Source: Caldilineales bacterium (GTDB taxonomy: Bacteria > Chloroflexota > Anaerolineae > J102). Taken from it: a DNA stretch of 64,000 nt. Location: NCBI GenBank assembly GCA_019695115.1, contig JAIBAP010000019.1, positions 1 through 64,000 of the forward strand, read 5' to 3'. The translations under genes were made by a program, and so were the position numbers. Of this stretch, positions 1-64,000 are shown in pieces; positions within the stretch are counted from its first letter, which is position 1; each line of letters begins with the position of its first letter. The notes beneath the pieces were generated by a model. It ran no database searches, had not been told where the DNA came from, and worked only from the letters and a program-made list of their open reading frames with translations.

Positions 1-225
1 CGAAGCGACGAAACATCTCGTCTCGCATAGGGGAGATTCTTCGGCTGCGCCTCAGAATGACAGAAGTCAGAGGAGCGAAGCGACGAAACATCTCGTCTCG
101 CATAGGGGAGATTCTTCGGCTGCGCCTCAGAATGACAGAAGTCAGAGGAGCGAAGCGACGAAACATCTCGTCTCGCATAGGGGAGATTCTTCGGCTGCGC
201 CTGCGAATGACAGAGGTCATTGGGC
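1..225. repeat. Tandem 75-bp repeat, three copies
   Basis: Copies begin at 1, 76 and 151 and are nearly identical; the third diverges after about position 211. The unit contains a segment resembling AGATTCTTCGGCTGCGCCTC followed by AGAATGACAG, a phrase I recall as a dispersed intergenic repeat in several environmental bacterial phyla. The array continues off the left edge. The last copy reaches the stop codon of the solute-binding protein gene. An open frame through the repeats encodes only repeated peptide and is not a gene. Confidence 0.85.
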
Positions 226-1464
226 AACGTTCAACTCGAACCAGCGCAAGAGGGTTTGCAGCACGTCGCGGTCGGGCGAGCGCATGGCGCTGGTGCGGGG
301 CACGACCGCGGCCACGCCCTGGTTCTGCCATTGGGCGAAGGGGCTGTCCTGGACAGCGGTCACGGTCACATCCGAACTGGTGGGGCGCAGGCCGTAGCGG
401 ATGGCCTCCTGCTGAACTTCGGGCGAGAGCAGATAACGCTCGAACTCGAGGGCGGCGTTCTTTTGCAGGGCGCTGGTCTCCGGGCCGATCCAGATGCTCA
501 TGGGGAAGTCGAACCAGGTGACGTACTTGGGATAGCGGATGGCCAGCGGCTCGCCCCAGCGGTTGACAATGCCCTGCATGTTGTTCAGCAGGTCGCTCTC
601 CAGCAGCAGGCCGCCATCGCCGACCGAGTAGCCAAAGAGGGCGAAATCCTCGGAGGTGTAGGCCGAGGCGCCGCTGAGATCGGTCGTGGCGCTGAGTAGT
701 TCTTTGAGCCAGGCTTGGAACTCGGGCTTGGTCACATCCTCGGTGCTGACGTTGGGCCGGTCGTAGTATTCGCCGGCGGCGGAGATCATGGCCGTGAGGC
801 CGCCGACGTTTTTGCGCGGGTCGGGCACCACCAGCTTGAAGAAGCCCCACCCCTCCTGCCCGCCCAACTCCGGCCAGCCGCCCTTGGCCGCGGCGGCGTC
901 GTGGATGGTTTTCCAGTCGATAGTGCCAAAACGCTTATCGAGGGCGTCGGCACGGGATTGGTAGATGCCCCAGGTGGACAGGCTGAGCGCCAACGGCCGC
1001 GAGCGATATTCGCCGTCGGTCAAAAAGACATCACGGCCCAGCCGTTCCTTGTAGGCGGCGTTCGCCAGTTCGGGCAGATAGCGGCTGTCGGGGATCCAGG
1101 CGGTGGGGAAACGCTCGACCGCCTGTTTCTGCTCCGCCGTCAGGTTGGCCGGGTCAGCGCCGGCTTCGAGGGCGCCGAATTCGTTGCGGTCGAACTTGCC
1201 CAGGGCGGTGAGACCGTCCATGGCGATCACTTCCACCTGGATCGGCTCGCCTTCGATCTCGCGCCCCTCCTGATTGAAACGCTCCGCCGCTGCCCGCACC
1301 CACGGCTCCACCGGCAGCGCCGTGACGATGCGCACCTGGATGGGGCCTTTGGGCACCACAACGAGCGGCCGCTCGCGATTGGTGGCGCGCAGGGCCAGGG
1401 CGACGCCGACGATGACGATGGCGACGCCGACAATGGCAAGGAAGATGATGCGGCTGCGTTTCAT
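217..1464 (-). CDS. Extracellular solute-binding protein, membrane-anchored
   Basis: A 415-residue protein with one N-terminal hydrophobic segment (about residues 5-26) followed by a periplasmic-binding-protein type 2 fold. The segment lacks a clear lipobox cysteine, so it probably acts as a signal anchor. The opening strand (VRIVTALPVEPWV), the middle GYSVGDGGLLLESDLL and the late ALEFERYLLSPEVQQEA are typical of ABC-type solute-binding proteins; the last is the usual C-terminal helix that aligns with 'fill-in' residues of this fold. In Chloroflexota and cyanobacteria the same domain often precedes a von Willebrand A domain, which is absent here. No permease or ATPase genes are adjacent, so the ligand cannot be inferred. 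A GAGG Shine-Dalgarno lies just before the ATG. Confidence 0.8.
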   Translation of the reverse strand: MKRSRIIFLAIVGVAIVIVGVALALRATNRERPLVVVPKGPIQVRIVTALPVEPWVRAAAERFNQEGREIEGEPIQVEVIAMDGLTALGKFDRNEFGALEAGADPANLTAEQKQAVERFPTAWIPDSRYLPELANAAYKERLGRDVFLTDGEYRSRPLALSLSTWGIYQSRADALDKRFGTIDWKTIHDAAAAKGGWPELGGQEGWGFFKLVVPDPRKNVGGLTAMISAAGEYYDRPNVSTEDVTKPEFQAWLKELLSATTDLSGASAYTSEDFALFGYSVGDGGLLLESDLLNNMQGIVNRWGEPLAIRYPKYVTWFDFPMSIWIGPETSALQKNAALEFERYLLSPEVQQEAIRYGLRPTSSDVTVTAVQDSPFAQWQNQGVAAVVPRTSAMRSPDRDVLQTLLRWFELNVAQ

Positions 1465-1487
1465 GGGGTTCCTCGGTGGGTAGAGGG

Positions 1488-1597
1488 GGTTATTGGAGAT
1501 TGGTTATTGGAGATTGGTTATTGGAGATTGGTTATTGGAGATTGGTTATTGGAGATTGGCTACTAATAACCAATAACTAGTAACCAATTACCAATTA
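1488..1597. repeat. 14-bp microsatellite plus inverted tail
   Basis: Five perfect head-to-tail copies of GGTTATTGGAGATT occupy 1488-1557. They are followed by an AT-rich stretch (about 1560-1597) rich in AACCAAT and ACCAATTA, the reverse-complement vocabulary of the unit, so transcripts could fold. It lies between the 3' end of the gene at 1595-2074 and the start of the solute-binding protein gene, both on the minus strand. Confidence 0.85.
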
Positions 1598-2074
1598 CAT
1601 CCGACGCCAATGATGCTCTACGCCCATATCGACGGGTTTGCGCAAGTCGGCGGCGTAGGGCAGGGCGGCGACGGCGGCGATTTCTTCGGCTACGGCCAGG
1701 CCGCTGCCCACCATCAGCCAGGCGTCGGGCTGGGTGGTCGTTTGGATGTCCGTTTGCCAGTAGCCGGGCCGGGGGATGAGACGGACGGCGCTGATCTCGC
1801 GCCAGGGGATGAAGGCATCGGCAGTCTGCTGGCCCCGGCGTTGGCCCGGGTCGAGCAGCGCCAGGCCGTCTGCAGCGAGCACGGCGCTGAGACGGCGGCG
1901 GGGGCCGTAGCCGGCGCGCCAGGCAAGCAAACCGGCCAGGGCGAGGGCCAGCATCAGAGCCAGCCCGGCCCACAGCCAGGCGCCGCCGGAGCCGGTCAGG
2001 AAGAGGACCATGCCGCCTCCGACCAGCCCGACATACAGCCACCAGCCGGCGTAGAGGTTCGTGTCGTGGGTCAT
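1595..2074 (-). CDS. Small membrane protein with PH-like tail, function unknown
   Basis: A 159-residue protein I do not recognise by name. Residues about 9-30 and 33-55 form two hydrophobic helices with a short turn, followed by a basic RAGYGPRRR stop-transfer stretch, so a roughly 100-residue C-terminal domain should face the cytoplasm. The part containing FIPWREISAVRLIPRPGY resembles the first strands of bacterial PH-like domains that follow paired helices, but this is only an impression. No Shine-Dalgarno is visible; the leader is pyrimidine-rich. It lies directly downstream of the PspA gene in the same direction. Confidence 0.6.
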   Translation of the reverse strand: MTHDTNLYAGWWLYVGLVGGGMVLFLTGSGGAWLWAGLALMLALALAGLLAWRAGYGPRRRLSAVLAADGLALLDPGQRRGQQTADAFIPWREISAVRLIPRPGYWQTDIQTTTQPDAWLMVGSGLAVAEEIAAVAALPYAADLRKPVDMGVEHHWRRM

Positions 2075-2086
2075 AGGGGAGGTGAG

Positions 2087-2119
2087 AGGTGCGTCGCACT
2101 TGGCAAGTGCGACGCACCT
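2087..2119. repeat. Perfect palindrome with 16-bp arms
   Basis: Arms 2087-2102 and 2104-2119 are exact reverse complements around one base. A close relative lies at 12129-12161, so this is a dispersed element. It sits just after the PspA stop codon and could terminate that transcript, although it has no T-tract. Confidence 0.8.
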
Positions 2120-2133
2120 GACCTGCTGAAACC

Positions 2134-2820
2134 TTATCCGGCGGCCTGCGCCAGGCCCAGGCGGGCGCGACGGGCGGTCAATTGGTCTTCGATCTCGCGC
2201 GTCTCCAGCACTTCGTCCATCTGCCGGTCGAGTTTCTTCGAGTCGATCTCAGCCTGGGCCTCGCTCTTGGCCAGACGGCGCTCGATAGCGGCCTTGATGT
2301 CGTCCATGCCGGCGGCCTCGGTGCTGACATCGCCAACCGCGGCCACGGCCTCGTGCGCGGCCTCGCGAGCTTTGGCCAGTTGCAGCATCGCTTCCAGGTT
2401 GACGCGCTCCTGTTTGACCTCGGTCAATTTGGCTTCCAGGCGCAGTTTGGCGTCGAGCAGCTTCTGGAATTCGCCTTCTTGCAGGTCGGCCTGCTGGCGG
2501 TAGGTTTCGGCCAGCGACTTCATCGTGTTGAAGCGGCTCTGGGCGGCCATCGCCAACTGGTCTTTGCCTTCGCCCAGGAAGAAATCGATGTTGCGGTCTA
2601 GCTCGTCGGCCTTGGCCTGGAATTCTTGCTGTTTGCGGCGCAGGGTCTTGGCCTCGCCGCCGACGGTGGCGGCGGCGTCTTCGACGGCTTCGATATTGTC
2701 TTCGACGCGACGGATATACTCATCGACGACGGCGACGCTGTTGGCTTCCAGGGCCTGATTCACCATCCAGTGCAGGTTGGCGGAGATGAGGACGCCAACT
2801 TTTTCGAGAAGAGATGCCAT
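2134..2820 (-). CDS. pspA: PspA/IM30 family membrane-protecting protein
   Basis: A 228-residue, almost wholly helical protein. The start (MASLLEKVGVLISANLHWMV) gives the amphipathic N-terminal helix that binds membranes in this family. Long charged coiled coils from about residue 27 to 215 carry the family pattern (Y-I-R-R-V-E-D-N-I, then A-A-Q-S-R-F-N-T-M). PspA/IM30 proteins are ESCRT-III-like and form rods or rings on damaged inner membrane. AGGAG lies 8 bases before the ATG. No PspF-like activator is nearby; the next gene upstream, in the same direction, is an ATPase with a DNA-binding domain that could in principle regulate it (inference). Confidence 0.88.
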   Translation of the reverse strand: MASLLEKVGVLISANLHWMVNQALEANSVAVVDEYIRRVEDNIEAVEDAAATVGGEAKTLRRKQQEFQAKADELDRNIDFFLGEGKDQLAMAAQSRFNTMKSLAETYRQQADLQEGEFQKLLDAKLRLEAKLTEVKQERVNLEAMLQLAKAREAAHEAVAAVGDVSTEAAGMDDIKAAIERRLAKSEAQAEIDSKKLDRQMDEVLETREIEDQLTARRARLGLAQAAG

Positions 2821-2972
2821 ATGGTGTTACTCCTACGGGGTGAGCGGGTTGCGGGTTGCAGGCTGCACCGAATTTGAGACGCAACCTGGCAATGAAAGTG
2901 ATCACAAGCATAGCACAGATAGTCTGTCCATTCTGACTTCCGCGTGACAATTGTTAGACAGCGCACAGCCAA

Positions 2973-4310
2973 TCATCCCATCAGCTTGTAGCCGCGCCCG
3001 CGCACGGTGACGATGAAGCGCGGGTTGGCCGGGTCAGGCTCGATCTTGTGGCGCAGGCGACTGACCAGCTTATCGATGGCCGAGTCGTAGACTTCATCGA
3101 TGTAGTCCTCGCCCCAAACGGCCTCCACCACCTGGTATTTGTCGATGATCTTGTCTAGATGGCCGTAGAGCAAGAGCAACAGCCGGTATTCCAGATTGGT
3201 CAACGGCTCGACCGCCTGGCCATCCACCCGCACCTCGCCTGACTCGACATCCAGGCGCACACCCGGCTCGGCCTCTGGCTGGACGGCGGTCAGCGCCGCC
3301 ACCTGCTGCTGCACGAAGCGCCGGAAAAGCTCGGCGAAGAACTGCGGGTCGAAGCGCGTGCCGCTGAGCAAGCCCTTGCGCCGCAATTCGGCCAGGGCAA
3401 AATCGTCGTGAACGGCGCCAGGCTGGTAGATGGCGTGTAGCGTGCTCTTTTCGGCCTCGTCCAGGTCCCGCCAGATCTTCTCGCATTCCAGACGGATGGC
3501 GGCGTCGGTGCGCAGGCTGTCGCGCAGTTGGCGGTGGATGACCAGGTCGCCGCTGGGGTCGCGTTCGACCGCGCCGGTGACGGCGGCCAGCCGGCGGCAG
3601 ACGATCCCCAGCAGCCCCGGATGCCCGCCCGCCTGGGCCAGGACGAAGGCGTTATCGCTGGCGTCGAAGGTGGCAGCCAACAAAGCCGCCTGTTCGGCGA
3701 TGAAAGCGCGGGCGTCATCGGTGTTTAGCGGCAGCACATAGTGGGTGCTGTGCTCGAACAGCTCGCTGAACTCGTCCACCTGCTCGCCCGACCGCAGCCG
3801 AGGCAGGCTCTGGTCGGTGGCCGTCACATAGGAGAGGGAAGCGGGATGGCGATCCTTCAGGCCGCGCAGATTGAGAAAGGCGCGCAGTTCCAGATGGAGG
3901 AAGGCGTCGTCGAATTCGTCGAAGATCAACACGGTGCGGCCGGCGGTCGCCTCCAGCCAGGCAGTCAGGGCCTCGTCGAAGCGGAGGGGGATGTGAAAGC
4001 CACCGGTTGGGTTGAGGAGGGCGTCGTAAGAGCGGCGCAGCAAGGCGCTGAGATCGGGCTTCGTTTCCGCCTCCCCCATCATCACCCGCACGATCAACTC
4101 ATAAAAGGCCTGCTCGTTCCATTCCAACATGCGGTTGCAGTCGATGTACAGGCAGCGGCGGTCGGCTCGCGTCTCAGCCCGGCTGAGGTCGCGCAGAAGG
4201 TCGGATTTGCCGACGTTGCTGACTCCCACCAGGCTCAGATCCTGGCCGTCGGCCAGGCGGTCGAGCAGAGAGTGCAGTTCGTCTTGGCGGTAGAGGAGTA
4301 TTTCGGACAT
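2973..4310 (-). CDS. AAA/STAND-type ATPase with C-terminal OmpR-type winged helix
   Basis: A 445-residue protein when started at the ATG at 4308-4310; the frame stays open 28 codons further up, but that extension has no domain character. Residues 29-36 (GVSNVGKS) form a Walker A loop, and VLIFDEFDDAF near residue 130 a Walker B. The last 100 residues are a classic Trans_Reg_C winged helix (LTNLEYRLLLLLY, then DSAIDKLVSRLRHKIE, then TVRGRGYKL). There is no receiver domain. The layout suggests a transcription factor switched by ATP binding, like STAND regulators but with the DNA-binding domain at the C terminus. Its target is unknown; pspA and the restriction-modification operon flank it. Confidence 0.82.
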   Translation of the reverse strand: MSEILLYRQDELHSLLDRLADGQDLSLVGVSNVGKSDLLRDLSRAETRADRRCLYIDCNRMLEWNEQAFYELIVRVMMGEAETKPDLSALLRRSYDALLNPTGGFHIPLRFDEALTAWLEATAGRTVLIFDEFDDAFLHLELRAFLNLRGLKDRHPASLSYVTATDQSLPRLRSGEQVDEFSELFEHSTHYVLPLNTDDARAFIAEQAALLAATFDASDNAFVLAQAGGHPGLLGIVCRRLAAVTGAVERDPSGDLVIHRQLRDSLRTDAAIRLECEKIWRDLDEAEKSTLHAIYQPGAVHDDFALAELRRKGLLSGTRFDPQFFAELFRRFVQQQVAALTAVQPEAEPGVRLDVESGEVRVDGQAVEPLTNLEYRLLLLLYGHLDKIIDKYQVVEAVWGEDYIDEVYDSAIDKLVSRLRHKIEPDPANPRFIVTVRGRGYKLMG

Positions 4311-4589
4311 GTTCACAGTTACAACAAATTCTTCACTTGCCCACCTTCCCACCGGTCCTTTTGAGTTCTGAGAGGGTGAGCTATTGGAAAGCATTTGACA
4401 TTCGCCCGGATTTTGTTACAGATGCAATTCAGATCACAAATACATGTTACCTTATGCTCCTTCGGTTGGCAATCTCTATCAACTCTGTGAGGCTGCCGCC
4501 AGTGTTGCCTCCTAAGCTTGGTGCAACTTGCAGGGATGGATTGCATCCGCTAAGATTGAATAGTAGGATTTCTTTTCAGGCGTGTATCC
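4311..4589. promoter_or_regulatory. Divergent AT-rich intergenic region with promoter
   Basis: This separates the minus-strand ATPase gene from the plus-strand methyltransferase gene. A good plus-strand promoter is visible: TTGCAG at 4528-4533, a 17-base spacer, and TAAGAT at 4551-4556. The spacer holds an inverted repeat GGATG-N5-CATCC, a possible operator. Base composition is clearly richer in A+T than the rest of the window. Confidence 0.55.
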
Positions 4590-6017
4590 ATGACAGGCAA
4601 TTATTCGATCGACACCAACTCACAGGAACTACTTAAGGAGCAATTGCGCCTCTTCGCGTTCGAGAATGCGTCGGTGGTCGAGACTGAGTTCGTGCAATTG
4701 GCGCACGAAAGGCTGAGCACGCGGGAAAGGTTAGCAGCGCTCTTGGAAGGGGAATTGAACTTTCATGGACAGGATAGCGGTTATGCATCGCATGATCTTC
4801 ATGCCTTTGCAGCGAAATTTCCGCCACAGCTACCACTCGCTTTCATCCGGGGACTGACCAAACCAGGCGAGATCGTGCTCGATCCCATGATGGGGTCGGG
4901 GACAACAGTCGTTGAAGCCATGCTCGAAGGCAGATACGGTATCGGTCTTGACCTTGATCCATTGGCCCTGCGACTTGCTGATGCAAAAACGACTACAGTT
5001 GATGTTGACGGTGTTCGTCAGGCTGGTCACAGAGTACTTACGCGAGCAAAAGCACTATTGGATGATGGTAATCTCGTTGATAATAGCTTAGTGAACCGAT
5101 TTGATTCTCAGACGCGAGCTTTTGTAGATTACTGGTATTTCCAGACAACACAGCGCGAGCTAATGGCCCTAATTCTAGCTATTGACGAGATTCCGGACCT
5201 GCGCGTGCGTCGCTTTTTGGAGCTCACGTTTTCATCTATTATCGTGACAAAATCGGGTGGCGTATCCCGTGCTCGGGATCTGGCTCATAGCCGTCCGCAC
5301 CTGGATGGATCCAAGATTCCCCGAAATGCCATTGATCAATTCTCCGTTCGACTACGTAAGAATCTTGCTAGCATCGCTCAAATTCATAACGACGGCGTAC
5401 ACACCCAAACCGTGGCTGCAGATGCGCGATATATGCCGCTACGCACAGGTTCAGTAGATCTCATCGTCACTTCTCCTCCGTACGCCAACGCTATTGACTA
5501 CATGCGCGCTCATAAGTTCTCGCTGGTTTGGCTTGGCAGATCAGTTGCGGCGCTCACAAAGTTACGTAGCGAATACATCGGCTCAGAGCGCATCAGATAC
5601 ACCGGAGATCGGGCATTACCAGAACGGGCGCAAACCACTATAGATGAGCTTTCAAAACGAGACCGAAAACAATCGACTGTACTGCATAAGTACTTCGTAG
5701 AGATGAGCCTTGTGCTAGCAGAGATGCACCGAGTTCTTCATCATGATGCGGCTGCTGTGGTCGTCGTTGGCACTTCGACGATGCGCAATATCGATGTTCA
5801 AACACATCTCTGTCTGGCTGACATCGGTGCTGACATCGGGTTCGATGTTGTTGGAGTAGCTCAAAGGGCGCTCGACCGCAACAAACGCATGATGCCGGCC
5901 CGTTTCGGAAGAAAAACCGACTCCATGATCGAACAGCGCATGCATGATGAGTACGTAATCGGCTTCTTGAAACCTCCGATCTTTGAACAGGATAGGCACA
6001 ATGGCAACAATCGATAG
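4590..6017 (+). CDS. DNA amino-methyltransferase (N4-cytosine type motif), RM partner
   Basis: A 475-residue class I methyltransferase. Motif I (LDPMMGSGTT, about residues 97-106) binds S-adenosylmethionine, and motif IV is TSPPY at about residues 293-297. SPPY is typical of N4-cytosine methyltransferases, whereas N6-adenine enzymes usually have DPPY/NPPY, so N4 modification is the better guess. The order is motif I first and motif IV about 190 residues later. The segment between them (ELTFSSIIVTKSGGVSRARD) may contribute to target recognition. The gene ends 18 bases before the endonuclease gene, so the two form an operon. Codon use is AT-richer than its neighbours, consistent with horizontal transfer. 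Confidence 0.85.
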   Translation: MTGNYSIDTNSQELLKEQLRLFAFENASVVETEFVQLAHERLSTRERLAALLEGELNFHGQDSGYASHDLHAFAAKFPPQLPLAFIRGLTKPGEIVLDPMMGSGTTVVEAMLEGRYGIGLDLDPLALRLADAKTTTVDVDGVRQAGHRVLTRAKALLDDGNLVDNSLVNRFDSQTRAFVDYWYFQTTQRELMALILAIDEIPDLRVRRFLELTFSSIIVTKSGGVSRARDLAHSRPHLDGSKIPRNAIDQFSVRLRKNLASIAQIHNDGVHTQTVAADARYMPLRTGSVDLIVTSPPYANAIDYMRAHKFSLVWLGRSVAALTKLRSEYIGSERIRYTGDRALPERAQTTIDELSKRDRKQSTVLHKYFVEMSLVLAEMHRVLHHDAAAVVVVGTSTMRNIDVQTHLCLADIGADIGFDVVGVAQRALDRNKRMMPARFGRKTDSMIEQRMHDEYVIGFLKPPIFEQDRHNGNNR

Positions 6018-6035
6018 GAAGAGTGAGAAGTAAAC

Positions 6036-6878
6036 ATGAGTCTTTCAAAATTGCGAGTTCGCTATCATCAGAGTCTGTGCGCAGAAGTTCTGTCTCTCGG
6101 CAAGGGAAGTCCAAACATAGCTGATATTGCCAGTCCCACGAGTATTGCCATTGCTCATTCCATTGTCGCGCAATTGGGATACCCTACTATCTCGCAAGGG
6201 CCGAGCGGTCAGTCCGCGGGACGTATCTTTGAGGAACTGACGCGGAGTTTTCTCAAAGACTGCTTCAAGCTTCTTCAGCATGTTCGTCCTGGTGAATGGG
6301 CGTTTGCAATTGGGCGAATAACACAATTCGAGCAGTACGAACACCTCGCGGAGTTGCAGCGTTTGCTTGAGAAAAAGCCAAAGCTGAAAGCGACACTCGG
6401 AGGCGACTATCTGGTTTTGCCGGACATTGTCGTTGCCCGCCGCCCACTCACAGATGCAGAACTCAATCGCGACGATGTTGTCGTGGATGAGTCCGAGACA
6501 ATCGCTCGCCTGACTCCTTTGCGGGCATCGAATCGCTCCAATTCGCTCTGGATTCTACATGCCAGCATCTCGTGTAAATGGACGATTCGGAGTGATAGGG
6601 CACAGAATATCCGTACCGAGGGCCTTAATCTGATCCGGCATCGCAAAGGTCATACTCCGCATATTGTTGCAGTCACAGCCGAGCCGTTGCCCACGCGATT
6701 GGCGTCCCTGGCGCTTGGAACGGGAGATCTGGATTGTGTGTACCACTTTGCGTTGCCGGAACTTCAGGCTGCCACAAGAGAAGCTGGAGGTCAGGAACAA
6801 CTTGAAATGCTGGAAGCTATGGTCGATGGACGACGACTGCGCGACATAAGCGATCTGCCGCTCGATTTGGCGGTGTGA
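6036..6878 (+). CDS. NgoMIV-family type II restriction endonuclease
   Basis: A 280-residue protein close in length to NgoMIV. The core ASISCKWTIRSDRAQN (residues 176-191) carries the family S-C-K followed by R-S-D; D130 in LPDIVVARR, K181 and D187 would be metal and catalytic ligands, and F-E-E at residues 65-67 supplies the upstream acidic residue. NgoMIV cuts GCCGGC as a tetramer; identical specificity here is inference. GCCGGC is common in this window (for example 7172-7177 and three sites between 43283 and 43316), so the chromosome would need full protection. It follows the methyltransferase in an AT-richer operon. Confidence 0.87.
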   Translation: MSLSKLRVRYHQSLCAEVLSLGKGSPNIADIASPTSIAIAHSIVAQLGYPTISQGPSGQSAGRIFEELTRSFLKDCFKLLQHVRPGEWAFAIGRITQFEQYEHLAELQRLLEKKPKLKATLGGDYLVLPDIVVARRPLTDAELNRDDVVVDESETIARLTPLRASNRSNSLWILHASISCKWTIRSDRAQNIRTEGLNLIRHRKGHTPHIVAVTAEPLPTRLASLALGTGDLDCVYHFALPELQAATREAGGQEQLEMLEAMVDGRRLRDISDLPLDLAV

Positions 6879-7108
6879 GCGCCTATTCGCTTCCTCGACA
6901 TCGCGATTTCTCTCTGCCGTCAGTAGCTCATCGCCAAGTATTCTCTCGAATTGAGCACTCCAATCTGACGTGCTTCCATCATGAACGAGAGCGCTTCTTC
7001 ACCTGTCTACTAGCGTACTAAGTCAAATGGGTTTCCAGATCGACGCAGATAGTTGGACGTTCGTCTGGTGGAAATGGTCGTTCAGTAGGTTCGGAGTAGT
7101 AAAAGCAA
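6879..7108. other. Intergenic space after the RM operon
   Basis: This AT-richer stretch lies between convergent genes. I see no open frame, strong hairpin or recognisable element. It keeps the composition of the restriction-modification genes until about 7110, which suggests that the right edge of the acquired segment lies close to that point. Confidence 0.5.
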
Positions 7109-7774
7109 TCAGGAGCCTACCCACAACATTATGAGGTAGTAGATGCGGTCGATGAGCAGGGTGAGGCGGGCGCCGGCGGTGGCGGCCAGCAGCGCGCCCA
7201 GGGCGATCATCAGGGTCAGGTAGCCGGTGCGGGCCAGGAGGGCGAGGGGGCGAGGCAGGGGAGGGGGGAGCGGATGTTCATCCCGGCTCAGTCGCTGCTG
7301 AAAGTGGAAGATGACGCCGACCGTGACCAGCGTCGAGAGGACGGCCGCCAGACTGTTGGCCCATCCGGGCGCGCCTGGCAGCAGGTCGGTCTGGCCCAGG
7401 GCCAGAATCTGGGGGACGAGGGTGCCGCGCAGGGCGCCGGCCAGGGCCAGGCCCGCGGCCACGCCCGCCAACAGGCCGACGGGGAGGAGGCCGAGGGTCT
7501 GCCCGCGGGGGTTGGCGGTGAAACGAAGGGCCAGCAGGATGCCCAAGCCGGCGACGATCCACAGCCAGGGGCCGGCGGCGGCAGGGTCGAGCAGGGGGGC
7601 AACCAGCCCCGGCCAAAGCACGGTGCGCACGGCCACCGCCGCCACATAGCCCGCCAGCAGACCCAAGAGCAGGTGCGCGACCCAACGGAAGGCCAGGTTC
7701 GGCCCCCAGGCGCGGCTGAAGACGACCAGGGTGAGGAGGGTGACGAGCAGGGCGGTGGGAATGGCGGAGGACAT
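7109..7774 (-). CDS. Polytopic membrane protein, function unknown
   Basis: A 221-residue protein made almost entirely of hydrophobic helices; about six membrane spans can be drawn, the last ending in IYYLIMLWVGS. I do not recognise the family. The only long polar stretch is the cytoplasm-like loop HFQQRLSRDEHPLPPPLPRP around residues 162-181. The gene starts at 7774, 58 bases before the -10 box of the divergent RNA gene, and converges with the restriction operon on the other side. Composition returns to the high GC of the genome. Confidence 0.6.
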   Translation of the reverse strand: MSSAIPTALLVTLLTLVVFSRAWGPNLAFRWVAHLLLGLLAGYVAAVAVRTVLWPGLVAPLLDPAAAGPWLWIVAGLGILLALRFTANPRGQTLGLLPVGLLAGVAAGLALAGALRGTLVPQILALGQTDLLPGAPGWANSLAAVLSTLVTVGVIFHFQQRLSRDEHPLPPPLPRPLALLARTGYLTLMIALGALLAATAGARLTLLIDRIYYLIMLWVGS

Positions 7775-7807
7775 GGGGATGGAGTTAAGGATGATAGATG
7801 GGCGGGT

Positions 7808-7837
7808 TTAGCGTGCTCTTGACAAGGGGTGTATAAT
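7808..7837 (+). promoter_or_regulatory. Promoter of the structured RNA
   Basis: A perfect TATAAT lies at 7832-7837, preceded directly by TG. The best -35 at standard spacing is weak (TTAGCG, 7808-7813, spacer 18). A perfect TTGACA at 7819-7824 is too close to act with this -10. Transcription would start near 7843, exactly where the RNA's closing stem begins. Confidence 0.6.
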
Positions 7838-7842
7838 AAGGT

Positions 7843-8014
7843 TGCAGTCTTCAGCCAGGCAGGCGGGGTCCAGCAGTAGCTAGGTTAGCCACACTGGTGA
7901 ATTGGGACCCCAGTAGAGGCTTAGGGATGGGTTCGGGTGGCTCCCGGTAAAGGCCCATCGTGTAAGCTGAGGAATGCAGACACACTGAGACCAGCCATCA
8001 AGGCTGGCCTTTTT
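7843..8014 (+). ncRNA. Unidentified free-standing structured RNA, about 170 nt
   Basis: No protein frame fits here, but the sequence folds into a closed multi-branch structure. The 5' segment 7843-7855 pairs with 7966-7978 (13 positions, one mismatch, one wobble). Inside are hairpin A, 7865-7871 with 7905-7911 (GGGGTCC/GGACCCC), holding small internal stems, and hairpin B, 7919-7923 with 7963-7967, 7926-7931 with 7954-7959, capped by CGGG/CCCG. Two bases are shared between the closing stem and hairpin B. A strong intrinsic terminator follows at 7991-8014. The size suits 6S RNA, but 6S is an unbranched rod. I see no SRP S-domain (GGAA tetraloop motif), RNase P or tmRNA signature. Confidence 0.65.
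7991..8014 (+). terminator. Intrinsic terminator of the RNA gene
   Basis: CCAGCC (7991-7996), a five-base loop, GGCTGG (8002-8007), then CC and a run of five T. It ends 24 bases before the stop codon of the convergent zinc-ribbon gene. Confidence 0.85.
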
Positions 8015-8037
8015 GTATGGCAGGGGCAGCTGTATCG

Positions 8038-8928
8038 TCAGATTTCACGAGACCGCAGCGTACGCGCCAGCGCCAGCAGGATCAGGAGGATCACAAGGAG
8101 ATGGGCCAGGGTTTGCGCCGCCTGCTGCGCTGTGGCCGGGCCATCCTGCCCCAACAGGCTTTCGTAGGCCAGGGCGTCGGGATAGCCGGCCAGTAGCGCC
8201 GCCAATTGGCCGCTCTGGGCATAGGGTTCCAGGACAGGGGCCACCGCGCCGGATGCGGCCACGATCAGCAACGCCGATGGCTGCCGGGCGGCGATTTGCT
8301 CGATCCACTGTTGCGAGGCCGAGCTTTCGGCGCTGAATTCGATGATCAGATCGAAGGCGGCCAGGTCGTCGTCCATATCCATCGCCGCCAGGCTCTCTTT
8401 GGGCAGGCTGGCGGCGGCGGCTGGGGCGAGGATCAGCGCCTGCAAGGCGGCGGCGTTGCCGGGGATGAAGCCCAGGTCGAGCGGGGGCACGCCTTCGGCG
8501 GCGATGCCGGGCGGGCGCAGCGATGAAGCCAGGCGCCGGGCGTCGGCGGCGGCGGCAGGGCCGAGCGGCCGCAAGCTGACATCGGCCACCAACGCCTGCC
8601 GTTCGCGCAGATGCTGCAAGATCGGCTGCGCCAGCAGGTGCATCTCACCCTGGGTGGTCGGCTCGTAATCCCAGGCCAGGAGGACGCGCGCACCCGGCGG
8701 CATGAGGTCGATCAGATGGAAAGCAGCCTCGACGCCGGGCCGGCGCGGGGGTGGGCCGGACGAAAACGGCGGCAGGACGAGGCCGAGCAGGATGACGAGG
8801 AAGATGGCCGTCGCCAGCCAGAAGGGCGGGGAGGCAGGCGGGGGCGGGCTGGTCAATGGGCGGCCGCAATGACGGCACTGACCGGCGTCGGGCGGGTTTG
8901 GCGTCTGGCAGCGCGGGCAGATGATCAT
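8038..8928 (-). CDS. Zinc-ribbon membrane protein, function unknown
   Basis: A 296-residue protein. The N terminus is a double CxxC zinc ribbon (CPRCQTPNPPDAGQCRHCGR, residues 4-23), followed by a proline stretch and a transmembrane helix (about residues 35-55, LATAIFLVILLGLVLPPF). A soluble domain of about 210 residues follows, with alternating strands and helices (VLLAWDYEP, ALVADVSLRPL, DLIIEFSAESSASQQWIEQI), and then a C-terminal hydrophobic helix (LLVILLILLALARTL). I do not know the family. The start overlaps the stop of the upstream gene by four bases (ATGA), so the two are translationally coupled. The frame stays open upstream, but the ATG at 8928 is the first sensible start. Confidence 0.72.
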   Translation of the reverse strand: MIICPRCQTPNPPDAGQCRHCGRPLTSPPPPASPPFWLATAIFLVILLGLVLPPFSSGPPPRRPGVEAAFHLIDLMPPGARVLLAWDYEPTTQGEMHLLAQPILQHLRERQALVADVSLRPLGPAAAADARRLASSLRPPGIAAEGVPPLDLGFIPGNAAALQALILAPAAAASLPKESLAAMDMDDDLAAFDLIIEFSAESSASQQWIEQIAARQPSALLIVAASGAVAPVLEPYAQSGQLAALLAGYPDALAYESLLGQDGPATAQQAAQTLAHLLVILLILLALARTLRSREI

Positions 8929-9554
8929 CCTTCGGGCCTCTGCTGCGGGAACAGGCGCGACAGGGCAGCCAGGATGAGGCCGACGGCCAGGCCGATGAGC
9001 ACGCCGCGGAAGACCGCCGCCCCCAACCCCACCAGCAGGTTGTGCCGCAGCATGGCCAGGGCCGGGAAGTGGGCCGCCAGCCAGGGCGTTTGGGCCAGGA
9101 GGACGACGAGCAGACTGAGCGCGAACAGAACCAGGCCGACATCGTCCAGCCGCAGCTGCCGCCAGAGCGCATAGATGAGGAAGATGGGCAGCAGGGCGAA
9201 GACGGCCGCCAATCCTGGCCCCAACAGCCACTGGTAGAGCCAGGCGCCAACCCCGCCCTCGAAGCCCTCTGGCAATAGCCCGGCCACCAGGGCGAGGGCG
9301 AAGCCCCCTACCAGGGCGATGCTGGCGGGCGAGCGCCTGATTTGCAGGAGATGGCGCCCGGCCAGGCGGGCCGAGGCCAACAGCAAACCCAACGCCGTCA
9401 GCAAGACCACCGCCTGCAAAAGCGGTTGCGCCAGCAGGGTGATGGCCGTGCCCGGCAGGAAGTAGTTGAGGAAGGCGACCACGCCGGCCGCCCCGGCCAC
9501 GACGCCGACAAAGGTGCGAAAAACGGAGCTGGATGGGCGCGGATCGATGGACAT
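8925..9554 (-). CDS. Polytopic membrane protein coupled to the zinc-ribbon gene
   Basis: A 209-residue protein of about six membrane helices. I do not recognise it. The start at 9554 (MSIDPRPSS) is chosen over the open extension to 9653 because a GAGG Shine-Dalgarno and a good promoter stand directly before it. Short soluble loops and a polar tail (FPQQRPEG) are the only non-membrane parts. It overlaps the zinc-ribbon gene by four bases. Together the pair may form an envelope complex (inference). Confidence 0.65.
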   Translation of the reverse strand: MSIDPRPSSSVFRTFVGVVAGAAGVVAFLNYFLPGTAITLLAQPLLQAVVLLTALGLLLASARLAGRHLLQIRRSPASIALVGGFALALVAGLLPEGFEGGVGAWLYQWLLGPGLAAVFALLPIFLIYALWRQLRLDDVGLVLFALSLLVVLLAQTPWLAAHFPALAMLRHNLLVGLGAAVFRGVLIGLAVGLILAALSRLFPQQRPEG

Positions 9555-9573
9555 GGGCGACCTCACAAGCCGA

Positions 9574-9654
9574 ATTGTAGTCGCTCTACCAACCAGCGTC
9601 AATCTTGCGCGGACGAGCGCCATCCTTGCCCCAGAACCGTCCGGCGTGGACAAT
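9574..9654. promoter_or_regulatory. Back-to-back promoters
   Basis: Minus strand: TTGACG at 9597-9602, 17-base spacer, TACAAT at 9574-9579, driving the membrane/zinc-ribbon pair. Plus strand: TTGCCC at 9626-9631, 17-base spacer, GACAAT at 9649-9654, driving the amidase. The plus-strand -10 ends only 7 bases before the amidase ATG, so that mRNA is probably leaderless. Confidence 0.7.
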
Positions 9655-9661
9655 AGCTCCC

Positions 9662-10381
9662 ATGTCCTACCGTCGCTTGTCCGGCCTGCACGTCTGGTTG
9701 TGGCGCTTGCTACTCGCCACCAGCCTGGCCGCGGCTGCCGTGATCAGCCTGGGCATCTACAGCGGTGGGCTGACGTGGGGCCGGATGGCTCACAGCCTGG
9801 GCGCGCTGACGGGGCTGCCGGGTCTACCGCGGTGGCAGGTGGCCATCATCGCCGGGCATCGTAGTTTCGATACCGGCGCCGTGTGCGAGACCGGGTTGAT
9901 GGAGGTGGCGGTGACGAGCGAGGTGGCCGAGCAGACGGCCAGGCGCCTGCAACGGCAGGGGGTCGAGGTGCAGGTGTTGGATGAATACGACCCCAGGCTC
10001 CAGGGCCTGCAGGCCGATGCGCTGGTGTCCATTCATGCCGATTCCTGCGTCCCCTTGAGCGGTTTCAAGGTGGCCAGCGCCGAAGAAACGGTTCTGCCGG
10101 CGGAGGACGCCCTCTTGGTGAAATGCCTGGAAGATAGCTACGCCGCCGCCAGTGGGCTGGCCGTCCACCCCACCACCATCACCCACGACATGACCGGCTA
10201 CCATGCCTTCCAGCGCGTGGCCGAGACGACGCCGGGGGCGATCATCGAGCTGGGCTTTCTGGGCGGGGATGGCGAATTACTGGCGAACCAACGCCCCCGG
10301 CTGGCGCGCGGCGTCGCGGATGGCGTGATCTGCTTTCTGATGCAGGTAGGATCCGCGAAGGGCGCCAATGAACGCGAATAA
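9662..10381 (+). CDS. N-acetylmuramoyl-L-alanine amidase, membrane-anchored (Amidase_3)
   Basis: A 239-residue peptidoglycan hydrolase. A hydrophobic segment near residues 12-34 anchors or exports it. The zinc-amidase ligands are visible: His in IIAGHRSFDTGAV, Glu in GLMEVAVTSEVA, His in VSIHADS, and the catalytic Glu in AIIELGFLG. The usual glycine after the first His is replaced (GHRS rather than GHGG), a mild deviation. The ATG at 9662 is chosen because a promoter abuts it. The last ten codons (GSAKGANERE) are not protein-family sequence but read-through into the repeat array that begins at 10346, which supplies the stop codon. Confidence 0.82.
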   Translation: MSYRRLSGLHVWLWRLLLATSLAAAAVISLGIYSGGLTWGRMAHSLGALTGLPGLPRWQVAIIAGHRSFDTGAVCETGLMEVAVTSEVAEQTARRLQRQGVEVQVLDEYDPRLQGLQADALVSIHADSCVPLSGFKVASAEETVLPAEDALLVKCLEDSYAAASGLAVHPTTITHDMTGYHAFQRVAETTPGAIIELGFLGGDGELLANQRPRLARGVADGVICFLMQVGSAKGANERE

Positions 10382-10560
10382 AAACCTTCGCCCACTTCGC
10401 GGCCTTCGCGGATGCGGGTAGGATCCGCGAAGGGCGCCAATGAACGCGAATAAAAAAACCTTCGCCCACTTCGCGGCCTTCGCGGATGCGGGTAGGATCC
10501 GCGAAGGGCGCCAATGAACGCGAACAAAAAACCTTCGCCCACTTCGCGACCTTCGCGGAT
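10346..10560. repeat. Three tandem copies of a palindrome-ended 72-74-bp repeat
   Basis: Copies begin at 10346, 10418 and 10492. Each carries ATCCGCGAAGG at its left and CCTTCGCGGAT at its right, perfect inverted ends of 11 bp, and an A-rich centre. The copies abut without unique spacers, so this is not a CRISPR array. It lies between two convergent genes and contributes the stop codons of both: amidase TAA at about 10379-10381 and the first base of the minus-strand stop at 10560. Confidence 0.85.
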
Positions 10561-12110
10561 CAAGGAGATGCAAGGTAGCGCAGCACGATGCCGTGGATGA
10601 TCTGCTCGATGGGGGCACGGTCATCGCTCAGGAGGGGACCGCCGGTCGGGGCCAGACGAACGTGCGGGCGCGCCCGCCGGGCGACTTCGGCCAGCATGGG
10701 TTCGGGAAGGGAGGCGGTGTTGGCCAGGAAGTCGTCGAGTGTGGCCGGCTGCACCGTGGCGACGACCAGGCTGTTGCCCAGCACAGCGGGCGGGGCCGGC
10801 TCGTCGATGATGAAGACAGCCGGAAACACCGCCGCCAGGGTGGCGGCCAGGGCATCCACCAGGCTGTCATCTTCGCCGGTGCGGGCGACGTTGACGGCCA
10901 CGACTCCGCCCGGGTTCAGATGCTCGCGCGCCTGGCTGAAGAACTCGACCGTGGTCAGATGGAAGGGGATGTAGGGCGGGCGGTAGGCGTCGATGGCGAT
11001 GACATCGTAGCGACCGGCGGCAGTGCGAAGGAAGAAGCGCCCATCCTGGGCGATGGGCCGCAGGTTCGGCTCGCTCATGCCAAAGAAACGCTGACCCGCG
11101 GCGATGATGGCCGGGTCCAGTTCAACGCCATCGATGGCGATGGGGCCGTAGGCGGCGGTGTACAGCCTGGGCACGGTCCCTGCCGCCAGACCCAGCATCA
11201 ACAGGCTCTGCACCTGCCGGGGCTGCACCGGGGCGGGGGCGAAGTAGGGCGCCAGGAGGAAGTAGTCCCAGATGCCATCGGACAGACCGGCCTGGGGGTT
11301 GTAGACGGAATGCACGCCCGCGCCTTCGTTCAACTTGAGCACCATCTCCGGCCCGTTGCGCACCACCCGGATGTAGTTGTGGGCCGATTCGGTTTCGTAG
11401 AGGGTGGCGGCGTCGGCGCGGATGCGGCCGGGCGGCAACAGGGCGAGGGCCAGCAAGGCGAACCAGGCCAGGCCGAAGACGAGGGCGCGGCGCCGAGCGA
11501 TCGGCCACAGCGCCAAGGTCGCCAGGCCAAGCACCATCAGCGCCAGGCTGAAGAAGGTGCGGCGCGTGCCCAGGTTGGGGATGAGGAGGAGGGTGGGGAT
11601 GAAGACGCCGGCCAGTGAACCGAGGGTGGAGAGGGCGAAGACCCTCCCGGCTGTGCGTCCGGCCGCCCGGCTATCCTCGATCAGCAAGCGAATGGCAAAG
11701 GGGCTGATGCAGCCAAGCAGGACGACAGCCGGGCTGAAGAGAAGGAGGGTGGCAACGAATGACCCGGCCAGCAGGGCGACATCGTAGCTGACGAAGACAT
11801 CGGCGCTCAGCCGCAGAACGGGCTGCGAGAGGGGCGGGATCAGACCAACGAGCAGGCCGGCCATCGCCGCCAGGGTGAAGAAAATGAGCGGGCGCGGGGA
11901 GCGGTCGGCCCATCGCCCCCCCAGCCAGTATCCCACCGCCAGATAGAGCAGGATCAGCCCGATGAGGGCGGCCCACACCAGGATCGAGTTGCCAAACCAG
12001 GGGTCGAGCAGGCGGCTGGCGGCCAACTCGACCCCCAGGCTGGCAAACCCGGCCGCAAAAACGAGGAGGTAGATGGGGCGACGGGGGAGGAAAGGGGGGG
12101 GCGCGTTCAT
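10560..12110 (-). CDS. Membrane-fused spermidine-synthase-like methyltransferase fold protein
   Basis: A 516-residue fusion. Residues about 10-235 contain seven or more membrane helices typical of the 'fused MFS/spermidine synthase' family. From about residue 265 a Rossmann domain follows, with the aminopropyltransferase-like motifs LMLGLAAGTVPR, IDGVELDPAII, YDVIAIDAYRPP and HLNPGGVVAVNV. The glycine-rich loop binds decarboxylated or ordinary S-adenosylmethionine. Whether it makes polyamine is uncertain: the family's soluble enzymes use conserved Asp residues, of which IDAY retains one. The promoter seems to be TACAAT 10 bases before the ATG, next to the palindrome at 12129-12161, which lies between it and the divergent polysaccharide gene. 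Confidence 0.78.
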   Translation of the reverse strand: MNAPPPFLPRRPIYLLVFAAGFASLGVELAASRLLDPWFGNSILVWAALIGLILLYLAVGYWLGGRWADRSPRPLIFFTLAAMAGLLVGLIPPLSQPVLRLSADVFVSYDVALLAGSFVATLLLFSPAVVLLGCISPFAIRLLIEDSRAAGRTAGRVFALSTLGSLAGVFIPTLLLIPNLGTRRTFFSLALMVLGLATLALWPIARRRALVFGLAWFALLALALLPPGRIRADAATLYETESAHNYIRVVRNGPEMVLKLNEGAGVHSVYNPQAGLSDGIWDYFLLAPYFAPAPVQPRQVQSLLMLGLAAGTVPRLYTAAYGPIAIDGVELDPAIIAAGQRFFGMSEPNLRPIAQDGRFFLRTAAGRYDVIAIDAYRPPYIPFHLTTVEFFSQAREHLNPGGVVAVNVARTGEDDSLVDALAATLAAVFPAVFIIDEPAPPAVLGNSLVVATVQPATLDDFLANTASLPEPMLAEVARRARPHVRLAPTGGPLLSDDRAPIEQIIHGIVLRYLASP

Positions 12111-12128
12111 CGTGGTGGATATTGTAGC

Positions 12129-12161
12129 AGGTGCGACGCACTTGGGAAGTGCGTCGCACCT
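12129..12161. repeat. Palindrome with 15-bp arms in a divergent promoter region
   Basis: Arms 12129-12143 and 12147-12161 are perfect reverse complements around GGG. It uses the same vocabulary as 2087-2119, with the two arm halves swapped. It sits between the TACAAT box of the minus-strand gene and TATAAT at 12167-12172 of the plus-strand gene, so a protein bound here could affect both. Confidence 0.8.
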
Positions 12162-12245
12162 TGCGCTATAATCGCAGCCAGACCCCTGCGCCGGGGTCGC
12201 ACTGTGTCTTGGCGCCCGTCTCGAACGACGGCAGTACTGCTTTCT

Positions 12246-14654
12246 ATGACCGCACTTTCACCTGTCTCTCAACCGGCATCGCCTCCCTCAGAGGCTGCCC
12301 CGGCTACGCCGGTCACATCGCTTTGGGCGCGAACCGGGCTGAAGACAGGGCATTGGCTGGGGTTGATCCTGGTCGGGCACATCGCCCTGGCGCTGTGGTA
12401 CAGCCTGGTCATCCCACCCTGGGAAGCGCACGACGAGTGGCCGCACTTCCGCCACGCCGCCTACATTGCCGAAAACCTGGCCCTCCCCGACCCCGGCCAG
12501 CGCCTGACCACCGAGTTCGAGTTCGACGAGGCCAGCCAACCGCCGCTCTATTACCTCTTGGCGGCGGCGCCCATGTTGGCCGTGGATCTGTCAGATGGCT
12601 ACCGGCCGGTCGTGAACCCGTATGCCAGCCGGGGCACGGGCGAGGGCGGGGTGAATTTCGTCCTTCACGACCCGGCTGCGGAAAGCTGGCCCTGGCAGGG
12701 GACGCTGCTTGCCCTGCACCTGGGACGGCTGGTTTCGGTGTTCATCAGCACCCTGGCCCTCGTTGCCGCCTGGCTGCTCCTACGCTTGCTCAGCCCCGCC
12801 CGGGCCAGCGTCGCCCTGGCCAGCGTCGGGCTGATGGCCTTTGCGCCCCAATTCGTCTTTCTCAGCGCGGTGATGACCAACGACATCCTCCTGGTCGCGG
12901 TCGAGACGGCGCTGCTCTATGCTGCCCTGGTGCTGGTGCGGGATGGTCTCAGCACCCGCCGCTTGCTGGCCCTGGGCGCCTGGACGGCGCTGGGGCTGCT
13001 GAGCAAGTACCTGGCTCTGGCCATGCTCCCCGTCGTCCTGGCCGCCATCCTCATCGCCGCCTGGCGCCATCGCCATCAGCCCGGCCAGCGCCGCCAACGC
13101 TGGCTGGCCCTGCCTGTCCTCCTGCTCCCCCTTATCCTGCTCAGCGGCTGGTTCCTGATCCGCAATCTGCTGCTCACCGGCCAGCTGCTCTCGCGCGACC
13201 CCATCTCGCAGGCGGCCTTGCTGACCGGTCTACAAGACGGAGGCGCCCTGGCGCTGGCCTGGCAGGACATCCCCTTTGCCCTGCGCTATGGCTTCGAGAC
13301 CTACTGGGCCTCGTTTGGCTGGGGTAACATCGGCGCGCCGGCCTGGGTCTACACCGTCTGGCTGGCCGTGATCGCGGTCGGGCTGGTGGGGCTGCTGGTC
13401 TGGCTCCGGCGTCAGGCCCGACGCCGCATCGGCCCGTTGCTGCTGGTGGTTGCGATCTTCATCGCTGCCGTCGTCGGCCTGCCACTGCTGCGCGAGCTTT
13501 TGCACGATAGCAAACTCCTGCGCGGGCGCTATGTCATGGCCACACTGCCGTTGGCCGTCTGGGTCATCGCCCAGGGCTGGCAAGCGATCAGTGGGCGGCT
13601 GTGGTCGTGGCTGAACAAAGCCCTCCTGCTCTGGCCCGCGGCCCTGACCCTCTACCTGGCGTTCGCGCTCATTCTGCCTGCCTATCGGCCCGCCTATCGG
13701 CCCGCCTATCGGCCCGCCTACCGGCCCCCCTCGGCACAGCTGGCCGCAGCCAGCCCGACTGCCATCCCGCTGTTGGCCAACTTCGGCGGCAAAGCTCGCC
13801 TCCTCAGCGCCGACATCGGCAACACCCAGATCGTCACCCCCGGTCAGGGTCTGGCCGTCACCCTCACCTGGGAGGTGCTCGACCGCACGGAGAAACCCTA
13901 CACCCTGGCCATCCACCTCTTGGGCGCGGGCGGCCTGAGCTATGGCAGCGCCACCTCCTACCCCGGCAACGGCAACGCCGCCACCACCGTCTGGCAACCC
14001 GGCAGTCGCTTCAGTGAAACGTATTGGCTGACCGTCCGCCCCAGCGGCAGCACGCCTGCGCGTGGACAGATCCAGGTCTCCCTGTTCAACGACGGTGAAC
14101 GGGCCGAGTATCTACCCGTCTTCGACAACAGCGGCAACCCGGTCGGCGACACCGCCACCTTTGGCGAATTGCGGATCGAACGCCCTGCCGGCGGGGCGCC
14201 GCCGGCCAACCTGGCGCCGCCTCTCGCCGCGTTTGGCGCCGTCTCCAGCGACCGGATCGCCCTCTTGTCCGCCCGTTTTCCGACCGACCTGCCGCAGCGC
14301 CCCGGCTGGGCGACGCCGTTCGTCCTGCGCTGGCGCGCCCAGGCCCCCGGCAGCGATTCGTTCACGCCGATGCAACTCTCGTTGCAGTTGCTCGACGCCA
14401 ACGGCGTCTGGGTGGCCGGGGCCGATGGCCCTGTGGACGATAACCTGCCCGTGTCGATCTGGCGAGCCGGTGACCTGCTGGAAACGGTGCGCTGGCTGGA
14501 ACTCCCGCCCGACCTCCCCCCTGGCCCCTACCAGGTCATCGCCGTCCTCTACCGGCCCGACGACCTCAGCCGCCTGCCCGCCTTCGACGCCGCCGGCCAG
14601 CCTCTCCCCAACGACGCCCTCCCCCTCGGCCCACTCCTGATCACCGCCAACTGA
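12246..14654 (+). CDS. Large polytopic membrane protein of polysaccharide locus (GT-C-like)
   Basis: An 802-residue protein from the ATG at 12246; a GTG at 12204 is possible. About ten membrane helices occupy residues 35-480. The first periplasmic loop has PPWEAHDEWPHFRHAAYI and then EFDEASQPPLYYLL, the Asp-Glu plus Q-P-P-L-Y-Y pattern of GT-C glycosyltransferases and DUF2142 proteins, which use polyprenyl-linked sugars. At about residues 478-493 a 12-bp DNA repeat encodes AYRP four times. The final 300 residues are beta-rich and extracytoplasmic (VTLTWEVLDRTEKPYTLAIH). It heads the cluster running through the Wzz-like gene. Confidence 0.72.
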   Translation: MTALSPVSQPASPPSEAAPATPVTSLWARTGLKTGHWLGLILVGHIALALWYSLVIPPWEAHDEWPHFRHAAYIAENLALPDPGQRLTTEFEFDEASQPPLYYLLAAAPMLAVDLSDGYRPVVNPYASRGTGEGGVNFVLHDPAAESWPWQGTLLALHLGRLVSVFISTLALVAAWLLLRLLSPARASVALASVGLMAFAPQFVFLSAVMTNDILLVAVETALLYAALVLVRDGLSTRRLLALGAWTALGLLSKYLALAMLPVVLAAILIAAWRHRHQPGQRRQRWLALPVLLLPLILLSGWFLIRNLLLTGQLLSRDPISQAALLTGLQDGGALALAWQDIPFALRYGFETYWASFGWGNIGAPAWVYTVWLAVIAVGLVGLLVWLRRQARRRIGPLLLVVAIFIAAVVGLPLLRELLHDSKLLRGRYVMATLPLAVWVIAQGWQAISGRLWSWLNKALLLWPAALTLYLAFALILPAYRPAYRPAYRPAYRPPSAQLAAASPTAIPLLANFGGKARLLSADIGNTQIVTPGQGLAVTLTWEVLDRTEKPYTLAIHLLGAGGLSYGSATSYPGNGNAATTVWQPGSRFSETYWLTVRPSGSTPARGQIQVSLFNDGERAEYLPVFDNSGNPVGDTATFGELRIERPAGGAPPANLAPPLAAFGAVSSDRIALLSARFPTDLPQRPGWATPFVLRWRAQAPGSDSFTPMQLSLQLLDANGVWVAGADGPVDDNLPVSIWRAGDLLETVRWLELPPDLPPGPYQVIAVLYRPDDLSRLPAFDAAGQPLPNDALPLGPLLITAN

Positions 14655-14711
14655 TCTCCGATCTCCAATCTCCGATCTCTGCCCTCTGCCCTCCGCCCTC
14701 CGCCCACCCCG
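14655..14711 (+). repeat. C/T-rich microsatellite leader
   Basis: Imperfect tandem units of TCTCCGATCTCCAA change into GCCCTCTGCCCTCC before the ATG of the Wzz-like gene. No Shine-Dalgarno is present. Confidence 0.75.
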
Positions 14712-15896
14712 ATGGACCAACCCTTCCGCCTCACCCGTTACTTCCGCCTACTCATCGCTCGCTGGCCGCTGATCGCGCTGCCGATAGCCGTAGCCGTCAT
14801 CGCCGCCGCCGTGCTCGGCATCCTCACGCCCGTGCGCTACACCGCCACCGCCACCCTCATCACCCCCGCCTCACAGATCACCTGGCGATGGGAAAACAAG
14901 ATCTACGAGGTCGTCGACCCGCGCCTCGACTGGCGGGACGAGGTGATGGCGCTGTTCAGCACGAAAAAACTGTTCGAGCGCGCTCTGGGCAGAGTCGAAG
15001 ACCAATTGCAGACACCGGTGACGGTCGAAGCCTTACAGGCCGCCGCCACTGCCAGCCGGGGCGCCGGCAGCCTGCTGTTGGTCAGGGTCAAAGCCGCTTC
15101 GCCCGGCGACGCCATCCTCCTGGCCGACGCCGTCGCGCAAGCCGTACCCGAGACCGTCGCCGACCTGTATGGAGGCGATGTCACGGCCAACCAAAAAGCA
15201 TTGGGGGCCGCCAAAGCCGAATACAAGAAATGGGACGACCAACTGCTGCAATTCCGCGGGCGTACGGGCATCGGCATTGCCGGCGGCGGCGACCTGGCGT
15301 CGAGTCGCGGGGATGAACTCTACGGCTCCCAAAGCACAATCAAACACGAATTGACGATCAAGAACTCCGACCGCGCCGCGCTACAAAACGCCATCGACCG
15401 CATCGACATCGTCCTGGCGCAACTGAAGGAAACGCCCTCGACCGCTTCCACGGCCCTGCTCGACCTGCCCGAACTGGATACCTATGGCGCCAACTACGCC
15501 GACCTGACCCAACTGGCTGGGAGCAGCCAGGCGGCGTTGAAAAGCAAACTGGAGGACCTGCGACAACAGATGTCCATCGACCTCGACGCCCTGGCCGAGA
15601 ACACGGTCGCACGCCAGTTCGTCGAGTCTGCCAACACACAGGAATGGGAGAACATCCTGCGCGTGCGCGGCGTCTGGCTGGAATCGGTCACGGCCCTGGA
15701 ACGGCGGGGGGTGGAACTGCAGATGAAAAAGATGGTCGAAGGCGACCGTGTGCGCGTCCTCGACGCAGCCACGGCCCCCACCAGCCCGTCACAGCCCAAC
15801 TGGTTCTTCAATATCGGCCTGGCGGTGGCCGCCGGCCTGCTGCTGGGCCTGCTCCTCGCCGTCATCTCCATCTATTGGCGTGGCGCCCAGGCCTGA
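14712..15896 (+). CDS. Wzz/chain-length determinant-like protein
   Basis: A 394-residue polysaccharide co-polymerase-type protein. A first membrane helix (about residues 20-40) is followed by a long, mostly helical periplasmic domain (about 45-350) and a second helix at the C terminus (IGLAVAAGLLLGLLLAVISIYW). A proline/serine motif precedes the second helix (APTSPSQPNW), as is usual in Wzz/YveK proteins. There is no fused tyrosine kinase, and the C terminus ends only 7 residues after the helix. These proteins set the modal length of exported polysaccharides. It overlaps the next gene by 17 bases. Confidence 0.8.
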   Translation: MDQPFRLTRYFRLLIARWPLIALPIAVAVIAAAVLGILTPVRYTATATLITPASQITWRWENKIYEVVDPRLDWRDEVMALFSTKKLFERALGRVEDQLQTPVTVEALQAAATASRGAGSLLLVRVKAASPGDAILLADAVAQAVPETVADLYGGDVTANQKALGAAKAEYKKWDDQLLQFRGRTGIGIAGGGDLASSRGDELYGSQSTIKHELTIKNSDRAALQNAIDRIDIVLAQLKETPSTASTALLDLPELDTYGANYADLTQLAGSSQAALKSKLEDLRQQMSIDLDALAENTVARQFVESANTQEWENILRVRGVWLESVTALERRGVELQMKKMVEGDRVRVLDAATAPTSPSQPNWFFNIGLAVAAGLLLGLLLAVISIYWRGAQA

Positions 15897-17655
15897 CCGC
15901 CGTCCCGGCGTCTGGCTGCTGGCCCTGAGCTTCGGGCTGGCATTGGGCCTGGGGTGGTGGCTGATCCTCCCCCCCTGGACGGCGCCTGACGAACCCGGGC
16001 ACTTTCTCTACACCCGCCTGCTGGCCGACCTCGGCCGCCGCCCTTCTCCCTCTGATCTCGGACCGGCCACCGAAGTCCCCCTCCTCCGCAGCCTGGCCGA
16101 GAGCGGCTGGTGGGGCTATCTGGGGCGCCCGGCGCCTGCCCCCCTTCCCCCCCGTCTGGCCGCCGACCCCTTGCTGGCTGCCAGCGGCGTCCAGGCGGCC
16201 GACGAACCCCCGCTCTTTTACATCCTACCCGCCTTCGTCCTCCAATGGTTGCCCGCAGCAGTAGCAGCCGACCCGGCCCAGACCCTGCATTGGCTGCGGC
16301 TCTGGCCGCTGGCCTTGCATTTGGGCGCAATCGTGGCGGCGCTGTGGCTGGCGCAGCGCCGGTGGCCGGGGCAAGCAGCGCGCGTAGTGGGCCTGGGGCT
16401 GCTGGTTGGTGGACTGCCGATGGTCGCTTTCATAGCCGGTAGCCTCAACAACGACGCCCTTGCTCTCTTCTGGGGGGCGCTGGCCTTCACCCTCCTCGCC
16501 CCGCCCGGCCCTTGTTCCCGGCTCCGGCTGCTGCTCACAACCCTCGTCGTCGCCATCGCCCCCATCTGGGTCGATGCCGGCCTCCTCTACCTCTGGCCAT
16601 TGGCGCTGGCGCGGCTGTCGTGGGGTCGCCCCCACGCCCGGCCGTTCTGGCTGGGCGCGGCGGCCGTATGCCTCATCCTGCTGTTGCCAAACCCGCGCTG
16701 GGCCGCCGGCTGGCGACGCCAACCCGCCTTCGCCCTCACCCGCGCCGATGGCGGCCTGGCCGCCAACCCATCCCCCGGCCAGACCACCCACCTCATCCAG
16801 CACATCGCCGGCAAACAGGCCCTGGCCCTGCGCAACCGCCCCCTCGAACTCACCGTCGTCGCACAGGGACTTGACTTGATCGGTCTGACTCTGACGGTGG
16901 CCGACGGCAGCCAGACCGCCAGCCTCGCCTGCTCGATGCTGAGGCCGTGCCGTCTCCCGTTCACCCCCGCCGCCGACGCCACCTTTTTGCGCCTTGAGGT
17001 CGAGGCCGAGCGCCCCAGTCGTTTTCAGCTTCGCCTCCGCGACGAAAGCGGACGCAACCTCCTTTTCAACAGTGATGGCGCCCTCTCCGACTCGGTGGGA
17101 AGCCCCTTTTTCGCCTACCTGGAGCGTCGCCTGCCCATCCCGGCCGGCTACTTCGGCCAGGCCCTGGCCCCCGCCGCCTGGGACGCCCCGTCCCAGTTTC
17201 GCTACCTGTTGTACGCCGGCTTCACCTGGGCCAGCTTCTGGGGCTACTTCGGTTGGCTCAGCCGTCCCTTCCCCTGGCCGGTCTACGTCCTGCTGATCAT
17301 CGCCACCCTTGCCGCCGCCTGGGGCATCTTCCGTCTTTCATTTCCGGCTGCTCTCGCCACCGACGCCACGCCTTCGCCGCCGAGCAGCCCGGCAAGAAAC
17401 GAGGACGGCGCCCTCCTCCGCCTCTCCCTGCTCGCCTGCGGCCTCCTCCTGGCCCAGGTCTGGCTGCCGATGGTGGGCCAGAGCTGGCAGCCGCAGGGCC
17501 GCTACCTCTTCCCCGGCCTCCTCCCCATCAGCATCCTGCTCCTCCTCGGCTGGGAGGCGGCCCTGCCAAAGACCTGGCGGAACCCCCTTCCCCTCCTCCT
17601 GGCCGCTGGACTCAGCCTCCTCAACCTCCTTGCCTGGCGCATCGTCATCGGCTGA
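15880..17655 (+). CDS. DUF2142-like polytopic membrane protein
   Basis: A 591-residue protein when started at the in-frame GTG at 15880, inside the end of the Wzz-like gene. The open frame extends further up but without membrane character. The sequence begins with a helix and then ILPPWTAPDEPGHFLYTRLL, the acidic first-loop signature (P-D-E-P-x-H) of DUF2142/GT-C-like proteins, and QAADEPPLFYILPAF a little later. A soluble beta domain sits between membrane halves at about residues 290-440, and QPQGRYLFPGLLPISI near the C terminus is another family hallmark. It probably handles lipid-linked sugars in envelope glycan synthesis (family inference). It resembles the gene at 12246 in layout. Confidence 0.72.
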   Translation: MAPRPDRRPGVWLLALSFGLALGLGWWLILPPWTAPDEPGHFLYTRLLADLGRRPSPSDLGPATEVPLLRSLAESGWWGYLGRPAPAPLPPRLAADPLLAASGVQAADEPPLFYILPAFVLQWLPAAVAADPAQTLHWLRLWPLALHLGAIVAALWLAQRRWPGQAARVVGLGLLVGGLPMVAFIAGSLNNDALALFWGALAFTLLAPPGPCSRLRLLLTTLVVAIAPIWVDAGLLYLWPLALARLSWGRPHARPFWLGAAAVCLILLLPNPRWAAGWRRQPAFALTRADGGLAANPSPGQTTHLIQHIAGKQALALRNRPLELTVVAQGLDLIGLTLTVADGSQTASLACSMLRPCRLPFTPAADATFLRLEVEAERPSRFQLRLRDESGRNLLFNSDGALSDSVGSPFFAYLERRLPIPAGYFGQALAPAAWDAPSQFRYLLYAGFTWASFWGYFGWLSRPFPWPVYVLLIIATLAAAWGIFRLSFPAALATDATPSPPSSPARNEDGALLRLSLLACGLLLAQVWLPMVGQSWQPQGRYLFPGLLPISILLLLGWEAALPKTWRNPLPLLLAAGLSLLNLLAWRIVIG

Positions 17656-17714
17656 CGGAACCCCATCGCGAGATCAGGCGCAAACGAGCGCCACGCAACC
17701 CGCACAACGCAACC

Positions 17715-19379
17715 ATGCCCATCCACGATCCTGCCCGCCGTCTCCTCGTCATCGGCCTCGATGGCGGCTCATGGGATATCCTCGGCCCCCTTTGCGACCT
17801 GGGCGAAATGCCCAACCTGGCCCGGCTGCGCAGCCAGGGCGCCTGGTCGGACCTGCTTTCCACCCTGCCGCCCGTCACCGCCCCGGCCTGGTCCACCTTC
17901 CTCACCGGCGTCAACCCTGGCCGCCACAGCATCCTCGGCTTCCGGCGCAAACCCGCCGACCCGGCCCAATCGCTGCGCAACGAGGGCAACCCCATCACCA
18001 CCGGCCATCTGGCCGCGCCCACCCTTTGGGACTATCTCTCGGCGGCCGGGCGCAACGTGGGCGCCATCAACCTGCCCGTCAGCTATCCCCTGCGCCCGCT
18101 CAACGGCTTCGCCATTTCGGGCATGCTCACCCCGCCCGGCGCCACCGACTGGACCTGGCCGCCCGAATTGGCCGACGAACTCAAGGGCTACATCATCGAG
18201 TTGGACTATGGCCGGCCCGGCCAAAGCCTTCTGCCCGACGGCTTGCCCGGCCCCGGCCAGATGCTGACCGACATCATCGCTATGACCGAACGGCTGGGTT
18301 TTCACACCCTGCGCCTGATGCAAACCCGGCCGTGGGAGGTGTTGATGACCGTCTTCACCGGCACCGACCGGATTTCGCACCACTTCTGGCACTACTTGCA
18401 GGGCGACGAGTCGGGCGGCAACCTGGATATGGCCGTCGCCGGGCAACTGGCCGACTTCTTCCACCTGCTCGATAGCATCATCGGCAGCATGGTGCGTTCG
18501 GCCGGCAAAGACGCCACCATCGTCTTCCTCTCGGATCACGGCTTCGGCCCGGCGGCGCGGCACTGGGCGCACCTGAACAACTGGCTGCTCGAACTCGACC
18601 TCCTTCACCTGCAGCCGGTCTCAGCCGGGGGCTGGCTCCAGCAGATCAAAAGCCGCGCCCCCTGGCTGCGCGACATCGCCAAACGCATCCTCCCCGCCGA
18701 CGCCCGCGCCGCCGTGCAATCACACAGCCATCTGGCCGACGCCATCGACTGGCCCCGCACCCTGGCCTGGGCCGAACCCCTCTACAACAACATCGCCGCC
18801 ATCTACTTCCACCGCCAGGATCGTTACCCAAACGGCGTCATCAGCCCCGCCGCCGTCGAAACCCTGCGCCAGAGCCTGATCGAAGAGGCCCGGGACCTGA
18901 TGATCCCCGGCCTCGACCGCCCCCTGGTGCAGGACATCCGGCCCCGCGAAGACCTCTACACCGGCCCCTTCGTCGAGAACTTCCCCGACCTCATCCTCAC
19001 CCTCGACCCGGACTATGCCGCCGTCCCCACCCTGGGCAGCACCCTCATCACCCCCATCCCCAGGCTTCTGCGCACCGGCGACCATCGGCCCGAAGGCATC
19101 TTCCTGGCCTGCGGCGCCAACACCCGTCCCGGCCGCCTGCCGCACACGCCCTCGCTGATCGACCTCGCCCCCACCCTCCTCCACTTCGCCGGCCTGCCCA
19201 TCCCCACCGAGATGGAAGGCGAACCGATCCTCGACGCTTTCCACGACGGCTACCTGGTGCTCCACCCACCCCGCCTCGGCCCCAGCCTGCCGCCGGTTGC
19301 CCCAGCGCCCGCCGACGAACTCTCGGCCGACGAAAGCGCCGCCGTAAACGAACGATTGCGCGGGTTGGGCTATATTTGA
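17715..19379 (+). CDS. Alkaline-phosphatase-superfamily phosphodiesterase (first copy)
   Basis: A 554-residue cytoplasmic-looking enzyme of the type I phosphodiesterase/nucleotide pyrophosphatase family. The metal-site pattern is complete: Asp in VIGLDGGSWD, nucleophile Thr in PPVTAPAWSTFLTG, Asp/His in FTGTDRISHHFWHYL, Asp-His in VFLSDHGFGP and a late Asp/His region (HTPSLIDLAPTLLHF). No signal peptide is seen. The ATG at 17715 is chosen because the longer frame overlaps the preceding gene in an unrelated reading frame. In Chloroflexota and archaea such genes cluster with glycosyltransferases, perhaps acting on sugar-nucleotide or polyprenyl diphosphate substrates (inference). Confidence 0.83.
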   Translation: MPIHDPARRLLVIGLDGGSWDILGPLCDLGEMPNLARLRSQGAWSDLLSTLPPVTAPAWSTFLTGVNPGRHSILGFRRKPADPAQSLRNEGNPITTGHLAAPTLWDYLSAAGRNVGAINLPVSYPLRPLNGFAISGMLTPPGATDWTWPPELADELKGYIIELDYGRPGQSLLPDGLPGPGQMLTDIIAMTERLGFHTLRLMQTRPWEVLMTVFTGTDRISHHFWHYLQGDESGGNLDMAVAGQLADFFHLLDSIIGSMVRSAGKDATIVFLSDHGFGPAARHWAHLNNWLLELDLLHLQPVSAGGWLQQIKSRAPWLRDIAKRILPADARAAVQSHSHLADAIDWPRTLAWAEPLYNNIAAIYFHRQDRYPNGVISPAAVETLRQSLIEEARDLMIPGLDRPLVQDIRPREDLYTGPFVENFPDLILTLDPDYAAVPTLGSTLITPIPRLLRTGDHRPEGIFLACGANTRPGRLPHTPSLIDLAPTLLHFAGLPIPTEMEGEPILDAFHDGYLVLHPPRLGPSLPPVAPAPADELSADESAAVNERLRGLGYI

Positions 19380-19490
19380 TTGTATTGCGTATTTCGTGTT
19401 GCGTATTTCGTGTTGCGTATTTCGTGTTGCGTATTTTTGTCGTATCCCGCAACGATGAGACAATACGGAATACGCAACACGAACTATCCC
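19380..19490. repeat. Microsatellite-like GTATTTCGTGTTGC array
   Basis: About three to four copies of TTGCGTATTTCGTG lie at 19385-19440, followed at 19465-19490 by the reverse-complement vocabulary (AATACGCAACACGAA). A transcript could fold into a long imperfect hairpin between the two phosphodiesterase genes. Confidence 0.8.
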
Positions 19491-19500
19491 CTCCTTTTCT

Positions 19501-21102
19501 ATGCTCCTCATCCTCGGCCTCGATGGCGCCGACTGGTCGATCCTCGACGCCCTCATCGATGCGGGCAAGCTCCCTCACCTGGCGGCCCTGAACCAGCGCA
19601 GTCAGCGAGGGGTGCTCCGCTCCACCATTCGGCCGGAATCCTCCATCGCCTGGGCCACCTTCGCCACCGGCGTTGGGGCCGGGCGGCATGGCGTCTACAG
19701 CTTCAGCACCCAGCGCCCCGATAGCTACGAGACCGCCCTGGTGACCTCGGCCAGCATCCGTCACCCCGCCTTCTGGCAGACGGCCGCCGCCGCGGGCAAA
19801 CGCGTGGCCCTGCTAAACGTGCCTATGACCTACCCGCCGCAACCGCTGCCGGGCGGGGTCAACGTGGCCGGGATGCTGGCGCCCACCACACGCAGCCCCT
19901 TTGTCTGGCCGCCGGACCTGCGCCAACCCTTGCTGAAGGCTGCACCCGGCTACACCGTCGCCCTCGACCGCAGCGGCCTCGACCTCCGCCGCTTCATCGC
20001 CGCCTCCACGCGCTCGATCCGGGCGCGCACGGCCGCCGCCAGCTGGTTGGCCCGGCAAGGCGAGTGGGAGGCGATGGTTGTCGTCTACACCGAGACCGAT
20101 CGGCTCCAGCACTACGGGCTCCACCTGATCGACCCGCAGCATCCCCGCCACAACCCCCACGAAACCACCCTGGGCCAGGAACTCGTCGCCGCCTACCAGA
20201 TCCTCGACGAAGGCATCGGCCACCTCCTGACCCTCGCCGGCTCCGATGCCACCGTCATCATCCTCTCGGATCACGGCTTTGCCGCCTGCGCCCGCTCTTT
20301 CCGGCCCAACGCCTGGCTGCAACAGGAAGGGCTGCTGGCGCTGGCGGCCCAACCTGCTCCCTCTCCTGGCCTCTGGCAGCGGCTGCGCGGCCACGCCGGG
20401 CTGCGCCGCCTGAAACAGAGCCTGCCCATCGTCCAGGACTGGCGGCGGCCGCCCTCGCCGGGCGCGGGGCTGGCCGCAGTCGACTGGCCGGCGACGGCCG
20501 CCGTCTTCAGCTCGGCCGGCGGGATCCGCTTCAACATCCGGGGCCGCGAGCCGCAGGGCATCCTCACCCCCGCCGAAGCCGAGACCCTGGCCGCCGAACT
20601 GGGCCACAAGCTGTTGGCGCTGGTCGATCCTGCCAGCGGTCACCCCGTCCTCGCCGCCGTCCACCGCCGCCAGGATTTGTATCACGGCCCCTACCTCGAC
20701 CTGGCCCCCGACTTGATCCTCGAACCCGTGCGCCGTCACGCCGACCCCAGGCGCGTGTGCCTGCTGTCCTACGATCTCGGCGGCGCTGTCTTTGCCGATA
20801 GCGGCGATCTCACCGGCAACCACGCCCTCGAAGGCGTGTTCATGGCCGCGGGGCCAGAGATCGGGCCGGGCGTCCTCCACGACGCCGAGATAGTGGACGT
20901 CGCACCCACCCTCCTCCACCTGCTGGGCCTGCCCCTGCCCGCAGACCTCGATGGTCGTGTGCTGCCGATCGGGGGAGCGAGCCGCGCCGTGACACACACA
21001 GCCGCCGGCAACCCATCCCCACCGCCCTCCGGCGCCCCGGCCTTCGCCCCGGATGAACAGGCGGCGGTCGAGCAGCACTTGCGCGCGCTCGGCTATCTCT
21101 AG
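19501..21102 (+). CDS. Alkaline-phosphatase-superfamily phosphodiesterase (second copy)
   Basis: A 533-residue paralogue of the preceding enzyme. Matching motifs are ILGLDGADWS, RPESSIAWATFATG with the nucleophile position as Ser-Ser/Thr rather than a clear V-T-A-P (a notable difference), YTETDRLQHYGLHL, IILSDHGFAA and DAEIVDVAPTLLHLLGL near the C terminus. Both end in the same L-R-G/A-L-G-Y tail (LRALGYL versus LRGLGYI), a family hallmark. Because the nucleophile loop differs, its substrate may differ too. It lies in the same direction as the first copy, separated by a repeat array. Confidence 0.82.
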   Translation: MLLILGLDGADWSILDALIDAGKLPHLAALNQRSQRGVLRSTIRPESSIAWATFATGVGAGRHGVYSFSTQRPDSYETALVTSASIRHPAFWQTAAAAGKRVALLNVPMTYPPQPLPGGVNVAGMLAPTTRSPFVWPPDLRQPLLKAAPGYTVALDRSGLDLRRFIAASTRSIRARTAAASWLARQGEWEAMVVVYTETDRLQHYGLHLIDPQHPRHNPHETTLGQELVAAYQILDEGIGHLLTLAGSDATVIILSDHGFAACARSFRPNAWLQQEGLLALAAQPAPSPGLWQRLRGHAGLRRLKQSLPIVQDWRRPPSPGAGLAAVDWPATAAVFSSAGGIRFNIRGREPQGILTPAEAETLAAELGHKLLALVDPASGHPVLAAVHRRQDLYHGPYLDLAPDLILEPVRRHADPRRVCLLSYDLGGAVFADSGDLTGNHALEGVFMAAGPEIGPGVLHDAEIVDVAPTLLHLLGLPLPADLDGRVLPIGGASRAVTHTAAGNPSPPPSGAPAFAPDEQAAVEQHLRALGYL

Positions 21103-21110
21103 GCCCACGC

Positions 21111-21139
21111 TTGGCCGCAGGCCCGAAAGCGCATACAAT
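21111..21139 (+). promoter_or_regulatory. Promoter of the sortase operon
   Basis: TTGGCC at 21111-21116, a 17-base spacer, TACAAT at 21134-21139. The leader is about 35 nt and contains CCCCG-TCCTCTTTT-CGGGG, a possible small hairpin. Confidence 0.65.
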
Positions 21140-21181
21140 GACGGCCTGATCCCCGTCCTCTTTTCGGGGCCGACGCCTCCC

Positions 21182-22057
21182 ATGTCTCGGCGCTACACTC
21201 TCTTGTTCGCAGGTCTCTTCATCGCCCTGGCCCTGGTGGGGGTGGTGTGGGCCAGGCTGGCATGGGGCGGACGCGACCACACCACCCCAACCGACGTGGC
21301 CGCGGCGCCGACCTGGACGCCGACGGCGGCGGTCGTCGGCGTGCTACAACCGACTGCTGCCAGCGCCGCCACCACCCCCGCGCCCACGGCCACGGCTGCG
21401 CCGATCCCCACCCTCACGCCCACCCCCTTCCCACCGGAGCCAACAAACACCCCCACGCTTGCCGGGGCCGAGGGAGCATCGGCGCCGCCTGTTGCGGCCA
21501 CAAGCCCGGCCAGACGCATCGATTCGGCGGGGCCGATCCCACTCCCCACCATCCAGCCGCTGCCCATCGGCCAGGGCCTCGCCCCGGTTCGCCTGCTCAT
21601 CCCCGCCCTGGGGCTGGATGCGCCCGTGCTGCCGATGGGCTGGCACGTGGTGGAAGACGCCAACGGCATCCGCAGCGAGTGGGATGTGGTGGACGATGCC
21701 GCCGGGCATCACATCGACTCGGTCTTTCCAGGCGAGGCGGGCAATGTCGTGCTTTCGGGGCACAACAACATCGGCGGGGCAGTGTTCCGCTCGGTCTGCG
21801 TCATCGGCGAGCCGGGTGTGGATTTTGGCCTGGGCGACGAGATGATCCTGCAGGACGAGGCTGGCCGCAGCTTCGTCTACCAGGTGGAAGGCTGGCAGCG
21901 CTTCGCCGAGGCGGGCGCCAGCATCGCCCAACGCCAGGCCAACGCCCGCTACCTGGCGCCCACCGCGCGCGCCCAACTGACACTCATCACCTGCTGGCCG
22001 CCCACCTCCAACACCCACCGCGTGGTCGTCACCGGCCCGCTGACAGGAATGCGCTAA
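21182..22057 (+). CDS. Sortase (class E/F-like)
   Basis: A 291-residue membrane-anchored transpeptidase. Residues about 5-25 form the signal anchor. A Thr/Pro/Ala-rich stalk runs to about residue 135. The catalytic domain has His in VVLSGHNNIGG, Cys in LTLITCWPP and Arg in SNTHRVVV, the His-Cys-Arg triad. The TCWPP context suits class D/E/F enzymes better than class A. The next gene encodes a plausible substrate with LAPAG before its C-terminal helix. The frame is open upstream, but the start at 21182 follows a clear promoter and precedes the anchor. Confidence 0.85.
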   Translation: MSRRYTLLFAGLFIALALVGVVWARLAWGGRDHTTPTDVAAAPTWTPTAAVVGVLQPTAASAATTPAPTATAAPIPTLTPTPFPPEPTNTPTLAGAEGASAPPVAATSPARRIDSAGPIPLPTIQPLPIGQGLAPVRLLIPALGLDAPVLPMGWHVVEDANGIRSEWDVVDDAAGHHIDSVFPGEAGNVVLSGHNNIGGAVFRSVCVIGEPGVDFGLGDEMILQDEAGRSFVYQVEGWQRFAEAGASIAQRQANARYLAPTARAQLTLITCWPPTSNTHRVVVTGPLTGMR

Positions 22058-22060
22058 GCG

Positions 22061-22498
22061 ATGCCCCGTCCGCTCCTCCCCCTCTTCCTCCTGCTGCTGC
22101 TCGGCCTGCTGGCTGCCTGCGGCTCCTCGCCCACTGTCATCACCTGGGAAACAGCCTCGGAGGTCAACACGGCCGGGTTCAACATCTACCGTGGGCCGAG
22201 CGCCGAGGGGCCGTGGACACAGATCAACGCCACGCTGATCCCGCCGTCTTCCGACCCGGTGCAAGGCGGGAAATACGAGTATCGCGACGCCGCCCCCATC
22301 CCCGGCGAGGCCTATTATCTGCTCGAAGAGATCGAACTGAACGGCGCCAGCACCCGCTATCCACCCACCCAACTCGCGCCTGCCGGCCGCACCAACTGGC
22401 TGCTTTGGGTCGGCGCGGCGGTGGCAGCAATGGCCGCCGGCTGGGTGATCGGCGGGCGTCTTCGCTCCAAATCTGGCCAGAACGAGGAGGGGAGCTAA
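22061..22498 (+). CDS. Small surface protein, probable sortase substrate
   Basis: A 145-residue protein lying 3 bases after the sortase gene. It has an N-terminal export signal with a lipobox (LLGLLAACG, Cys about residue 20), one fibronectin-III-like domain (ITWETASEVNTAGFNIYRG to YYLLEEIELNG), then LAPAG, a hydrophobic helix (NWLLWVGAAVAAMAAGWVIG) and a basic tail (RLRSKSG). The last three parts have the order of a sortase sorting signal, with LAPAG close to the LAxTG motif of class E. Carrying both a lipobox and a sorting signal is odd. The stop overlaps the next start (TAATG). Confidence 0.72.
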   Translation: MPRPLLPLFLLLLLGLLAACGSSPTVITWETASEVNTAGFNIYRGPSAEGPWTQINATLIPPSSDPVQGGKYEYRDAAPIPGEAYYLLEEIELNGASTRYPPTQLAPAGRTNWLLWVGAAVAAMAAGWVIGGRLRSKSGQNEEGS

Positions 22499-23337
22499 TG
22501 GATCTCCATGACCGCACGGTGCTAATCACAGGGGCGTCGATGGGCATCGGCGCCGCCACGGCGCGGGCTTTTGCCAGCGCCGCCGCCGCCCCGCCTCTTC
22601 GCCTGGCCCTCCTGGCCCGATCGAGCGACCGCCTGCAGGCGCTGGTCACGGAGTTGAACCGGCAGCCGGGCGTGCAAGCGCTGGCCGTGACCGCCGATGT
22701 GACGCAGCCGGAGAGCCTGGCCCCGGCGGTGGCGCAGATCGAGGGCGCGTTCGGGCCGGTGGATATCCTGGTCAACAACGCCGGGGTGGGGATGCGCAGC
22801 CCGGTGGGAAGCATCGACCTGGCCGCGGCGCGGCAGGTGTTCGAGGTCAACTACTGGGGGGCGCTGGCCTGCATCGAGGCCGTGCTGCCGGGGATGATGG
22901 CGCAGCAGGACGGGCTGATCATCAATATCTCGTCCATCCTCGGCCACCGGGCCATGCCCAACGCCGGCATCTATTGCTCGACCAAGTTCGCGCTCAACGC
23001 CCTGTCCGAGTCGATGCGGCTGGAGCTGCGTCCGCATGGCATCCGCGTCGTTGGCTTCTATCCGGGCGTCACCGAGACCGAATTCGGGCGCAATGAGTTG
23101 ACCGGCGACGCCACCGGCCAGGGCCGCAACCGCGCCGCTCGCACGTCCGCGGCGACGGTGGGGCAGGCCATCGTGCGGGCAGCGCAGAGCGAGCCGCGCG
23201 ACGGCTATGCCACGCTTTTCGACCGGGTTTTCGTCTGGGGCGCAACTCTGGCACCCGGCCTGCTGGACAGGATGCTGGCACGTTTTTATCGGCGCGGGGT
23301 TGGTGGTACACGGATAGACGCGGATGAACGCGGATAA
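22498..23337 (+). CDS. Short-chain dehydrogenase/reductase
   Basis: A 279-residue classical SDR. The cofactor motif TGASMGIGAA lies at about residues 12-21, NNAG at about residues 95-98, the catalytic Ser in NISSILGHR, and YCSTK supplies Tyr and Lys. Substrate unknown. GAGGAGGGG before the ATG is the strongest Shine-Dalgarno in this operon. The final residues (about TRIDADERG) are encoded by the intergenic 'ACGCGGATGAACGCGGAT' repeat, which also supplies the stop codon. The true ancestral C terminus was probably near FYRRGVGG. The functional link with the sortase genes is unclear despite the one-base overlap. Confidence 0.85.
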   Translation: MDLHDRTVLITGASMGIGAATARAFASAAAAPPLRLALLARSSDRLQALVTELNRQPGVQALAVTADVTQPESLAPAVAQIEGAFGPVDILVNNAGVGMRSPVGSIDLAAARQVFEVNYWGALACIEAVLPGMMAQQDGLIINISSILGHRAMPNAGIYCSTKFALNALSESMRLELRPHGIRVVGFYPGVTETEFGRNELTGDATGQGRNRAARTSAATVGQAIVRAAQSEPRDGYATLFDRVFVWGATLAPGLLDRMLARFYRRGVGGTRIDADERG

Positions 23338-23470
23338 AGAAAAAGAAATCCGCGCCGACCCGCGTTCATCCGCGTGCCCCTACCTATCCGCACAGGGTTG
23401 TTTATACGCGGATAAACGCGGATGAACGCGGATAAGAAAAATCCGCGTTCATCCGCGTTTATCCGCGTAC
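23309..23470. terminator. Dispersed CGCGGATGAACGCGGAT repeat and giant hairpin
   Basis: The segment 23405-23433 is the exact reverse complement of 23441-23469 around AAGAAAA, a 29-bp perfect stem. A partial inverted copy lies at about 23313-23380. It separates the convergent SDR and RqcH genes and should terminate transcription from both sides. Words such as ATCCGCGTTCATCCGCG are familiar from intergenic repeats in other phyla. Confidence 0.8.
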
Positions 23471-23472
23471 CT

Positions 23473-25176
23473 TTATTCCGGCGCCATCGGGGCGACGAGC
23501 AGCGTTTGGGAACGGAGGACGCGCACCTGGCCCGGCCGGCCGCCTGGAATCCGGCGCAGGTGCCGGCGCTGGGTGTAGATCACCGCGACCTTGCCATCAT
23601 GGCGGGCCTGCGATTGCCAGGCCGCCCACGCCGCCGCCTGTAGCAACGTGCTTTCGGGCGCGTCCCGCCCCTCGGTCTTGATCACAACGTGCGAGCCGGG
23701 CACACGCTCGCTGTGCAGCCAAAGATCGTCCGGCCCGGCCAGTTCCCAGGTCACGCGCTCGTTCTGGGTGGCATTGCGGCCGACGAGCACGGTGAAGCCA
23801 TCGCTTGTGCGCAGGCGCAAGGGCTGCGAACGCTGGATGGGCGGGCGACGGCGCTTTTCGGGGGCGGGCAGCAGGCCGGAGATCAGCAGCGCCTCGCGCA
23901 CCTCCTCGATCTGGGCGGCATCTTCGGCCAGGTGGAGGTCGGTCTGGAGTTGGTCGAGAAACTCCAGGTCGCGATCGGTCTCGGCCAGCAGGTCGGGGAT
24001 GCGGGCGGCGGCGCGCTTGGCCTTGTGATAGCGGGCGAAGTAGGCCTGGGCGTTTTCGCTGGGCGAAAGGGTGGGGTCGAGCGGGATGCGGAGGAGGGCG
24101 TCGCCGGCGTCGGCCAACAGCTCGGCGTGGCCAGGACGGATCTGCCAGGCATAGGCCAGGATCCACTCGCCAAAGCTCCTGATCTCGTCCACTTCTTCGG
24201 CGCTCACGGCCTGCTCGCCCAGCCCGATCCGGCGGCCGTTCAGCCGGCGGCGGGCGTCGTCCAGCAGGGCCTGCACCTGGCTGCGCCGGCCGGCGTAGGC
24301 ATCGGCGCCGATGAGGGCGGCGTAGTAGTCGGCGGCGGCGCGGCTGATGGTGGGGCGAAGTTCATAGCCGTCCAGATGGCTCAGCTCGTAGGGGGCGAAA
24401 GCCAGCGGCCCGCCATCCTGGCCGAAAACGACCGACGGCGCCCACCCGCCCTGCCGCGGCAGGCCCCGCAGCCAGACGATGGCATCGAACAGCGCCCGCG
24501 AGCGGGCGTTGGCATGGCCGAACGTTGCCAGGGCGTCGCCGGTGGCGCGGAAGACCAGTTCGCGGGCGGCCAGCGGGCTGATCCCGGCCACCTGCCCAAT
24601 CAGCGCCCGCCAGATAGGGCCTGCCGGGGCGAGGTCGCAGAGGCGTTCGAGATCGGCCACGGTCAGGAGGTCGATGGGGGTCTTGTCGGGTTGGGGCGGC
24701 GGCGGCAGATAGGGACGGCCGGGCAGGATGGGGCGATGCGGGTTGCGGTCTGGCCCAAAACGGCGCAGCGCCTCCAGGATGGCGCCCTCCTCGCTCAGCA
24801 ACAGCAGATTGCTCCATTTTCCCATGATCTCCGCCGCCAGGGTCGTCTTGCCCAGTTCGGGGTGCTCGCAGCCGCAGAAGAGGATGCGCTCCCAGGCCGG
24901 CTGGAAGACATCGACCAGACGGGCGCCCACCAGCCGCTTGCGGGCCAGCAGGAGGAAAGGCGCATCGGTCTCGGCCCCACGGCGGGCTTTTTCGGGCAGA
25001 AGATGGGCGCGGGCGGAGGAGGGCTGCGTATCGAACAACAGCCACTGCCGCCCCTCGCGGCCAAACACCTCCAACGCCAGGCTGCGTTCGTCCGGCTGCA
25101 CCACGGCCTGGATGCGGCCCCCGGACACAGTTTCGTTCAGTTCGCGGGCGACGGCGGTGAGGGTGATGGCGTCCAT
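23473..25176 (-). CDS. rqcH: RqcH/NFACT ribosome quality-control protein
   Basis: A 567-residue member of the NEMF/Tae2/RqcH family (older name fibronectin-binding protein A). The start MDAITLTAVARELNETVSGGRI is the NFACT-N signature. A helical middle (about residues 300-430) with coiled coil includes PTLSPSENAQAYFARYHKAK, the near-invariant 'LDP..SP..NAQ.YF..Y.K.K' block. The C-terminal NFACT-R domain has LVGRNATQNERVTW, DLWLH and GSHVVIK. RqcH adds alanine tails to stalled chains on 50S subunits. The conserved D-R pair of NFACT-N appears as E-R here (AWERILFCGC), a conservative change. Confidence 0.92.
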   Translation of the reverse strand: MDAITLTAVARELNETVSGGRIQAVVQPDERSLALEVFGREGRQWLLFDTQPSSARAHLLPEKARRGAETDAPFLLLARKRLVGARLVDVFQPAWERILFCGCEHPELGKTTLAAEIMGKWSNLLLLSEEGAILEALRRFGPDRNPHRPILPGRPYLPPPPQPDKTPIDLLTVADLERLCDLAPAGPIWRALIGQVAGISPLAARELVFRATGDALATFGHANARSRALFDAIVWLRGLPRQGGWAPSVVFGQDGGPLAFAPYELSHLDGYELRPTISRAAADYYAALIGADAYAGRRSQVQALLDDARRRLNGRRIGLGEQAVSAEEVDEIRSFGEWILAYAWQIRPGHAELLADAGDALLRIPLDPTLSPSENAQAYFARYHKAKRAAARIPDLLAETDRDLEFLDQLQTDLHLAEDAAQIEEVREALLISGLLPAPEKRRRPPIQRSQPLRLRTSDGFTVLVGRNATQNERVTWELAGPDDLWLHSERVPGSHVVIKTEGRDAPESTLLQAAAWAAWQSQARHDGKVAVIYTQRRHLRRIPGGRPGQVRVLRSQTLLVAPMAPE

Positions 25177-25187
25177 AGCAGGCGCCA

Positions 25188-25218
25188 GACCCTAAAGGTT
25201 TTGGAAACCTTTAGGGTC
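25188..25218. terminator. Palindrome with 14-bp arms (GACCCTAAAGGTTT family)
   Basis: Arms 25188-25201 and 25205-25218 are perfect. It follows the acyl-CoA ligase stop region on the minus strand and precedes the RqcH gene. Relatives occur at 38834-38882 and, decayed, at 60667-60706. There is no long T-tract. Confidence 0.8.
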
Positions 25219-25225
25219 TTTGCAT

Positions 25226-26956
25226 TCATTTGTCCTGCGCAGCCAGTTTCGCCCGCTCCTCCTCCACCAGCACCCGGCGCAGGAACTTGCCCACCATCGA
25301 TTTGGGCAATTCGGAGCGGAACTCGACCTGGGAGGGAACCTTGTAGGGGGCCAGGTTCTGCTTGCAGTGGGCGATAAGCTCCTCGGCGGTGGCGCTCTGG
25401 CCGGGCTTGAGCACCACATAGGCCTTCACCGTCTCGCCGCGGCGCGCATCCGGCACGCCCGCCACCACCGCCTCCTGCACCTTCGGGTGCTCGAACAGCA
25501 CCTCCTCGACCTCGCGCGGGACGATGTTGTAGCCGGAGGCGATGATCAGGTCCTTTTTGCGGTCGACGATGTAGAAATAGCCGTCCTCGTCCATCTTGGC
25601 GATGTCGCCGGTATACAGCCAGCCTTCGGCGTCCTTCACCTTGCGGGTTTCTTCTTCATGGCCCCAATAACCGGCCATCACCTGCGGCCCGCGCAGAGCC
25701 AACTCGCCCTCCTCGCCTACGCCTAGTGGCTGGAATTTGCCATCCGGGCCGGGGTCGAGCGAGACGATGCGGGCCTCGACATCGGGCAAGGGCACGCCGA
25801 TCGAGCCGGCTTTCGAGTTCCCCCAGATTGGGTTGGCGTGGGTGACGGGCGCGGCTTCGGTCAGACCATAGCCCTCGCGCAGCCGGCCGCCGGTCAGTTC
25901 CTCGAAGCGCCTCTGCACCTCGGCCGGCAGCGGCGCCGCGCCCGAAATGCAGGCCTTGATCGTGTGCAGATTGAACTTGGCCACGTCCTTGTGGTTGATG
26001 ATGCCGATGTACATCGCCGGCACGCCGGGGAAGAGGCTGCACCCCTCGCGCTGGATCATGTCCATGACGGCCACGAGGTCGCGCGGGTTGGGGACGACAA
26101 AGATCTCGGCCCCCAGTTTGAGGCCCAGCAACATGCAGGTGGTCATGCCGTAGACATGGAAGAAGGGGATGGCGCCCATCACCTTTTCTTTGCCGATGTC
26201 CACACGAGTGAACCAGGCCTGGCACTGCAAGACGTTGGCCACCAGGTTGCGATGGCTGAGCATGGCCGCTTTGGGCACGCCGGTGGTGCCGCCGGTGTAT
26301 TGGAACAGGGCGATGTCATCCGGGGCGATGTGGACATCGGGCGGGTTGGGCGGGTTGGTTTTGATCAGGGTGGTGAAATGGTGGATATTGCCACCCTCTG
26401 GCACTTCGACCCAGGTCCCTTCTTTCTCGCGCGCCCGCTTGACCAGGGTCGCGAACGGCTGGCCGATGAAGTCGTTGAGGTGATAGAGGATGACGTTCTT
26501 GACCTTGGTCTCGGCCTGGATTTCTTTCAGCTTGGGATAGAGTTCGTTCCAAATGATGATGGTTTCGGCGCCGGAATCCTGGAGCTGATGGCGCATCTCG
26601 CGCGGGGTGTAGATGGGGTTGGTGTTGATGACGATGGCGCCCAGGCGGATGGCGGCCAGAAAGGCGATGACGCCGCCCGGCGAGTTGGGCGTCTGCACGG
26701 CCACGCGGTCGCCCTTTTTCACCCCCATCCCCGCCAGCGCCGTCGCCAGGCGATTGACCCGGTCTTCGAGCTGGCGATAGGTGAAGCTGACGCCGATCTT
26801 GAGCCCCGCTGGCAGATAGCGCAGGTTCATCGTCAACGCCTTGTGGTACATGTATTCGACAAAAGGCGTCTGCAACAGTTCCCACAACGATTTGTCTGGA
26901 TAGTGAAGCGTGGGCGGCGCTTCCGCTTCGTAGTGTTTCAGCCAGGGCTTGTCCAT
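25226..26956 (-). CDS. fadD: Long-chain acyl-CoA ligase
   Basis: A 576-residue AMP-forming ligase. The AMP-binding P-loop YTGGTTGVPKAAMLSHRN, then GYGLTEAAPV, YTGDIAKMDEDGYFYIVDRKKD (motifs split here as YTGDIAKM and DRKKD) and the C-terminal catalytic Lys region (SQVEFRSELPKSMVGK) are all present. It activates fatty acids for degradation or lipid synthesis. The start at 26956 is preferred over 26980 because AGGAGCC stands 8 bases ahead of it. Upstream is a strong promoter with a perfect 15-bp palindrome over its -35 side, so a repressor of the FadR/TetR kind probably controls it. Confidence 0.9.
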   Translation of the reverse strand: MDKPWLKHYEAEAPPTLHYPDKSLWELLQTPFVEYMYHKALTMNLRYLPAGLKIGVSFTYRQLEDRVNRLATALAGMGVKKGDRVAVQTPNSPGGVIAFLAAIRLGAIVINTNPIYTPREMRHQLQDSGAETIIIWNELYPKLKEIQAETKVKNVILYHLNDFIGQPFATLVKRAREKEGTWVEVPEGGNIHHFTTLIKTNPPNPPDVHIAPDDIALFQYTGGTTGVPKAAMLSHRNLVANVLQCQAWFTRVDIGKEKVMGAIPFFHVYGMTTCMLLGLKLGAEIFVVPNPRDLVAVMDMIQREGCSLFPGVPAMYIGIINHKDVAKFNLHTIKACISGAAPLPAEVQRRFEELTGGRLREGYGLTEAAPVTHANPIWGNSKAGSIGVPLPDVEARIVSLDPGPDGKFQPLGVGEEGELALRGPQVMAGYWGHEEETRKVKDAEGWLYTGDIAKMDEDGYFYIVDRKKDLIIASGYNIVPREVEEVLFEHPKVQEAVVAGVPDARRGETVKAYVVLKPGQSATAEELIAHCKQNLAPYKVPSQVEFRSELPKSMVGKFLRRVLVEEERAKLAAQDK

Positions 26957-27027
26957 AAGAGGCTCCTTCGCAGGCGGCAAGGGCCAGGCGCCCGGTTGCG
27001 CCTGCTTTGTGCTGCGCCTGCGGCCTG

Positions 27028-27056
27028 ATTATATGCAGCATGACGCAGTGCGTCAA
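27028..27056 (-). promoter_or_regulatory. Promoter and operator of the acyl-CoA ligase gene
   Basis: On the minus strand: TTGACG (27051-27056), 17-base spacer, TATAAT (27028-27033). The perfect palindrome TGACGCAGTGCGTCA (27041-27055) overlaps the -35 box and spacer, a classic repressor position. Confidence 0.75.
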
Positions 27057-27216
27057 AACGGTCAAGATGGCCCAACCATCGTTTTGCAGGCGCCCCCCAA
27101 CTTGCCAACCAGCACTTTCGCACGGATAATATAGTCAGCTTATAATAAACTGCTTATATGACTCGCAGCGAGTGTACTCATGTCCAAATTCGTTGGACGC
27201 CAGCAGGACATCGACG
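27057..27216. other. AT-rich intergenic segment with direct repeats
   Basis: There is no gene here. The stretch 27126-27170 is strikingly AT-rich for this genome and contains GCTTATA twice in a row around AATAAACT, plus several TATAAT-like words. It lies between the acyl-CoA ligase promoter and the broken gene fragment and may be a relic of an insertion. Confidence 0.5.
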
Positions 27217-27333
27217 CCGGATCCAGAGGGCGTCGCCGGGGAGGTGCGAGCGCCAAACCTGGGCGGCGTTGTCCCACACGCGGGCGGCGTCGTAGCTGCC
27301 GGCGATGGCGGCCAGAGTGACTTCCACGCACGC
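27217..27333 (-). pseudogene. Fragment of the giant secreted protein's C terminus
   Basis: The minus strand encodes [20 protein letters not shown] and then [17 protein letters not shown], which matches the C terminus of the 1,750-residue protein encoded at 28614-33866 (DNA at about 28653-28795). Relative to that copy, 36 bases between two GTCGCCGGGG repeats are missing, a likely slippage deletion. There is no start and the frame runs into unrelated residues. It is either a partial duplication or the stub of a third paralogue whose body has been lost. Confidence 0.85.
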
Positions 27334-27356
27334 GAAGCCAGTACCTGGTAGAAAAG

Positions 27357-28505
27357 TCAAACCAGGCTGTTTCTCAGGCTGCTCAGCGCCTTAAGCGGCA
27401 ACATCGTAATCCGAGGATGGACGGGATAAGTCTGCTGGCCGGGATAAACCACCCAGAGGTGGTCGAGCTTCAGATCACTTATCGATGTGTGCATCGATTG
27501 GGTGAGGCTCGGCGCTTCGTTGAACTTGATCTCGATCCCAAAGCGCCCTCCGGCGTGTAGGAAAAAGAGGTCTACTTCCGCTCCGGTGTGCGTGCTCCAG
27601 AAATAAGCCTGCGAAGGCTTTACGATTCGCAGAACTTGCTCGATCACGAAGCCTTCCCACGAGGCGCCAAGACGAGGATGCGCCAACAGGCTGTGGAAAT
27701 CGGCTATGCTCAGCAGGCTGTGGAGTAGGCCTGCGTCGCGCAGGTAGACCTTGGGCGCTTTGACTTGCCGTTTGCCGATATTTTCATACCAGGGCTGTAG
27801 CTGCCGCACCATATAGGCCCCGGTCAGGATGTCCAGATAAGAGCGCACGGTTTTGTCTGATAAGCTCATGGCCCGCCCCAACTCCGAGGCGTTCCAAGTC
27901 TGGCCATGATAGTGCGCCAACATCGTCCAGAAACGCCGCATAGCGGCCGCTGGGATGGTGATGCCCAATTGGGGAAGGTCGCGTTCAAGAAAGGTGCGGA
28001 TGAAGCCTTCACGCCAGGCCAGGCTGTCTTCGTCGCTGGCTGTCAGAAAGGCGCGCGGGAATCCACCCCGCACCCAAAGTGATTGCCAGTTTTCGTCTCC
28101 AACCTCGGCGAGATCGAAGCCAGAAAGCTCGATGAACTCTACCCGGCCTGCCAGCGTTTCCGACACCCCTTTGACGATGGCAGGTGACGCGCTCCCCAGG
28201 ATGAGGAAGTGGGCCTGGTTGTCCGGGCGATCTACCAGGACCCTCAAAACGCTGAATAGCTCAGGCATGGCCTGAATCTCGTCCAGCACTACTAACCCTT
28301 GTAATGAGCCGAGGACAAGCTCTGGGTTTTGGAGTCGGCGTGAATCGGGTTGAGACTCAAGATCGAAAATAGTTACCGGCTTGTCGCGGGCAAACAGCCG
28401 GGCCAGGGTCGTCTTGCCACTTTGTCGCGGCCCCAAAAGCGCAGTCACGGGCGAGCGGCGGGTAGCGGCGAGAAGCTGGTGGAGGTAAAGAGGTCGGTCG
28501 AGCAC
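27357..28505 (-). CDS. AAA_14/DUF4143 ATPase
   Basis: A 382-residue protein of a mobile-looking ATPase family. Walker A is ALLGPRQSGKTTL (residues 22-34), Walker B GLVVLDEIQAMPEL, and sensor-like FLILGSASPAI follows. A small helix-turn-helix-like region (ASELGRAMSLSDKTVRSYLD, about 208-227) and a C-terminal nuclease-like DUF4143 part (FWSTHTGAEVDLFFLHAGG, then GIEIKF) complete it; the E-V-D ... E-I-K arrangement recalls the PD-(D/E)xK fold. The cellular role of this family is not well established. The start is GTG, 6 bases after a TAGAAT box, so the mRNA is probably leaderless. It sits between the giant protein gene and its fragment. Confidence 0.85.
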   Translation of the reverse strand: MLDRPLYLHQLLAATRRSPVTALLGPRQSGKTTLARLFARDKPVTIFDLESQPDSRRLQNPELVLGSLQGLVVLDEIQAMPELFSVLRVLVDRPDNQAHFLILGSASPAIVKGVSETLAGRVEFIELSGFDLAEVGDENWQSLWVRGGFPRAFLTASDEDSLAWREGFIRTFLERDLPQLGITIPAAAMRRFWTMLAHYHGQTWNASELGRAMSLSDKTVRSYLDILTGAYMVRQLQPWYENIGKRQVKAPKVYLRDAGLLHSLLSIADFHSLLAHPRLGASWEGFVIEQVLRIVKPSQAYFWSTHTGAEVDLFFLHAGGRFGIEIKFNEAPSLTQSMHTSISDLKLDHLWVVYPGQQTYPVHPRITMLPLKALSSLRNSLV

Positions 28506-28511
28506 AGGAAC

Positions 28512-28539
28512 ATTCTAGCATGTTATTTCGGAGTGTCAA
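28512..28539 (-). promoter_or_regulatory. Strong promoter of the DUF4143 ATPase
   Basis: Minus strand TTGACA (28534-28539), 16-base spacer, TAGAAT (28512-28517), 6 bases before the GTG start at 28505. Confidence 0.75.
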
Positions 28540-28574
28540 TCCGAGATTTCATGCCCAAACCAACCACATCGGCG

Positions 28575-28607
28575 AGAGTTGGCAACTGTTGCACAGTTGC
28601 CAACTCT
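28575..28607 (-). terminator. Perfect 14-bp hairpin after the giant protein gene
   Basis: Arms 28575-28588 and 28594-28607 (AGAGTTGGCAACTG and its complement) around TTGCA. It begins 6 bases after the stop codon of the minus-strand gene. No T-run follows. Confidence 0.7.
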
Positions 28608-28613
28608 GATCCC

Positions 28614-31600
28614 TCAATTCACAATCGTCACATCCACCGCCTTCGTCGCCCGGATCCAGAGGGCGTCGCCGGGGTTGAAGGCGGAAAGATCGTTGCCGGG
28701 GTCGCCGGGGAGGTAGGAGCGCCAGACCTGGGCGGCGTTGTCCCACACGCGGGCGGCGTCATAGCTGCCAGCGATGGCGGCCAGCGTCGCTTCCACCCGC
28801 TGCGGGGCCAGGGCCGGGTAGCCGATCTGATTCCAGCCCGGTTCCAGGTGGATGACCGTGCGGTTCGGGCGCAGCCCGGTCAGGTTCAGCGTCCCCGGCT
28901 GCGTCATCTGCACCCAAACGCCGATCAGCTCCGGCACGGCGGGCAGGTCATTGGCCCCGCCGCCGGGCGTGTAGGTGCGCCAGCGAGCCGGTTTGACGCT
29001 GTTATCCCACCAGCGCACCAGGCTGTACTTGCCATCGATGCTGCCAAAGACCTCGGGTAGCGCCGGGTTCTGCGGCACCAGGGGGATGGAGAACGCCTGC
29101 CAGCCGCCGCCCAGGTTGAGGCTGAAGGTCGTGACGCCGCCCTGCCCGCTGGGGGTGGGGGTGGCGATGGGGGTGGGGGTGGGCGTGGGGGTGGCCAGCG
29201 TGGCGCCCGTGGGCAAAGAGATGGTGAGGAGGGGACGCAGGCCGGGCTGTTCGTGGTCGCTGCTGGCCAGATTCAGCCCCAGCAGCCCGCCCTCACCCAG
29301 CCGCAGCAGCCAGCCGTGGTTCGGCTCACCGTTCAGCCAGGCCTGGACATCGGCGGTCACATCCATCACCAACTCGTCGCCGCCATCCAAAGGCGAGGCG
29401 GCGCTGGGGATGGCGCGATAGTCGCTGCCGGCGCTCCCCGCGCCCGGCTGCGCCCAGGCTGTGGTCTCGGTGGCCAGCAGCCAGTTGGCCGCCGGCGGGA
29501 ACCAGCTATGCAGCAGCCGGTGAACCAGCAGCGAGCGTCCCACGGCCGAATTGCTGCGATAGGTGATGAAGAGGTGCAATTCGGCGCTGCGGATCTGCGT
29601 CCCCATCGGGATCGGTCGCAGATCGAAGCCGAGGAGGGCGCGGCTTTGCAGGCCGGCCGCCTCTTGCAGGGCCAGCAACGGCGCCGCGACGTAGTTGACC
29701 TGGGGATCGAGGGCCGAGAGGTGGGTGTCGATGGCGCCGGCATAGCCATCGACGCCGTTACGCAGGCTGGCGCTGAAACGGTCGGGCGTGGCCGTGGGGG
29801 TGCGGGTGGGGGTGGGAGTCGGCGTCTCCGAGGCGGTGGGGGTGATGGTGGGGGTGCCGGTCTCGGTCGGCGTCAGAGTCGTGGTTGGGGTTTCGGTCGG
29901 CGTCGGGGTCTCCGAGGCGGTGGGGGTGATGGTGGGGGTGGGCGTCTCGGTCGGCGTCGGCGTGATCGTCGGGGTTTCGGTCGGCGTCGGCGTCTCGGTG
30001 GCGGTGGGGGTGATGGTGGGGGTAGGGGTGATCGTCGGCGTCGGCGTCTTGGTGGGGGTGACGGTGGGCGTGGGGGTGGGGAACGAGCCGGAGGGGGCGA
30101 GGACGTAGCGGATCTCCAGCTTGGGACGCTGCGTCAGGTCGGTGGTGTATTCGGCCGCCGCCACCAGGAAGCGGGCGTTCGAGTCGCTCATCTCCACCAA
30201 CCAGCCGTGGTTCGGCGTCCCCGCTAGAAAGGCGTTGACATCGGCCAGGACGTTGAACGTGACCCAGCCCAGCCCGGTCATGACTTTGAAATCGGTGGCG
30301 GTGGCGGCGCGGTCGTTGGCGCCCCGCGCACCCGCTGTCTGCCAGGGTGTGCCGGCGGCGGCCTGTTGCCAGGTGGCGGCGTTCACATCCCAGGCCCGCC
30401 CCATGCGGTAGATGCGGGCGGTCAGGTCCTGGCCGCCGTCGAGGGTGGCGTAGTAGGAGAGGGAGGCGCTGCTGACGACGCTGTTGGCCGGCAAGGGGCT
30501 AAGGTCGAATTTGAACAGCCCGCTCTTGGCCGGGTTGGCGCCCTCGGCGCGCCATTCCAGCGTCTGGCTGGCGGCGTAGTTGGCTGTGGGCAGCCAGGCA
30601 TCGAGGAAGGTGTCGGTGACGCCGTTGTAGCCGTTGCTACCGGGCTGCAATACCAGGCTGTAGGCTTGCAGACGCATCTGGCCCAGGTCGGCATAGACGC
30701 CGCCGGGGCTGGCGCCCTCCCATACCAGCCAGCTTTCGGCGCCGGCGTCGCCGGCGTCGTCATCCTCCAGGCCGATATTGAAACCCAGGGCGCGGTCGTG
30801 GGCCAGGGCGCCCCCGATCATGCTTTGGGGTACGGCGACCTCGACCGTGTAGCCATCGGCGGCGCTGGCGACATAGGCCAGGGCCTGGAAGCCGTTGCTC
30901 ACGCTGCCATCAGCACCTATGCGGATGTTCCAATCGGTGGGGCCGCCCTGCTCGCCGTCGTCGTTGCCGTCGAAGGCCAGATGGACGGCGTCGCCAGGGC
31001 GGAGGGTGGCGTCGTGGACATGGATGCCGACGAAGACGTAGTTCGGCCACCAGCGAGCGCGTACATCGGCGCTGAGGTCGGCAGGGGTGATGCCCGCTCC
31101 TTGCTGCGTGTCGGCGGTGGCGGCGGTGAGGCTGAGCGTTTGATCGTTGTTCCACTCGGCCAGGCTGCCATCCATGGTCATCGCCCCGGCCGGGACGGCG
31201 ATGAGGGTGGCGGAGCCGCCGCCGAAAGGCTGGAAGGCGACGGTGGCAAAGGTGGCGGCGTTGGCGTTCAGGCTGGCATCGGTCCAGACCAGGGCGCTCT
31301 GCTGGCCCCCGCCTTCGTGGTCGCTCAGGCCCAGGTTGAGGCCGACCGTCCGGCCAGACTCGAAGCCCCCACCCAACGCCCCAGCCGGGATCTGGACCTC
31401 CACCCGGTAGCCGCCGGATCGAGGCTGCACCCCAACCGTGGGGCTGAACCCGGAGGCAGTGACGCGACCATCGGCATAGATGCTGAGCGTGCGGTCATCG
31501 CCGCCGCCGCCCACATTGTCGTCGAGGCCATCGAGGGCGATGTCGATGCGGTCATCGGGCTGCACAGAATCATCGGTCACATCCAGGGCCAGGAAGAGGC

Positions 31601-33866
31601 GGGCCTCCCACCAGCGGGCGCGCAGGGCCAGGCTCAAGTCCGAGGGGCTGGGTGTGGCGCCGGTGATCGAGGCGGCGTTGCTGGCGTCGATGCTCACGGC
31701 CCCAGACGAGGTCCAGTCATCCAGGTTGCCATCGGCAACGGTGTTCTGCTGCGGCGGCGCGGCCACGGTTTGTGAGGCATTGGCGGCGTAGCGGAAGACG
31801 ACGCCTTCTTCGCCGGCGGCAAAGGCCAGGTTTTCGTCATGGGCGTCGACGGCGTTGAGCCAACCCGACATAGGCACGACCTGCCGCGTCCAATTCTGGC
31901 CGCCATTGGTGGTGAAGATGATCCAACCCTGGTCGCCCACGGCCCAGCCGGTGTTGAGATCGACCATAACCACGCGCTCCAGGATGGGCGAGGCGGCGTC
32001 CAGGACGGTGCTCTGCCAGGCGGCGGGGTCGATGACATTGGCGCTGCGCAGGATGGCGGCGCCTTCGCAGGGCTTTTCGTCGATGGGGCCAGAGGTCTTT
32101 TTGCAGCCCACCAGCCAGCCGTAGTCCAGATCGCCGTCGCCGTTGGCGTCGAAAGCGTCGAAACCGTCCGTCTGCCAGAAGGCAAATTGCGTGGGCATGA
32201 TGTAGCTGCGCCAGGCCTGGCCGCCGTTGGTAGTGTAGGCAAAGAAGTCGGTGCGTTTGCTGGAACGGCCACCCTCGTAAGGCGAGACCATGTCCAGGTC
32301 CAGCCCGGTGGCCCCGCCTGTGCCCTGCGCCCACGTGCTGTTGGTGGCATAGAAATGCGCCCCGCGGCCAACGGCAACCGACTGGGTGGCCGAGGTCACG
32401 TTCAGATCGTAGAGACTCTGGCTGTAGTTGGGCGGATATTCGCGCGTCCAACTCTCGCCGCCGTTGGTGGTGTGGGCGATCATGCCGCGGCGCCCGGCCA
32501 CCCGGCAATCGATAACGCTGCCAGGGACGCAGGAGACGCCATGAAGGATGGTGGCGCGCTGGTTGGCCACAGGGTCGGCCAGACCGGCGCCGGTGCGCAA
32601 TTCGTTGGCCAGCTCGCGCCACGTCTCGCCGCCATCGGTGGTTTTCAGCACGGTCATGTCCTGGCCAGAGATGTAGGCGATCTGGTCGGAGACAACATCG
32701 ATTTGGTAGTACCAGGGATAGAAGCCGCCGATCAGGTGCTCCCAGGCCGTGCCGTTGAAGGTGCCCCACACAAACCAGGCATCGCGGGTGATTTTGTCGG
32801 CGGGTGCATCGAAGTAGTTGCCCTCGTTCATCACGGCCATGTCGCCGCCTACCCAGGCGTGCGTGCCGTCGCCCACCCCCAGGGCGCTGACGGCGATGCC
32901 GGCGACGCCGGTGGAGGCGCTGGCGGTGTGGCGGTCGCGCTGTAGATCGATGTCGCTGCCGGTCACAGATGTCACCGCCGTCCAATTGTCGCCGCCGTTG
33001 GTGGTGCGATAGAGGCGCTCCTCGGTGATGTTGCCGCTGACGACGGCCACACCTGCCGCCCAACCGATCTGCGTTTGACCGGGGGCGAATTCGATCTCGT
33101 AGATATTGAAGGAGGGGATGGATTTGGGCGACCAGCTGGCGCCCTGGTCGCTGCTGGCGCGCAGGACGCCGCCATCGCCCACCAGCCAGGCCGAGTTGCC
33201 TTCGACATGGATATCGCGCAAGACCGCCCCGGCCGGGACGACGCCCGACCGCACGGTCCAGTTCGTCCCGCCGTTGGTGGTGGTGAGCAAAGTCCCGGCG
33301 TCGCCCGCGGCCACGCCGTGCTGACCATCGGCGAACATGCGCACGGCCCGCAAATGGGCGGCCACGCCGCTGGTCTGCGGCGTCCAACTGGCTCCGCCGT
33401 TGCTGCTGTGGGCGATGAGGCCGCCATCACCGACGACCCAGCCGTTGGCGCCATCGAGGAAGTGGACGCCGTTGAGGTTGGCAGCCAGGCCGCTGGGAAG
33501 TTGTTTCCAGTTGTTGCCGCCATCGCCCGAAAACACCACCGTCCCGCTCTGCCCCACGGCCCAGGCGTTGGCGCCGACGGCGCTCAGGTCGTAGAGATCC
33601 TTGTCGGTCACGGGTGACTGATAGCGCCAGGTCTCGCCACCGTTGGTGCTCTTCAGCAACATGCCCTGCGAGCCGGCCCCCAGCACGGTTTGGGCGTCGC
33701 GCCCGGCCAGGGCAAAGAGCGCGCCCTCGCCCCGCCAGGCGCGCTGCCAGGTGGAGGTTGCGGCTGGGGCAGCGGGCGCCGCCATTCGGGGCTGGGCCAC
33801 GACGACGGCGCTGATGGGAAGGAGGACGAACAAGAGGAGGAGCAGGAGGGGTTTGAGCGGGCGCAT
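28614..33866 (-). CDS. Giant secreted protein: Ycf48-like repeats, DOMON/CBM9-like and DNRLRE-like domains
   Basis: A 1,750-residue exported protein. Residues 1-24 are a signal peptide. About residues 30-695 contain many Ycf48/BNR-like blades, each with a T-N-G-G-x-x-W turn ([24 protein letters not shown]), predicting beta-propellers. Two similar carbohydrate-binding-like domains follow at about 700-885 and 890-1070 ([33 protein letters not shown]). A DNRLRE-type beta domain (about 1075-1255) is followed by a 100-residue Thr-Pro-Glu linker, a second DNRLRE-like domain (about 1362-1555), another linker and a C-terminal domain (1580-1750). It is paralogous to the gene at 34710, which lacks the last parts. 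Surface binding or adhesion is likely; enzymatic activity is not evident. Confidence 0.82.
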
Positions 33867-34224
33867 GATGATGGTGCCGACGGGGAGATGAGCGCAGGGT
33901 GTCGAGAGGAACGGTCTCGGAGTGCCACGGTTGCGGGCAGGGTGAGACGGGCAGTTTCTGCCTGTTGGCCTACGTTAGCACCCGGTAGAGATGGCGTCAA
34001 GGGGGTGGAGGGTTGGATGAAAAGACTGTCATGGGCGGTTTGAGCGCGAAAGGGGGAAGTTGACGGAATTTTCATGTTGGGGGAATCGATGCCAGCCCCA
34101 TCGCAACCGCTTCATCATGCCGAGTAACGTCGCGAGGAACGAAGCGACGCTCGTTTGCACTTTGTCCCAAGGTTGGTTACAGTAGTAACTGCTTCGACGC
34201 CTTACCCCAGGAGCAGACAGCCCT
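33867..34224. promoter_or_regulatory. Divergent region between giant gene and small helical protein
   Basis: A plus-strand promoter is visible: TTGCAC (34155-34160), 17-base spacer, TACAGT (34178-34183), and GGAG before the ATG at 34225. The word GAACGAAGCGACG at about 34135-34150 resembles the start of the 75-bp repeat unit at position 1. I see no convincing promoter for the minus-strand giant gene; a small GGCAG/CTGCC hairpin lies at about 33950. Confidence 0.5.
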
Positions 34225-34560
34225 ATGATGACAATCGCGATCAGAGAACAATATGTTGAGGTGTTATCCGCTTTCGGCGATATGCAGAGCGCGGTCGATC
34301 TGGCCTTACAGCGCTTTACAATCGAACAGATCACGGCCAGGAGTGCCGACCTGCGTCGCCGCGATGCTGAATATCGCCTGAGGTACGGCTTGGACTACCT
34401 GGCTTTTGCACGGCGCATGGCCGAGGATGAGGGATTTGTCGAGAAGATCGAACGCCAGGTATCCAAAACATGGGAGATCGATCTGGCGGACTGGGAGTAT
34501 TGCCACGAGGGTGTAAAGGATTGGACGCGACGGTTGCAGAGTATCTTGCTGTCATCGTGA
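34225..34560 (+). CDS. Small helical protein, orphan antitoxin-like
   Basis: A 111-residue acidic, all-helical protein (MMTIAIREQYVEVLSAFGDM at the start, LADWEYCHEGVKDWTRRLQS near the end). It reminds me of the small helical partners encoded before TumE/DUF6516-type toxins, but this is recollection, not proof. Such pairs overlap by a few bases, and a GTG overlaps the stop codon here (GTGA at 34557-34560). Its frame runs straight into a hairpin and contains no domain. If a partner existed, it has been lost. Confidence 0.55.
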   Translation: MMTIAIREQYVEVLSAFGDMQSAVDLALQRFTIEQITARSADLRRRDAEYRLRYGLDYLAFARRMAEDEGFVEKIERQVSKTWEIDLADWEYCHEGVKDWTRRLQSILLSS

Positions 34561-34595
34561 GCCAGGCCAGGCTCGTGGCAGAGGCGACGAGTACT

Positions 34596-34646
34596 GATCC
34601 AAAACAAGACGCCGCCTGCGTACGCAGGCGGCGTCTTGTTTGGATC
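34596..34646. terminator. Bidirectional terminator hairpin
   Basis: Near-perfect inverted repeat of about 25 bp per arm, centred on GCGTACGC at about 34619-34625, with one unpaired T. AACAAG/CTTGTT flanks give short A and T runs on both sides. It separates the small helical protein gene from the convergent second giant gene. Confidence 0.85.
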
Positions 34647-34709
34647 GAGTGTATGCGCAGCACCGAAGGCGTGTTCACGCCTCACGCCTCACTCATCACT
34701 CCTCACTCC

Positions 34710-37700
34710 TCACCTCCGAATCAACGGCATCCAGATCGGGACCGAGACCGGGGTGGCCGTGGGCGTGGCCGTCGGGGTCGAGGTCGGCGTCTCGGTGGGG
34801 GTCTCGGTCGGCGTCGGGGTGGCCGTGGGGGTTTCCGTCGGGGTGGCCGTGGGGGTGGCGGTCTCGGTGGGAGTGACGGTCGGGGTCGGCGTCTTGGTCG
34901 GGGTCGGCGTGGTCGTCGGTGTGGGGGTGCGGGTGGGGGTGGCGGTGGCGATGGGGGTGGGGGTGGGCAGGGTTCCGCCGGGCAGGATGTACTCGATGCT
35001 CAGCTCCGGCAGCGGGTTGGCCTGGTTCCAGTTGCTGCTTGCCAGTTTGTAGAGCGAGGTCGTGGCGCCTGTGCCATTCAACAGCCAGCCATAGTTGGGC
35101 GCCTGGCCCTGCGCGAAGGCCTGCACATCCTGGGTCACGTCCCAAATGGTCTGCACGCCGGCCCGGCTGAGTGTGGCCTGGGCGCTAGGGACGGCCAGCC
35201 GGTCAGCGGAACCGCTGGCGCCGGGCGTCTGCCAGGGAGCGCCGGCCGCGGCCTGGTTCCAGGAGGCCTGGTATTCTTCCCAGGGCCGCAGCAGCCGATA
35301 GAGACGCGTCTCCAGCGGCGTCACCTCGCGCTCGATCACATACAGCCAGAGCTGCGACTTGATGATCTGGGCGTTGGCGGGCAGGCTGGAAAGGTCGAAG
35401 CGGATCAGGCTTTGTTGGGCGCCGTTGGGCCGAATGAGGATGTAGCCGTAGTTGCCGTAGTTGTTGTTGACGTTCCACTGGTCGATGACAGTGTCGCTCA
35501 CGGGGCCGCCGCCGGGCGCGGCATCGATCTCCAGATAGAGCGGCTTGAAGACGAGCGACCCGAAGTCGGTCTGAATCCCGGCCACCGACGCACCCTGCCA
35601 GTTAAGGCGGCGGTCGATGACGCCGTCGTTGTCGATGTCATCGAGCAGCCCGTAATTAAAGCGCAGCGACTGATTGCCCTGGAAGTTCCCGCCCAGCACG
35701 GCCGCCGGGAGGGCGATCTCTAGCTGATAGCCGCCGGCTGTGCTCTGCCCGGCCGCCAGTACCTGGGCCGAGGGCGCGCCATCCTGCCACACGCGGCCAT
35801 CGGGCCAGATCACGAACTCGTGGTCGCCGGCCCCGGCCAAACCATCGCCAGCCGGGTCGAAGGCCAGGTGCACGGCGTCGGCGGTCGAGGGGCTGGCGTC
35901 GGACACCTGTAGCCCGAAGAAGAGCGTATCGGCCCACCAGCGCAGGCGGAGGCCGGCCGAGAGTTGGGCATCGCCGGCCAGAGGCGGCCCTTGCAGGCTA
36001 TCGGCCGAGGCCGCAGTCAGCGGATAGGTCGCTTCGGCGCTCCACTCGGCCAGGCTGCCATCCACGGTCAGGCTGCCGGTCGAGCGGGCTTCGAGCTGGG
36101 GCTGCTGGCGGTCGAACTGGAACAGGGTCAGTTCGCCGAAGCCGGCCGGGTTCTGATCCAGGCTGTCGCCGGCCCAGATGAGGGTGGTAGTCGGGTCGGC
36201 CTGGGCCGCGACCCCGCTGGCGAAGTCGTAGAGGGCGATGTTGACGCCCATCTTGCGCAGGTGGGTGAAGCCGCCGCCCAGGGCAGCGGCGGGAAGGGCG
36301 GCCTCGATCTCGTAGCCGCCGGCAACCTGGCGCACGGCAAACTCCCAGCCCGCGGGCGGAGCGCCGCCATCCACCGTCAGGCTGCCATCGGCCCCGAACA
36401 GCAGGGTGTGATCCTCGGCGCCGGGCTGACCGTCTTGCAGGCCATCCAGGGCGAGGCCGAAGCGGTCGGAACCGGCGGGGGTGGCGTCGGTCACATGGAT
36501 GCCCAGGTAGAAGCGGTGGTCATCCCAGCGCGTGCGGACGTCGGCTGCGAGCTGGCCGGGTGCAGGCTCCTGGCCGAGGAGGGTATCGACATCGGCGGCG
36601 TCGATGGTGCGCAGATAGGCGTCGCTCCAGTCGCCCAGGTCGCCATCGATGGCGACGACGCCCTGCGCGCCGGCCGTCAGGCGGCGGTCGGGCTGGGCAA
36701 AGCGGAGGACGACGCCGTCTTCGCCGGCGACATAGACGCGGTTGCGGTTGACTACATCCAGGGCGTTGAGCATGGCGTCGGCGGGGACGGGCTGCTGCGT
36801 CCAGGTCTCGCCGCTATCCTCGGTGAACAGGATCCAACCCTCGTCGCCCACGGCCCAACCGGTGGTGGTGTCCACCATTTCGATGCGCTGGAGGATGGGC
36901 GAGCCAGGGCCAAAGGTCGTTGCCTGCCAGCCGTTGGCGTCGAAGATGGTGGGGTTGTGGAGGATGGCGCCACCCACGCAGGGCTTATCGTCGATAGGAC
37001 CAGAGGTTTTGACGCAGCCGACCAGCCAGCCGTTATCCATGTCGCCGTCGCCGTTGGCGTCGAAGGCATCGAAGCCGTCGGTCTCCCAATAGGCGAACTG
37101 AACGGGCATGATGTAGCTGCGCCAACCCTGGCCGCCGTTGAGCGTGTAGGCCCAAAAATCGGTGCGTTTGCTGGCCCGGCCGCCTTGCGTGGGCGTGGTC
37201 ATGTCGAGATCGAGGCCGGTGGCGCCGCCCAGACCTTGCGTCCAGTTGAGGCGATTGGTGGAATAGAAATGGGCGCCGCGCCCCACCGCCGTGGCCGTGG
37301 CCGCGCCGGTGACATTGAGGTCATAGATACTGGCGGTATAGCCGGAAGCATATTGCCGTTTCCAGGTCTCGCCGCCATCGGTGGTGCGGGCGATCAGCCC
37401 CCCACGGCCGCCGATATGGCAGTCGTTGGGGTTGCCCGGAGCGCAGGAGAGGCCGTGGATATGGGTGTTGCGGTTGTTGTCGCCGGGATCGGCAAAGTCC
37501 GGGTTCTCGCGCATCTCGTTGGCGATCTCGCGCCAACTCACGCCACCGTCAGTGGTCTTCAACAGCGTCATGTCGTGACCGCCGATATAGGCGGTCTGCT
37601 CATCTGGCGCGGCCAGGCTGTAGTACCAGGGATAGAAGCCGCCGATCATGTGCCACCACTTGACGCCGTTGCTCGTATGCCAAACAAACCACGACTCGCG

Positions 37701-38771
37701 GGCGATCAGGTCCTCGGGCGCGTCGTAGTAGTTGCCATAGTTGCGGTTGGTGGCCCCACCCCCCACCCAGGCGTGGGTCGTATCGCTGACGCCCAAGGCC
37801 GTCACCTCGATCGCGGTCTGGATACCGCTGGCGCGGGCCAGATCGACATCGCTGCCCTCGACAGAAGTAACCGGCGCCCAGCTGCTGCCGCCATTGGTGG
37901 TGCGGTAGATGCGTTCTTCTTCGATGGCGCCGCTGACGGCGATGCCTGCCGCCCAACCGATCTGGTCCTGTCCTGGTGCGAATTCGATCTCGTGAATGTG
38001 GAAATAGGGGATATTCCTGGTCGCCCAGGTGGCGCCCTGGTCGCTGGAGTAGCGCAGGATGCCGCCGTCGCCCACCAGCCAGGCCTGGCTGCCTTCGACA
38101 TGGATATCGCGCAGGGCCAGAGCCGGGTTGCCGACGCCGGGCTTGGGCGTCCAGGTTCCGCCGCCATCGGTCGTGGCGAGCAGCACGCCGTTATCGCCGG
38201 CGGCCAGGCCGTGCTGGCCATCGCTGAAGATTCGCACGGCATTCAAGGCCGTGCTCACGCCGCTGGTTTGCAGCGTCCAATTGGCTCCACCATCGGTAGT
38301 ATGTTGGATGGCGCCGCCCGCTCCCACCGCCCAGCCGTTGGCCCCATCGAGAAAGTGGACGCCGTTCAGCGCCGGCGCCAGGCCGGTGGCCAGTTGGCGC
38401 CAGTTGACGCCGCTATCGGTCGAGCCGAGCACAAGGCCATCCAGCCCCACGGCCCAAGCCCGGTTGCCAACCAGGACCAGGTCGTTGAGGTCGGTATCGG
38501 GGGTGGGCGATTGGTACCGCCAGCTGACGCCGGCATCGGTGCTGAGCAGGATCATGCCATCGCTGCCGGCGCCGAGAACAGTTTGGGCGTCGATGCCGAC
38601 AAAGGCATTGACCACGCCTTCGCCTTTCCACACCCGCTGCCACGAGCCGGTTGCCTGCGGGGTGGCCGGAGACTGGGGGGCGAGCGCTGGCCGGGCGATG
38701 GCCGCCGCGGGCAGGCTGACGGCGATGGCGAGAACGAACAACAGGAACAGAAACGGGTTGCGCGATTTCAA
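34710..38771 (-). CDS. Second giant secreted Ycf48-like protein
   Basis: A 1,353-residue paralogue of the protein at 28614. The chosen start is TTG at 38771 ([20 protein letters not shown]), because GGAGG lies 5 bases ahead and the 33 codons further up come from a palindromic repeat. A signal peptide is followed by Ycf48-like blades to about residue 697 ([24 protein letters not shown]), two DOMON/CBM9-like domains (707-899, 900-1087), one DNRLRE-like domain (1094-1264) and a Thr-Pro linker (1267-1344). It then stops abruptly with [10 protein letters not shown], a tail resembling the V/I-Y/F-L-P-L-V/I-x-R ends I associate with secreted Chloroflexota proteins. Confidence 0.82.
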
Positions 38772-38833
38772 AAGGGCCTCCGTGGGGGAAATCGAGATGG
38801 GGCCGCGCCTGAGCGCCGGCCAGGTGGAAATCA

Positions 38834-38882
38834 AGACCCTAAAGGCCGTGCAAGTCAACAGCTTGCACAACCTTTAGGGTCT
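38834..38882. terminator. Nested palindrome (AGACCCTAAAGG family)
   Basis: Outer arms 38834-38845 and 38871-38882 match the element at 25188. An inner stem GTGCAAG (38848-38854) pairs with CTTGCAC (38862-38868). It follows the glycosylphosphotransferase gene on the minus strand and lies upstream of the second giant gene. Confidence 0.8.
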
Positions 38883-38932
38883 GCTGCCAAGCGTAACAAA
38901 GACGTACAGCGATGGGCAAACCGGGCGCGCCC

Positions 38933-40351
38933 CTAAAATGCGCCCTTCCCTTTCAGCACCACCCCGATCGTGCGCCACAGGATTTGGAGATCGAGCAGGG
39001 GCGAGTAATGACTGATGTAGTAGAGGTCGTCTTCGGTGTGCAGGTGCATGGGTTTGTCGCTGCGGCCGCTCACCTGCCACCAGCCGGTGATGCCCGGTGG
39101 GACGGCGAAGCGCTTGTGCTGCCAGGCTTCGTAGCGGGCGACGATCATCGGCAGTTCGGGCCGGGGGCCGACCATGCTCATCTCACCCTTGAGGACGTTG
39201 AACAATTGCGGCAGTTCGTCGATGCTGGCGCGGCGGATGACGCGACCGACGCGGGTGATGCGCGGGTCATCGGCGTGTTTGTGGACGATCTGGCCGTTCT
39301 CGTCTTCGCGCACGACCTCATGCAGCCGTTTATCGGCATCTTGCACCATCGAGCGGAACTTGTAGACATGGAACAAGCGGCCGTTCTCGCCCACGCGCTG
39401 TTGGCGCAAGATGATGGGGCCGGGGGTGTCCAGACGGATGGCGACCGCCGTGACCAACATCAGCGGCCAGATGACCAACAAGGACAGCCCGGCCACGACC
39501 AGATCGAAGATGCGTTTGATCACGCGGTTGAAGCCACTGATGGCGGGGTCGCGCAGGCCGATGAGTGGGATGCCATCCCAATCATCCATGCGGGCGCGGA
39601 AGAAGGCCAGGTCGAGCACATCGGGGACGACGCGCACGCGCACAGGATATTCCTGCAAGGCGATGACGAGTTGGCGCAGGGCCTCGTGAGCGCGCAGGGG
39701 CAGGGCAAAGATGACTTCGTCGACGTGCTTTTCGGCCACGGTGACGATGGCTTGCGACAGCGGCCCCAACACCCGGCCATCGGCGTAAACCTGGCCGATC
39801 TTGGCCGGGTCGTCGTCGAGATAGCCGACCAGTTCCAGCCCCGTCCAGGCTTCCTCCTGGATGCGGCGTCCCAGGGTCTTGCCGGCGTTGCCGGCGCCGA
39901 TCACCAGGATGCGGCGGGCGCTGAGTTGGCGCGCCCCGGCCCAGTGCAAGGTCAGACGCAATGTCCAACGATAGGTGATGAGGAAGACGACATCGGCGAT
40001 GACGAAATAGACGAACAGCAGGCGCGGGAGCTCACGGTAGGAGAGATAGAGCACACCGGCAAAAACAAAGCCCGCCATACTGGTTGCCAGCACCAGCGCC
40101 TGCAGCTCATCAGCCGCGCGCAGGGTGTGCTGGGCGTTGTAGACATTGAGCAGGAAAAAGACCAGCGTCCAGATGGCGGCGACGGTGACGTAAAGCGCCG
40201 GCGCGAAACGCACCAGTTCAGGGGTCAGGGGGCGGCCATAGGGCAGGGAGACGCGCCCCAGATAGGCGAGATAAAGCGCCAACAGAGTCAGGACGATGTC
40301 GCTGATGTAGGCGTAGATGATGTAATTGGCATCCTCTTCGTGTCTTAGCAT
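38933..40351 (-). CDS. Polyprenyl-phosphate glycosylphosphotransferase (WcaJ/WbaP-like)
   Basis: A 472-residue priming enzyme for exopolysaccharide. About four N-terminal membrane helices (residues 15-130) precede a Rossmann-like CoA-binding domain (ILVIGAGNAGKTLG, about residue 150). A further helix (about 280-305) leads into the catalytic sugar-transferase domain with GPIILRQQRVGENGRLF, YKFRSMVQDAD, RASIDELPQLFNVLKG, MSMVGPRPE and PGITGWWQVSGR. It moves a sugar-1-phosphate from a UDP-sugar to undecaprenyl phosphate. GAGGAG precedes the ATG. It is the presumed first enzyme of the pathway served by the neighbouring GT4, acyltransferase and polymerase genes. Confidence 0.92.
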   Translation of the reverse strand: MLRHEEDANYIIYAYISDIVLTLLALYLAYLGRVSLPYGRPLTPELVRFAPALYVTVAAIWTLVFFLLNVYNAQHTLRAADELQALVLATSMAGFVFAGVLYLSYRELPRLLFVYFVIADVVFLITYRWTLRLTLHWAGARQLSARRILVIGAGNAGKTLGRRIQEEAWTGLELVGYLDDDPAKIGQVYADGRVLGPLSQAIVTVAEKHVDEVIFALPLRAHEALRQLVIALQEYPVRVRVVPDVLDLAFFRARMDDWDGIPLIGLRDPAISGFNRVIKRIFDLVVAGLSLLVIWPLMLVTAVAIRLDTPGPIILRQQRVGENGRLFHVYKFRSMVQDADKRLHEVVREDENGQIVHKHADDPRITRVGRVIRRASIDELPQLFNVLKGEMSMVGPRPELPMIVARYEAWQHKRFAVPPGITGWWQVSGRSDKPMHLHTEDDLYYISHYSPLLDLQILWRTIGVVLKGKGAF

Positions 40352-40384
40352 GTGGACTCCTCACGGCCCAGGGGAACCTGACAC

Positions 40385-40414
40385 ATTATAAACACAGGCT
40401 CGGCGCCAGGCCAA
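40385..40414 (-). promoter_or_regulatory. Promoter of the glycosylphosphotransferase gene
   Basis: Minus strand TTGGCC (40409-40414), 18-base spacer, TATAAT (40385-40390). The divergent thioesterase has its own TATAAT at 40566-40571 on the plus strand, with no clear -35. Between that box and the thioesterase ATG lies a CCTCAC-rich microsatellite (40581-40626) with no Shine-Dalgarno. Confidence 0.65.
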
Positions 40415-40626
40415 GACTTGCCGGGGCGACTGTATCTCGATCGCCCCGGCAGCCAGCTCTATCCACTATGACTGCCATCGCCGCCCGGATCGTACTCCAC
40501 CGCCCGGACTTTGCCCAAGCGCCCGGCAAAGACACCCAAACCTGGTCGTTCCCTCCCCCCTGCGCTATAATCCCTCCCCAGCCTCACACCCCACGCCTCA
40601 CGTTTCACTCCTCACTCCCCACGCCC

Positions 40627-41121
40627 ATGACCCTCGCAGCCAAACCCGCCCGCGAATCCTTTGTCGAAATGACCGAACTGGTGCTGCCGCCGCACACCAA
40701 CGCCCTCGGCACAGCTTTCGGCGGCCAGATCATGGCCTGGATCGATATCTGCGCCGGCATTGCCGCCGCCCGCCATGCCCGCCGCGTGGCCGTGACCGTG
40801 AGCATGGATGACCTGCATTTTCGCTCGCCCATCTACCTGGGCGAAGTCGTCCTCCTCAAGGCCCAGGTCAATCGCGCCTGGCACACCAGCATGGAGGTGG
40901 GGGTGAAGGTGGAGGCCGAAAACGCCCTGACCGGTGAGCGCCGGCATTGTTCCAGCGCCTATCTCACCTTTGTCGCCCTGGATGAACACGGCCGGCGCGT
41001 GAGCATCCCCGAACTGCTGCCCGAAAGCGCGGACGAGCAACGGCGCTTTGGCGAGGCCGAGGAACGGCGGACGATCCGGCTGGAGCGCCGCAATCTCGAC
41101 CGGGATGTAGTGGAGGGATAG
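40627..41121 (+). CDS. Acyl-CoA thioesterase, hotdog fold
   Basis: A 164-residue single-hotdog protein. PPHTNALGTAFGGQIMAWID (residues 19-38) is the signature of the YciA/BACH acyl-CoA hydrolase group, with the Asn/Asp positions and Gly-Gly helix start expected for catalysis. VTVSMDDLHFRSPIYLGEVV continues the fold. It would release free fatty acid and CoA, perhaps with a broad chain-length range. The start at 40627 is the first ATG of the domain; upstream codons are repetitive CCTCAC words. Confidence 0.88.
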   Translation: MTLAAKPARESFVEMTELVLPPHTNALGTAFGGQIMAWIDICAGIAAARHARRVAVTVSMDDLHFRSPIYLGEVVLLKAQVNRAWHTSMEVGVKVEAENALTGERRHCSSAYLTFVALDEHGRRVSIPELLPESADEQRRFGEAEERRTIRLERRNLDRDVVEG

Positions 41122-41125
41122 TGGA

Positions 41126-41147
41126 GTTCGCACGCCCACGTGCGAAC
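41126..41147. terminator. Hairpin between convergent genes
   Basis: GTTCGCACG (41126-41134), loop CCCA, CGTGCGAAC (41139-41147). It lies in the 36-base gap between the thioesterase and the metallophosphoesterase genes. Confidence 0.7.
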
Positions 41148-41157
41148 GGTGCGCCCA

Positions 41158-42114
41158 TCAGCCATCGGGGTCGTATTCGATGCTGCGGGAGCGGTCGAAC
41201 GTCCGCCAGGCCGCGGCCAGTTGGTCGCTGTCGTAGCCGGCATCGCCGGGACGGATGGCGGTTGCGACTTGCACCCGGCGCAGGTGGGCAAAGAAGGGGA
41301 TGATCCACCAACGGGCGGTGCGCAACTCCTCCCAGAAAAGATGGGCGATCAGCCCGCCCTGGCGGTAGAACTCAGTGCGACGAAAAGCCGCCAGCTCGGC
41401 CTCCAGATCATAGGCCAGGCGGCGTTCTTCGGCCTGCCAGCCGTCCGCCCCCCGCTGCAAGAGCACATAACCGGCGCGCGGGTCGCCATCGATCGGCAAA
41501 CCCACCGAGGGTGTGCGCACGAAACGGTATCCCTGCCATTGTCGCTGCCAATACCAGTGCAGATGCGACCCGACGAGGGTGGTGTGGGCGGGCAGACCGG
41601 CAAAGACACGCGTCCAGTCCGCTTCGCCAACATGGGCGGTCAAACGGGCGGTGTCATCGCCGGGCGCGGCGTGCGCCATCAGCAGGGGCGTGTCGCCATC
41701 ACACAGCCAGAGGGTCGAGGGTAGCTGGCCGAGCCAGTGGCGGTCGTCGGCGTCGAGATGGCCGAACTCGAAACAGGTTGGGGCCCAATTGGCCTGGCGC
41801 CAGCGAGGATCGGAGGGGTCGGCCAACTCGTGTAGATAGCGCTCGTGATTGCCCCGCGTGCAGGGAATGCCCAGGCGACGCAGCCGTTGCACCACTTCCA
41901 GCGAATGGGCCGATCCCGTGCAGAGGTCGCCGTTGCAGACGACGGCATCGACATCCTGACCGGCGATGTCATCCAGCACAGCCTCCAGCGCCCGGATGTT
42001 GCCGTGGATGTCGGCGATGATGGCGATCCGGTCGCTGTGACCGGGCAGCAGAGGACGATCGGGATCGGGAGCAGGTGTGGAAGACGGAAGGCGCAACACA
42101 GAGCAAAACCTCAC
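41158..42114 (-). CDS. Calcineurin-like metallophosphoesterase
   Basis: A 318-residue protein with the dinuclear-metal motifs [13 protein letters not shown] (about residues 32-44), [21 protein letters not shown] and later SHLHWYWQ. The spacing matches YfcE/MJ0936-type phosphodiesterases and the DIHGN subfamily of uncharacterised enzymes. The C-terminal 90 residues are an extra helical part ([20 protein letters not shown]). The start is a GTG overlapping the SufE stop by four bases, so translation is coupled. The substrate is unknown. Confidence 0.82.
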
Positions 42115-42575
42115 ACCGCCCGCACAACCTGCCGCTTCATATAAGCCATGAGTGCGTGCAGCCCGCGCAGACGCAGATGCGAGATGACTTCGTGCAGGCC
42201 CAACAGCCGGTAGACCTCATCGGGCGTGGCCAGAACCTGGGCGACGGTGACGCCGTTCAGCCCCTCGGCCAGGATGCCGGCGTAGCCGCGCACGGTGGGC
42301 GATTCGCGGGGAACATCGAAGAAGAACCGCACCCGGCCCTCTTCGACTTCGGTGTGAAGGAAGACCGGCGTCTGGCACTCGTGCACCTGCTCCATGGCCT
42401 CGCGGTGGGCCAGCAGGCGGTCGGGCAGGTCGGGAAGATTCTCGGAGAAATCGACCATGTAGTCGATGCGTTCGTTGGGGGCGGCGTCGCGGAACTCGCG
42501 AATGATGTCTTGCAGGGCCGGGGGACAGGCCAGAAACTGGGCTTGGAGGGCGGGATCGTCGAACATAGCGGCCAT
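42111..42575 (-). CDS. sufE: SufE-family sulfur acceptor
   Basis: A 154-residue SufE-like protein. SufE takes persulfide sulfur from a SufS-type cysteine desulfurase for iron-sulfur cluster assembly. The acceptor cysteine lies in [11 protein letters not shown] (about residue 67), and [20 protein letters not shown] matches the family's C-terminal half. No sufS or sufBCD is nearby. The start at 42575 gives a normal length; the long frame further upstream belongs to noncoding sequence. Confidence 0.85.
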
Positions 42576-42610
42576 TATACCATCAGCGGCGTCGAGCAAC
42601 AGGCCCGAAA

Positions 42611-42646
42611 ACCCAACGCCCCATCGGCGAGGATGGGGCGTTGGGT
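42611..42646 (-). terminator. Intrinsic terminator of the CBM48 gene
   Basis: Arms 42611-42625 and 42632-42646 are perfect over 15 bp. On the minus strand the stem is followed by TTT, continuing TTTTC from the last arm base. It stands 19 bases after the CBM48 stop. Confidence 0.8.
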
Positions 42647-42664
42647 AACCAGGTCGATGGGCGA

Positions 42665-42952
42665 TCAGCACTGCACGACCGAGTTGTAGCCGCCGAAAGG
42701 ATTGGCAACATAGCCATCGGCGTCCTGTTCGTTGGCCCAGGCGCCGTCGATGCGGTAGCGATACTGGTAGGCGCGACCGGTGGGCGCTTCCAACGTCAGC
42801 TTGTAGATGCCGCCCTTGCTCTGGCTTAGGGGTTGCGGCTGCCAGCCGTTGAACTCGCCAACCACTTCGACCTGGCTGGCATGGGCGGCAAAGTCCACCT
42901 CGAAGGTGAGCTTGGCAACCTGGCGGCTTTTGACGAACTTCTTGGACAACAT
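42665..42952 (-). CDS. Stand-alone CBM48/isoamylase-N glycogen-binding protein
   Basis: A 95-residue single domain of the AMPK-beta/isoamylase early-set type: [17 protein letters not shown] (residues about 28-44), then [20 protein letters not shown] and [15 protein letters not shown]. These domains bind alpha-glucans and are usually fused to enzymes; alone they may dock partners on glycogen. GGAG precedes the ATG at 42952. A glycogen phosphorylase is encoded at 54183, but not in the same operon. Confidence 0.85.
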
Positions 42953-43183
42953 GGGGTGAGACTCCTTGACGTGTGAGATGGGCAAAGAAAAAGGACGACG
43001 TTGGCGCCGTCCCTCGTCTTGCGGCAAAACGCTTGCCGGGCGGGCATCCTACCAGCAGGCCCGGTCGCTTGTCAACTCGACCCGGCCCATGCACGATGGT
43101 TCCTATCGCCCATGAGCATGACAATCGTACCGAACATAAAGACACGAAGCAGCAGAAAGTAGTGGCAACTTCCCAGGCCGGGA

Positions 43184-44428
43184 TCACCCCCTGAGGGCCT
43201 CGATCAGGTTCTCGGCCTCGGCGGCCGAAATCTTCCCCGCCGCCAGCATGTCCAGGATGGCGTGCAGTTCGTCACGGCTGGGGCCGGCGGTCTTGGGCGG
43301 CGCCGGCGCCGCCGGCTTGGGGCTGACCGACTCGAACAGGTCGCGCGCCAGGCTCCGCATCGAGGCCCCGATCTCGGCCCCCATCTGGGCGCTGACCTGG
43401 CCGGCGGCCCGGCCGGCTTCCTTGCCCAGGACGCTGGCGGCGCGGGCCATTTCTTTCTGCATCTCCGCCATCGCCCGGCGGATCTCGCCATCGATGCCGG
43501 CGGCGGCGCGGTCGCCCTTGCCGGGTGCATTGATCTTGACGTTGCCCTGCGCCTCGATATTGAGGGCGGCGGCGCGCTCTGGCTGGCCGAGCGTGGCCCG
43601 CACCAGACCGTCTTCGCCGTTCTCGACCGTGGCGCTGGGATCCAGCCTGACCTGGCCGCCGGCGCGAACGACCACACGCACATCCCCCGTGATGCGCGCC
43701 GCCACATCGCCGCGGGCGCCGATCCAGTAGGTTCCCTCCGACAGGAGGGCGCCGGTCAAGCGGGCGTCGCCGCCCACCTCCGGCGCTGCCAAGGTGCGGC
43801 CGGGCGCGGTCACGGCCAGGTCGCCGCTCACCCGTTTCAGATCCGCCGCCTCGGTGATGCTGACGAGGGCGGCGTCGCCGTCGATCTCCTTGATCAGCAC
43901 CTGGCGGCAAGCGGAGGCGTGCAAATCGCCGTGAATGCGGCCGGCGTGGACTTCTCCCACGCCCGACAGGCTGACATCGCCCTCGACGGCAGCGACGCGC
44001 ACCAGGCCGGCGCTGGCCACGGCCAGGTCGCCGTGAACCCGCTCCAGACTCAGGCTGCCTGTGATCTGGCGCATGGCGGCATCGCCATGAACCTCGCCTG
44101 TGATCTGAAGAGCGGTCAGATCACTGCCAACCAGATCGCCGTGGCAGTGTTCCAGCCCGACCTCGCCCAACATGCGCAGGACGACATCGCCCGCCTCGCC
44201 CAGCAGACGGCAGCCCGTCCCCGCCGGCAGCGTCAGGGTCACATCGCCGGCGGTGTGCAGATGGGTCTCGCCCTCACTCTGACTGACCTGCGGCGCCTGG
44301 TCGGGCGCGCTGCCGGCGCGGGCGATGAGATGGCCGCTGTTGCGTCCCGGTTGGCCGCGCACGACCACATCGCCATGACGCACATGCAAGACGACGATCC
44401 CATTCGGTTTGAAATCAAGTGTTGTCAT
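43184..44428 (-). CDS. Toastrack-like (DUF4097) protein with C-terminal SHOCT-like motif
   Basis: A 414-residue protein. Residues about 1-250 are a right-handed stack of short strands with H-G-D / S-G-D repeats ([37 protein letters not shown]), like DUF4097/adhesin-type beta solenoids. Then come a charged helical linker and an Ala/Pro segment, and the end [20 protein letters not shown] is the SHOCT-like helix pair found also at the end of the DUF2089 protein two loci upstream. The shared helix pair suggests that these proteins interact or co-regulate. There is no signal peptide. GGAG precedes the ATG. Confidence 0.75.
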
Positions 44429-44431
44429 CGT

Positions 44432-44648
44432 TCACTCCACGAACATCTCGACGCGCTCGCTGCCTTCGCCGTCGTCCACTTCGATGAACTTGCCGCCAGG
44501 CGCAGCGAACAAGGCCGTGCGGAAGTTCTCGACCTCGGCGCCCAGCCCCCCAGGCGCAAGCCAAGATCGACCAGGCCGAGCGGCAGCGAGAGATTGACTT
44601 TGACTCGCCACGCACCATATTCAAGATGCGCATTCGTTCTTCTTGCAT
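44432..44648 (-). pseudogene. Shattered SHOCT-like gene
   Basis: The minus strand begins with ATG and a good GGAG at 44648 as MQEERMRILNM, which is how small SHOCT-like proteins start. Family sequence then continues in a second frame (WRVKVNLSLPLGLVDLGLRL) and finishes in a third (LGAEVENFRTALFAAPGG, ending ERVEMFVE and a stop at 44432). No single frame links the parts, and the usual helix pair after the first segment is missing. At least two frame changes and one deletion are needed. It sits between the DUF2089 and toastrack-like genes, the usual place of an intact copy. Confidence 0.8.
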
Positions 44649-44723
44649 GAGATGACTCCTTGTGGGTGGGTCGGCAAGGCTTCGAGGTCGATATTTTGCG
44701 CGGGTCGGGCTGGGCGACGGCGC

Positions 44724-45143
44724 TCATGAACGGGCCTCCCGCAGCAGCGTCGCGGCTTCGGCGGCGCTGATTTTTCCCGCGGCCAGGTCGTCCAGCACCT
44801 GCTTGCGTTCGACCCGTGGGGGCGTTTCCTGCTGTGGCGGTGTGAAGCCCATGACCTGGAGCATGTCGTTGAGACGCGAGCGCAGGGTGGGATAGGAGAG
44901 ACCTACTTCTTCTTGCAGACGGTTGAGCTTGCCCTCGCAACGCACAAAGGCTTCCATCAGTTCCAGTTGTTCGGGCGAGAGACGGGCGAAACGGCGCAGC
45001 ACCGGCAGTTGCGCCGCCTCGAACTCGGCCACGGGGCCGGGGGCGAAGCGCCCGTGGCTGGTGACATCGCACTGGCGGCAATAGATTTCGGTGACGACCA
45101 GTTCGCCGTCGCAGAATGGGCAATGGGTGGGCAGGGCCAGCAT
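44724..45143 (-). CDS. DUF2089 zinc-ribbon regulator-like protein
   Basis: A 139-residue protein from the ATG at 45143, chosen for GGAGG five bases ahead; a TTG five codons earlier is possible. The N terminus is a zinc ribbon (CPFCDGELVVTEIYCRQC), followed by a helical sigma-like helix-turn-helix region (LSPEQLELMEAFVRCEGKLN, then GLSYPTLRSRLNDML). The end is a SHOCT-like helix pair ([20 protein letters not shown]). DUF2089 proteins are thought to be transcription regulators of the genes that follow them. It heads the set with the broken SHOCT-like gene and the toastrack-like gene. Confidence 0.88.
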   Translation of the reverse strand: MLALPTHCPFCDGELVVTEIYCRQCDVTSHGRFAPGPVAEFEAAQLPVLRRFARLSPEQLELMEAFVRCEGKLNRLQEEVGLSYPTLRSRLNDMLQVMGFTPPQQETPPRVERKQVLDDLAAGKISAAEAATLLREARS

Positions 45144-45368
45144 GGCCTCCTCCGTCAATTCAGATCAGGAATCAAGAAAATCAATCTATGCAAGATAATA
45201 ATTCAAGAATATTGATTTGTCAAGACCTATCGTTGAAGAATATTCAAATACAGCCTTGATTCTCTTTCACTTTCCTGTCATCGCCCTTGACTGCCACGCG
45301 CTCATTTCGTATAGTTTTCGGATTCCAAAAAACTACGCTGCCACCCAAGCGCCCACTCACCCGCGGCT

Positions 45369-45397
45369 TTGCCGCTTCCGCCCGCCCGGCCTACAAT
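45369..45397 (+). promoter_or_regulatory. Promoter of a leaderless small gene
   Basis: TTGCCG (45369-45374), 17-base spacer, TACAAT (45392-45397), then 8 bases to the ATG. The stretch before it (45160-45350) is AT-rich and otherwise empty. Confidence 0.75.
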
Positions 45398-45405
45398 CCC
45401 CGGCC

Positions 45406-45603
45406 ATGAACCGCGACCAACTCATCGCCCGCAAACACGAAGTCATCGCCGCCATCCAACGCGCCCGCAGCGAATTGGAACGCCGCCAGCAGGAACCCTC
45501 CACCTGGCGCAACCGCCGCCAGATCGCCGCCCTCGAAAACAGGCTGGATCAGCTCATGGCCGAAGAATACCGCCTGCGCCTCCAGATCGACCAGACCCGT
45601 TGA
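45406..45603 (+). CDS. Small coiled-coil protein, function unknown
   Basis: A 65-residue, highly charged, all-helical protein (MNRDQLIARKHEVIAAIQRA and then LENRLDQLMAEEYRLRLQID). Heptad spacing suggests a helical hairpin. I do not recognise a family. The strong promoter ending 8 bases before the ATG argues that it is a real gene with a leaderless mRNA. Confidence 0.65.
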   Translation: MNRDQLIARKHEVIAAIQRARSELERRQQEPSTWRNRRQIAALENRLDQLMAEEYRLRLQIDQTR

Positions 45604-45636
45604 GCGCGGGCCGCCGAAGGATGCCTCTGCACCGGT

Positions 45637-46479
45637 TTAGCTCGGCCACTTTTTGCCGTAGCGACGGTTGGGGTCGCCCGGAGCGTGCAGGTCGGCGGCA
45701 GGTAGTTCGCTGCGCGACCCACCCTCCCCCATCTCAACCGTGACCAATTCCATCAGGACGTTCACATAGCGCACCTGGCCGACGCCGTCGGGCGTTTGCA
45801 CCATCTGGCCGGGCCTGGGCAGATAACGACGCAATTCGGTGTAGGTGGCGTCTTCGTAGGCCAGGCTGCACAGCAGGCGGCCACAGGTGCCAGAAATATC
45901 GGTGGGGTTCAGCGGCAAATTCTGGTTCTTGGCCATCTTGATCGAGACGGCGTGGAACTCGCGCAGGAAGGCGCTGCAACAAAGGTCGCGCCCGCATTTG
46001 CCAAAACCGCCGATGAACTTGGCTTCGTCGCGCACGCCGATCTGCCGCATCTCGATGCGGGCGCTGAACTGCTGCGACAGGTCTTTGACCAGCTGCCTGA
46101 AATCAACGCGCTGGTCGGCCGTATATTCCACCACCAATCGCCGGCCGTTATAACTATACGAACAGCGCACGACTTTCATCGCCAGGCGGTGTTCGCGGGC
46201 CTTGCGCGCACAGATTTCCATCGCTTCTGGCTCGCGCGCCGCCCATTGGTTGCGCAGGGCCAGGTCTTGGGCGTTGGCGCGGCGGACGACCGGCTTCAGG
46301 TCGCTGTTCACCGCCTGCGCGTCCACCTCTTTGGCCGCGTGGACGACCTGCACCAACTCGCGGCCCCGCGCCGTTTCGACCAACACCCACTCGCCCGGCA
46401 GCAAGTCGGTGTAGCCGTTGGGATCGAAATAATAGATTTTGGTGACGGGTTGAAATTGAACACCGATGACTTGAGGCAT
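45637..46479 (-). CDS. ricT: RicT/YaaT, PSP1-domain protein
   Basis: A 280-residue PSP1-domain protein. Diagnostic parts are FDPNGYTDLLPGEWVLVETA, YTADQRVDFRQLVKDLS and the cysteine cluster in GKCGRDLCCSAFL followed by TCGRLLCSL. In Bacillus subtilis RicT joins RicA and RicF in a complex with Fe-S clusters that modulates RNA processing. The ATG at 46479 is the correct start, since the family begins a few residues before the first conserved strand. It follows holB on the same strand, as in Firmicutes. Confidence 0.92.
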   Translation of the reverse strand: MPQVIGVQFQPVTKIYYFDPNGYTDLLPGEWVLVETARGRELVQVVHAAKEVDAQAVNSDLKPVVRRANAQDLALRNQWAAREPEAMEICARKAREHRLAMKVVRCSYSYNGRRLVVEYTADQRVDFRQLVKDLSQQFSARIEMRQIGVRDEAKFIGGFGKCGRDLCCSAFLREFHAVSIKMAKNQNLPLNPTDISGTCGRLLCSLAYEDATYTELRRYLPRPGQMVQTPDGVGQVRYVNVLMELVTVEMGEGGSRSELPAADLHAPGDPNRRYGKKWPS

Positions 46480-46537
46480 TGCGATTTCCAGGCGACGGGT
46501 TGGGTGCGGCCGCGGCAGCCGGCCGGCCAGTCGCATT

Positions 46538-47533
46538 CTACGCCATCGACGGCGCTTTGAGCAACAAGCTCTCGAGTGCCAACTGCACATTCACATTCTG
46601 GCGCAGATAGCCGGCCGTAGTCATCAGCGCCGCCAGGAAACGCCGCACGTCGCCCGGCGGCGAAGCCGCCGCCGCGGCCCGCACCTGCTCTTGTTGGTCG
46701 CGATGGACGATCAGTTCCCCGCATCCCTGCTGCACAAACAACACATCGCGCCACCACAGCAACCAGCTGCGCAAGGTCGTTTCCAGGTCGTCGCTATCGG
46801 CCAGCCGGGCGGCGTAGGCCAGGCGCTCGACCCGGTTCTGCCGGGCCAGGGACTGCCCTTCGTTCAGACGCTGCTGTTGTCTGGCCCAGGCGTCGGGGCG
46901 CGTCAGCATCTGCACGGCCCAGCCCAACCGACCGGCGCTCAGCCCGGCCAGCAAATCTGCCTGCGCCAGCGCTGCCCCCCAGCCTTCCTGCAAAGCAGCA
47001 GCAATGGCCACCGCCGGCAGCGGCCGCAAACTCAGAGTCTGGCAGCGCGAGGTGATGGTGGGCAATAGCCCGGCCGCCTGGCTGGAGGTGAGCAGGATGC
47101 GGGTCGAGTCGGTCGGCTCTTCCAGCGTCTTCAGGAGGGCGTTGGCCGAGTTGGCGTTGGCCCGGTCGAAGCCGGGGAGGATGAAGACCTTGAAGCGGCC
47201 TTCGATCGGCGACAACGCCGCCTCGCGGATGAGGTCGCGCACCTGTTCGATCTTCAGTTGCCCGCCCTGCGCCTCCACCAGGCGGTGGTCGGGGTGGCCG
47301 CCCTCGGCCGCCAGCCGGCACGAGCGGCAGCGTCCGCACGCCCCCAGGCCGGGGCCGGACTGCGGCGAGGCGCAGGTGAGGGCCTGGGCGAAGGCCAGAG
47401 CCAGGGTCGTCTTGCCCACCTGGTCGGGGCCGGTGAAAAGGTAGGCGTGGCTGGTGCGGCCAGAGAGGACGGACGCTTGCAGAAGCCGCTGCGCCCAGTC
47501 GTGGCCGTAGACGCGGAGAAGAGGAGCGGGCAT
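46538..47533 (-). CDS. holB: DNA polymerase III delta' subunit
   Basis: A 331-residue clamp-loader subunit. AYLFTGPDQVGKTTLALAFA holds the P-loop (about residues 30-49), which many delta' proteins lack in functional form. CGRCRSC plus a downstream His (GGHPDH) forms the zinc module. NALLKTLEEP and TITSRCQTLSL (the SRC motif) identify the AAA+ clamp-loader family. Delta' opens the loader for the sliding clamp. There is no Shine-Dalgarno; the leader is the C-rich complement of the G-rich repeat array at 47540-47670. Confidence 0.92.
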   Translation of the reverse strand: MPAPLLRVYGHDWAQRLLQASVLSGRTSHAYLFTGPDQVGKTTLALAFAQALTCASPQSGPGLGACGRCRSCRLAAEGGHPDHRLVEAQGGQLKIEQVRDLIREAALSPIEGRFKVFILPGFDRANANSANALLKTLEEPTDSTRILLTSSQAAGLLPTITSRCQTLSLRPLPAVAIAAALQEGWGAALAQADLLAGLSAGRLGWAVQMLTRPDAWARQQQRLNEGQSLARQNRVERLAYAARLADSDDLETTLRSWLLWWRDVLFVQQGCGELIVHRDQQEQVRAAAAASPPGDVRRFLAALMTTAGYLRQNVNVQLALESLLLKAPSMA

Positions 47534-47539
47534 GGGGGA

Positions 47540-47670
47540 GGGAGGAGGGAAACGTGAGGAGGGAAACGTGAGGGGGGAAACGTGAGGGGGGAAACGTGAG
47601 GAGGGAAACGTGAGGGGTGAGGTGGGGGGTGGGGGCGGGGGGGCGGGGGGGCGGGGGGGCGGAGGGCAGC
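47540..47670. repeat. GGGAAACGTGAGG array and G-tract block
   Basis: About five tandem GGGAAACGTGAGG-like units lie at 47548-47613, then a run of long G-tracts separated by single C or T (about 47620-47665). The plus strand could form a G-quadruplex; the minus strand is the 5' leader of holB. Confidence 0.8.
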
Positions 47671-47687
47671 AGGGAATAGGGCGAGGG

Positions 47688-48806
47688 TCATCCCGAGGCC
47701 ACCACCTGCCGGTAGATGTCCAGCGTCTCGCGGGCGGCCTTTTCCCACGAGAAGGCGGAGGCGCGGGTCAGACCACGCTGCCGGAGCCGCGCCCGCAGGT
47801 CGGCGTCGGCCAGCAGCCGCTGCATGGCCACCGCCCAGCCTTCGACGTCGTCGGGCGGGACCAAGAGGGCGGCGTCGCCCACCACTTCGGGCAGGCTGCC
47901 GGCGTTGGAACACACTACCGGCGTGCCACAGGCCATGGCCTCCAGCGGCGTCAGGCCAAAGCCCTCGTAGTAGGCCGGGTGGACGAGCATCGTCGCCAGG
48001 TTGTAGAGGGATCGCAACGATTCGTTGGCAGCGATATTGGTCAGGAAGTAGACCTTGCCTTCGAGATGCAGCGCCCCCACCAGCTCGTAGATGTCCTGCG
48101 CCAACCAGCCGGGTGCGCCCACCAACAGCAGCGGCAGGTCAACGCCGTACGATTGGCGCAAGAGATGGTACGAACGCAGGAGCGTGCCCAGGTTTTTGCG
48201 CGGCTCGATGGTGCCGACGAAGAGCAGGAATTCTTCGGGGACGACCAAGCCCACCGAGCGCAGGTGCTCGCTGGCCTCGGCCCGCGTGCAGGGCTGAAAC
48301 AGCGGGTCGGCGGCCTCGTAGACGACGTGGATTTTGTCTTCGGGCGCGCCCAGGATTCGGATCAGGTCCTTGCGGGTGGACTGGCTGACGGCGATGATGC
48401 GGTTGGCCCGGCGCACCGCCACCTCGGTCTGGCCATAATAGCGGGCAGCCTCGGCCGTGACGAAATTCGGGTAGAGCAGAAAACCCAGGTCGTGGACGGT
48501 GATGACCGAGGGGAGGCGATGACGCAGGGGTGGGATGAAGTCGGGGCTGTGGATCAGGTCGAGGCCGAGGCGGCGGGTCTCCAGGCTCAGCGGCCACTGC
48601 TCGAAGCGATGGTGCACGGGCGCATAGAGGCGCACGCGTCGAAAGTTCGGCGCCGCCACCAACGGTTCGTGCTGACGGTGGTGTTGGAGCAGCACATACT
48701 GGTTATCGGGGTCGATCTTGGCCAGGGCATGGACGAGCCGGATGGCATACCAGCTGATCCCGCCCTGGCGGTGATAGGTCAGGCGGATGTCGATACCAAT
48801 CTGCAT
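47688..48806 (-). CDS. GT4 glycosyltransferase
   Basis: A 372-residue GT-B enzyme. The start at 48806 (MQIGIDIRLTYHRQGGISWY) is preferred to 48824 because AAGGGAAAG precedes it. Family motifs: the N-terminal Gly-Ile loop, FVGTIEPRKNLGTLL, then HPAYYEGFGLTPLEAMACG (E-x7-E catalytic motif) and VPPDDVEGWA. It resembles mannosyl/fucosyl-type transferases such as MtfB that act on lipid-linked precursors on the cytoplasmic side. It is divergent from the acyltransferase gene and separated from it by a short promoter region. Confidence 0.9.
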   Translation of the reverse strand: MQIGIDIRLTYHRQGGISWYAIRLVHALAKIDPDNQYVLLQHHRQHEPLVAAPNFRRVRLYAPVHHRFEQWPLSLETRRLGLDLIHSPDFIPPLRHRLPSVITVHDLGFLLYPNFVTAEAARYYGQTEVAVRRANRIIAVSQSTRKDLIRILGAPEDKIHVVYEAADPLFQPCTRAEASEHLRSVGLVVPEEFLLFVGTIEPRKNLGTLLRSYHLLRQSYGVDLPLLLVGAPGWLAQDIYELVGALHLEGKVYFLTNIAANESLRSLYNLATMLVHPAYYEGFGLTPLEAMACGTPVVCSNAGSLPEVVGDAALLVPPDDVEGWAVAMQRLLADADLRARLRQRGLTRASAFSWEKAARETLDIYRQVVASG

Positions 48807-48837
48807 GGCTTTCCCTTGTCGCAAGACACCGGCAACA

Positions 48838-48866
48838 TTGTCGAATCGGCGGCGGGGTTTTACAAT
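48838..48866 (+). promoter_or_regulatory. Promoter of the acyltransferase-polymerase operon
   Basis: TTGTCG (48838-48843), 17-base spacer, TACAAT (48861-48866); the ATG follows at 48888, giving a leader of roughly 15 nt. Confidence 0.7.
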
Positions 48867-48887
48867 CCGGGGTCGGAGCTTCGCCGT

Positions 48888-49607
48888 ATGCTGAAGAATT
48901 CGTTACAGACGCTGATTCGCAGGCTCAAGAACGCACCCGATTATACCATCGATGCCCAACTGCCAACGACTGCCCTGGTCACGTTGATCAAGGAACGAGG
49001 GCTGGCGTTGGTGCGAGGCTGGTTGCGCCGGCCGTTTCTGGCCGAGTGCGGAGGCGCCCTGTTCGTTGGCCGCCGCGTCCAGCTTCTGAATACGCGCTCG
49101 CTGCACCTGGGCCGCAGCGTCACCCTGGAAGACGATGTCAAGATCGACGCCCTCAGCCGCGAGGGCGTGTGGCTGGGAAACAGTGTGGCCATCGGCCGCT
49201 TCACGGTCATCGAATGCACGGGGGTGATCACCCACCTGGGCCAGGGCTTCCGGATCGGCGACCACTCCAATCTGGGCGACTACAACTTCGTGGGTGCGGC
49301 GGGCGGGGTCAGCATCGGCCAGAATGTGCTCATCGGCCAGGGCGTGCGCTTCCATTCCGAAAACCATGTCACGGCCCGCACCGACATCCCCATCAAGGCG
49401 CAGGGCGTGAGCAACCGCGGCATCGTGGTGGAGGATGATGTCTGGCTCGGTTCGGGCGCCATCCTGCTCGATGGCGTGCGGGTGGGGACGGGGGCAGTGG
49501 TGGCGGCGGGGAGCGTCGTCACCCGCGAGGTGCCACCCTTTGCCGTGGTGGGCGGGTCGCCGGCCCAGGTCCTCAAGTATCGCCAGGAGCCATCCCCCCA
49601 GCTATGA
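48888..49607 (+). CDS. Left-handed beta-helix acyltransferase
   Basis: A 239-residue O-acetyltransferase of the hexapeptide-repeat type. Repeats are visible from about residue 55 (LHLGRSVTLEDDVKID, WLGNSVAIGRFTVI, VSIGQNVLIGQGVRFHSENH) to the end (VWLGSGAILLDGVRVGTGAV, GSVVTREVPPFAVVGGSPA). The His in FHSENH matches the catalytic histidine region of the maltose/galactoside acetyltransferase clan. An N-terminal helical part precedes the helix. It probably acetylates the exported polysaccharide. The ATG of the next gene overlaps its stop (ATGA). Confidence 0.88.
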   Translation: MLKNSLQTLIRRLKNAPDYTIDAQLPTTALVTLIKERGLALVRGWLRRPFLAECGGALFVGRRVQLLNTRSLHLGRSVTLEDDVKIDALSREGVWLGNSVAIGRFTVIECTGVITHLGQGFRIGDHSNLGDYNFVGAAGGVSIGQNVLIGQGVRFHSENHVTARTDIPIKAQGVSNRGIVVEDDVWLGSGAILLDGVRVGTGAVVAAGSVVTREVPPFAVVGGSPAQVLKYRQEPSPQL

Positions 49608-51031
49608 GCGCACAACACGACAGGGCGCGGGCGCCATCGGCCCGCATTTGGCTGGTGGGAGCGGTCGGGCTGGGGCTAGTGGCCGGGCTAGTGCCCTGGC
49701 TGGCCCAACGCAGCCCGGTCATCGCCGCGGTCGTCTTGGGCGCGCCGGCCGGCCTGGCCTTGCTGGTGGCGGGCTGGCCGTTCAGCGGCGCCGCCGCCCT
49801 GATCGCCGCCGCCGTCCTGACGCACTACCGTTTCGACGTCGGCGCCGTCTCGGTGCGACCCGAACACCTGGCGGCGGTTGCGGTGGCTGCTTTGGGGGGG
49901 CTGCAAGTGGCCATCTACCGGCGGGGCTTGCGCATGCCCGTGGCGGCCTGGTTCGGGCTGGCCTGGTGGGCGATGAATCTGATCTCCGGCCTTTTCTTCA
50001 GCCCCCTGGCGGCCAGCGGTCTGCAAAACGGTGTGCGGGTGGGCGTCGGCGCCATCACCTTCATCCTCATGGTCAACCTCATCCCCGATCGGCGGCGCTG
50101 GTGGTGGGCGGTGTGCTTCTACGCCGCGGTCGGCATTGCCGAGGCTGCCTTTGGCGTCATCGCCCGCCTGCTTTTTCCTTTTGGCGTCAACCTGGGCGTG
50201 CAGGTATCCTGGAACTTCACCGAGCCGATCCCCTACGGCACCTTCGAAGAAGGCAATCTCTTCGGCAGCCACATCGCCATCTGGTCGATCCTGATCCTGG
50301 CCCTGCTGGCGACGGCCGGCCCCTTCCGGCAATGGCGGCGGCGGCAGTATCTGCTGGCGGCCGGGCTGAGCGTCCTCCTGCTGGGGCTTTTCCTCAGCCT
50401 TTCCCGCGCCGCCTGGCTCACGTTTGCCGTTGGTGCGGCCCTGGTGTGGATCTTCCAGGGGCGCAACCCCTGGCTGCACACCAACCGCCTGCTCCTGGTC
50501 GCCACCATCGCCCCCTTCGTCGCCCTCCTCGTCCTTGCCATCGCCCCCTACTTGCCGCCCACCCTGCCCTTCGTCGACCGCCTGCAATCATTCCTCACCC
50601 TCTCCAGCGATCCCACCTTCTCCGCCCGCCTGAATGACTGGGGGCTGGCCTGGAACGATTGGCGGCAGCAGCCGCTCACCGGCTGGGGGCCTGGCTCGTT
50701 CTACGATTTGCACGGCCTCTTGCGCGCCAACCCGGCCTGGATCAGCAACCTGAGCTTGCGCCTGCTGCAAGAAACCGGCATCCTCGGCTTCCTCAGCTTC
50801 CTCGGCTTCTTCCTTGCCCTGCTGGTTCCGGCCCTCAAGACCGTCAGCCAACAGCCCGACCGCCGCGAGCGCGTCGCCTTGCTCGGCCTGGTGATCGGCT
50901 TTTTCGTCCTCATCGGCCTGGCTTACCAGTCCACCGATGGCATCTGGCTGGCGGCCAGTTGGGTCCATGCCGGCCTCATCGCCGCCGGGACGCGCGTCCT
51001 GAACATCGACGCCCCCTCCGGGCCTCCCTGA
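49604..51031 (+). CDS. O-antigen ligase/polymerase-like membrane protein
   Basis: A 475-residue polytopic protein, about 12 helices. The large periplasmic loop before the last helices has SARLNDWGLAWNDWRQQPLT followed by GWGPGSFYDLHGLL, the Wzy_C signature (Arg ... W ... G-x-G ... H). These enzymes polymerise or ligate lipid-linked oligosaccharides outside the membrane. It overlaps the acyltransferase by four bases and precedes a GT4 by nine. Confidence 0.85.
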   Translation: MSAQHDRARAPSARIWLVGAVGLGLVAGLVPWLAQRSPVIAAVVLGAPAGLALLVAGWPFSGAAALIAAAVLTHYRFDVGAVSVRPEHLAAVAVAALGGLQVAIYRRGLRMPVAAWFGLAWWAMNLISGLFFSPLAASGLQNGVRVGVGAITFILMVNLIPDRRRWWWAVCFYAAVGIAEAAFGVIARLLFPFGVNLGVQVSWNFTEPIPYGTFEEGNLFGSHIAIWSILILALLATAGPFRQWRRRQYLLAAGLSVLLLGLFLSLSRAAWLTFAVGAALVWIFQGRNPWLHTNRLLLVATIAPFVALLVLAIAPYLPPTLPFVDRLQSFLTLSSDPTFSARLNDWGLAWNDWRQQPLTGWGPGSFYDLHGLLRANPAWISNLSLRLLQETGILGFLSFLGFFLALLVPALKTVSQQPDRRERVALLGLVIGFFVLIGLAYQSTDGIWLAASWVHAGLIAAGTRVLNIDAPSGPP

Positions 51032-51040
51032 CCCGCCCCT

Positions 51041-52237
51041 TTGTCTCCCGAAACCATCCTCTACGCCCACAGCTCAGACGAACTCTACGGCTCGGACATC
51101 GTCCTCCTGGAGTTGGCGCGGCGTCTCGACCCTGCCCGCTTCCGGCCGGTGGTCGTCACCCCCACCGACATCGCCTACGAGGGCCGCCTCAGCGCCGCCC
51201 TGCGGCAGGAGGGCATCGCCCACCACGCCCTGGACATGCCCGTTCTGCGCCGCCGCTACCTCTCAGCCGCTGGACTCCCCCAGTTTCTGCGCCGCTTGCT
51301 GGCCGGCCCCGCCCGGCTGCGGGCGCTATGCAATCAGGAAGGGGCGCGGCTGATACACTCCAACACGGCGGCGGTGTGGGGCGGCGCCCTGGCCGCCGCC
51401 AGCGCCGGTCTCCCTCACCTCTGGCACATCCACGAGATCGTGGAACACCCCCGCTCGGTGCGCAGGCTGCTGGCCGCCATGATCGCCCGCTACAGTCGCC
51501 GGGCCAACACCCATGTCGTCGCCATCAGCAGCGCCGTCGCCAACCACCTCCTCGCCGACCAGCCCTCCCTCTCCTCCCGTCTCTCCGTGATCCACGATGC
51601 CGTCGATGGCGAACGCTTTCATCCTGACAATGACGGATGCGCCCTGCGCCAAACCTGGAACATCGGCCCCAACGACGTGCTCGTGGGGATGGTGGGCCGC
51701 GTCTCGGCCTGGAAGGGCCAGGAGGTGTTCTTGCAGGCGCTGGCCCAGGCCCGCGTCCGGGCGCCAGAACTGCGCGGGGTCATCGTCGGCGACATCGTCC
51801 CCGGTGAAGCCCGCTTCAAGGACGGCTTGCTGGCTCTGAGCGCCGACCTCGGCCTGGCCGAGCAGGTGGTTTGGGCCGGCTTCTGCCCAGACGCCCCCCA
51901 GGTCATGGCCGCGCTGGATGTGCTGGCCCTGCCCTCGGTGCGCCCCGAACCTTTCGGTATGGTCGTGCTCGAGGCCATGGCCACAGCCCGTCCGGTCATC
52001 GCCGCCGCCCACGGCGGCCCGCTCGAAACCGTGGTCGCTGGCGAAACCGGCCTCTTTGTCCCCCCCGCCAACCCCTCCGCCCTGGCCGATGCCATGGTGC
52101 GCCTGGCGACCGACCCCACCCTGCGCGCCGGTCTTGGCGCCCGCGGACGCGCTCGCGCCCAGGCTGCCTTCAGTTTCCAGGCCCACCTCACCGCCTTCCA
52201 GAGCCTCTATGCCGCCCTGCTCGACGCCAAAGACTGA
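51041..52237 (+). CDS. GT4 glycosyltransferase
   Basis: A 398-residue GT-B protein starting with TTG at 51041, 9 bases after the polymerase stop. The N-terminal domain (ILYAHSSDELYGSDIVLLEL) binds the acceptor. The C-terminal domain has VGMVGRVSAWKGQEVFLQAL, PSVRPEPFGMVVLEAMATAR (E-x7-E) and FVPPANPSALADAMVRLA. The neighbouring genes place it in extension of the exopolysaccharide unit. The last 29 bases overlap the following lipoprotein gene. Confidence 0.88.
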   Translation: MSPETILYAHSSDELYGSDIVLLELARRLDPARFRPVVVTPTDIAYEGRLSAALRQEGIAHHALDMPVLRRRYLSAAGLPQFLRRLLAGPARLRALCNQEGARLIHSNTAAVWGGALAAASAGLPHLWHIHEIVEHPRSVRRLLAAMIARYSRRANTHVVAISSAVANHLLADQPSLSSRLSVIHDAVDGERFHPDNDGCALRQTWNIGPNDVLVGMVGRVSAWKGQEVFLQALAQARVRAPELRGVIVGDIVPGEARFKDGLLALSADLGLAEQVVWAGFCPDAPQVMAALDVLALPSVRPEPFGMVVLEAMATARPVIAAAHGGPLETVVAGETGLFVPPANPSALADAMVRLATDPTLRAGLGARGRARAQAAFSFQAHLTAFQSLYAALLDAKD

Positions 52238-52802
52238 GCGACGGACGCCGGGAGGGGCGCTGCTGGCCGCCCTCCTCCTGGTCGTGCTGGCCGCCTGCGC
52301 CGCCCCCACCCCCACGGCCGCGCCCACACCCCCCGGCAGCGCCATCGACTGGCAGCGCCAGGGGCACCAGCTACGGCGCGAGGAGGCTTTCGACGACGCC
52401 ATCAGCGCCTACCAGAACGCCCTGGCGCTCGATCCCAACAACATCGAGGCCAACGCCGGCCTGGGCGCCGCCCTGCTGGCCACGGGCCAGGCCGAAGCTG
52501 CGATCGTGCCTTTGCAGCGCGCCACCGAACTGGCGCCGGCGCATTTTTGGTCGCACCGGCTGCTGGGCAGCGCCTATCTCGGCCTGCAGCGTTATCCCCT
52601 GGCCGCCGCCGAACTGACCCAGGCCTATGTTCTCAAGCCGGACGACTTGCAGGTTCTCATCGGCATTGCCCTGGCCCAGGGGCGCAGCGGTCGCCGCGAA
52701 CTGGCGCTGCGCACGATCGTACAGCTGCGGGCGCGCACCACTGACCCCGACCTGCTGGCCGCTGCCGAGGCGTTACAGCGAGAATTCGCTGCTAATGAGT
52801 AA
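52209..52802 (+). CDS. TPR lipoprotein of the polysaccharide operon
   Basis: A 197-residue protein starting at the ATG at 52209, inside the end of the GT4 gene. A signal with lipobox LVVLAACA (Cys about residue 31) is followed by tetratricopeptide repeats (FDDAISAYQNALALDPNNIE, then AGLGAALLATGQAEAAIVPL, then LLGSAYLGLQRYPLAAAEL). TPR lipoproteins near Wzy genes often help assembly or export of polysaccharide (inference). Confidence 0.8.
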   Translation: MPPCSTPKTERRTPGGALLAALLLVVLAACAAPTPTAAPTPPGSAIDWQRQGHQLRREEAFDDAISAYQNALALDPNNIEANAGLGAALLATGQAEAAIVPLQRATELAPAHFWSHRLLGSAYLGLQRYPLAAAELTQAYVLKPDDLQVLIGIALAQGRSGRRELALRTIVQLRARTTDPDLLAAAEALQREFAANE

Positions 52803-52829
52803 TTTCGCGCCAAAAAACCACCCTCCCGC

Positions 52830-52955
52830 CTGACCTCCCCCCTGCCACCTGCCATCTGCCACCTGCGACCTGCGATCCTTCGCTTCACTCAGAGCCTGCT
52901 CTGAACGGAGTGAAGGGACAAGCTCCGCCACCCGCCACTCGCTACCTGCGACTTG
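52830..52955. repeat. CCTGCCACCTGCGACCTG microsatellite and hairpin
   Basis: Tandem variations on CCACCTGCGACCTG surround an imperfect hairpin (CTTCACTC ... GAGTGAAG, about 52880-52916). The area separates the TPR lipoprotein gene from the last GT4 of the operon. Confidence 0.75.
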
Positions 52956-52959
52956 CCCC

Positions 52960-54117
52960 GTGCCCCGTCCCCTTCGCATCGCCCTCATGGGCACCCGCGG
53001 CATCCCCGCCTCCTATTCCGGCTTCGAAACCTGCGTCGAACAATTGGGCGCCCGGCTGGTCGAGCGCGGCCACCGCGTCACCGTCTATTGCCGCAGCCAC
53101 CACATCAGCTACGCCCACCCCTACTATCGCGGCATGAGGCTGGTGAAACTGCCGACCATTGCCAACAAATACCTGGACACCATCGTCCATGCCACCGTCT
53201 CCAGCCTGCACGGGCTGAGCCAGGGCTATGATGTCGTGCTCTACTTCATCGCTGGCAACAGCCCGGTGGTGTGGCTGCCTCGGCTGGCGGGGCAGAAGAG
53301 CATCCTCAACGTCGATGGCCTGGATTGGAAGCGCGAAAAGTGGCCGGCCGCAGCCAAGGCCTACATCCGGCTGGCAGAACGGCTGGCCCGTCCGCTTGCC
53401 AACGCCATCGTCACCGATTCGCGCATCGTCCAGCGCTACTATCAAGACCACTATCACACCGCCACCACCTACATCGCCTACGGCGCCGAACTCCCCACCC
53501 GGCCGCCCGGCGAAACCCTGGCCCGCTTTGGCCTGCAGGAGCGCGGCTATGTCCTCTTCGTCGGCCGGCTGGTGCCCGAAAACTGCGCCCATCACCTGGT
53601 GGACGCCTGGCAGGGTCTGCCGACGGACATGAAGGCGGTCATCGTTGGCGACGCCCCCTATGCCGACGCCTACAAGACCCAACTCCGCGCCGCCCCTGAC
53701 CCGCGTCTCGTCTTCACCGGCTATGTCTTCGGCGAAGGCTATTGGGAGCTGGCCAGCAATGCCTATGCCTTTGTGCTCACTTCTGGCGTCGGCGGCACCC
53801 ACCCGGCCCTGGTCGAAGCCATGGCCTATGGCAATGCCGTCATCGTCCACAACACACCCGAAAACCTGGAAACCCTGGGCGAGGCCGGGCTGAGCTACGA
53901 TGGCAGCGGCGGCGGCGAGGCCCTGCGCCCGGTTCTGGCGCGGCTGCTGGCCGACCCCGGTCTGGCTGCCGGCTATCGGCGTCTTGCCGCCGAACGCGCC
54001 GCCAACCACTACACCTGGGACGCCGTCACCGATGCCTACGAAACCTTGTTCTACGATGTGCTGGCCGGACGCAAGGTCGCCTCATTCGAGACCATTGCCT
54101 CCGCCCCTGGCGCCTAA
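52960..54117 (+). CDS. GT4 glycosyltransferase with DUF1972 N terminus (rhamnosyltransferase-like)
   Basis: A 385-residue GT-B enzyme that starts with GTG. The N-terminal IALMGTRGIPASYSGFETC is the DUF1972 hallmark, found in rhamnosyl- and glucosyl-transferases of extracellular polysaccharide clusters. YVLFVGRLVPENCAHHLVDA and VGGTHPALVEAMAYGNAVI supply the donor-binding half. The usual E-x7-E is H-P-A-L-V-E-A-M here, so the first Glu is replaced, as in other DUF1972 enzymes I recall. It is the last recognisable polysaccharide gene of this block. Confidence 0.88.
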   Translation: MPRPLRIALMGTRGIPASYSGFETCVEQLGARLVERGHRVTVYCRSHHISYAHPYYRGMRLVKLPTIANKYLDTIVHATVSSLHGLSQGYDVVLYFIAGNSPVVWLPRLAGQKSILNVDGLDWKREKWPAAAKAYIRLAERLARPLANAIVTDSRIVQRYYQDHYHTATTYIAYGAELPTRPPGETLARFGLQERGYVLFVGRLVPENCAHHLVDAWQGLPTDMKAVIVGDAPYADAYKTQLRAAPDPRLVFTGYVFGEGYWELASNAYAFVLTSGVGGTHPALVEAMAYGNAVIVHNTPENLETLGEAGLSYDGSGGGEALRPVLARLLADPGLAAGYRRLAAERAANHYTWDAVTDAYETLFYDVLAGRKVASFETIASAPGA

Positions 54118-54182
54118 CGCCAACCCGCAAGCCTCTGCGAGCGGACACTCGACTTCCCCACCCCTCTCCAAGACACCCCCTT

Positions 54183-56732
54183 ATGAAACTCCTCGGCGCT
54201 CTTTCCGTCTATCCCATCCTGCCCAAACAACTGCACCGGCTCAACGAACTGGCCTACAACCTCTGGTGGAGCTGGACGCCGGCGGCACAAGCCCTGTTCG
54301 CCGCCATCGACCCCGATCTCTGGCAGGGGGCGACCCATAACCCCGTCAAACTCCTCCACACCGTCTCTGGCGCGCGGCTGCAAGAGCTGGCCGCCGACGC
54401 CCGCTTTCTGGCCAACATGGACGGTGTCCTGGCCGATTTCGACGCCTACATGCACCCGGCCGACGCCTGGTTCGCCCGCACCTATCCGGCCCACAAAGAT
54501 GACGTCATCGCCTACTTCTCGGCCGAATTCGGTCTGCACGAGGCCCTGCCCATCTACTCCGGCGGCCTGGGCATCCTGGCCGGCGACCACCTCAAGTCGG
54601 CCAGCGACCTGGGCCTGCCCTTCGTGGGCGTCGGCTTTCTCTATCCGCAGGGCTACTTCACCCAACGCATCACCGAGGCGGGCATCCAGGAAGCCTCGTA
54701 CACCCGGCTGGACTTCGCCGACCTGCCGGCCACGCCGGCCCTTGACCGCAACGGCAACGAGGTTCTGGTCAACGTGCAACTGCCGGGTCGCAACGTCTAT
54801 GCCCGCGTCTGGCGCCTGCAGATCGGCCGCATCCCGATCTTCCTCATGGACACCGACGTCGAACTCAACGCCCCCGCCGACCGCGAGCTCTCGGCCCGGC
54901 TGTATGGCGGCGATATGGAGGTGCGCGTCGCCCAGGAGGTCGTCCTCGGCATCGGCGGCGTGCGCGCCTTGCGGGCGCTGGACATCCACCCCGCCGTCTT
55001 CCACATGAACGAGGGCCACGCCGCCTTCCTCAGCCTGGAGCGGGTGCGCGAGCTGGTGCAGGAGCAGAACCTGGGCTTCTTCTCGGCGCAGCAGGCCGTG
55101 GCGGCGAGTGGCGTCTTCACCACCCACACCCCCGTTCCCGCCGGCAACGACGCCTTCCCCTTCGACCTCATCGACAAGTTCTTCCGCGGCTTCTGGGGGT
55201 CGATGGGCCTCGACCGCGAGGGCTTCATGAACCTGGCCCGCTGGGAGACGCCCTGGGGCGAGCGCTTCAGCATGACGGTATTGGCCCTGCGCTTTGCCAG
55301 CCATGCCAACGGCGTCAGCGCCTTGCACGGCCAGGTGGCGCGGGCGATGTGGGCCGAGATGTGGCCCGGCCTGCCGCCAGAAGAAGTGCCCATCATCCAC
55401 GTCACCAACGGCGTCCACACCGGCACCTGGTTGGCCGCCGAGATGGGTCGCTTCTACGACAAACATCTCGCCGCCGGCTGGCGCGACGAGCCAGACCGAG
55501 AGGAAAGATGGCAGGGCATCCTCACGGCGCCCGAGACCGAACTGTGGGCCATCCACCAGCAACTCCGCCACGAGATGATCGACTTCCTCCGCCGCCGGGT
55601 GGCGCAACAACGCCGGCGCTACGGAGAATCTCCGGCCCGTGTGTCTGCCGCCTACGAGCTCTTCGACCCCGACGCCCTCACCATCGGTTTCGCCCGCCGT
55701 TTTGCCACCTACAAGCGCGCCACCCTCATCTTCCGCGACCTGGAACGCATCTACCGGCTGCTGCACAACCCCGACCGGCCGGTGCAGATCATCTTTTCGG
55801 GCAAGGCGCACCCCGCCGACGAACCCGGCAAGAGTTTCATCCGCCAGGTGCACGAATTGGCGCAGAGCGATGAGTTCAGCGGGCGCATCATCTTCATCGA
55901 AGACTACGATATGAACGTCGCCCGGCGCTTGGTGCAGGGCGTGGACTTGTGGCTGAACAACCCACGCCGGCCCAACGAAGCCAGCGGCACCAGCGGCCAA
56001 AAGGCGGCTCTTAACGGCATCCCCAACTTCTCGGTCTTGGATGGCTGGTGGGCCGAAGGCTACAACGGTCGCAACGGCTGGGCCATCGGCGACGAGACCG
56101 AGTACAAGAGCGACGCCGTGCAGGACGAGGCCGACGCCGCCTCGCTCTACAACACCCTGGAAAACGAGATCATCCCGGCCTTTTTCGACCGTGCCGCGGG
56201 CGGCGTCCCGGCCCGCTGGGTGGCCGTGATGAAAGAGACCATCCGCTCGTGCGGGCCGCAGTTCTCGATGAGCCGTCAGGTCAAGGACTATACCAACCAT
56301 CTCTATCTGCCCGCCGATCGCGCCGGTCAGCGTCGCGCCGCCCAGGGCTTCACCGCCGCCCGCCAACTGGCCGCCTGGAAAGAGCGAGTGTACGCCCTCT
56401 GGCCGCAGGTGCGCATCAGCGCCGAGCGCCCCGACATCGAAAGCCTGACCGCCGGCGAGAGCCTGAACCTGGAGGCGAAAGTCTACCTGGGCGCCATCGA
56501 GTCAACGGAAGTGCGGGTCGAGATCGTCTGGGGCGGGCGCAAAGACGAGGCCATCCAGGGGGTGCAGGTCATCCCCATGCAGGTGGCCGGCGCCCTGCCG
56601 GGCGGGTTGCTGCGCTACCAGGGCAGCGTCCGCTTCGATGCCAAAGGCCGCTTCGGCTACGGCATCCGCATCGTCCCCACCCACCCCGAACTCTGCACCC
56701 CCCACGAGATGGCCCTGGTCAAGTGGGCCTGA
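54183..56732 (+). CDS. glgP: Alpha-glucan (glycogen) phosphorylase
   Basis: An 849-residue phosphorylase of the prokaryotic short type (GlgP/MalP with an N-terminal DUF3417 region: LNELAYNLWWSWTPAAQALF). Further motifs are YFSAEFGLHEALPIYSGGLG, VFHMNEGHAAFLSLER, IHVTNGVHTGTW, FARRFATYKRATLI, NNPRRPNEASGTSGQKAALN (the P-loop-like G-T-S-G-x-K site near the pyridoxal phosphate) and FSVLDGWWAEGYNGRNGWAI. It releases glucose-1-phosphate. The ATG at 54183 is the first residue of the conserved domain. A glycogen-binding CBM48 protein is encoded 11 kb away. Confidence 0.94.
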   Translation: MKLLGALSVYPILPKQLHRLNELAYNLWWSWTPAAQALFAAIDPDLWQGATHNPVKLLHTVSGARLQELAADARFLANMDGVLADFDAYMHPADAWFARTYPAHKDDVIAYFSAEFGLHEALPIYSGGLGILAGDHLKSASDLGLPFVGVGFLYPQGYFTQRITEAGIQEASYTRLDFADLPATPALDRNGNEVLVNVQLPGRNVYARVWRLQIGRIPIFLMDTDVELNAPADRELSARLYGGDMEVRVAQEVVLGIGGVRALRALDIHPAVFHMNEGHAAFLSLERVRELVQEQNLGFFSAQQAVAASGVFTTHTPVPAGNDAFPFDLIDKFFRGFWGSMGLDREGFMNLARWETPWGERFSMTVLALRFASHANGVSALHGQVARAMWAEMWPGLPPEEVPIIHVTNGVHTGTWLAAEMGRFYDKHLAAGWRDEPDREERWQGILTAPETELWAIHQQLRHEMIDFLRRRVAQQRRRYGESPARVSAAYELFDPDALTIGFARRFATYKRATLIFRDLERIYRLLHNPDRPVQIIFSGKAHPADEPGKSFIRQVHELAQSDEFSGRIIFIEDYDMNVARRLVQGVDLWLNNPRRPNEASGTSGQKAALNGIPNFSVLDGWWAEGYNGRNGWAIGDETEYKSDAVQDEADAASLYNTLENEIIPAFFDRAAGGVPARWVAVMKETIRSCGPQFSMSRQVKDYTNHLYLPADRAGQRRAAQGFTAARQLAAWKERVYALWPQVRISAERPDIESLTAGESLNLEAKVYLGAIESTEVRVEIVWGGRKDEAIQGVQVIPMQVAGALPGGLLRYQGSVRFDAKGRFGYGIRIVPTHPELCTPHEMALVKWA

Positions 56733-56771
56733 AGCCGGCCACGCTATGGCGCTGACGGAATGAGCTTTTCG

Positions 56772-56837
56772 GCGGCGTCAGCACCCCCAGGGGTGGGTCT
56801 GCTTCGCACAGGCCACACTTGGGGGTGCTGACGCCGC
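56772..56837. terminator. Long inverted repeat between convergent genes
   Basis: Perfect 18-bp arms at 56772-56789 and 56820-56837, spacer 30. A second small hairpin (GCCTGATC/GATCAGGC, about 56876-56896) overlaps the stop codon of the minus-strand YtxH-like gene. Together they separate glgP from the sigma-factor operon. Confidence 0.8.
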
Positions 56838-56890
56838 TATCGCTTGGCAAGAGCGAGGCGCCGAAAGCTGAACCAGGCCTGATCCCTCGA

Positions 56891-57103
56891 TCAGGCTGGC
56901 GTCGGGTGCTGGCCCAACTCGACCTCCAGCTCGCGCCGGCGCTGTGCGGCCGCCAACTTGCCTTCGTCCACGACCTTTTGGGCCAATTGCTTCATATCGC
57001 TGACGAAGCCTTCATCGTTTTCCTGGCTGAGAACCAGGTAGATGCCGGCGCCAACGGTCGCGCCGATGGCGAGGCCGGCGAGGAGTTTGAACAAGCCTTT
57101 CAT
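56891..57103 (-). CDS. YtxH-like small membrane protein
   Basis: A 70-residue protein: one helix (LLAGLAIGATVGAGIYLVLS) followed by a charged helix (EGFVSDMKQLAQKVVDEGKL). This is the layout of YtxH general-stress proteins, though the length is short. It follows the sigma-factor gene by 17 bases with GAGAGG before the ATG, so the two form an operon. Its stop codon lies inside a hairpin. Confidence 0.75.
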   Translation of the reverse strand: MKGLFKLLAGLAIGATVGAGIYLVLSQENDEGFVSDMKQLAQKVVDEGKLAAAQRRRELEVELGQHPTPA

Positions 57104-57120
57104 GACAGCCTCTCGTGGGT

Positions 57121-58434
57121 CTATTGCAGGTAATCTCGCAGCTTGCGGCTGCGGCTGGGGTGGCGCAAGCGGCCAAGCGCCTGCGCTTCGATCTGGCGAA
57201 TGCGTTCGCGAGTGACGCCGAACTTGCGCCCGACTTCTTCCAGCGTGTAGCTATAGCCATCGACCAGGCCAAAGCGAAGCTGGAGGATGCGCACCTCGCG
57301 CGGGGTGAGCGAGGCGAAGATCTCATCGATCACCTCGCGCAGGAGTTGTTGCGAGGCGGCGTCGGTGGGTGATTGGGCGTCCTCGTCTTCGATGAAATCG
57401 CCCAGGTAGCTGTCCTCTTCCTCGCCAACAGGCATCTCCAACGAGAGCGGGCGCTGGCTGACGCGGATGATCTGCTCGACCTTGCGGGCGGGGACATCCA
57501 GGGCTTCGGCGATTTCCTCGGTGGTGGGGTCGCGGCCCAGTTCCTGCACCAACTGGCGGCTGGCCCGCGTCAGGCGGTTGATCTGCTCGTACATGTGCAC
57601 CGGCACGCGGATGGTGCGCCCCTGGTCGGCAATGGCGCGCGTGACGGCCTGCCGGATCCACCAGGTGGCATAGGTGCTGAATTTGTAGCCGCGGGTGTAA
57701 TCGAATTTGTTGACGGCGCGGATGAGACCGATGTTGCCTTCCTGGATCAGATCGAGGAAGGGGACGCCGCGGCCAACGTACTTTTTGGCCACACTGACGA
57801 CCAGGCGGGAGTTGGCCTTGATCAGGTGTTCTTGAGCGCGCTCGCCGTCACGGATTTCCCAGAGATACTGCTCCTGGGCCACCGGGTCTTCGACGCCGGC
57901 CGCCATCTGCTTGCGGGCAATTTCGCCTCGTTCCATGCGTTTGGCCAGCATCACCTCCTCTTCGGCCGTGAGCAGGGGCACGCGCCCGATCTCTTTGAGA
58001 TAGAGGCTGATCGAGTCGTCGATTTCAATCTGGCTGAGATCGAAATCATCATGGCCGCCGGGCGCTTTCTCGCTGATCAATCCTTCTTCTTCGTCGGCCT
58101 CGTCGGCCAGCCCGATTTCCTCCGGCTCCTCCGGCTCCTCTTTGATGGCCACGATCTCGATGCCGTGGTCGAAGAGGGTGGAGAAGACATCCTCCAGCAA
58201 ATCCATATTGGTTTCGGCGTCGGGCATGACCTCCAGGATCTCGTCATAGGTGACGGACCCTTGCACCTTGCCGCTGTTCAGCAGGTATTCGAGCGGATTT
58301 TCTGGCAGATCGCGCTTAGCTTCCTCGTCATCTTCCAGTTCAACCAGGAAATCGATCTCGTCCAGTTCGACTTCCGGCTGCTCGACTTCGTGTTCTTCGA
58401 TATCGAAGACAATGTCGTCCAATTCGTCTTCCAC
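57121..58434 (-). CDS. rpoD: Primary RNA polymerase sigma factor
   Basis: A 437-residue sigma-70 of the primary class. An acidic N terminus (about 1-130, rich in Glu/Asp and containing a region 1.1-like helix set, [20 protein letters not shown]) is followed by region 1.2 ([20 protein letters not shown]), region 2 ([20 protein letters not shown], then [17 protein letters not shown]), region 3 ([20 protein letters not shown]) and region 4 ([15 protein letters not shown], then [20 protein letters not shown]). The start is GTG, 7 bases after AAGGAG. It is consistent with the TTGACA/TATAAT-like promoters seen throughout the window. Confidence 0.95.
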
Positions 58435-58660
58435 GCAATGACTCCTTCAGGGTTCAGTTAGCATCTGCGAAGCAGACGCAGGCCATCACGCAATGCTCAT
58501 CGCTGGCCTTAGCGACAATGATGCCGCTTTCGATCACAGTCGAAAGCGGCGGGCAAGGCAAGCGCAGGGCATGGTGGCGCACGTCTGACGCCTGAACCAA
58601 TCGTACAGGATAAGTTAACACAGCTTGACAAAAATAATGTTGTGCTGATTCCGTTTGATC
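58435..58660. other. Intergenic region upstream of rpoD
   Basis: There is no gene here. It contains a CGCTTTCGA/TCGAAAGCG inverted repeat (about 58531-58555) and, on the minus strand, TTGTCA at about 58625-58630 as a possible -35 without a clear -10 at standard spacing. I cannot name the rpoD promoter with confidence. Confidence 0.5.
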
Positions 58661-59662
58661 TCAGCTTGTCGCTGTTTCACGTGAAACAGCGGTGCGAAAG
58701 TCATAGATGCCATCGACCCGGGGCCAACTGGCGCCGCAGCCCTGGCAGCGCAGGCCGGGATCAGTCGGCGCCAGTTCGGCGCTGCCACAGGTCGGGCAGC
58801 GAAACAACCCTGGGCGCGGGTCGGGGGGTTTCTGGTTGCGGCAACGCACAAGCAGGCTGGGGGTCAGTTTCAGGGCGGCGCCCGGCCCGGCCAACACGCC
58901 ATCCAGCCGGGCCAGCCAGGGCGCCGGCACACGGGACTTGAGGGCCGGCAGTCTGAAGCTCGAAATCGCCAACTCGCCTTCCTTGCCAAAGCCGGCCTGG
59001 CGAAGTTGCCGTTCCATCCAGGTAGGATGAAAATCATAGTTCAGCCGCACAAACTCATAGGGCTGAAGATCGAACGGACTCCAGGTCTGGCGACGCAGGG
59101 CATAGCGCGCCAGTGACTTCAGGTTGCGCTTGTTGGCGTATTCCAGAACGAAAACCTTGCCCCCCTGGACGATGCGGGCGATCTCGGCCAGGGCCAGAGC
59201 CGGCGCCTGCAGATGGTGCATCACCCGCACCATCACCAGGGCGTCGAGCAGGTTGTCCACGAAAGGCATGTCGTAGATGCTGGCGGCGACGAAGACGAAG
59301 CGTTCGTCATGCCCCCAAAGCTGGCGCGCCTCCTGCAACAGGGAAAGCGAATAATCGACCAGAATGATGCGGCGGTAGCCATTGTAGAGCGACGCCAAAC
59401 GCCCAAAGCCGGCTCCGGCTTCGAGGATGGTCTCGCCCTGGGCCGGCAACAGACGCCTCAGGGCCGCGCGCTCGGCCAGGTCCTCGTATTCCCGGCCCTG
59501 TCCTTCCCAAAAGTCGGTGCGATAACGACTGCCCTCGTAGTCGATGATAGATGGAGGCAATGAGTTCAATGGTGGAGTGACCTCAGACGGCGATGCTGCC
59601 CACACGAGCAGCGACCAGTGCGTGTGATGGCAGATGCCACCACATCGTTTCACGTGAAACAC
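58661..59662 (-). CDS. SAM-dependent methyltransferase with C-terminal zinc ribbon
   Basis: A class I methyltransferase of up to 333 residues. ILEAGAGFGRLASLYNGY is motif I, and VMVRVMHHLQAP and GKVFVLEYANKRNLKSL follow. The C-terminal tail FRCPTCGSAELAPTDPGLRC and QGCGASWP is a Trm112-like zinc ribbon. The first codons (GTG giving MFHVKR) and the last ones (VSRET) are simply parS sites read as protein; the real start may be TTG at 59569 or nearby, since conserved sequence starts at SIIDYEGSRYRTDFW. Substrate unknown. Confidence 0.78.
   Translation of the reverse strand: MFHVKRCGGICHHTHWSLLVWAASPSEVTPPLNSLPPSIIDYEGSRYRTDFWEGQGREYEDLAERAALRRLLPAQGETILEAGAGFGRLASLYNGYRRIILVDYSLSLLQEARQLWGHDERFVFVAASIYDMPFVDNLLDALVMVRVMHHLQAPALALAEIARIVQGGKVFVLEYANKRNLKSLARYALRRQTWSPFDLQPYEFVRLNYDFHPTWMERQLRQAGFGKEGELAISSFRLPALKSRVPAPWLARLDGVLAGPGAALKLTPSLLVRCRNQKPPDPRPGLFRCPTCGSAELAPTDPGLRCQGCGASWPRVDGIYDFRTAVSRETATS
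58673..58688. promoter_or_regulatory. parS centromere site (perfect)
   Basis: TGTTTCACGTGAAACA matches the 16-base ParB-binding consensus exactly and extends to a 20-bp palindrome (58671-58690). It lies within the last codons of the methyltransferase gene. Confidence 0.95.
59646..59661. promoter_or_regulatory. parS centromere site (15 of 16)
   Basis: CGTTTCACGTGAAACA differs from consensus only at the first base. It lies at the 5' end of the methyltransferase frame, about 225 bases before the rsmG start. Confidence 0.92.
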
Positions 59663-59886
59663 CGGTTGCTTGCTTCAGCAGTTGCGGCATCATTTTATGT
59701 AGTATAGCGCAGATTTGTTTGTTTGACAACCCCCTTTTTTGCCGATTTCCGAACATTTTCAACGGATCGCGTCGCCCTGGGCGGTTGGCCGGCCGGTCTG
59801 GTCAGGCTCCGCAGGCCGGGCGTCGCTTTCCAAACCGCCCGACCCCCTGTACAATCCGGCGCAAACGTCCCACCCATCCCCACCCT

Positions 59887-60699
59887 ATGACCACCTCTCC
59901 CGTCTCCCCTGCCCAGCTTGCGGACCCCTGGCGCTTTCTGAGCGATGGCGCCGCCCAACTGGGCGCGCCGCTCAACGAAGAACAGATGCAGCTCTTTCGC
60001 GGCTACACCGGGTTGTTGCAGGCGGCCAACCAGCAGTTCAACCTCACCGCCGTGCGCGACCTGCCGGGCATGGTCGCCAAGCTTCATCTCGATAGCCTCA
60101 GCCTGCTCGGCCCCATTGCCAGCGCCGCCGGCCTCGATATCGCCGGCCTGCGCCAAAGCGGATGGCGCGCTGCCGATGTGGGCAGCGGCGCCGGCATCCC
60201 CGGCCTCCCGCTGCTGTTGGCCTGGCCCGGCCTGCGCCTGAGTCTGATCGAGTCCGTTCAGAAAAAGGGCGTCTTCCTGCGCCAAACCCTGGCGGCGATC
60301 AACAAGACGGCCTTTGTCCTGATCGAGCGGGCGGAGATCGTCGGCCAACAGCCGGCCCATCGCGGCGGCTACGACCTGGTGGTGGCCCGCGCTGTGGCCG
60401 AGATGACCACACTGGCCGAACTGACGATCCCACTGGCGCGGGTGGGCGGGTTGGTGGTCTTGCCCAAAGGCGCCAAAGCGAGCGATGAATGTGCGGCGGC
60501 GGGCTTCGCCATCCATCTGCTCGGCGCCGAAGTGGTGGGCGTCGAGACGCTGGCCGTGCCCGGCGTCGAGGAGAGCCGCGCTGCCGTCATCCTGCGCAAG
60601 ACCCGGCCGACGCCGCCAGCCTATCCACGCCGACCCGGTCTGCCCGCCAAGCGCCCGCTGACAGGACGATCAGACCCTCAAGGTCTTGGCGACCTTTAG
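59887..60699 (+). CDS. rsmG: 16S rRNA m7G527 methyltransferase
   Basis: A 270-residue RsmG (GidB). The core has FNLTAVRDLPGMVAKLHLDS, then ADVGSGAGIPGLPLLL (SAM motif), IESVQKKGVFLRQTL, VVARAVAEMTTLAEL and PTPPAYPRRPGLPAKRPL, the standard C-terminal end. The last dozen codons after that (TGRSDPQGLGDL) come from a dispersed palindrome that provides the stop codon. TACAAT at 59850-59855 is the likely -10 and the leader is C-rich without Shine-Dalgarno. Position before parA is the conserved bacterial order. Confidence 0.93.
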   Translation: MTTSPVSPAQLADPWRFLSDGAAQLGAPLNEEQMQLFRGYTGLLQAANQQFNLTAVRDLPGMVAKLHLDSLSLLGPIASAAGLDIAGLRQSGWRAADVGSGAGIPGLPLLLAWPGLRLSLIESVQKKGVFLRQTLAAINKTAFVLIERAEIVGQQPAHRGGYDLVVARAVAEMTTLAELTIPLARVGGLVVLPKGAKASDECAAAGFAIHLLGAEVVGVETLAVPGVEESRAAVILRKTRPTPPAYPRRPGLPAKRPLTGRSDPQGLGDL

Positions 60700-60706
60700 G
60701 GCCTGA
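60667..60706. repeat. Decayed GACCCTAAAGG palindrome overlapping the rsmG stop
   Basis: GACCCTCAAGGTC (60669-60681) pairs imperfectly with GACCTTTAGGGCC (60688-60700 region). It is related to the elements at 25188 and 38834. The TAG inside it ends rsmG. Confidence 0.7.
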
Positions 60707-60845
60707 TCGATCACTTGCACGGGAACTGGCTTTTTTTGCCGATCATGTTATACTCGGCCATTGCCCGACATAACCGCATGGGCAATCCGTTACGCTGGTC
60801 TCAGTCACTACCATTCGCTTTGTCGATAGTTCATTCCCCCACGCG

Positions 60846-61616
60846 ATGGCCATGGCTCGAATCATTGCTGTTGCCAACCAAAAAGGTGGTGTTGGGAAAA
60901 CGACCACTGTCATCAACGTGGGCGCCATCCTGGCCGAAAAAGGCTACCGCACCCTTCTGGTCGATCTCGACCCCCAGGCTGCCCTCACTGCCTCCTGCGG
61001 CGTCAATCCCTTCGATCTGACGCGTTCGGTCTATCACAGCCTGTTGGCGCAGGAACTGGACGTGCGCACCATCGTCAAGCACGTGCGACCGCGCCTGGAT
61101 CTGCTCCCCGCCAACATCCACCTGGCTGGCGCCGAGGTCGAACTCGTGTCGCAGATCGGGCGGGAATATCTGCTGCAAGAGGCGTTGGAGATGGTGCGGG
61201 GCGACTACGACTACATCCTCATCGATTGTGGGCCGAGCCTGGGGCTGCTCACCATCAATGCCCTCACCGCCGCCGATGAAGTGCTCATCCCGGTGCTGTG
61301 CGAATACCTGGCCCTGCGCGGGATGGGCATCCTCTTCGACACCATCCGCCGGGTGCGAGAGCGGACGAACCCGCGCCTGGTGGTGTTGGGCATCGTGGCC
61401 ACCCTCTTCGATAACCGCACCCTCCACAGTCGCGAGGTGCTGGACGAATTGCGCGCCATGCCCGGCATCCGCGTCTTCGACACCATCATCCGCAAGAGCA
61501 TCCGTTTTGCCGAGGCCGCAGCCGCCAACACCCCCATCACCGACTATGCGCCCTCACACAGCAGCAGCGAAAACTACCGCGGTCTGACAGAGGAGATTCT
61601 CCATGAGCAAAGATAG
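60846..61616 (+). CDS. parA: ParA/Soj chromosome-partition ATPase
   Basis: A 256-residue ParA. The deviant Walker A KGGVGKTTT (residues 13-21) carries the signature Lys13; VDLDPQAALTASCGVN and YILIDCGPSLGLLTINAL complete the nucleotide site. Length matches chromosomal ParA (Soj) without an N-terminal DNA-binding domain. TATACT at 60749-60754 is a possible -10. Its end overlaps the next gene by 14 bases. Two parS sites lie within 2.2 kb, yet the adjacent gene is not a normal parB. Confidence 0.93.
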   Translation: MAMARIIAVANQKGGVGKTTTVINVGAILAEKGYRTLLVDLDPQAALTASCGVNPFDLTRSVYHSLLAQELDVRTIVKHVRPRLDLLPANIHLAGAEVELVSQIGREYLLQEALEMVRGDYDYILIDCGPSLGLLTINALTAADEVLIPVLCEYLALRGMGILFDTIRRVRERTNPRLVVLGIVATLFDNRTLHSREVLDELRAMPGIRVFDTIIRKSIRFAEAAAANTPITDYAPSHSSSENYRGLTEEILHEQR

Positions 61617-63306
61617 GCCATCGATGCGTGGACGCGGGGACGAGATACTCGGCAGAGGAGTTGACGCCCTCTTCAGCAGCCCCGCTGCCCGACCAACCGC
61701 GCCCCAGCCCGGTGTGTCCGCTGCCGATGCCGACCTGGACCGACTCTTGGCGGCGGAGGCGCAAAGCGCCATGAGTGGCGTCGGCGGCGTCCCCGACGCC
61801 CCACCCTCGCCGATCCGATCCACGACCCTCGACCAGGGCGCCATTGCCGGCGGCGGCGTCTTGATCTCGGACGAGGAGTTGCTGCGCGAAATCGAGACCC
61901 CGCTCACCCGCACGGAAGAAGTCGTGATCGAGCCGCCGCTCGATGGGCTCGCCATCGATGTCCCAACCCCTCCCAATCCTGTCCCGACCCCCGGCCCCTC
62001 CGAAGCCGTAGTGTCGCCTCCCAGCCCGGTGGAACCTTCGCTCCCGCCGCCCGCGCCGCCGCCCGCGCCGTCGCCCGCGCCGTCACCCGCGCCTCTGCCC
62101 ACCCCTCTACCCGCGCCTCTGCCCACACCCACGCGTCCGGCCGCGCCCGCACCGCGTCCAGCCGCGCCCGCACCGCGTCCGGCCGCGCCCGCCGTCCCGG
62201 TCAGCCCGCCGCGACAACCGCTGACGCCCCCGGCTCCTGCGCCGGCGCCTTCTCGCCCGGCGAGCGACGCCGGCAGCCGCCCGGCCTTCCCCGGCGCCAG
62301 CATCGCTCCGGCCGCACCTGCCACCGGCTCCAGCCTCCCGCCCGACCGCCCGCGGGTGAGCATCGGCGGCCCCCTGACCGAGGTGGCGGTAGCACCGGGC
62401 GAGTTGGATGCCGCCGACGTCCGCCCCTTGTCGCCGTTCGAGCCACGGCCAGAACAGGTGATCGAGGACCCCCTGGCGCACCCAGCACGCAGTGATGAAG
62501 ACCTCAACCGCCTGCGAAGCCAGGTGGATCCAAAACGAATCGCGGATCTCAACAAGGAAATCGACCGGCTATACCGCGACATCCCCGACCGCATCAGCAA
62601 CCGCCCCGACCTCAGCGGCCAGGCCATGGGCCTGCTGCGCCGGGCGCGCACCACGCTTTTCGAGAGTCCCCAGGACTTCGTCGAGGCCGAGTATCTGGTC
62701 AAGCAGGCGACGCTGATCTACAACCGCATCGAGAACTCCGAAAAGTGGGGCGACAAATATGGTTGGCGGGTCTTCTACTACGAGATCATCGCCCTCATCA
62801 TCTTCCTCATCTCCTTCCTGCTGCTCCTGGCCTTCGGCGATCCCTTCTCCAACTATCTGGTGGGGCTGATCAAGGGCCAGGCGACGCTCACCCAACTCGC
62901 CCAGGATCCCACCCAATGGGGGAAGTTGGGCATCCCCGGTGTGCTCACGGCGGTGGGCTTCTGGGCCACCCTGGTGTGGGGCGGGATCGGCGGGGTGGTG
63001 GGCGCGCTCTACATCTTGTGGACGCATATTTCCGAACGGCAGGACTTCGAACGCCAGCATGTGATGTGGTACGTTGTTCAACCCATCCTCGGCCTCATCC
63101 TCGGCGGCGTGACCTTCCTGATCATCTACACCGGCCTGCTCACCTTCCAGGCCAGCGAGCCGGTGACGACGGCGCTGGCGAAAGAGATCCAGCTCTTCCC
63201 CTGCCTGGTGGCTTTCATCGCCGGCTTCCGGCCGCAGTTCATCTTCGGGCTGCTGACCAAGATCATCAAGATCATCAATCCGACCGAGAACGAACGCTCG
63301 GCCTGA
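61603..63306 (+). CDS. Membrane protein with ParB-like N-terminal peptide
   Basis: A 567-residue protein overlapping parA. Residues about 16-26 (LGRGVDALFSS) match the extreme N terminus of ParB proteins (consensus L-G-R-G-L-x-A-L-x), the short arm that stimulates ParA ATPase. None of the ParB CTPase or helix-turn-helix domains follows. Instead there is a low-complexity Pro/Ala region (about 130-250, with APAPRPA units), a helical segment with charged heptads (about 300-385: LNRLRSQVDPKRIADLNKEI), and three to four membrane helices (about 390-545). The ATG at 61603 is preceded by GAGGAG within the parA coding sequence. This could tether ParA to the membrane (inference). Confidence 0.75.
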   Translation: MSKDRPSMRGRGDEILGRGVDALFSSPAARPTAPQPGVSAADADLDRLLAAEAQSAMSGVGGVPDAPPSPIRSTTLDQGAIAGGGVLISDEELLREIETPLTRTEEVVIEPPLDGLAIDVPTPPNPVPTPGPSEAVVSPPSPVEPSLPPPAPPPAPSPAPSPAPLPTPLPAPLPTPTRPAAPAPRPAAPAPRPAAPAVPVSPPRQPLTPPAPAPAPSRPASDAGSRPAFPGASIAPAAPATGSSLPPDRPRVSIGGPLTEVAVAPGELDAADVRPLSPFEPRPEQVIEDPLAHPARSDEDLNRLRSQVDPKRIADLNKEIDRLYRDIPDRISNRPDLSGQAMGLLRRARTTLFESPQDFVEAEYLVKQATLIYNRIENSEKWGDKYGWRVFYYEIIALIIFLISFLLLLAFGDPFSNYLVGLIKGQATLTQLAQDPTQWGKLGIPGVLTAVGFWATLVWGGIGGVVGALYILWTHISERQDFERQHVMWYVVQPILGLILGGVTFLIIYTGLLTFQASEPVTTALAKEIQLFPCLVAFIAGFRPQFIFGLLTKIIKIINPTENERSA

Positions 63307-63365
63307 GTTTTCGGTGGGGGGAGTGTTCGGTGGGGGCGGTGGCGCGAGCGGGGCTGCGCGGGAAA

Positions 63366-63377
63366 GAACAAATGTTC
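63366..63377. promoter_or_regulatory. SOS box, upstream copy
   Basis: GAACAAATGTTC fits the GAAC-N4-GTTC LexA operator and is flanked by A and T (AGAACAAATGTTCT), 21 bases ahead of the -35 box. Confidence 0.85.
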
Positions 63378-63397
63378 TGAAAATGACCAAAAAGCCC

Positions 63398-63426
63398 TTG
63401 ACAGGTGCGACCGTTTCTGCTAATAT
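63398..63426 (+). promoter_or_regulatory. lexA promoter
   Basis: TTGACA (63398-63403), 17-base spacer, TAATAT (63421-63426). It is the strongest consensus promoter in the window. Confidence 0.9.
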
Positions 63427-63433
63427 CCGATCA

Positions 63434-63445
63434 GAACGTTTGTTC
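63434..63445. promoter_or_regulatory. SOS box overlapping the transcription start
   Basis: GAACGTTTGTTC (63434-63445) lies where transcription from the promoter should begin, a repressing position for LexA. Confidence 0.88.
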
Positions 63446-63500
63446 TATCCATTGTGATATCCGACTCCGAACACCCAATTGCCAACAGGAGAACCCCACC

Positions 63501-64000
63501 ATGTCGCCCGAACTGACCCAACTCGAATCGCGTCTGATCACCTTCATCCAGGGAAGTCTCGAACAGCAGGCCGGCATCCCCAGCTTCGAAGAAATCCGCC
63601 GCGGCCTCAACCTCAGCTCCAAAGACCACGTTTCGCGTTTGATCGATAGCCTCGTTGACAAAGGCTTCCTCCGCCGCCAGCCCAGCCGCAGCCGTTCGCT
63701 TGTCCTCTTGCGCCTCAGCGATGGCCGCCCGTTCCGACTCGCTCACACCGTCTTCGTCCCCTTGCTGGCCGTGGCCCCCGCCTCGTTCGACCGGCCCGTG
63801 TTCGATGGCTTTGGCCCCGACAACTTTCTGGAACTGAGCCGCGACCTGGTGCCCGACGAGACCGGCATCTATGCCATGCAGGTGCGCGGCGATTCGATGA
63901 CCGACGCCTTCATCAACGATGGCGACATCGTCGTCCTGCGCCAGCAGCAGGAAGCCCACAACGGCGACCTGGTGCAGGTGTGGGTGCGCCCCGACGAAAG
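63501..64000 (+). CDS. lexA: LexA repressor, cut by the window edge
   Basis: The first 166 residues are visible. The winged helix (FIQGSLEQQAGIPSFEEIRR, then LNLSSKDHVSRLIDSLVDKG) is followed by the S24 peptidase part with catalytic Ser132 in MQVRGDSMTDAFINDGDIVV; the Lys partner lies beyond the edge. The usual Ala-Gly cleavage site is not present at the hinge, which reads VPLLAVAPASFDRPVF; cleavage would have to occur at another bond such as Ala-Ser. AGGAG stands 10-14 bases before the ATG. Autoregulation through two SOS boxes is expected. Confidence 0.9.
   Translation, partial: MSPELTQLESRLITFIQGSLEQQAGIPSFEEIRRGLNLSSKDHVSRLIDSLVDKGFLRRQPSRSRSLVLLRLSDGRPFRLAHTVFVPLLAVAPASFDRPVFDGFGPDNFLELSRDLVPDETGIYAMQVRGDSMTDAFINDGDIVVLRQQQEAHNGDLVQVWVRPDE

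Follow-up and report, generated by a model that had tools for sequence, protein, structure and literature searches.

We consider it likely that a parA gene and the gene directly behind it in a Caldilineales genome constitute a two-gene positioning system of the ParA/MinD type, apart from ParABS, in which the ATPase-activating partner would be an integral membrane protein. The proposal draws on features that can be read in the sequences themselves: the gene pair, a ParB-like peptide co-occurring with ParA, and a distinct ParA clade whose ATPase core is intact and whose DNA-binding arginine is mostly conserved. In a literature search that covered mostly openly available papers and few preprints, no membrane-anchored ParA partner of this kind was found, Chloroflexota included.

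The gene pair and its membrane protein

The window, that is, the whole 64,000-nucleotide stretch of DNA that was analysed (G000:C19:1-64000), is part of a 5.99 Mb assembly of 135 contigs. Its forward strand carries rsmG (gidB; 59887..60699; PF02527, E=2e-34; start codon by inspection) as the neighbour upstream of parA (60846..61616; the start may be 60852), followed by the gene for a membrane protein of 567 aa (61603..63306). The window ParA, a member of the membrane-partner clade described below, has 256 aa, a deviant Walker motif KGGVGKTT and a Pfam AAA_31 match with E=5e-61. The original prediction that the gene after parA overlaps it and takes the usual place of parB was borne out: the overlap is 14 nt (60846-61616 / 61603-63306), and the order rsmG-parA-membrane gene matches the classical rsmG-parA-parB up to the third gene. 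Downstream, the window contains only two GAACN4GTTC palindromes (63366-63375 and 63434-63443; AGAACAAATGTTCT, AGAACGTTTGTTCT), both between the membrane gene and a LexA-like gene (63504-). Because of this position they are probably SOS boxes of an autoregulated lexA.

The open reading frame of the membrane protein begins with MSKDRPSMRGRGDEILGRGVDALFSS..., and its N-terminus reads SMRGRGDEI-LGRGVDALF. The ParB-style start that had been pointed out earlier, LGRGVDALF, occupies residues 16-24 (61648..61674, forward strand; central Arg18) as a putative ParA-binding peptide. It is accompanied by a half-copy, the basic half-repeat RGRGDEIL at residues 9-16 (61627..61650, forward strand), which distant homologues keep in the form RxSIxGKGxDIL. 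About 20 residues after the peptide there is a second short conserved segment, DLDRLLAAEA / DLAALLDHEV (window 61723-61785), which is present even in homologues without the ParA peptide.

The remainder of the protein largely agrees with the earlier description of a long Pro/Ala linker, a charged helix and membrane spans in the place of ParB domains. Pro and Ala make up 46% of residues 25-250, and the Pro/Ala-rich linker proper (aa 121-250, 61963..62352, forward strand) is poorly conserved. A charged, conserved helical segment, predicted to be cytosolic, follows at residues 300-393 (62500..62781, forward strand), with a model confidence of mostly 70-90. The membrane domain (62782..63243, forward strand) has about four spans as judged by hydropathy only, with peaks at aa 394-412, 451-471, 495-513 and 529-547. 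Three to four spans had been described earlier; hydropathy supports the higher number, the fourth peak being weak and the AlphaFold model of the region poor. Several hydrophobic spans are kept across homologues by the same measure, and the protein is predicted to be inserted in the membrane as an integral protein. Compared with four close orthologues, conservation is 0.67 at residues 16-30, falls to near zero in the linker and peaks at 0.8-0.9 in the membrane domain and in the loop between spans 2 and 3, W.H.S.RQDFERQ..MWY..QP, which is the most conserved one.

Searches of the window membrane protein against Pfam and NCBIfam matched no family, and neither ParB_N (the Srx-like CTPase, PF02195) nor an HTH nor a C-terminal dimerisation domain was found in it. 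Thus, while the N-terminal peptide is of the kind used as a ParB criterion (LG[KR]GL..L[IF]), the protein is, judged by its domain content, not a ParB. A PDB sequence search with the membrane domain produced no usable match. Foldseek with an AF2 model (7 close sequences) also yielded no usable fold match for the membrane domain, a result that carries no weight because the quality of the model is low there (pLDDT 65). An identity as Voltage_CLC was dropped, since the matches are weak, below the curated cut-off and limited to 9/24 family members.

The C-terminal membrane domain is found in 25/61 relatives and, with a 24-row profile, in 138/396 genomes of the class. The homologue genomes are mostly MAGs. 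Outside the class it is rare, matches there being mostly weak, and L269 is the single clear ParA-linked case. A plasmid or phage origin was considered and set aside: tblastn gave no match to the membrane protein in either the plasmid or the phage collection.

The N-terminal peptide and its association with ParA

Inspection of 85 membrane-gene loci revealed parA directly upstream of the membrane gene, usually overlapping it, at 41 of them, in many families. After the start codons had been checked, all 41 ParA-adjacent homologues showed a basic GxG / (V,I,L)D(A,I,V)LF-type N-terminal segment and none lacked it, the most distant of these peptides being assigned by eye. The variants include LGRGVDALF, RGRGLDALF, KGKGMDILF, TRPVDALFG, SLAGRGWDILVGG, ISIRGRGRALF and others. 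A simple regular expression recovered only 32/39 because it missed variants. We therefore used inspection of the starts together with a nine-column PSSM built exclusively from ParB N-termini of the class (52 sequences), which avoids circularity.

With this ParB-only PSSM, 23/41 ParA-adjacent N-termini score above the 95th percentile of 590 background N-termini, and so do 7/11 N-termini from genomes where the ParA is unlinked. None of 18 homologues from genomes without a detected clade ParA does so (0/18); in these the peptide is absent and the scores equal background. Linker windows gave 0/55 above the 99th percentile. The Mann-Whitney test returned p=5e-23 versus background and 4e-8 versus the homologues without clade ParA; the underlying counts are not independent events because the genomes are related. 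In the window protein, the N-terminal 60 aa score 16.6 bits, a value reached by 0/20,000 shuffles of the same residues. Among close orthologues the codons of GRGVDALF differ at almost every third base with the residues unchanged. Since the silent sites vary and the residues stay, the peptide appears to be under purifying selection.

The co-occurrence extends beyond the adjacent pairs. In 11 further genomes a peptide-bearing membrane protein and an unlinked ParA of the same clade are both present. In G103 (L112) the RGRGLDALF stretch and the clade ParA are both missing, and its family relatives keep both. Six peptide-bearing proteins come from genomes without a detected clade ParA, the assemblies being mostly fragmented MAGs. 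Conservation beside parA across families, and absence where the clade ParA is absent, support the original prediction that the membrane protein is a ParA partner with a ParB-type peptide.

The membrane domain also occurs without ParA and without the peptide, and therefore its basic job is apparently not ParA-related. Such homologues (L047, L103, L104, L055, L119, L129, L135 and L136) carry at the N-terminus a different short motif containing a conserved tryptophan together with acidic residues (VKQWDE, APQPWDE, VKPVPWEEE), which is perhaps a docking peptide for a different partner.

A ParA clade beside the ParABS of the genome

In the phylogenetic tree, 50 ParB-adjacent ParAs are separated from all 45 membrane-partner or orphan ParAs by a branch with a support of 100, and in a 67-row tree the clade of ParB-linked ParAs is supported 100/100. 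Further ParAs can be assigned with hardly any ambiguity by profiles of the two kinds, and ParAs near ParB are nearly always of the ParB type. All 45 clade ParAs, the window's included, keep the signature Lys, the Walker Lys, the catalytic Asp and the Walker-B Asp. The numbering of the DNA-binding arginines follows B. subtilis (Bs) Soj. The position of Bs Arg218 is R/K in 42/45 clade ParAs, while that of Bs R189 is Arg in only 23/45, so that nucleoid binding by clade ParAs may differ. The window ParA has both R189 and R218. Of the residues that pair with the central Arg of ParB, Mx Y81 is kept in 39/45 and Mx E117 in 31/45; the Mx E82 position is usually non-acidic, and the Mx D110 position is His in the window ParA (residue roles from PMC12462528).

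A full parB, which the original prediction proposed to look for elsewhere in the genome, is present on contig C63 beside its own parA. This one true ParB (303 aa, MTTRRGLGRGLSSLIP...) carries ParB_N, HTH_ParB and ParB_C and is the sole ParB_N match in the genome. ParB is likewise found in 55/61 relatives, at separate loci. We therefore rejected the idea that the membrane protein replaces ParB, since ParB is present with its own adjacent ParA elsewhere. The separate ParA clade, together with a full parAB usually kept elsewhere in the genome, argues that the pair is a dedicated second ParA system with a predicted integral-membrane partner, separate from ParABS.

Some members of the clade have other surroundings. 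In L190, L191, L193, L194, L195 and L196 a second, divergent ParA-like ATPase stands in tandem before an unlinked clade ParA. In genus g6 of the window's family (L227-L230) the clade ParA has an altered, longer C-terminus, and no membrane partner was detectable.

Proposed mechanism and alternative readings

The pair may operate as follows. ParA would be located on the nucleoid as an ATP-bound dimer, and the disordered N-terminus of the partner would reach from the membrane over the long flexible linker to the nucleoid. There LGRGVDALF would dock in the ParA groove used by the ParB peptide, leading to hydrolysis of ATP and to release. Repeated at the envelope, such capture and release could space the membrane protein and its assembly partners relative to the nucleoid. 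Alternatively, the cycle could both attach ParA and the nucleoid to, and clear them from, selected parts of the envelope. Docking, nucleoid binding and the topology of the membrane protein are predictions from the sequences. Stimulation of the clade ParA ATPase by the peptide is expected from the biochemistry of ParB: the ParB peptide alone stimulates ParA with DNA, its hydrophobic residues bind a pocket at the edge of the ParA dimer, and its central Arg is needed for stimulation (PMC12462528). Action of the partner through a charged disordered N-terminus is an accepted general rule (PMC10241942), and the N-terminus described here fits such a peptide in charge and motif, its disorder being judged from composition. 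Against this explanation stand the g6 ParA without a detected partner, the six peptide proteins without a detected ParA, the occurrence of the membrane domain in proteins that have neither ParA nor peptide, and the deviations at Mx E82, Mx D110 and Bs R189.

The pair can be compared with several known systems. Like ParABS, it has a ParA of the same family with the catalytic residues, a partner gene overlapping parA and an N-terminal LGRG-type peptide, and in the window's family also rsmG upstream and parS nearby. Unlike ParABS, it has a membrane partner with a Pro/Ala linker and a membrane domain instead of ParB_N, HTH and the C-terminal dimerisation domain, its ParA clade is separate, and true parAB lies elsewhere in the genome. 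The ParA/MinD (A/D) ATPase systems with partners other than ParB (McdA-McdB, PomZ-PomX/PomY, PpfA-TlpT, ParC, FlhG-FlhF) similarly comprise a dedicated ATPase encoded or co-occurring with its partner; to our knowledge, partners of the McdB, PomX/PomY, TlpT, ParC and FlhF type are soluble or peripheral, whereas the present one is predicted to be a polytopic membrane protein and belongs to a family that has no name. In A/D partners a charged disordered N-terminus binds the ATPase and the remainder defines the cargo (PMC10241942; PMC13170346 for PomX/PomY). The polar membrane receptors TipN and HubP, and also PadC-bactofilin, resemble the pair in capturing ParA at the envelope or at a scaffold. 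We know of no ParB-type N-terminal peptide in TipN, HubP or PadC and of no co-encoded ParA of their own. TipN is built of a coiled coil and two spans at its N-terminus (PMC9178275), and PadC binds ParA via a ParB-like domain (PMC5703909); according to these papers, both bind ParA by other means. In MinD-MinE, too, the activator of the ATPase works at the membrane. There it is MinD that attaches to the membrane, by way of a C-terminal amphipathic helix; here, in contrast, the predicted membrane spans are carried by the partner.

The genomic location may bear on what is being positioned. Two perfect parS cores, GTTTCACGTGAAAC, are found at 58674..58687 (within TGTTTCACGTGAAACA, 58673-58688) and at 59647..59660, 2.2 and 1.2 kb upstream of the operon, respectively. 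They are the only perfect copies in the 5.99 Mb assembly, with a chance expectation in the window of 0.02; contig C63, home of the true parA-parB, holds no perfect parS. A parS within 4-14 kb of the pair is also present in G006, G010, G001 and G049. General parS linkage was nevertheless rejected: it holds in the window's family and G049 and fails in G029 and G036, where parS is not near the pair. In G029, assembled as a single contig, large distances separate the membrane gene, parAB and parS, and the clade ParA is 62 kb from the membrane gene. In the g6 genome G018 the clade ParA (C38:1140) and parS (C38:3103) are about 2 kb apart. Neighbour clusters were used only when confirmed by Pfam, the large ones being partly antisense shadows. 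In three other family groups the membrane gene adjoins the origin-proximal cluster rnpA-yidC-jag (L052, L122, L124-L126, L132, L146, L148, L153, L155), and in G356 and G281 parAB is about 5 kb from a membrane gene so bordered. The proximity to parS or the origin may indicate a role in origin handling, or only an inherited gene order.

A more specific form of the two-gene system, which we put forward tentatively, is that a ParB-type activator was moved from the centromere to the membrane in a widespread Chloroflexota system. A dedicated ParA shuttling between the nucleoid and a polytopic membrane receptor would then set the position of the parS/origin region, or of an envelope machine, relative to the membrane, possibly with cross-talk to ParABS by way of the near-identical peptides. 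Somewhat unlikely is a special case of the preferred two-gene model, with the chromosome as cargo instead of the membrane protein: the latter would capture nucleoid-bound ParA as an envelope tether or sink and thereby anchor or orient the nucleoid or the origin, as TipN, HubP and PadC do but by means of a ParB-type peptide. The presence of the pair beside parS and rsmG in the window's family is consistent with it, as are the precedents of TipN (PMC9178275) and PadC (PMC5703909); however, the parS linkage is limited to few lineages, and the location may be a relic of the rsmG-parA-parB order.

The original prediction had gone further and proposed that a single pool of ParA serves two activators, ParB bound to parS and the membrane protein in the envelope, in a chromosome partition machine. 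We consider this unlikely. The two peptides are nearly alike (LGRGLSSLI in ParB, MTTRRGLGRGLSSLIP, versus LGRGVDALF), the only two perfect parS of the genome lie near the window parA, and so do parS sites in the four genomes listed above. In other families the rnpA-yidC-jag-bordered membrane gene sometimes stands within about 5 kb of parAB, and in g6 (G018) the clade ParA persists near parS without a detected membrane partner. However, ParB is encoded beside a ParA of its own, the two ParA types form separate, fully supported clades with no exchange, and in G029 the components are dispersed. We found no evidence for a ParA shared between ParB and the membrane protein, and this part of the prediction is not supported.

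Positioning may also not be involved at all. ParA-type ATPases are known as non-spatial switches, with BcsQ, FleN or ArsA-like relatives. ParA could accordingly switch the membrane protein, which would be a channel, a transporter or an assembly factor, by docking at the peptide. The membrane domain shows strong conservation, greatest in loop 2, and exists without ParA, which on this reading would give it an activity of its own, and there are the weak Voltage_CLC matches in 9/24 members. Yet those matches are sub-threshold, and the peptide resembles ATPase-activating peptides rather than generic docking sites, which makes this reading quite improbable. That the peptide is coincidental or left over from a replaced parB, as the rsmG-parA-X order with a gene where parB usually stands might suggest, is extremely improbable given the 0/20,000 shuffles, the purifying selection, and the cross-family conservation and co-occurrence with clade ParA.

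Returning to the two-gene system with a membrane partner, the data suggest that many Chloroflexota possess, in a second ParA and its membrane partner with a ParB-like peptide, a so far undescribed nucleoid-membrane coupling. The ParA/MinD ATPases are responsible for placing chromosomes, plasmids, carboxysomes, chemoreceptors and flagella, and which cargo is placed depends on the partner. If true, a ParA clade with a polytopic membrane partner would add a nucleoid-to-membrane coupler to this list, in a phylum whose cell biology has been little studied, and the membrane protein would give a partner to an otherwise orphan ParA clade. Cells with two ParA systems whose activating peptides are near-identical would also be a natural setting in which to test how cross-talk between the systems is avoided.
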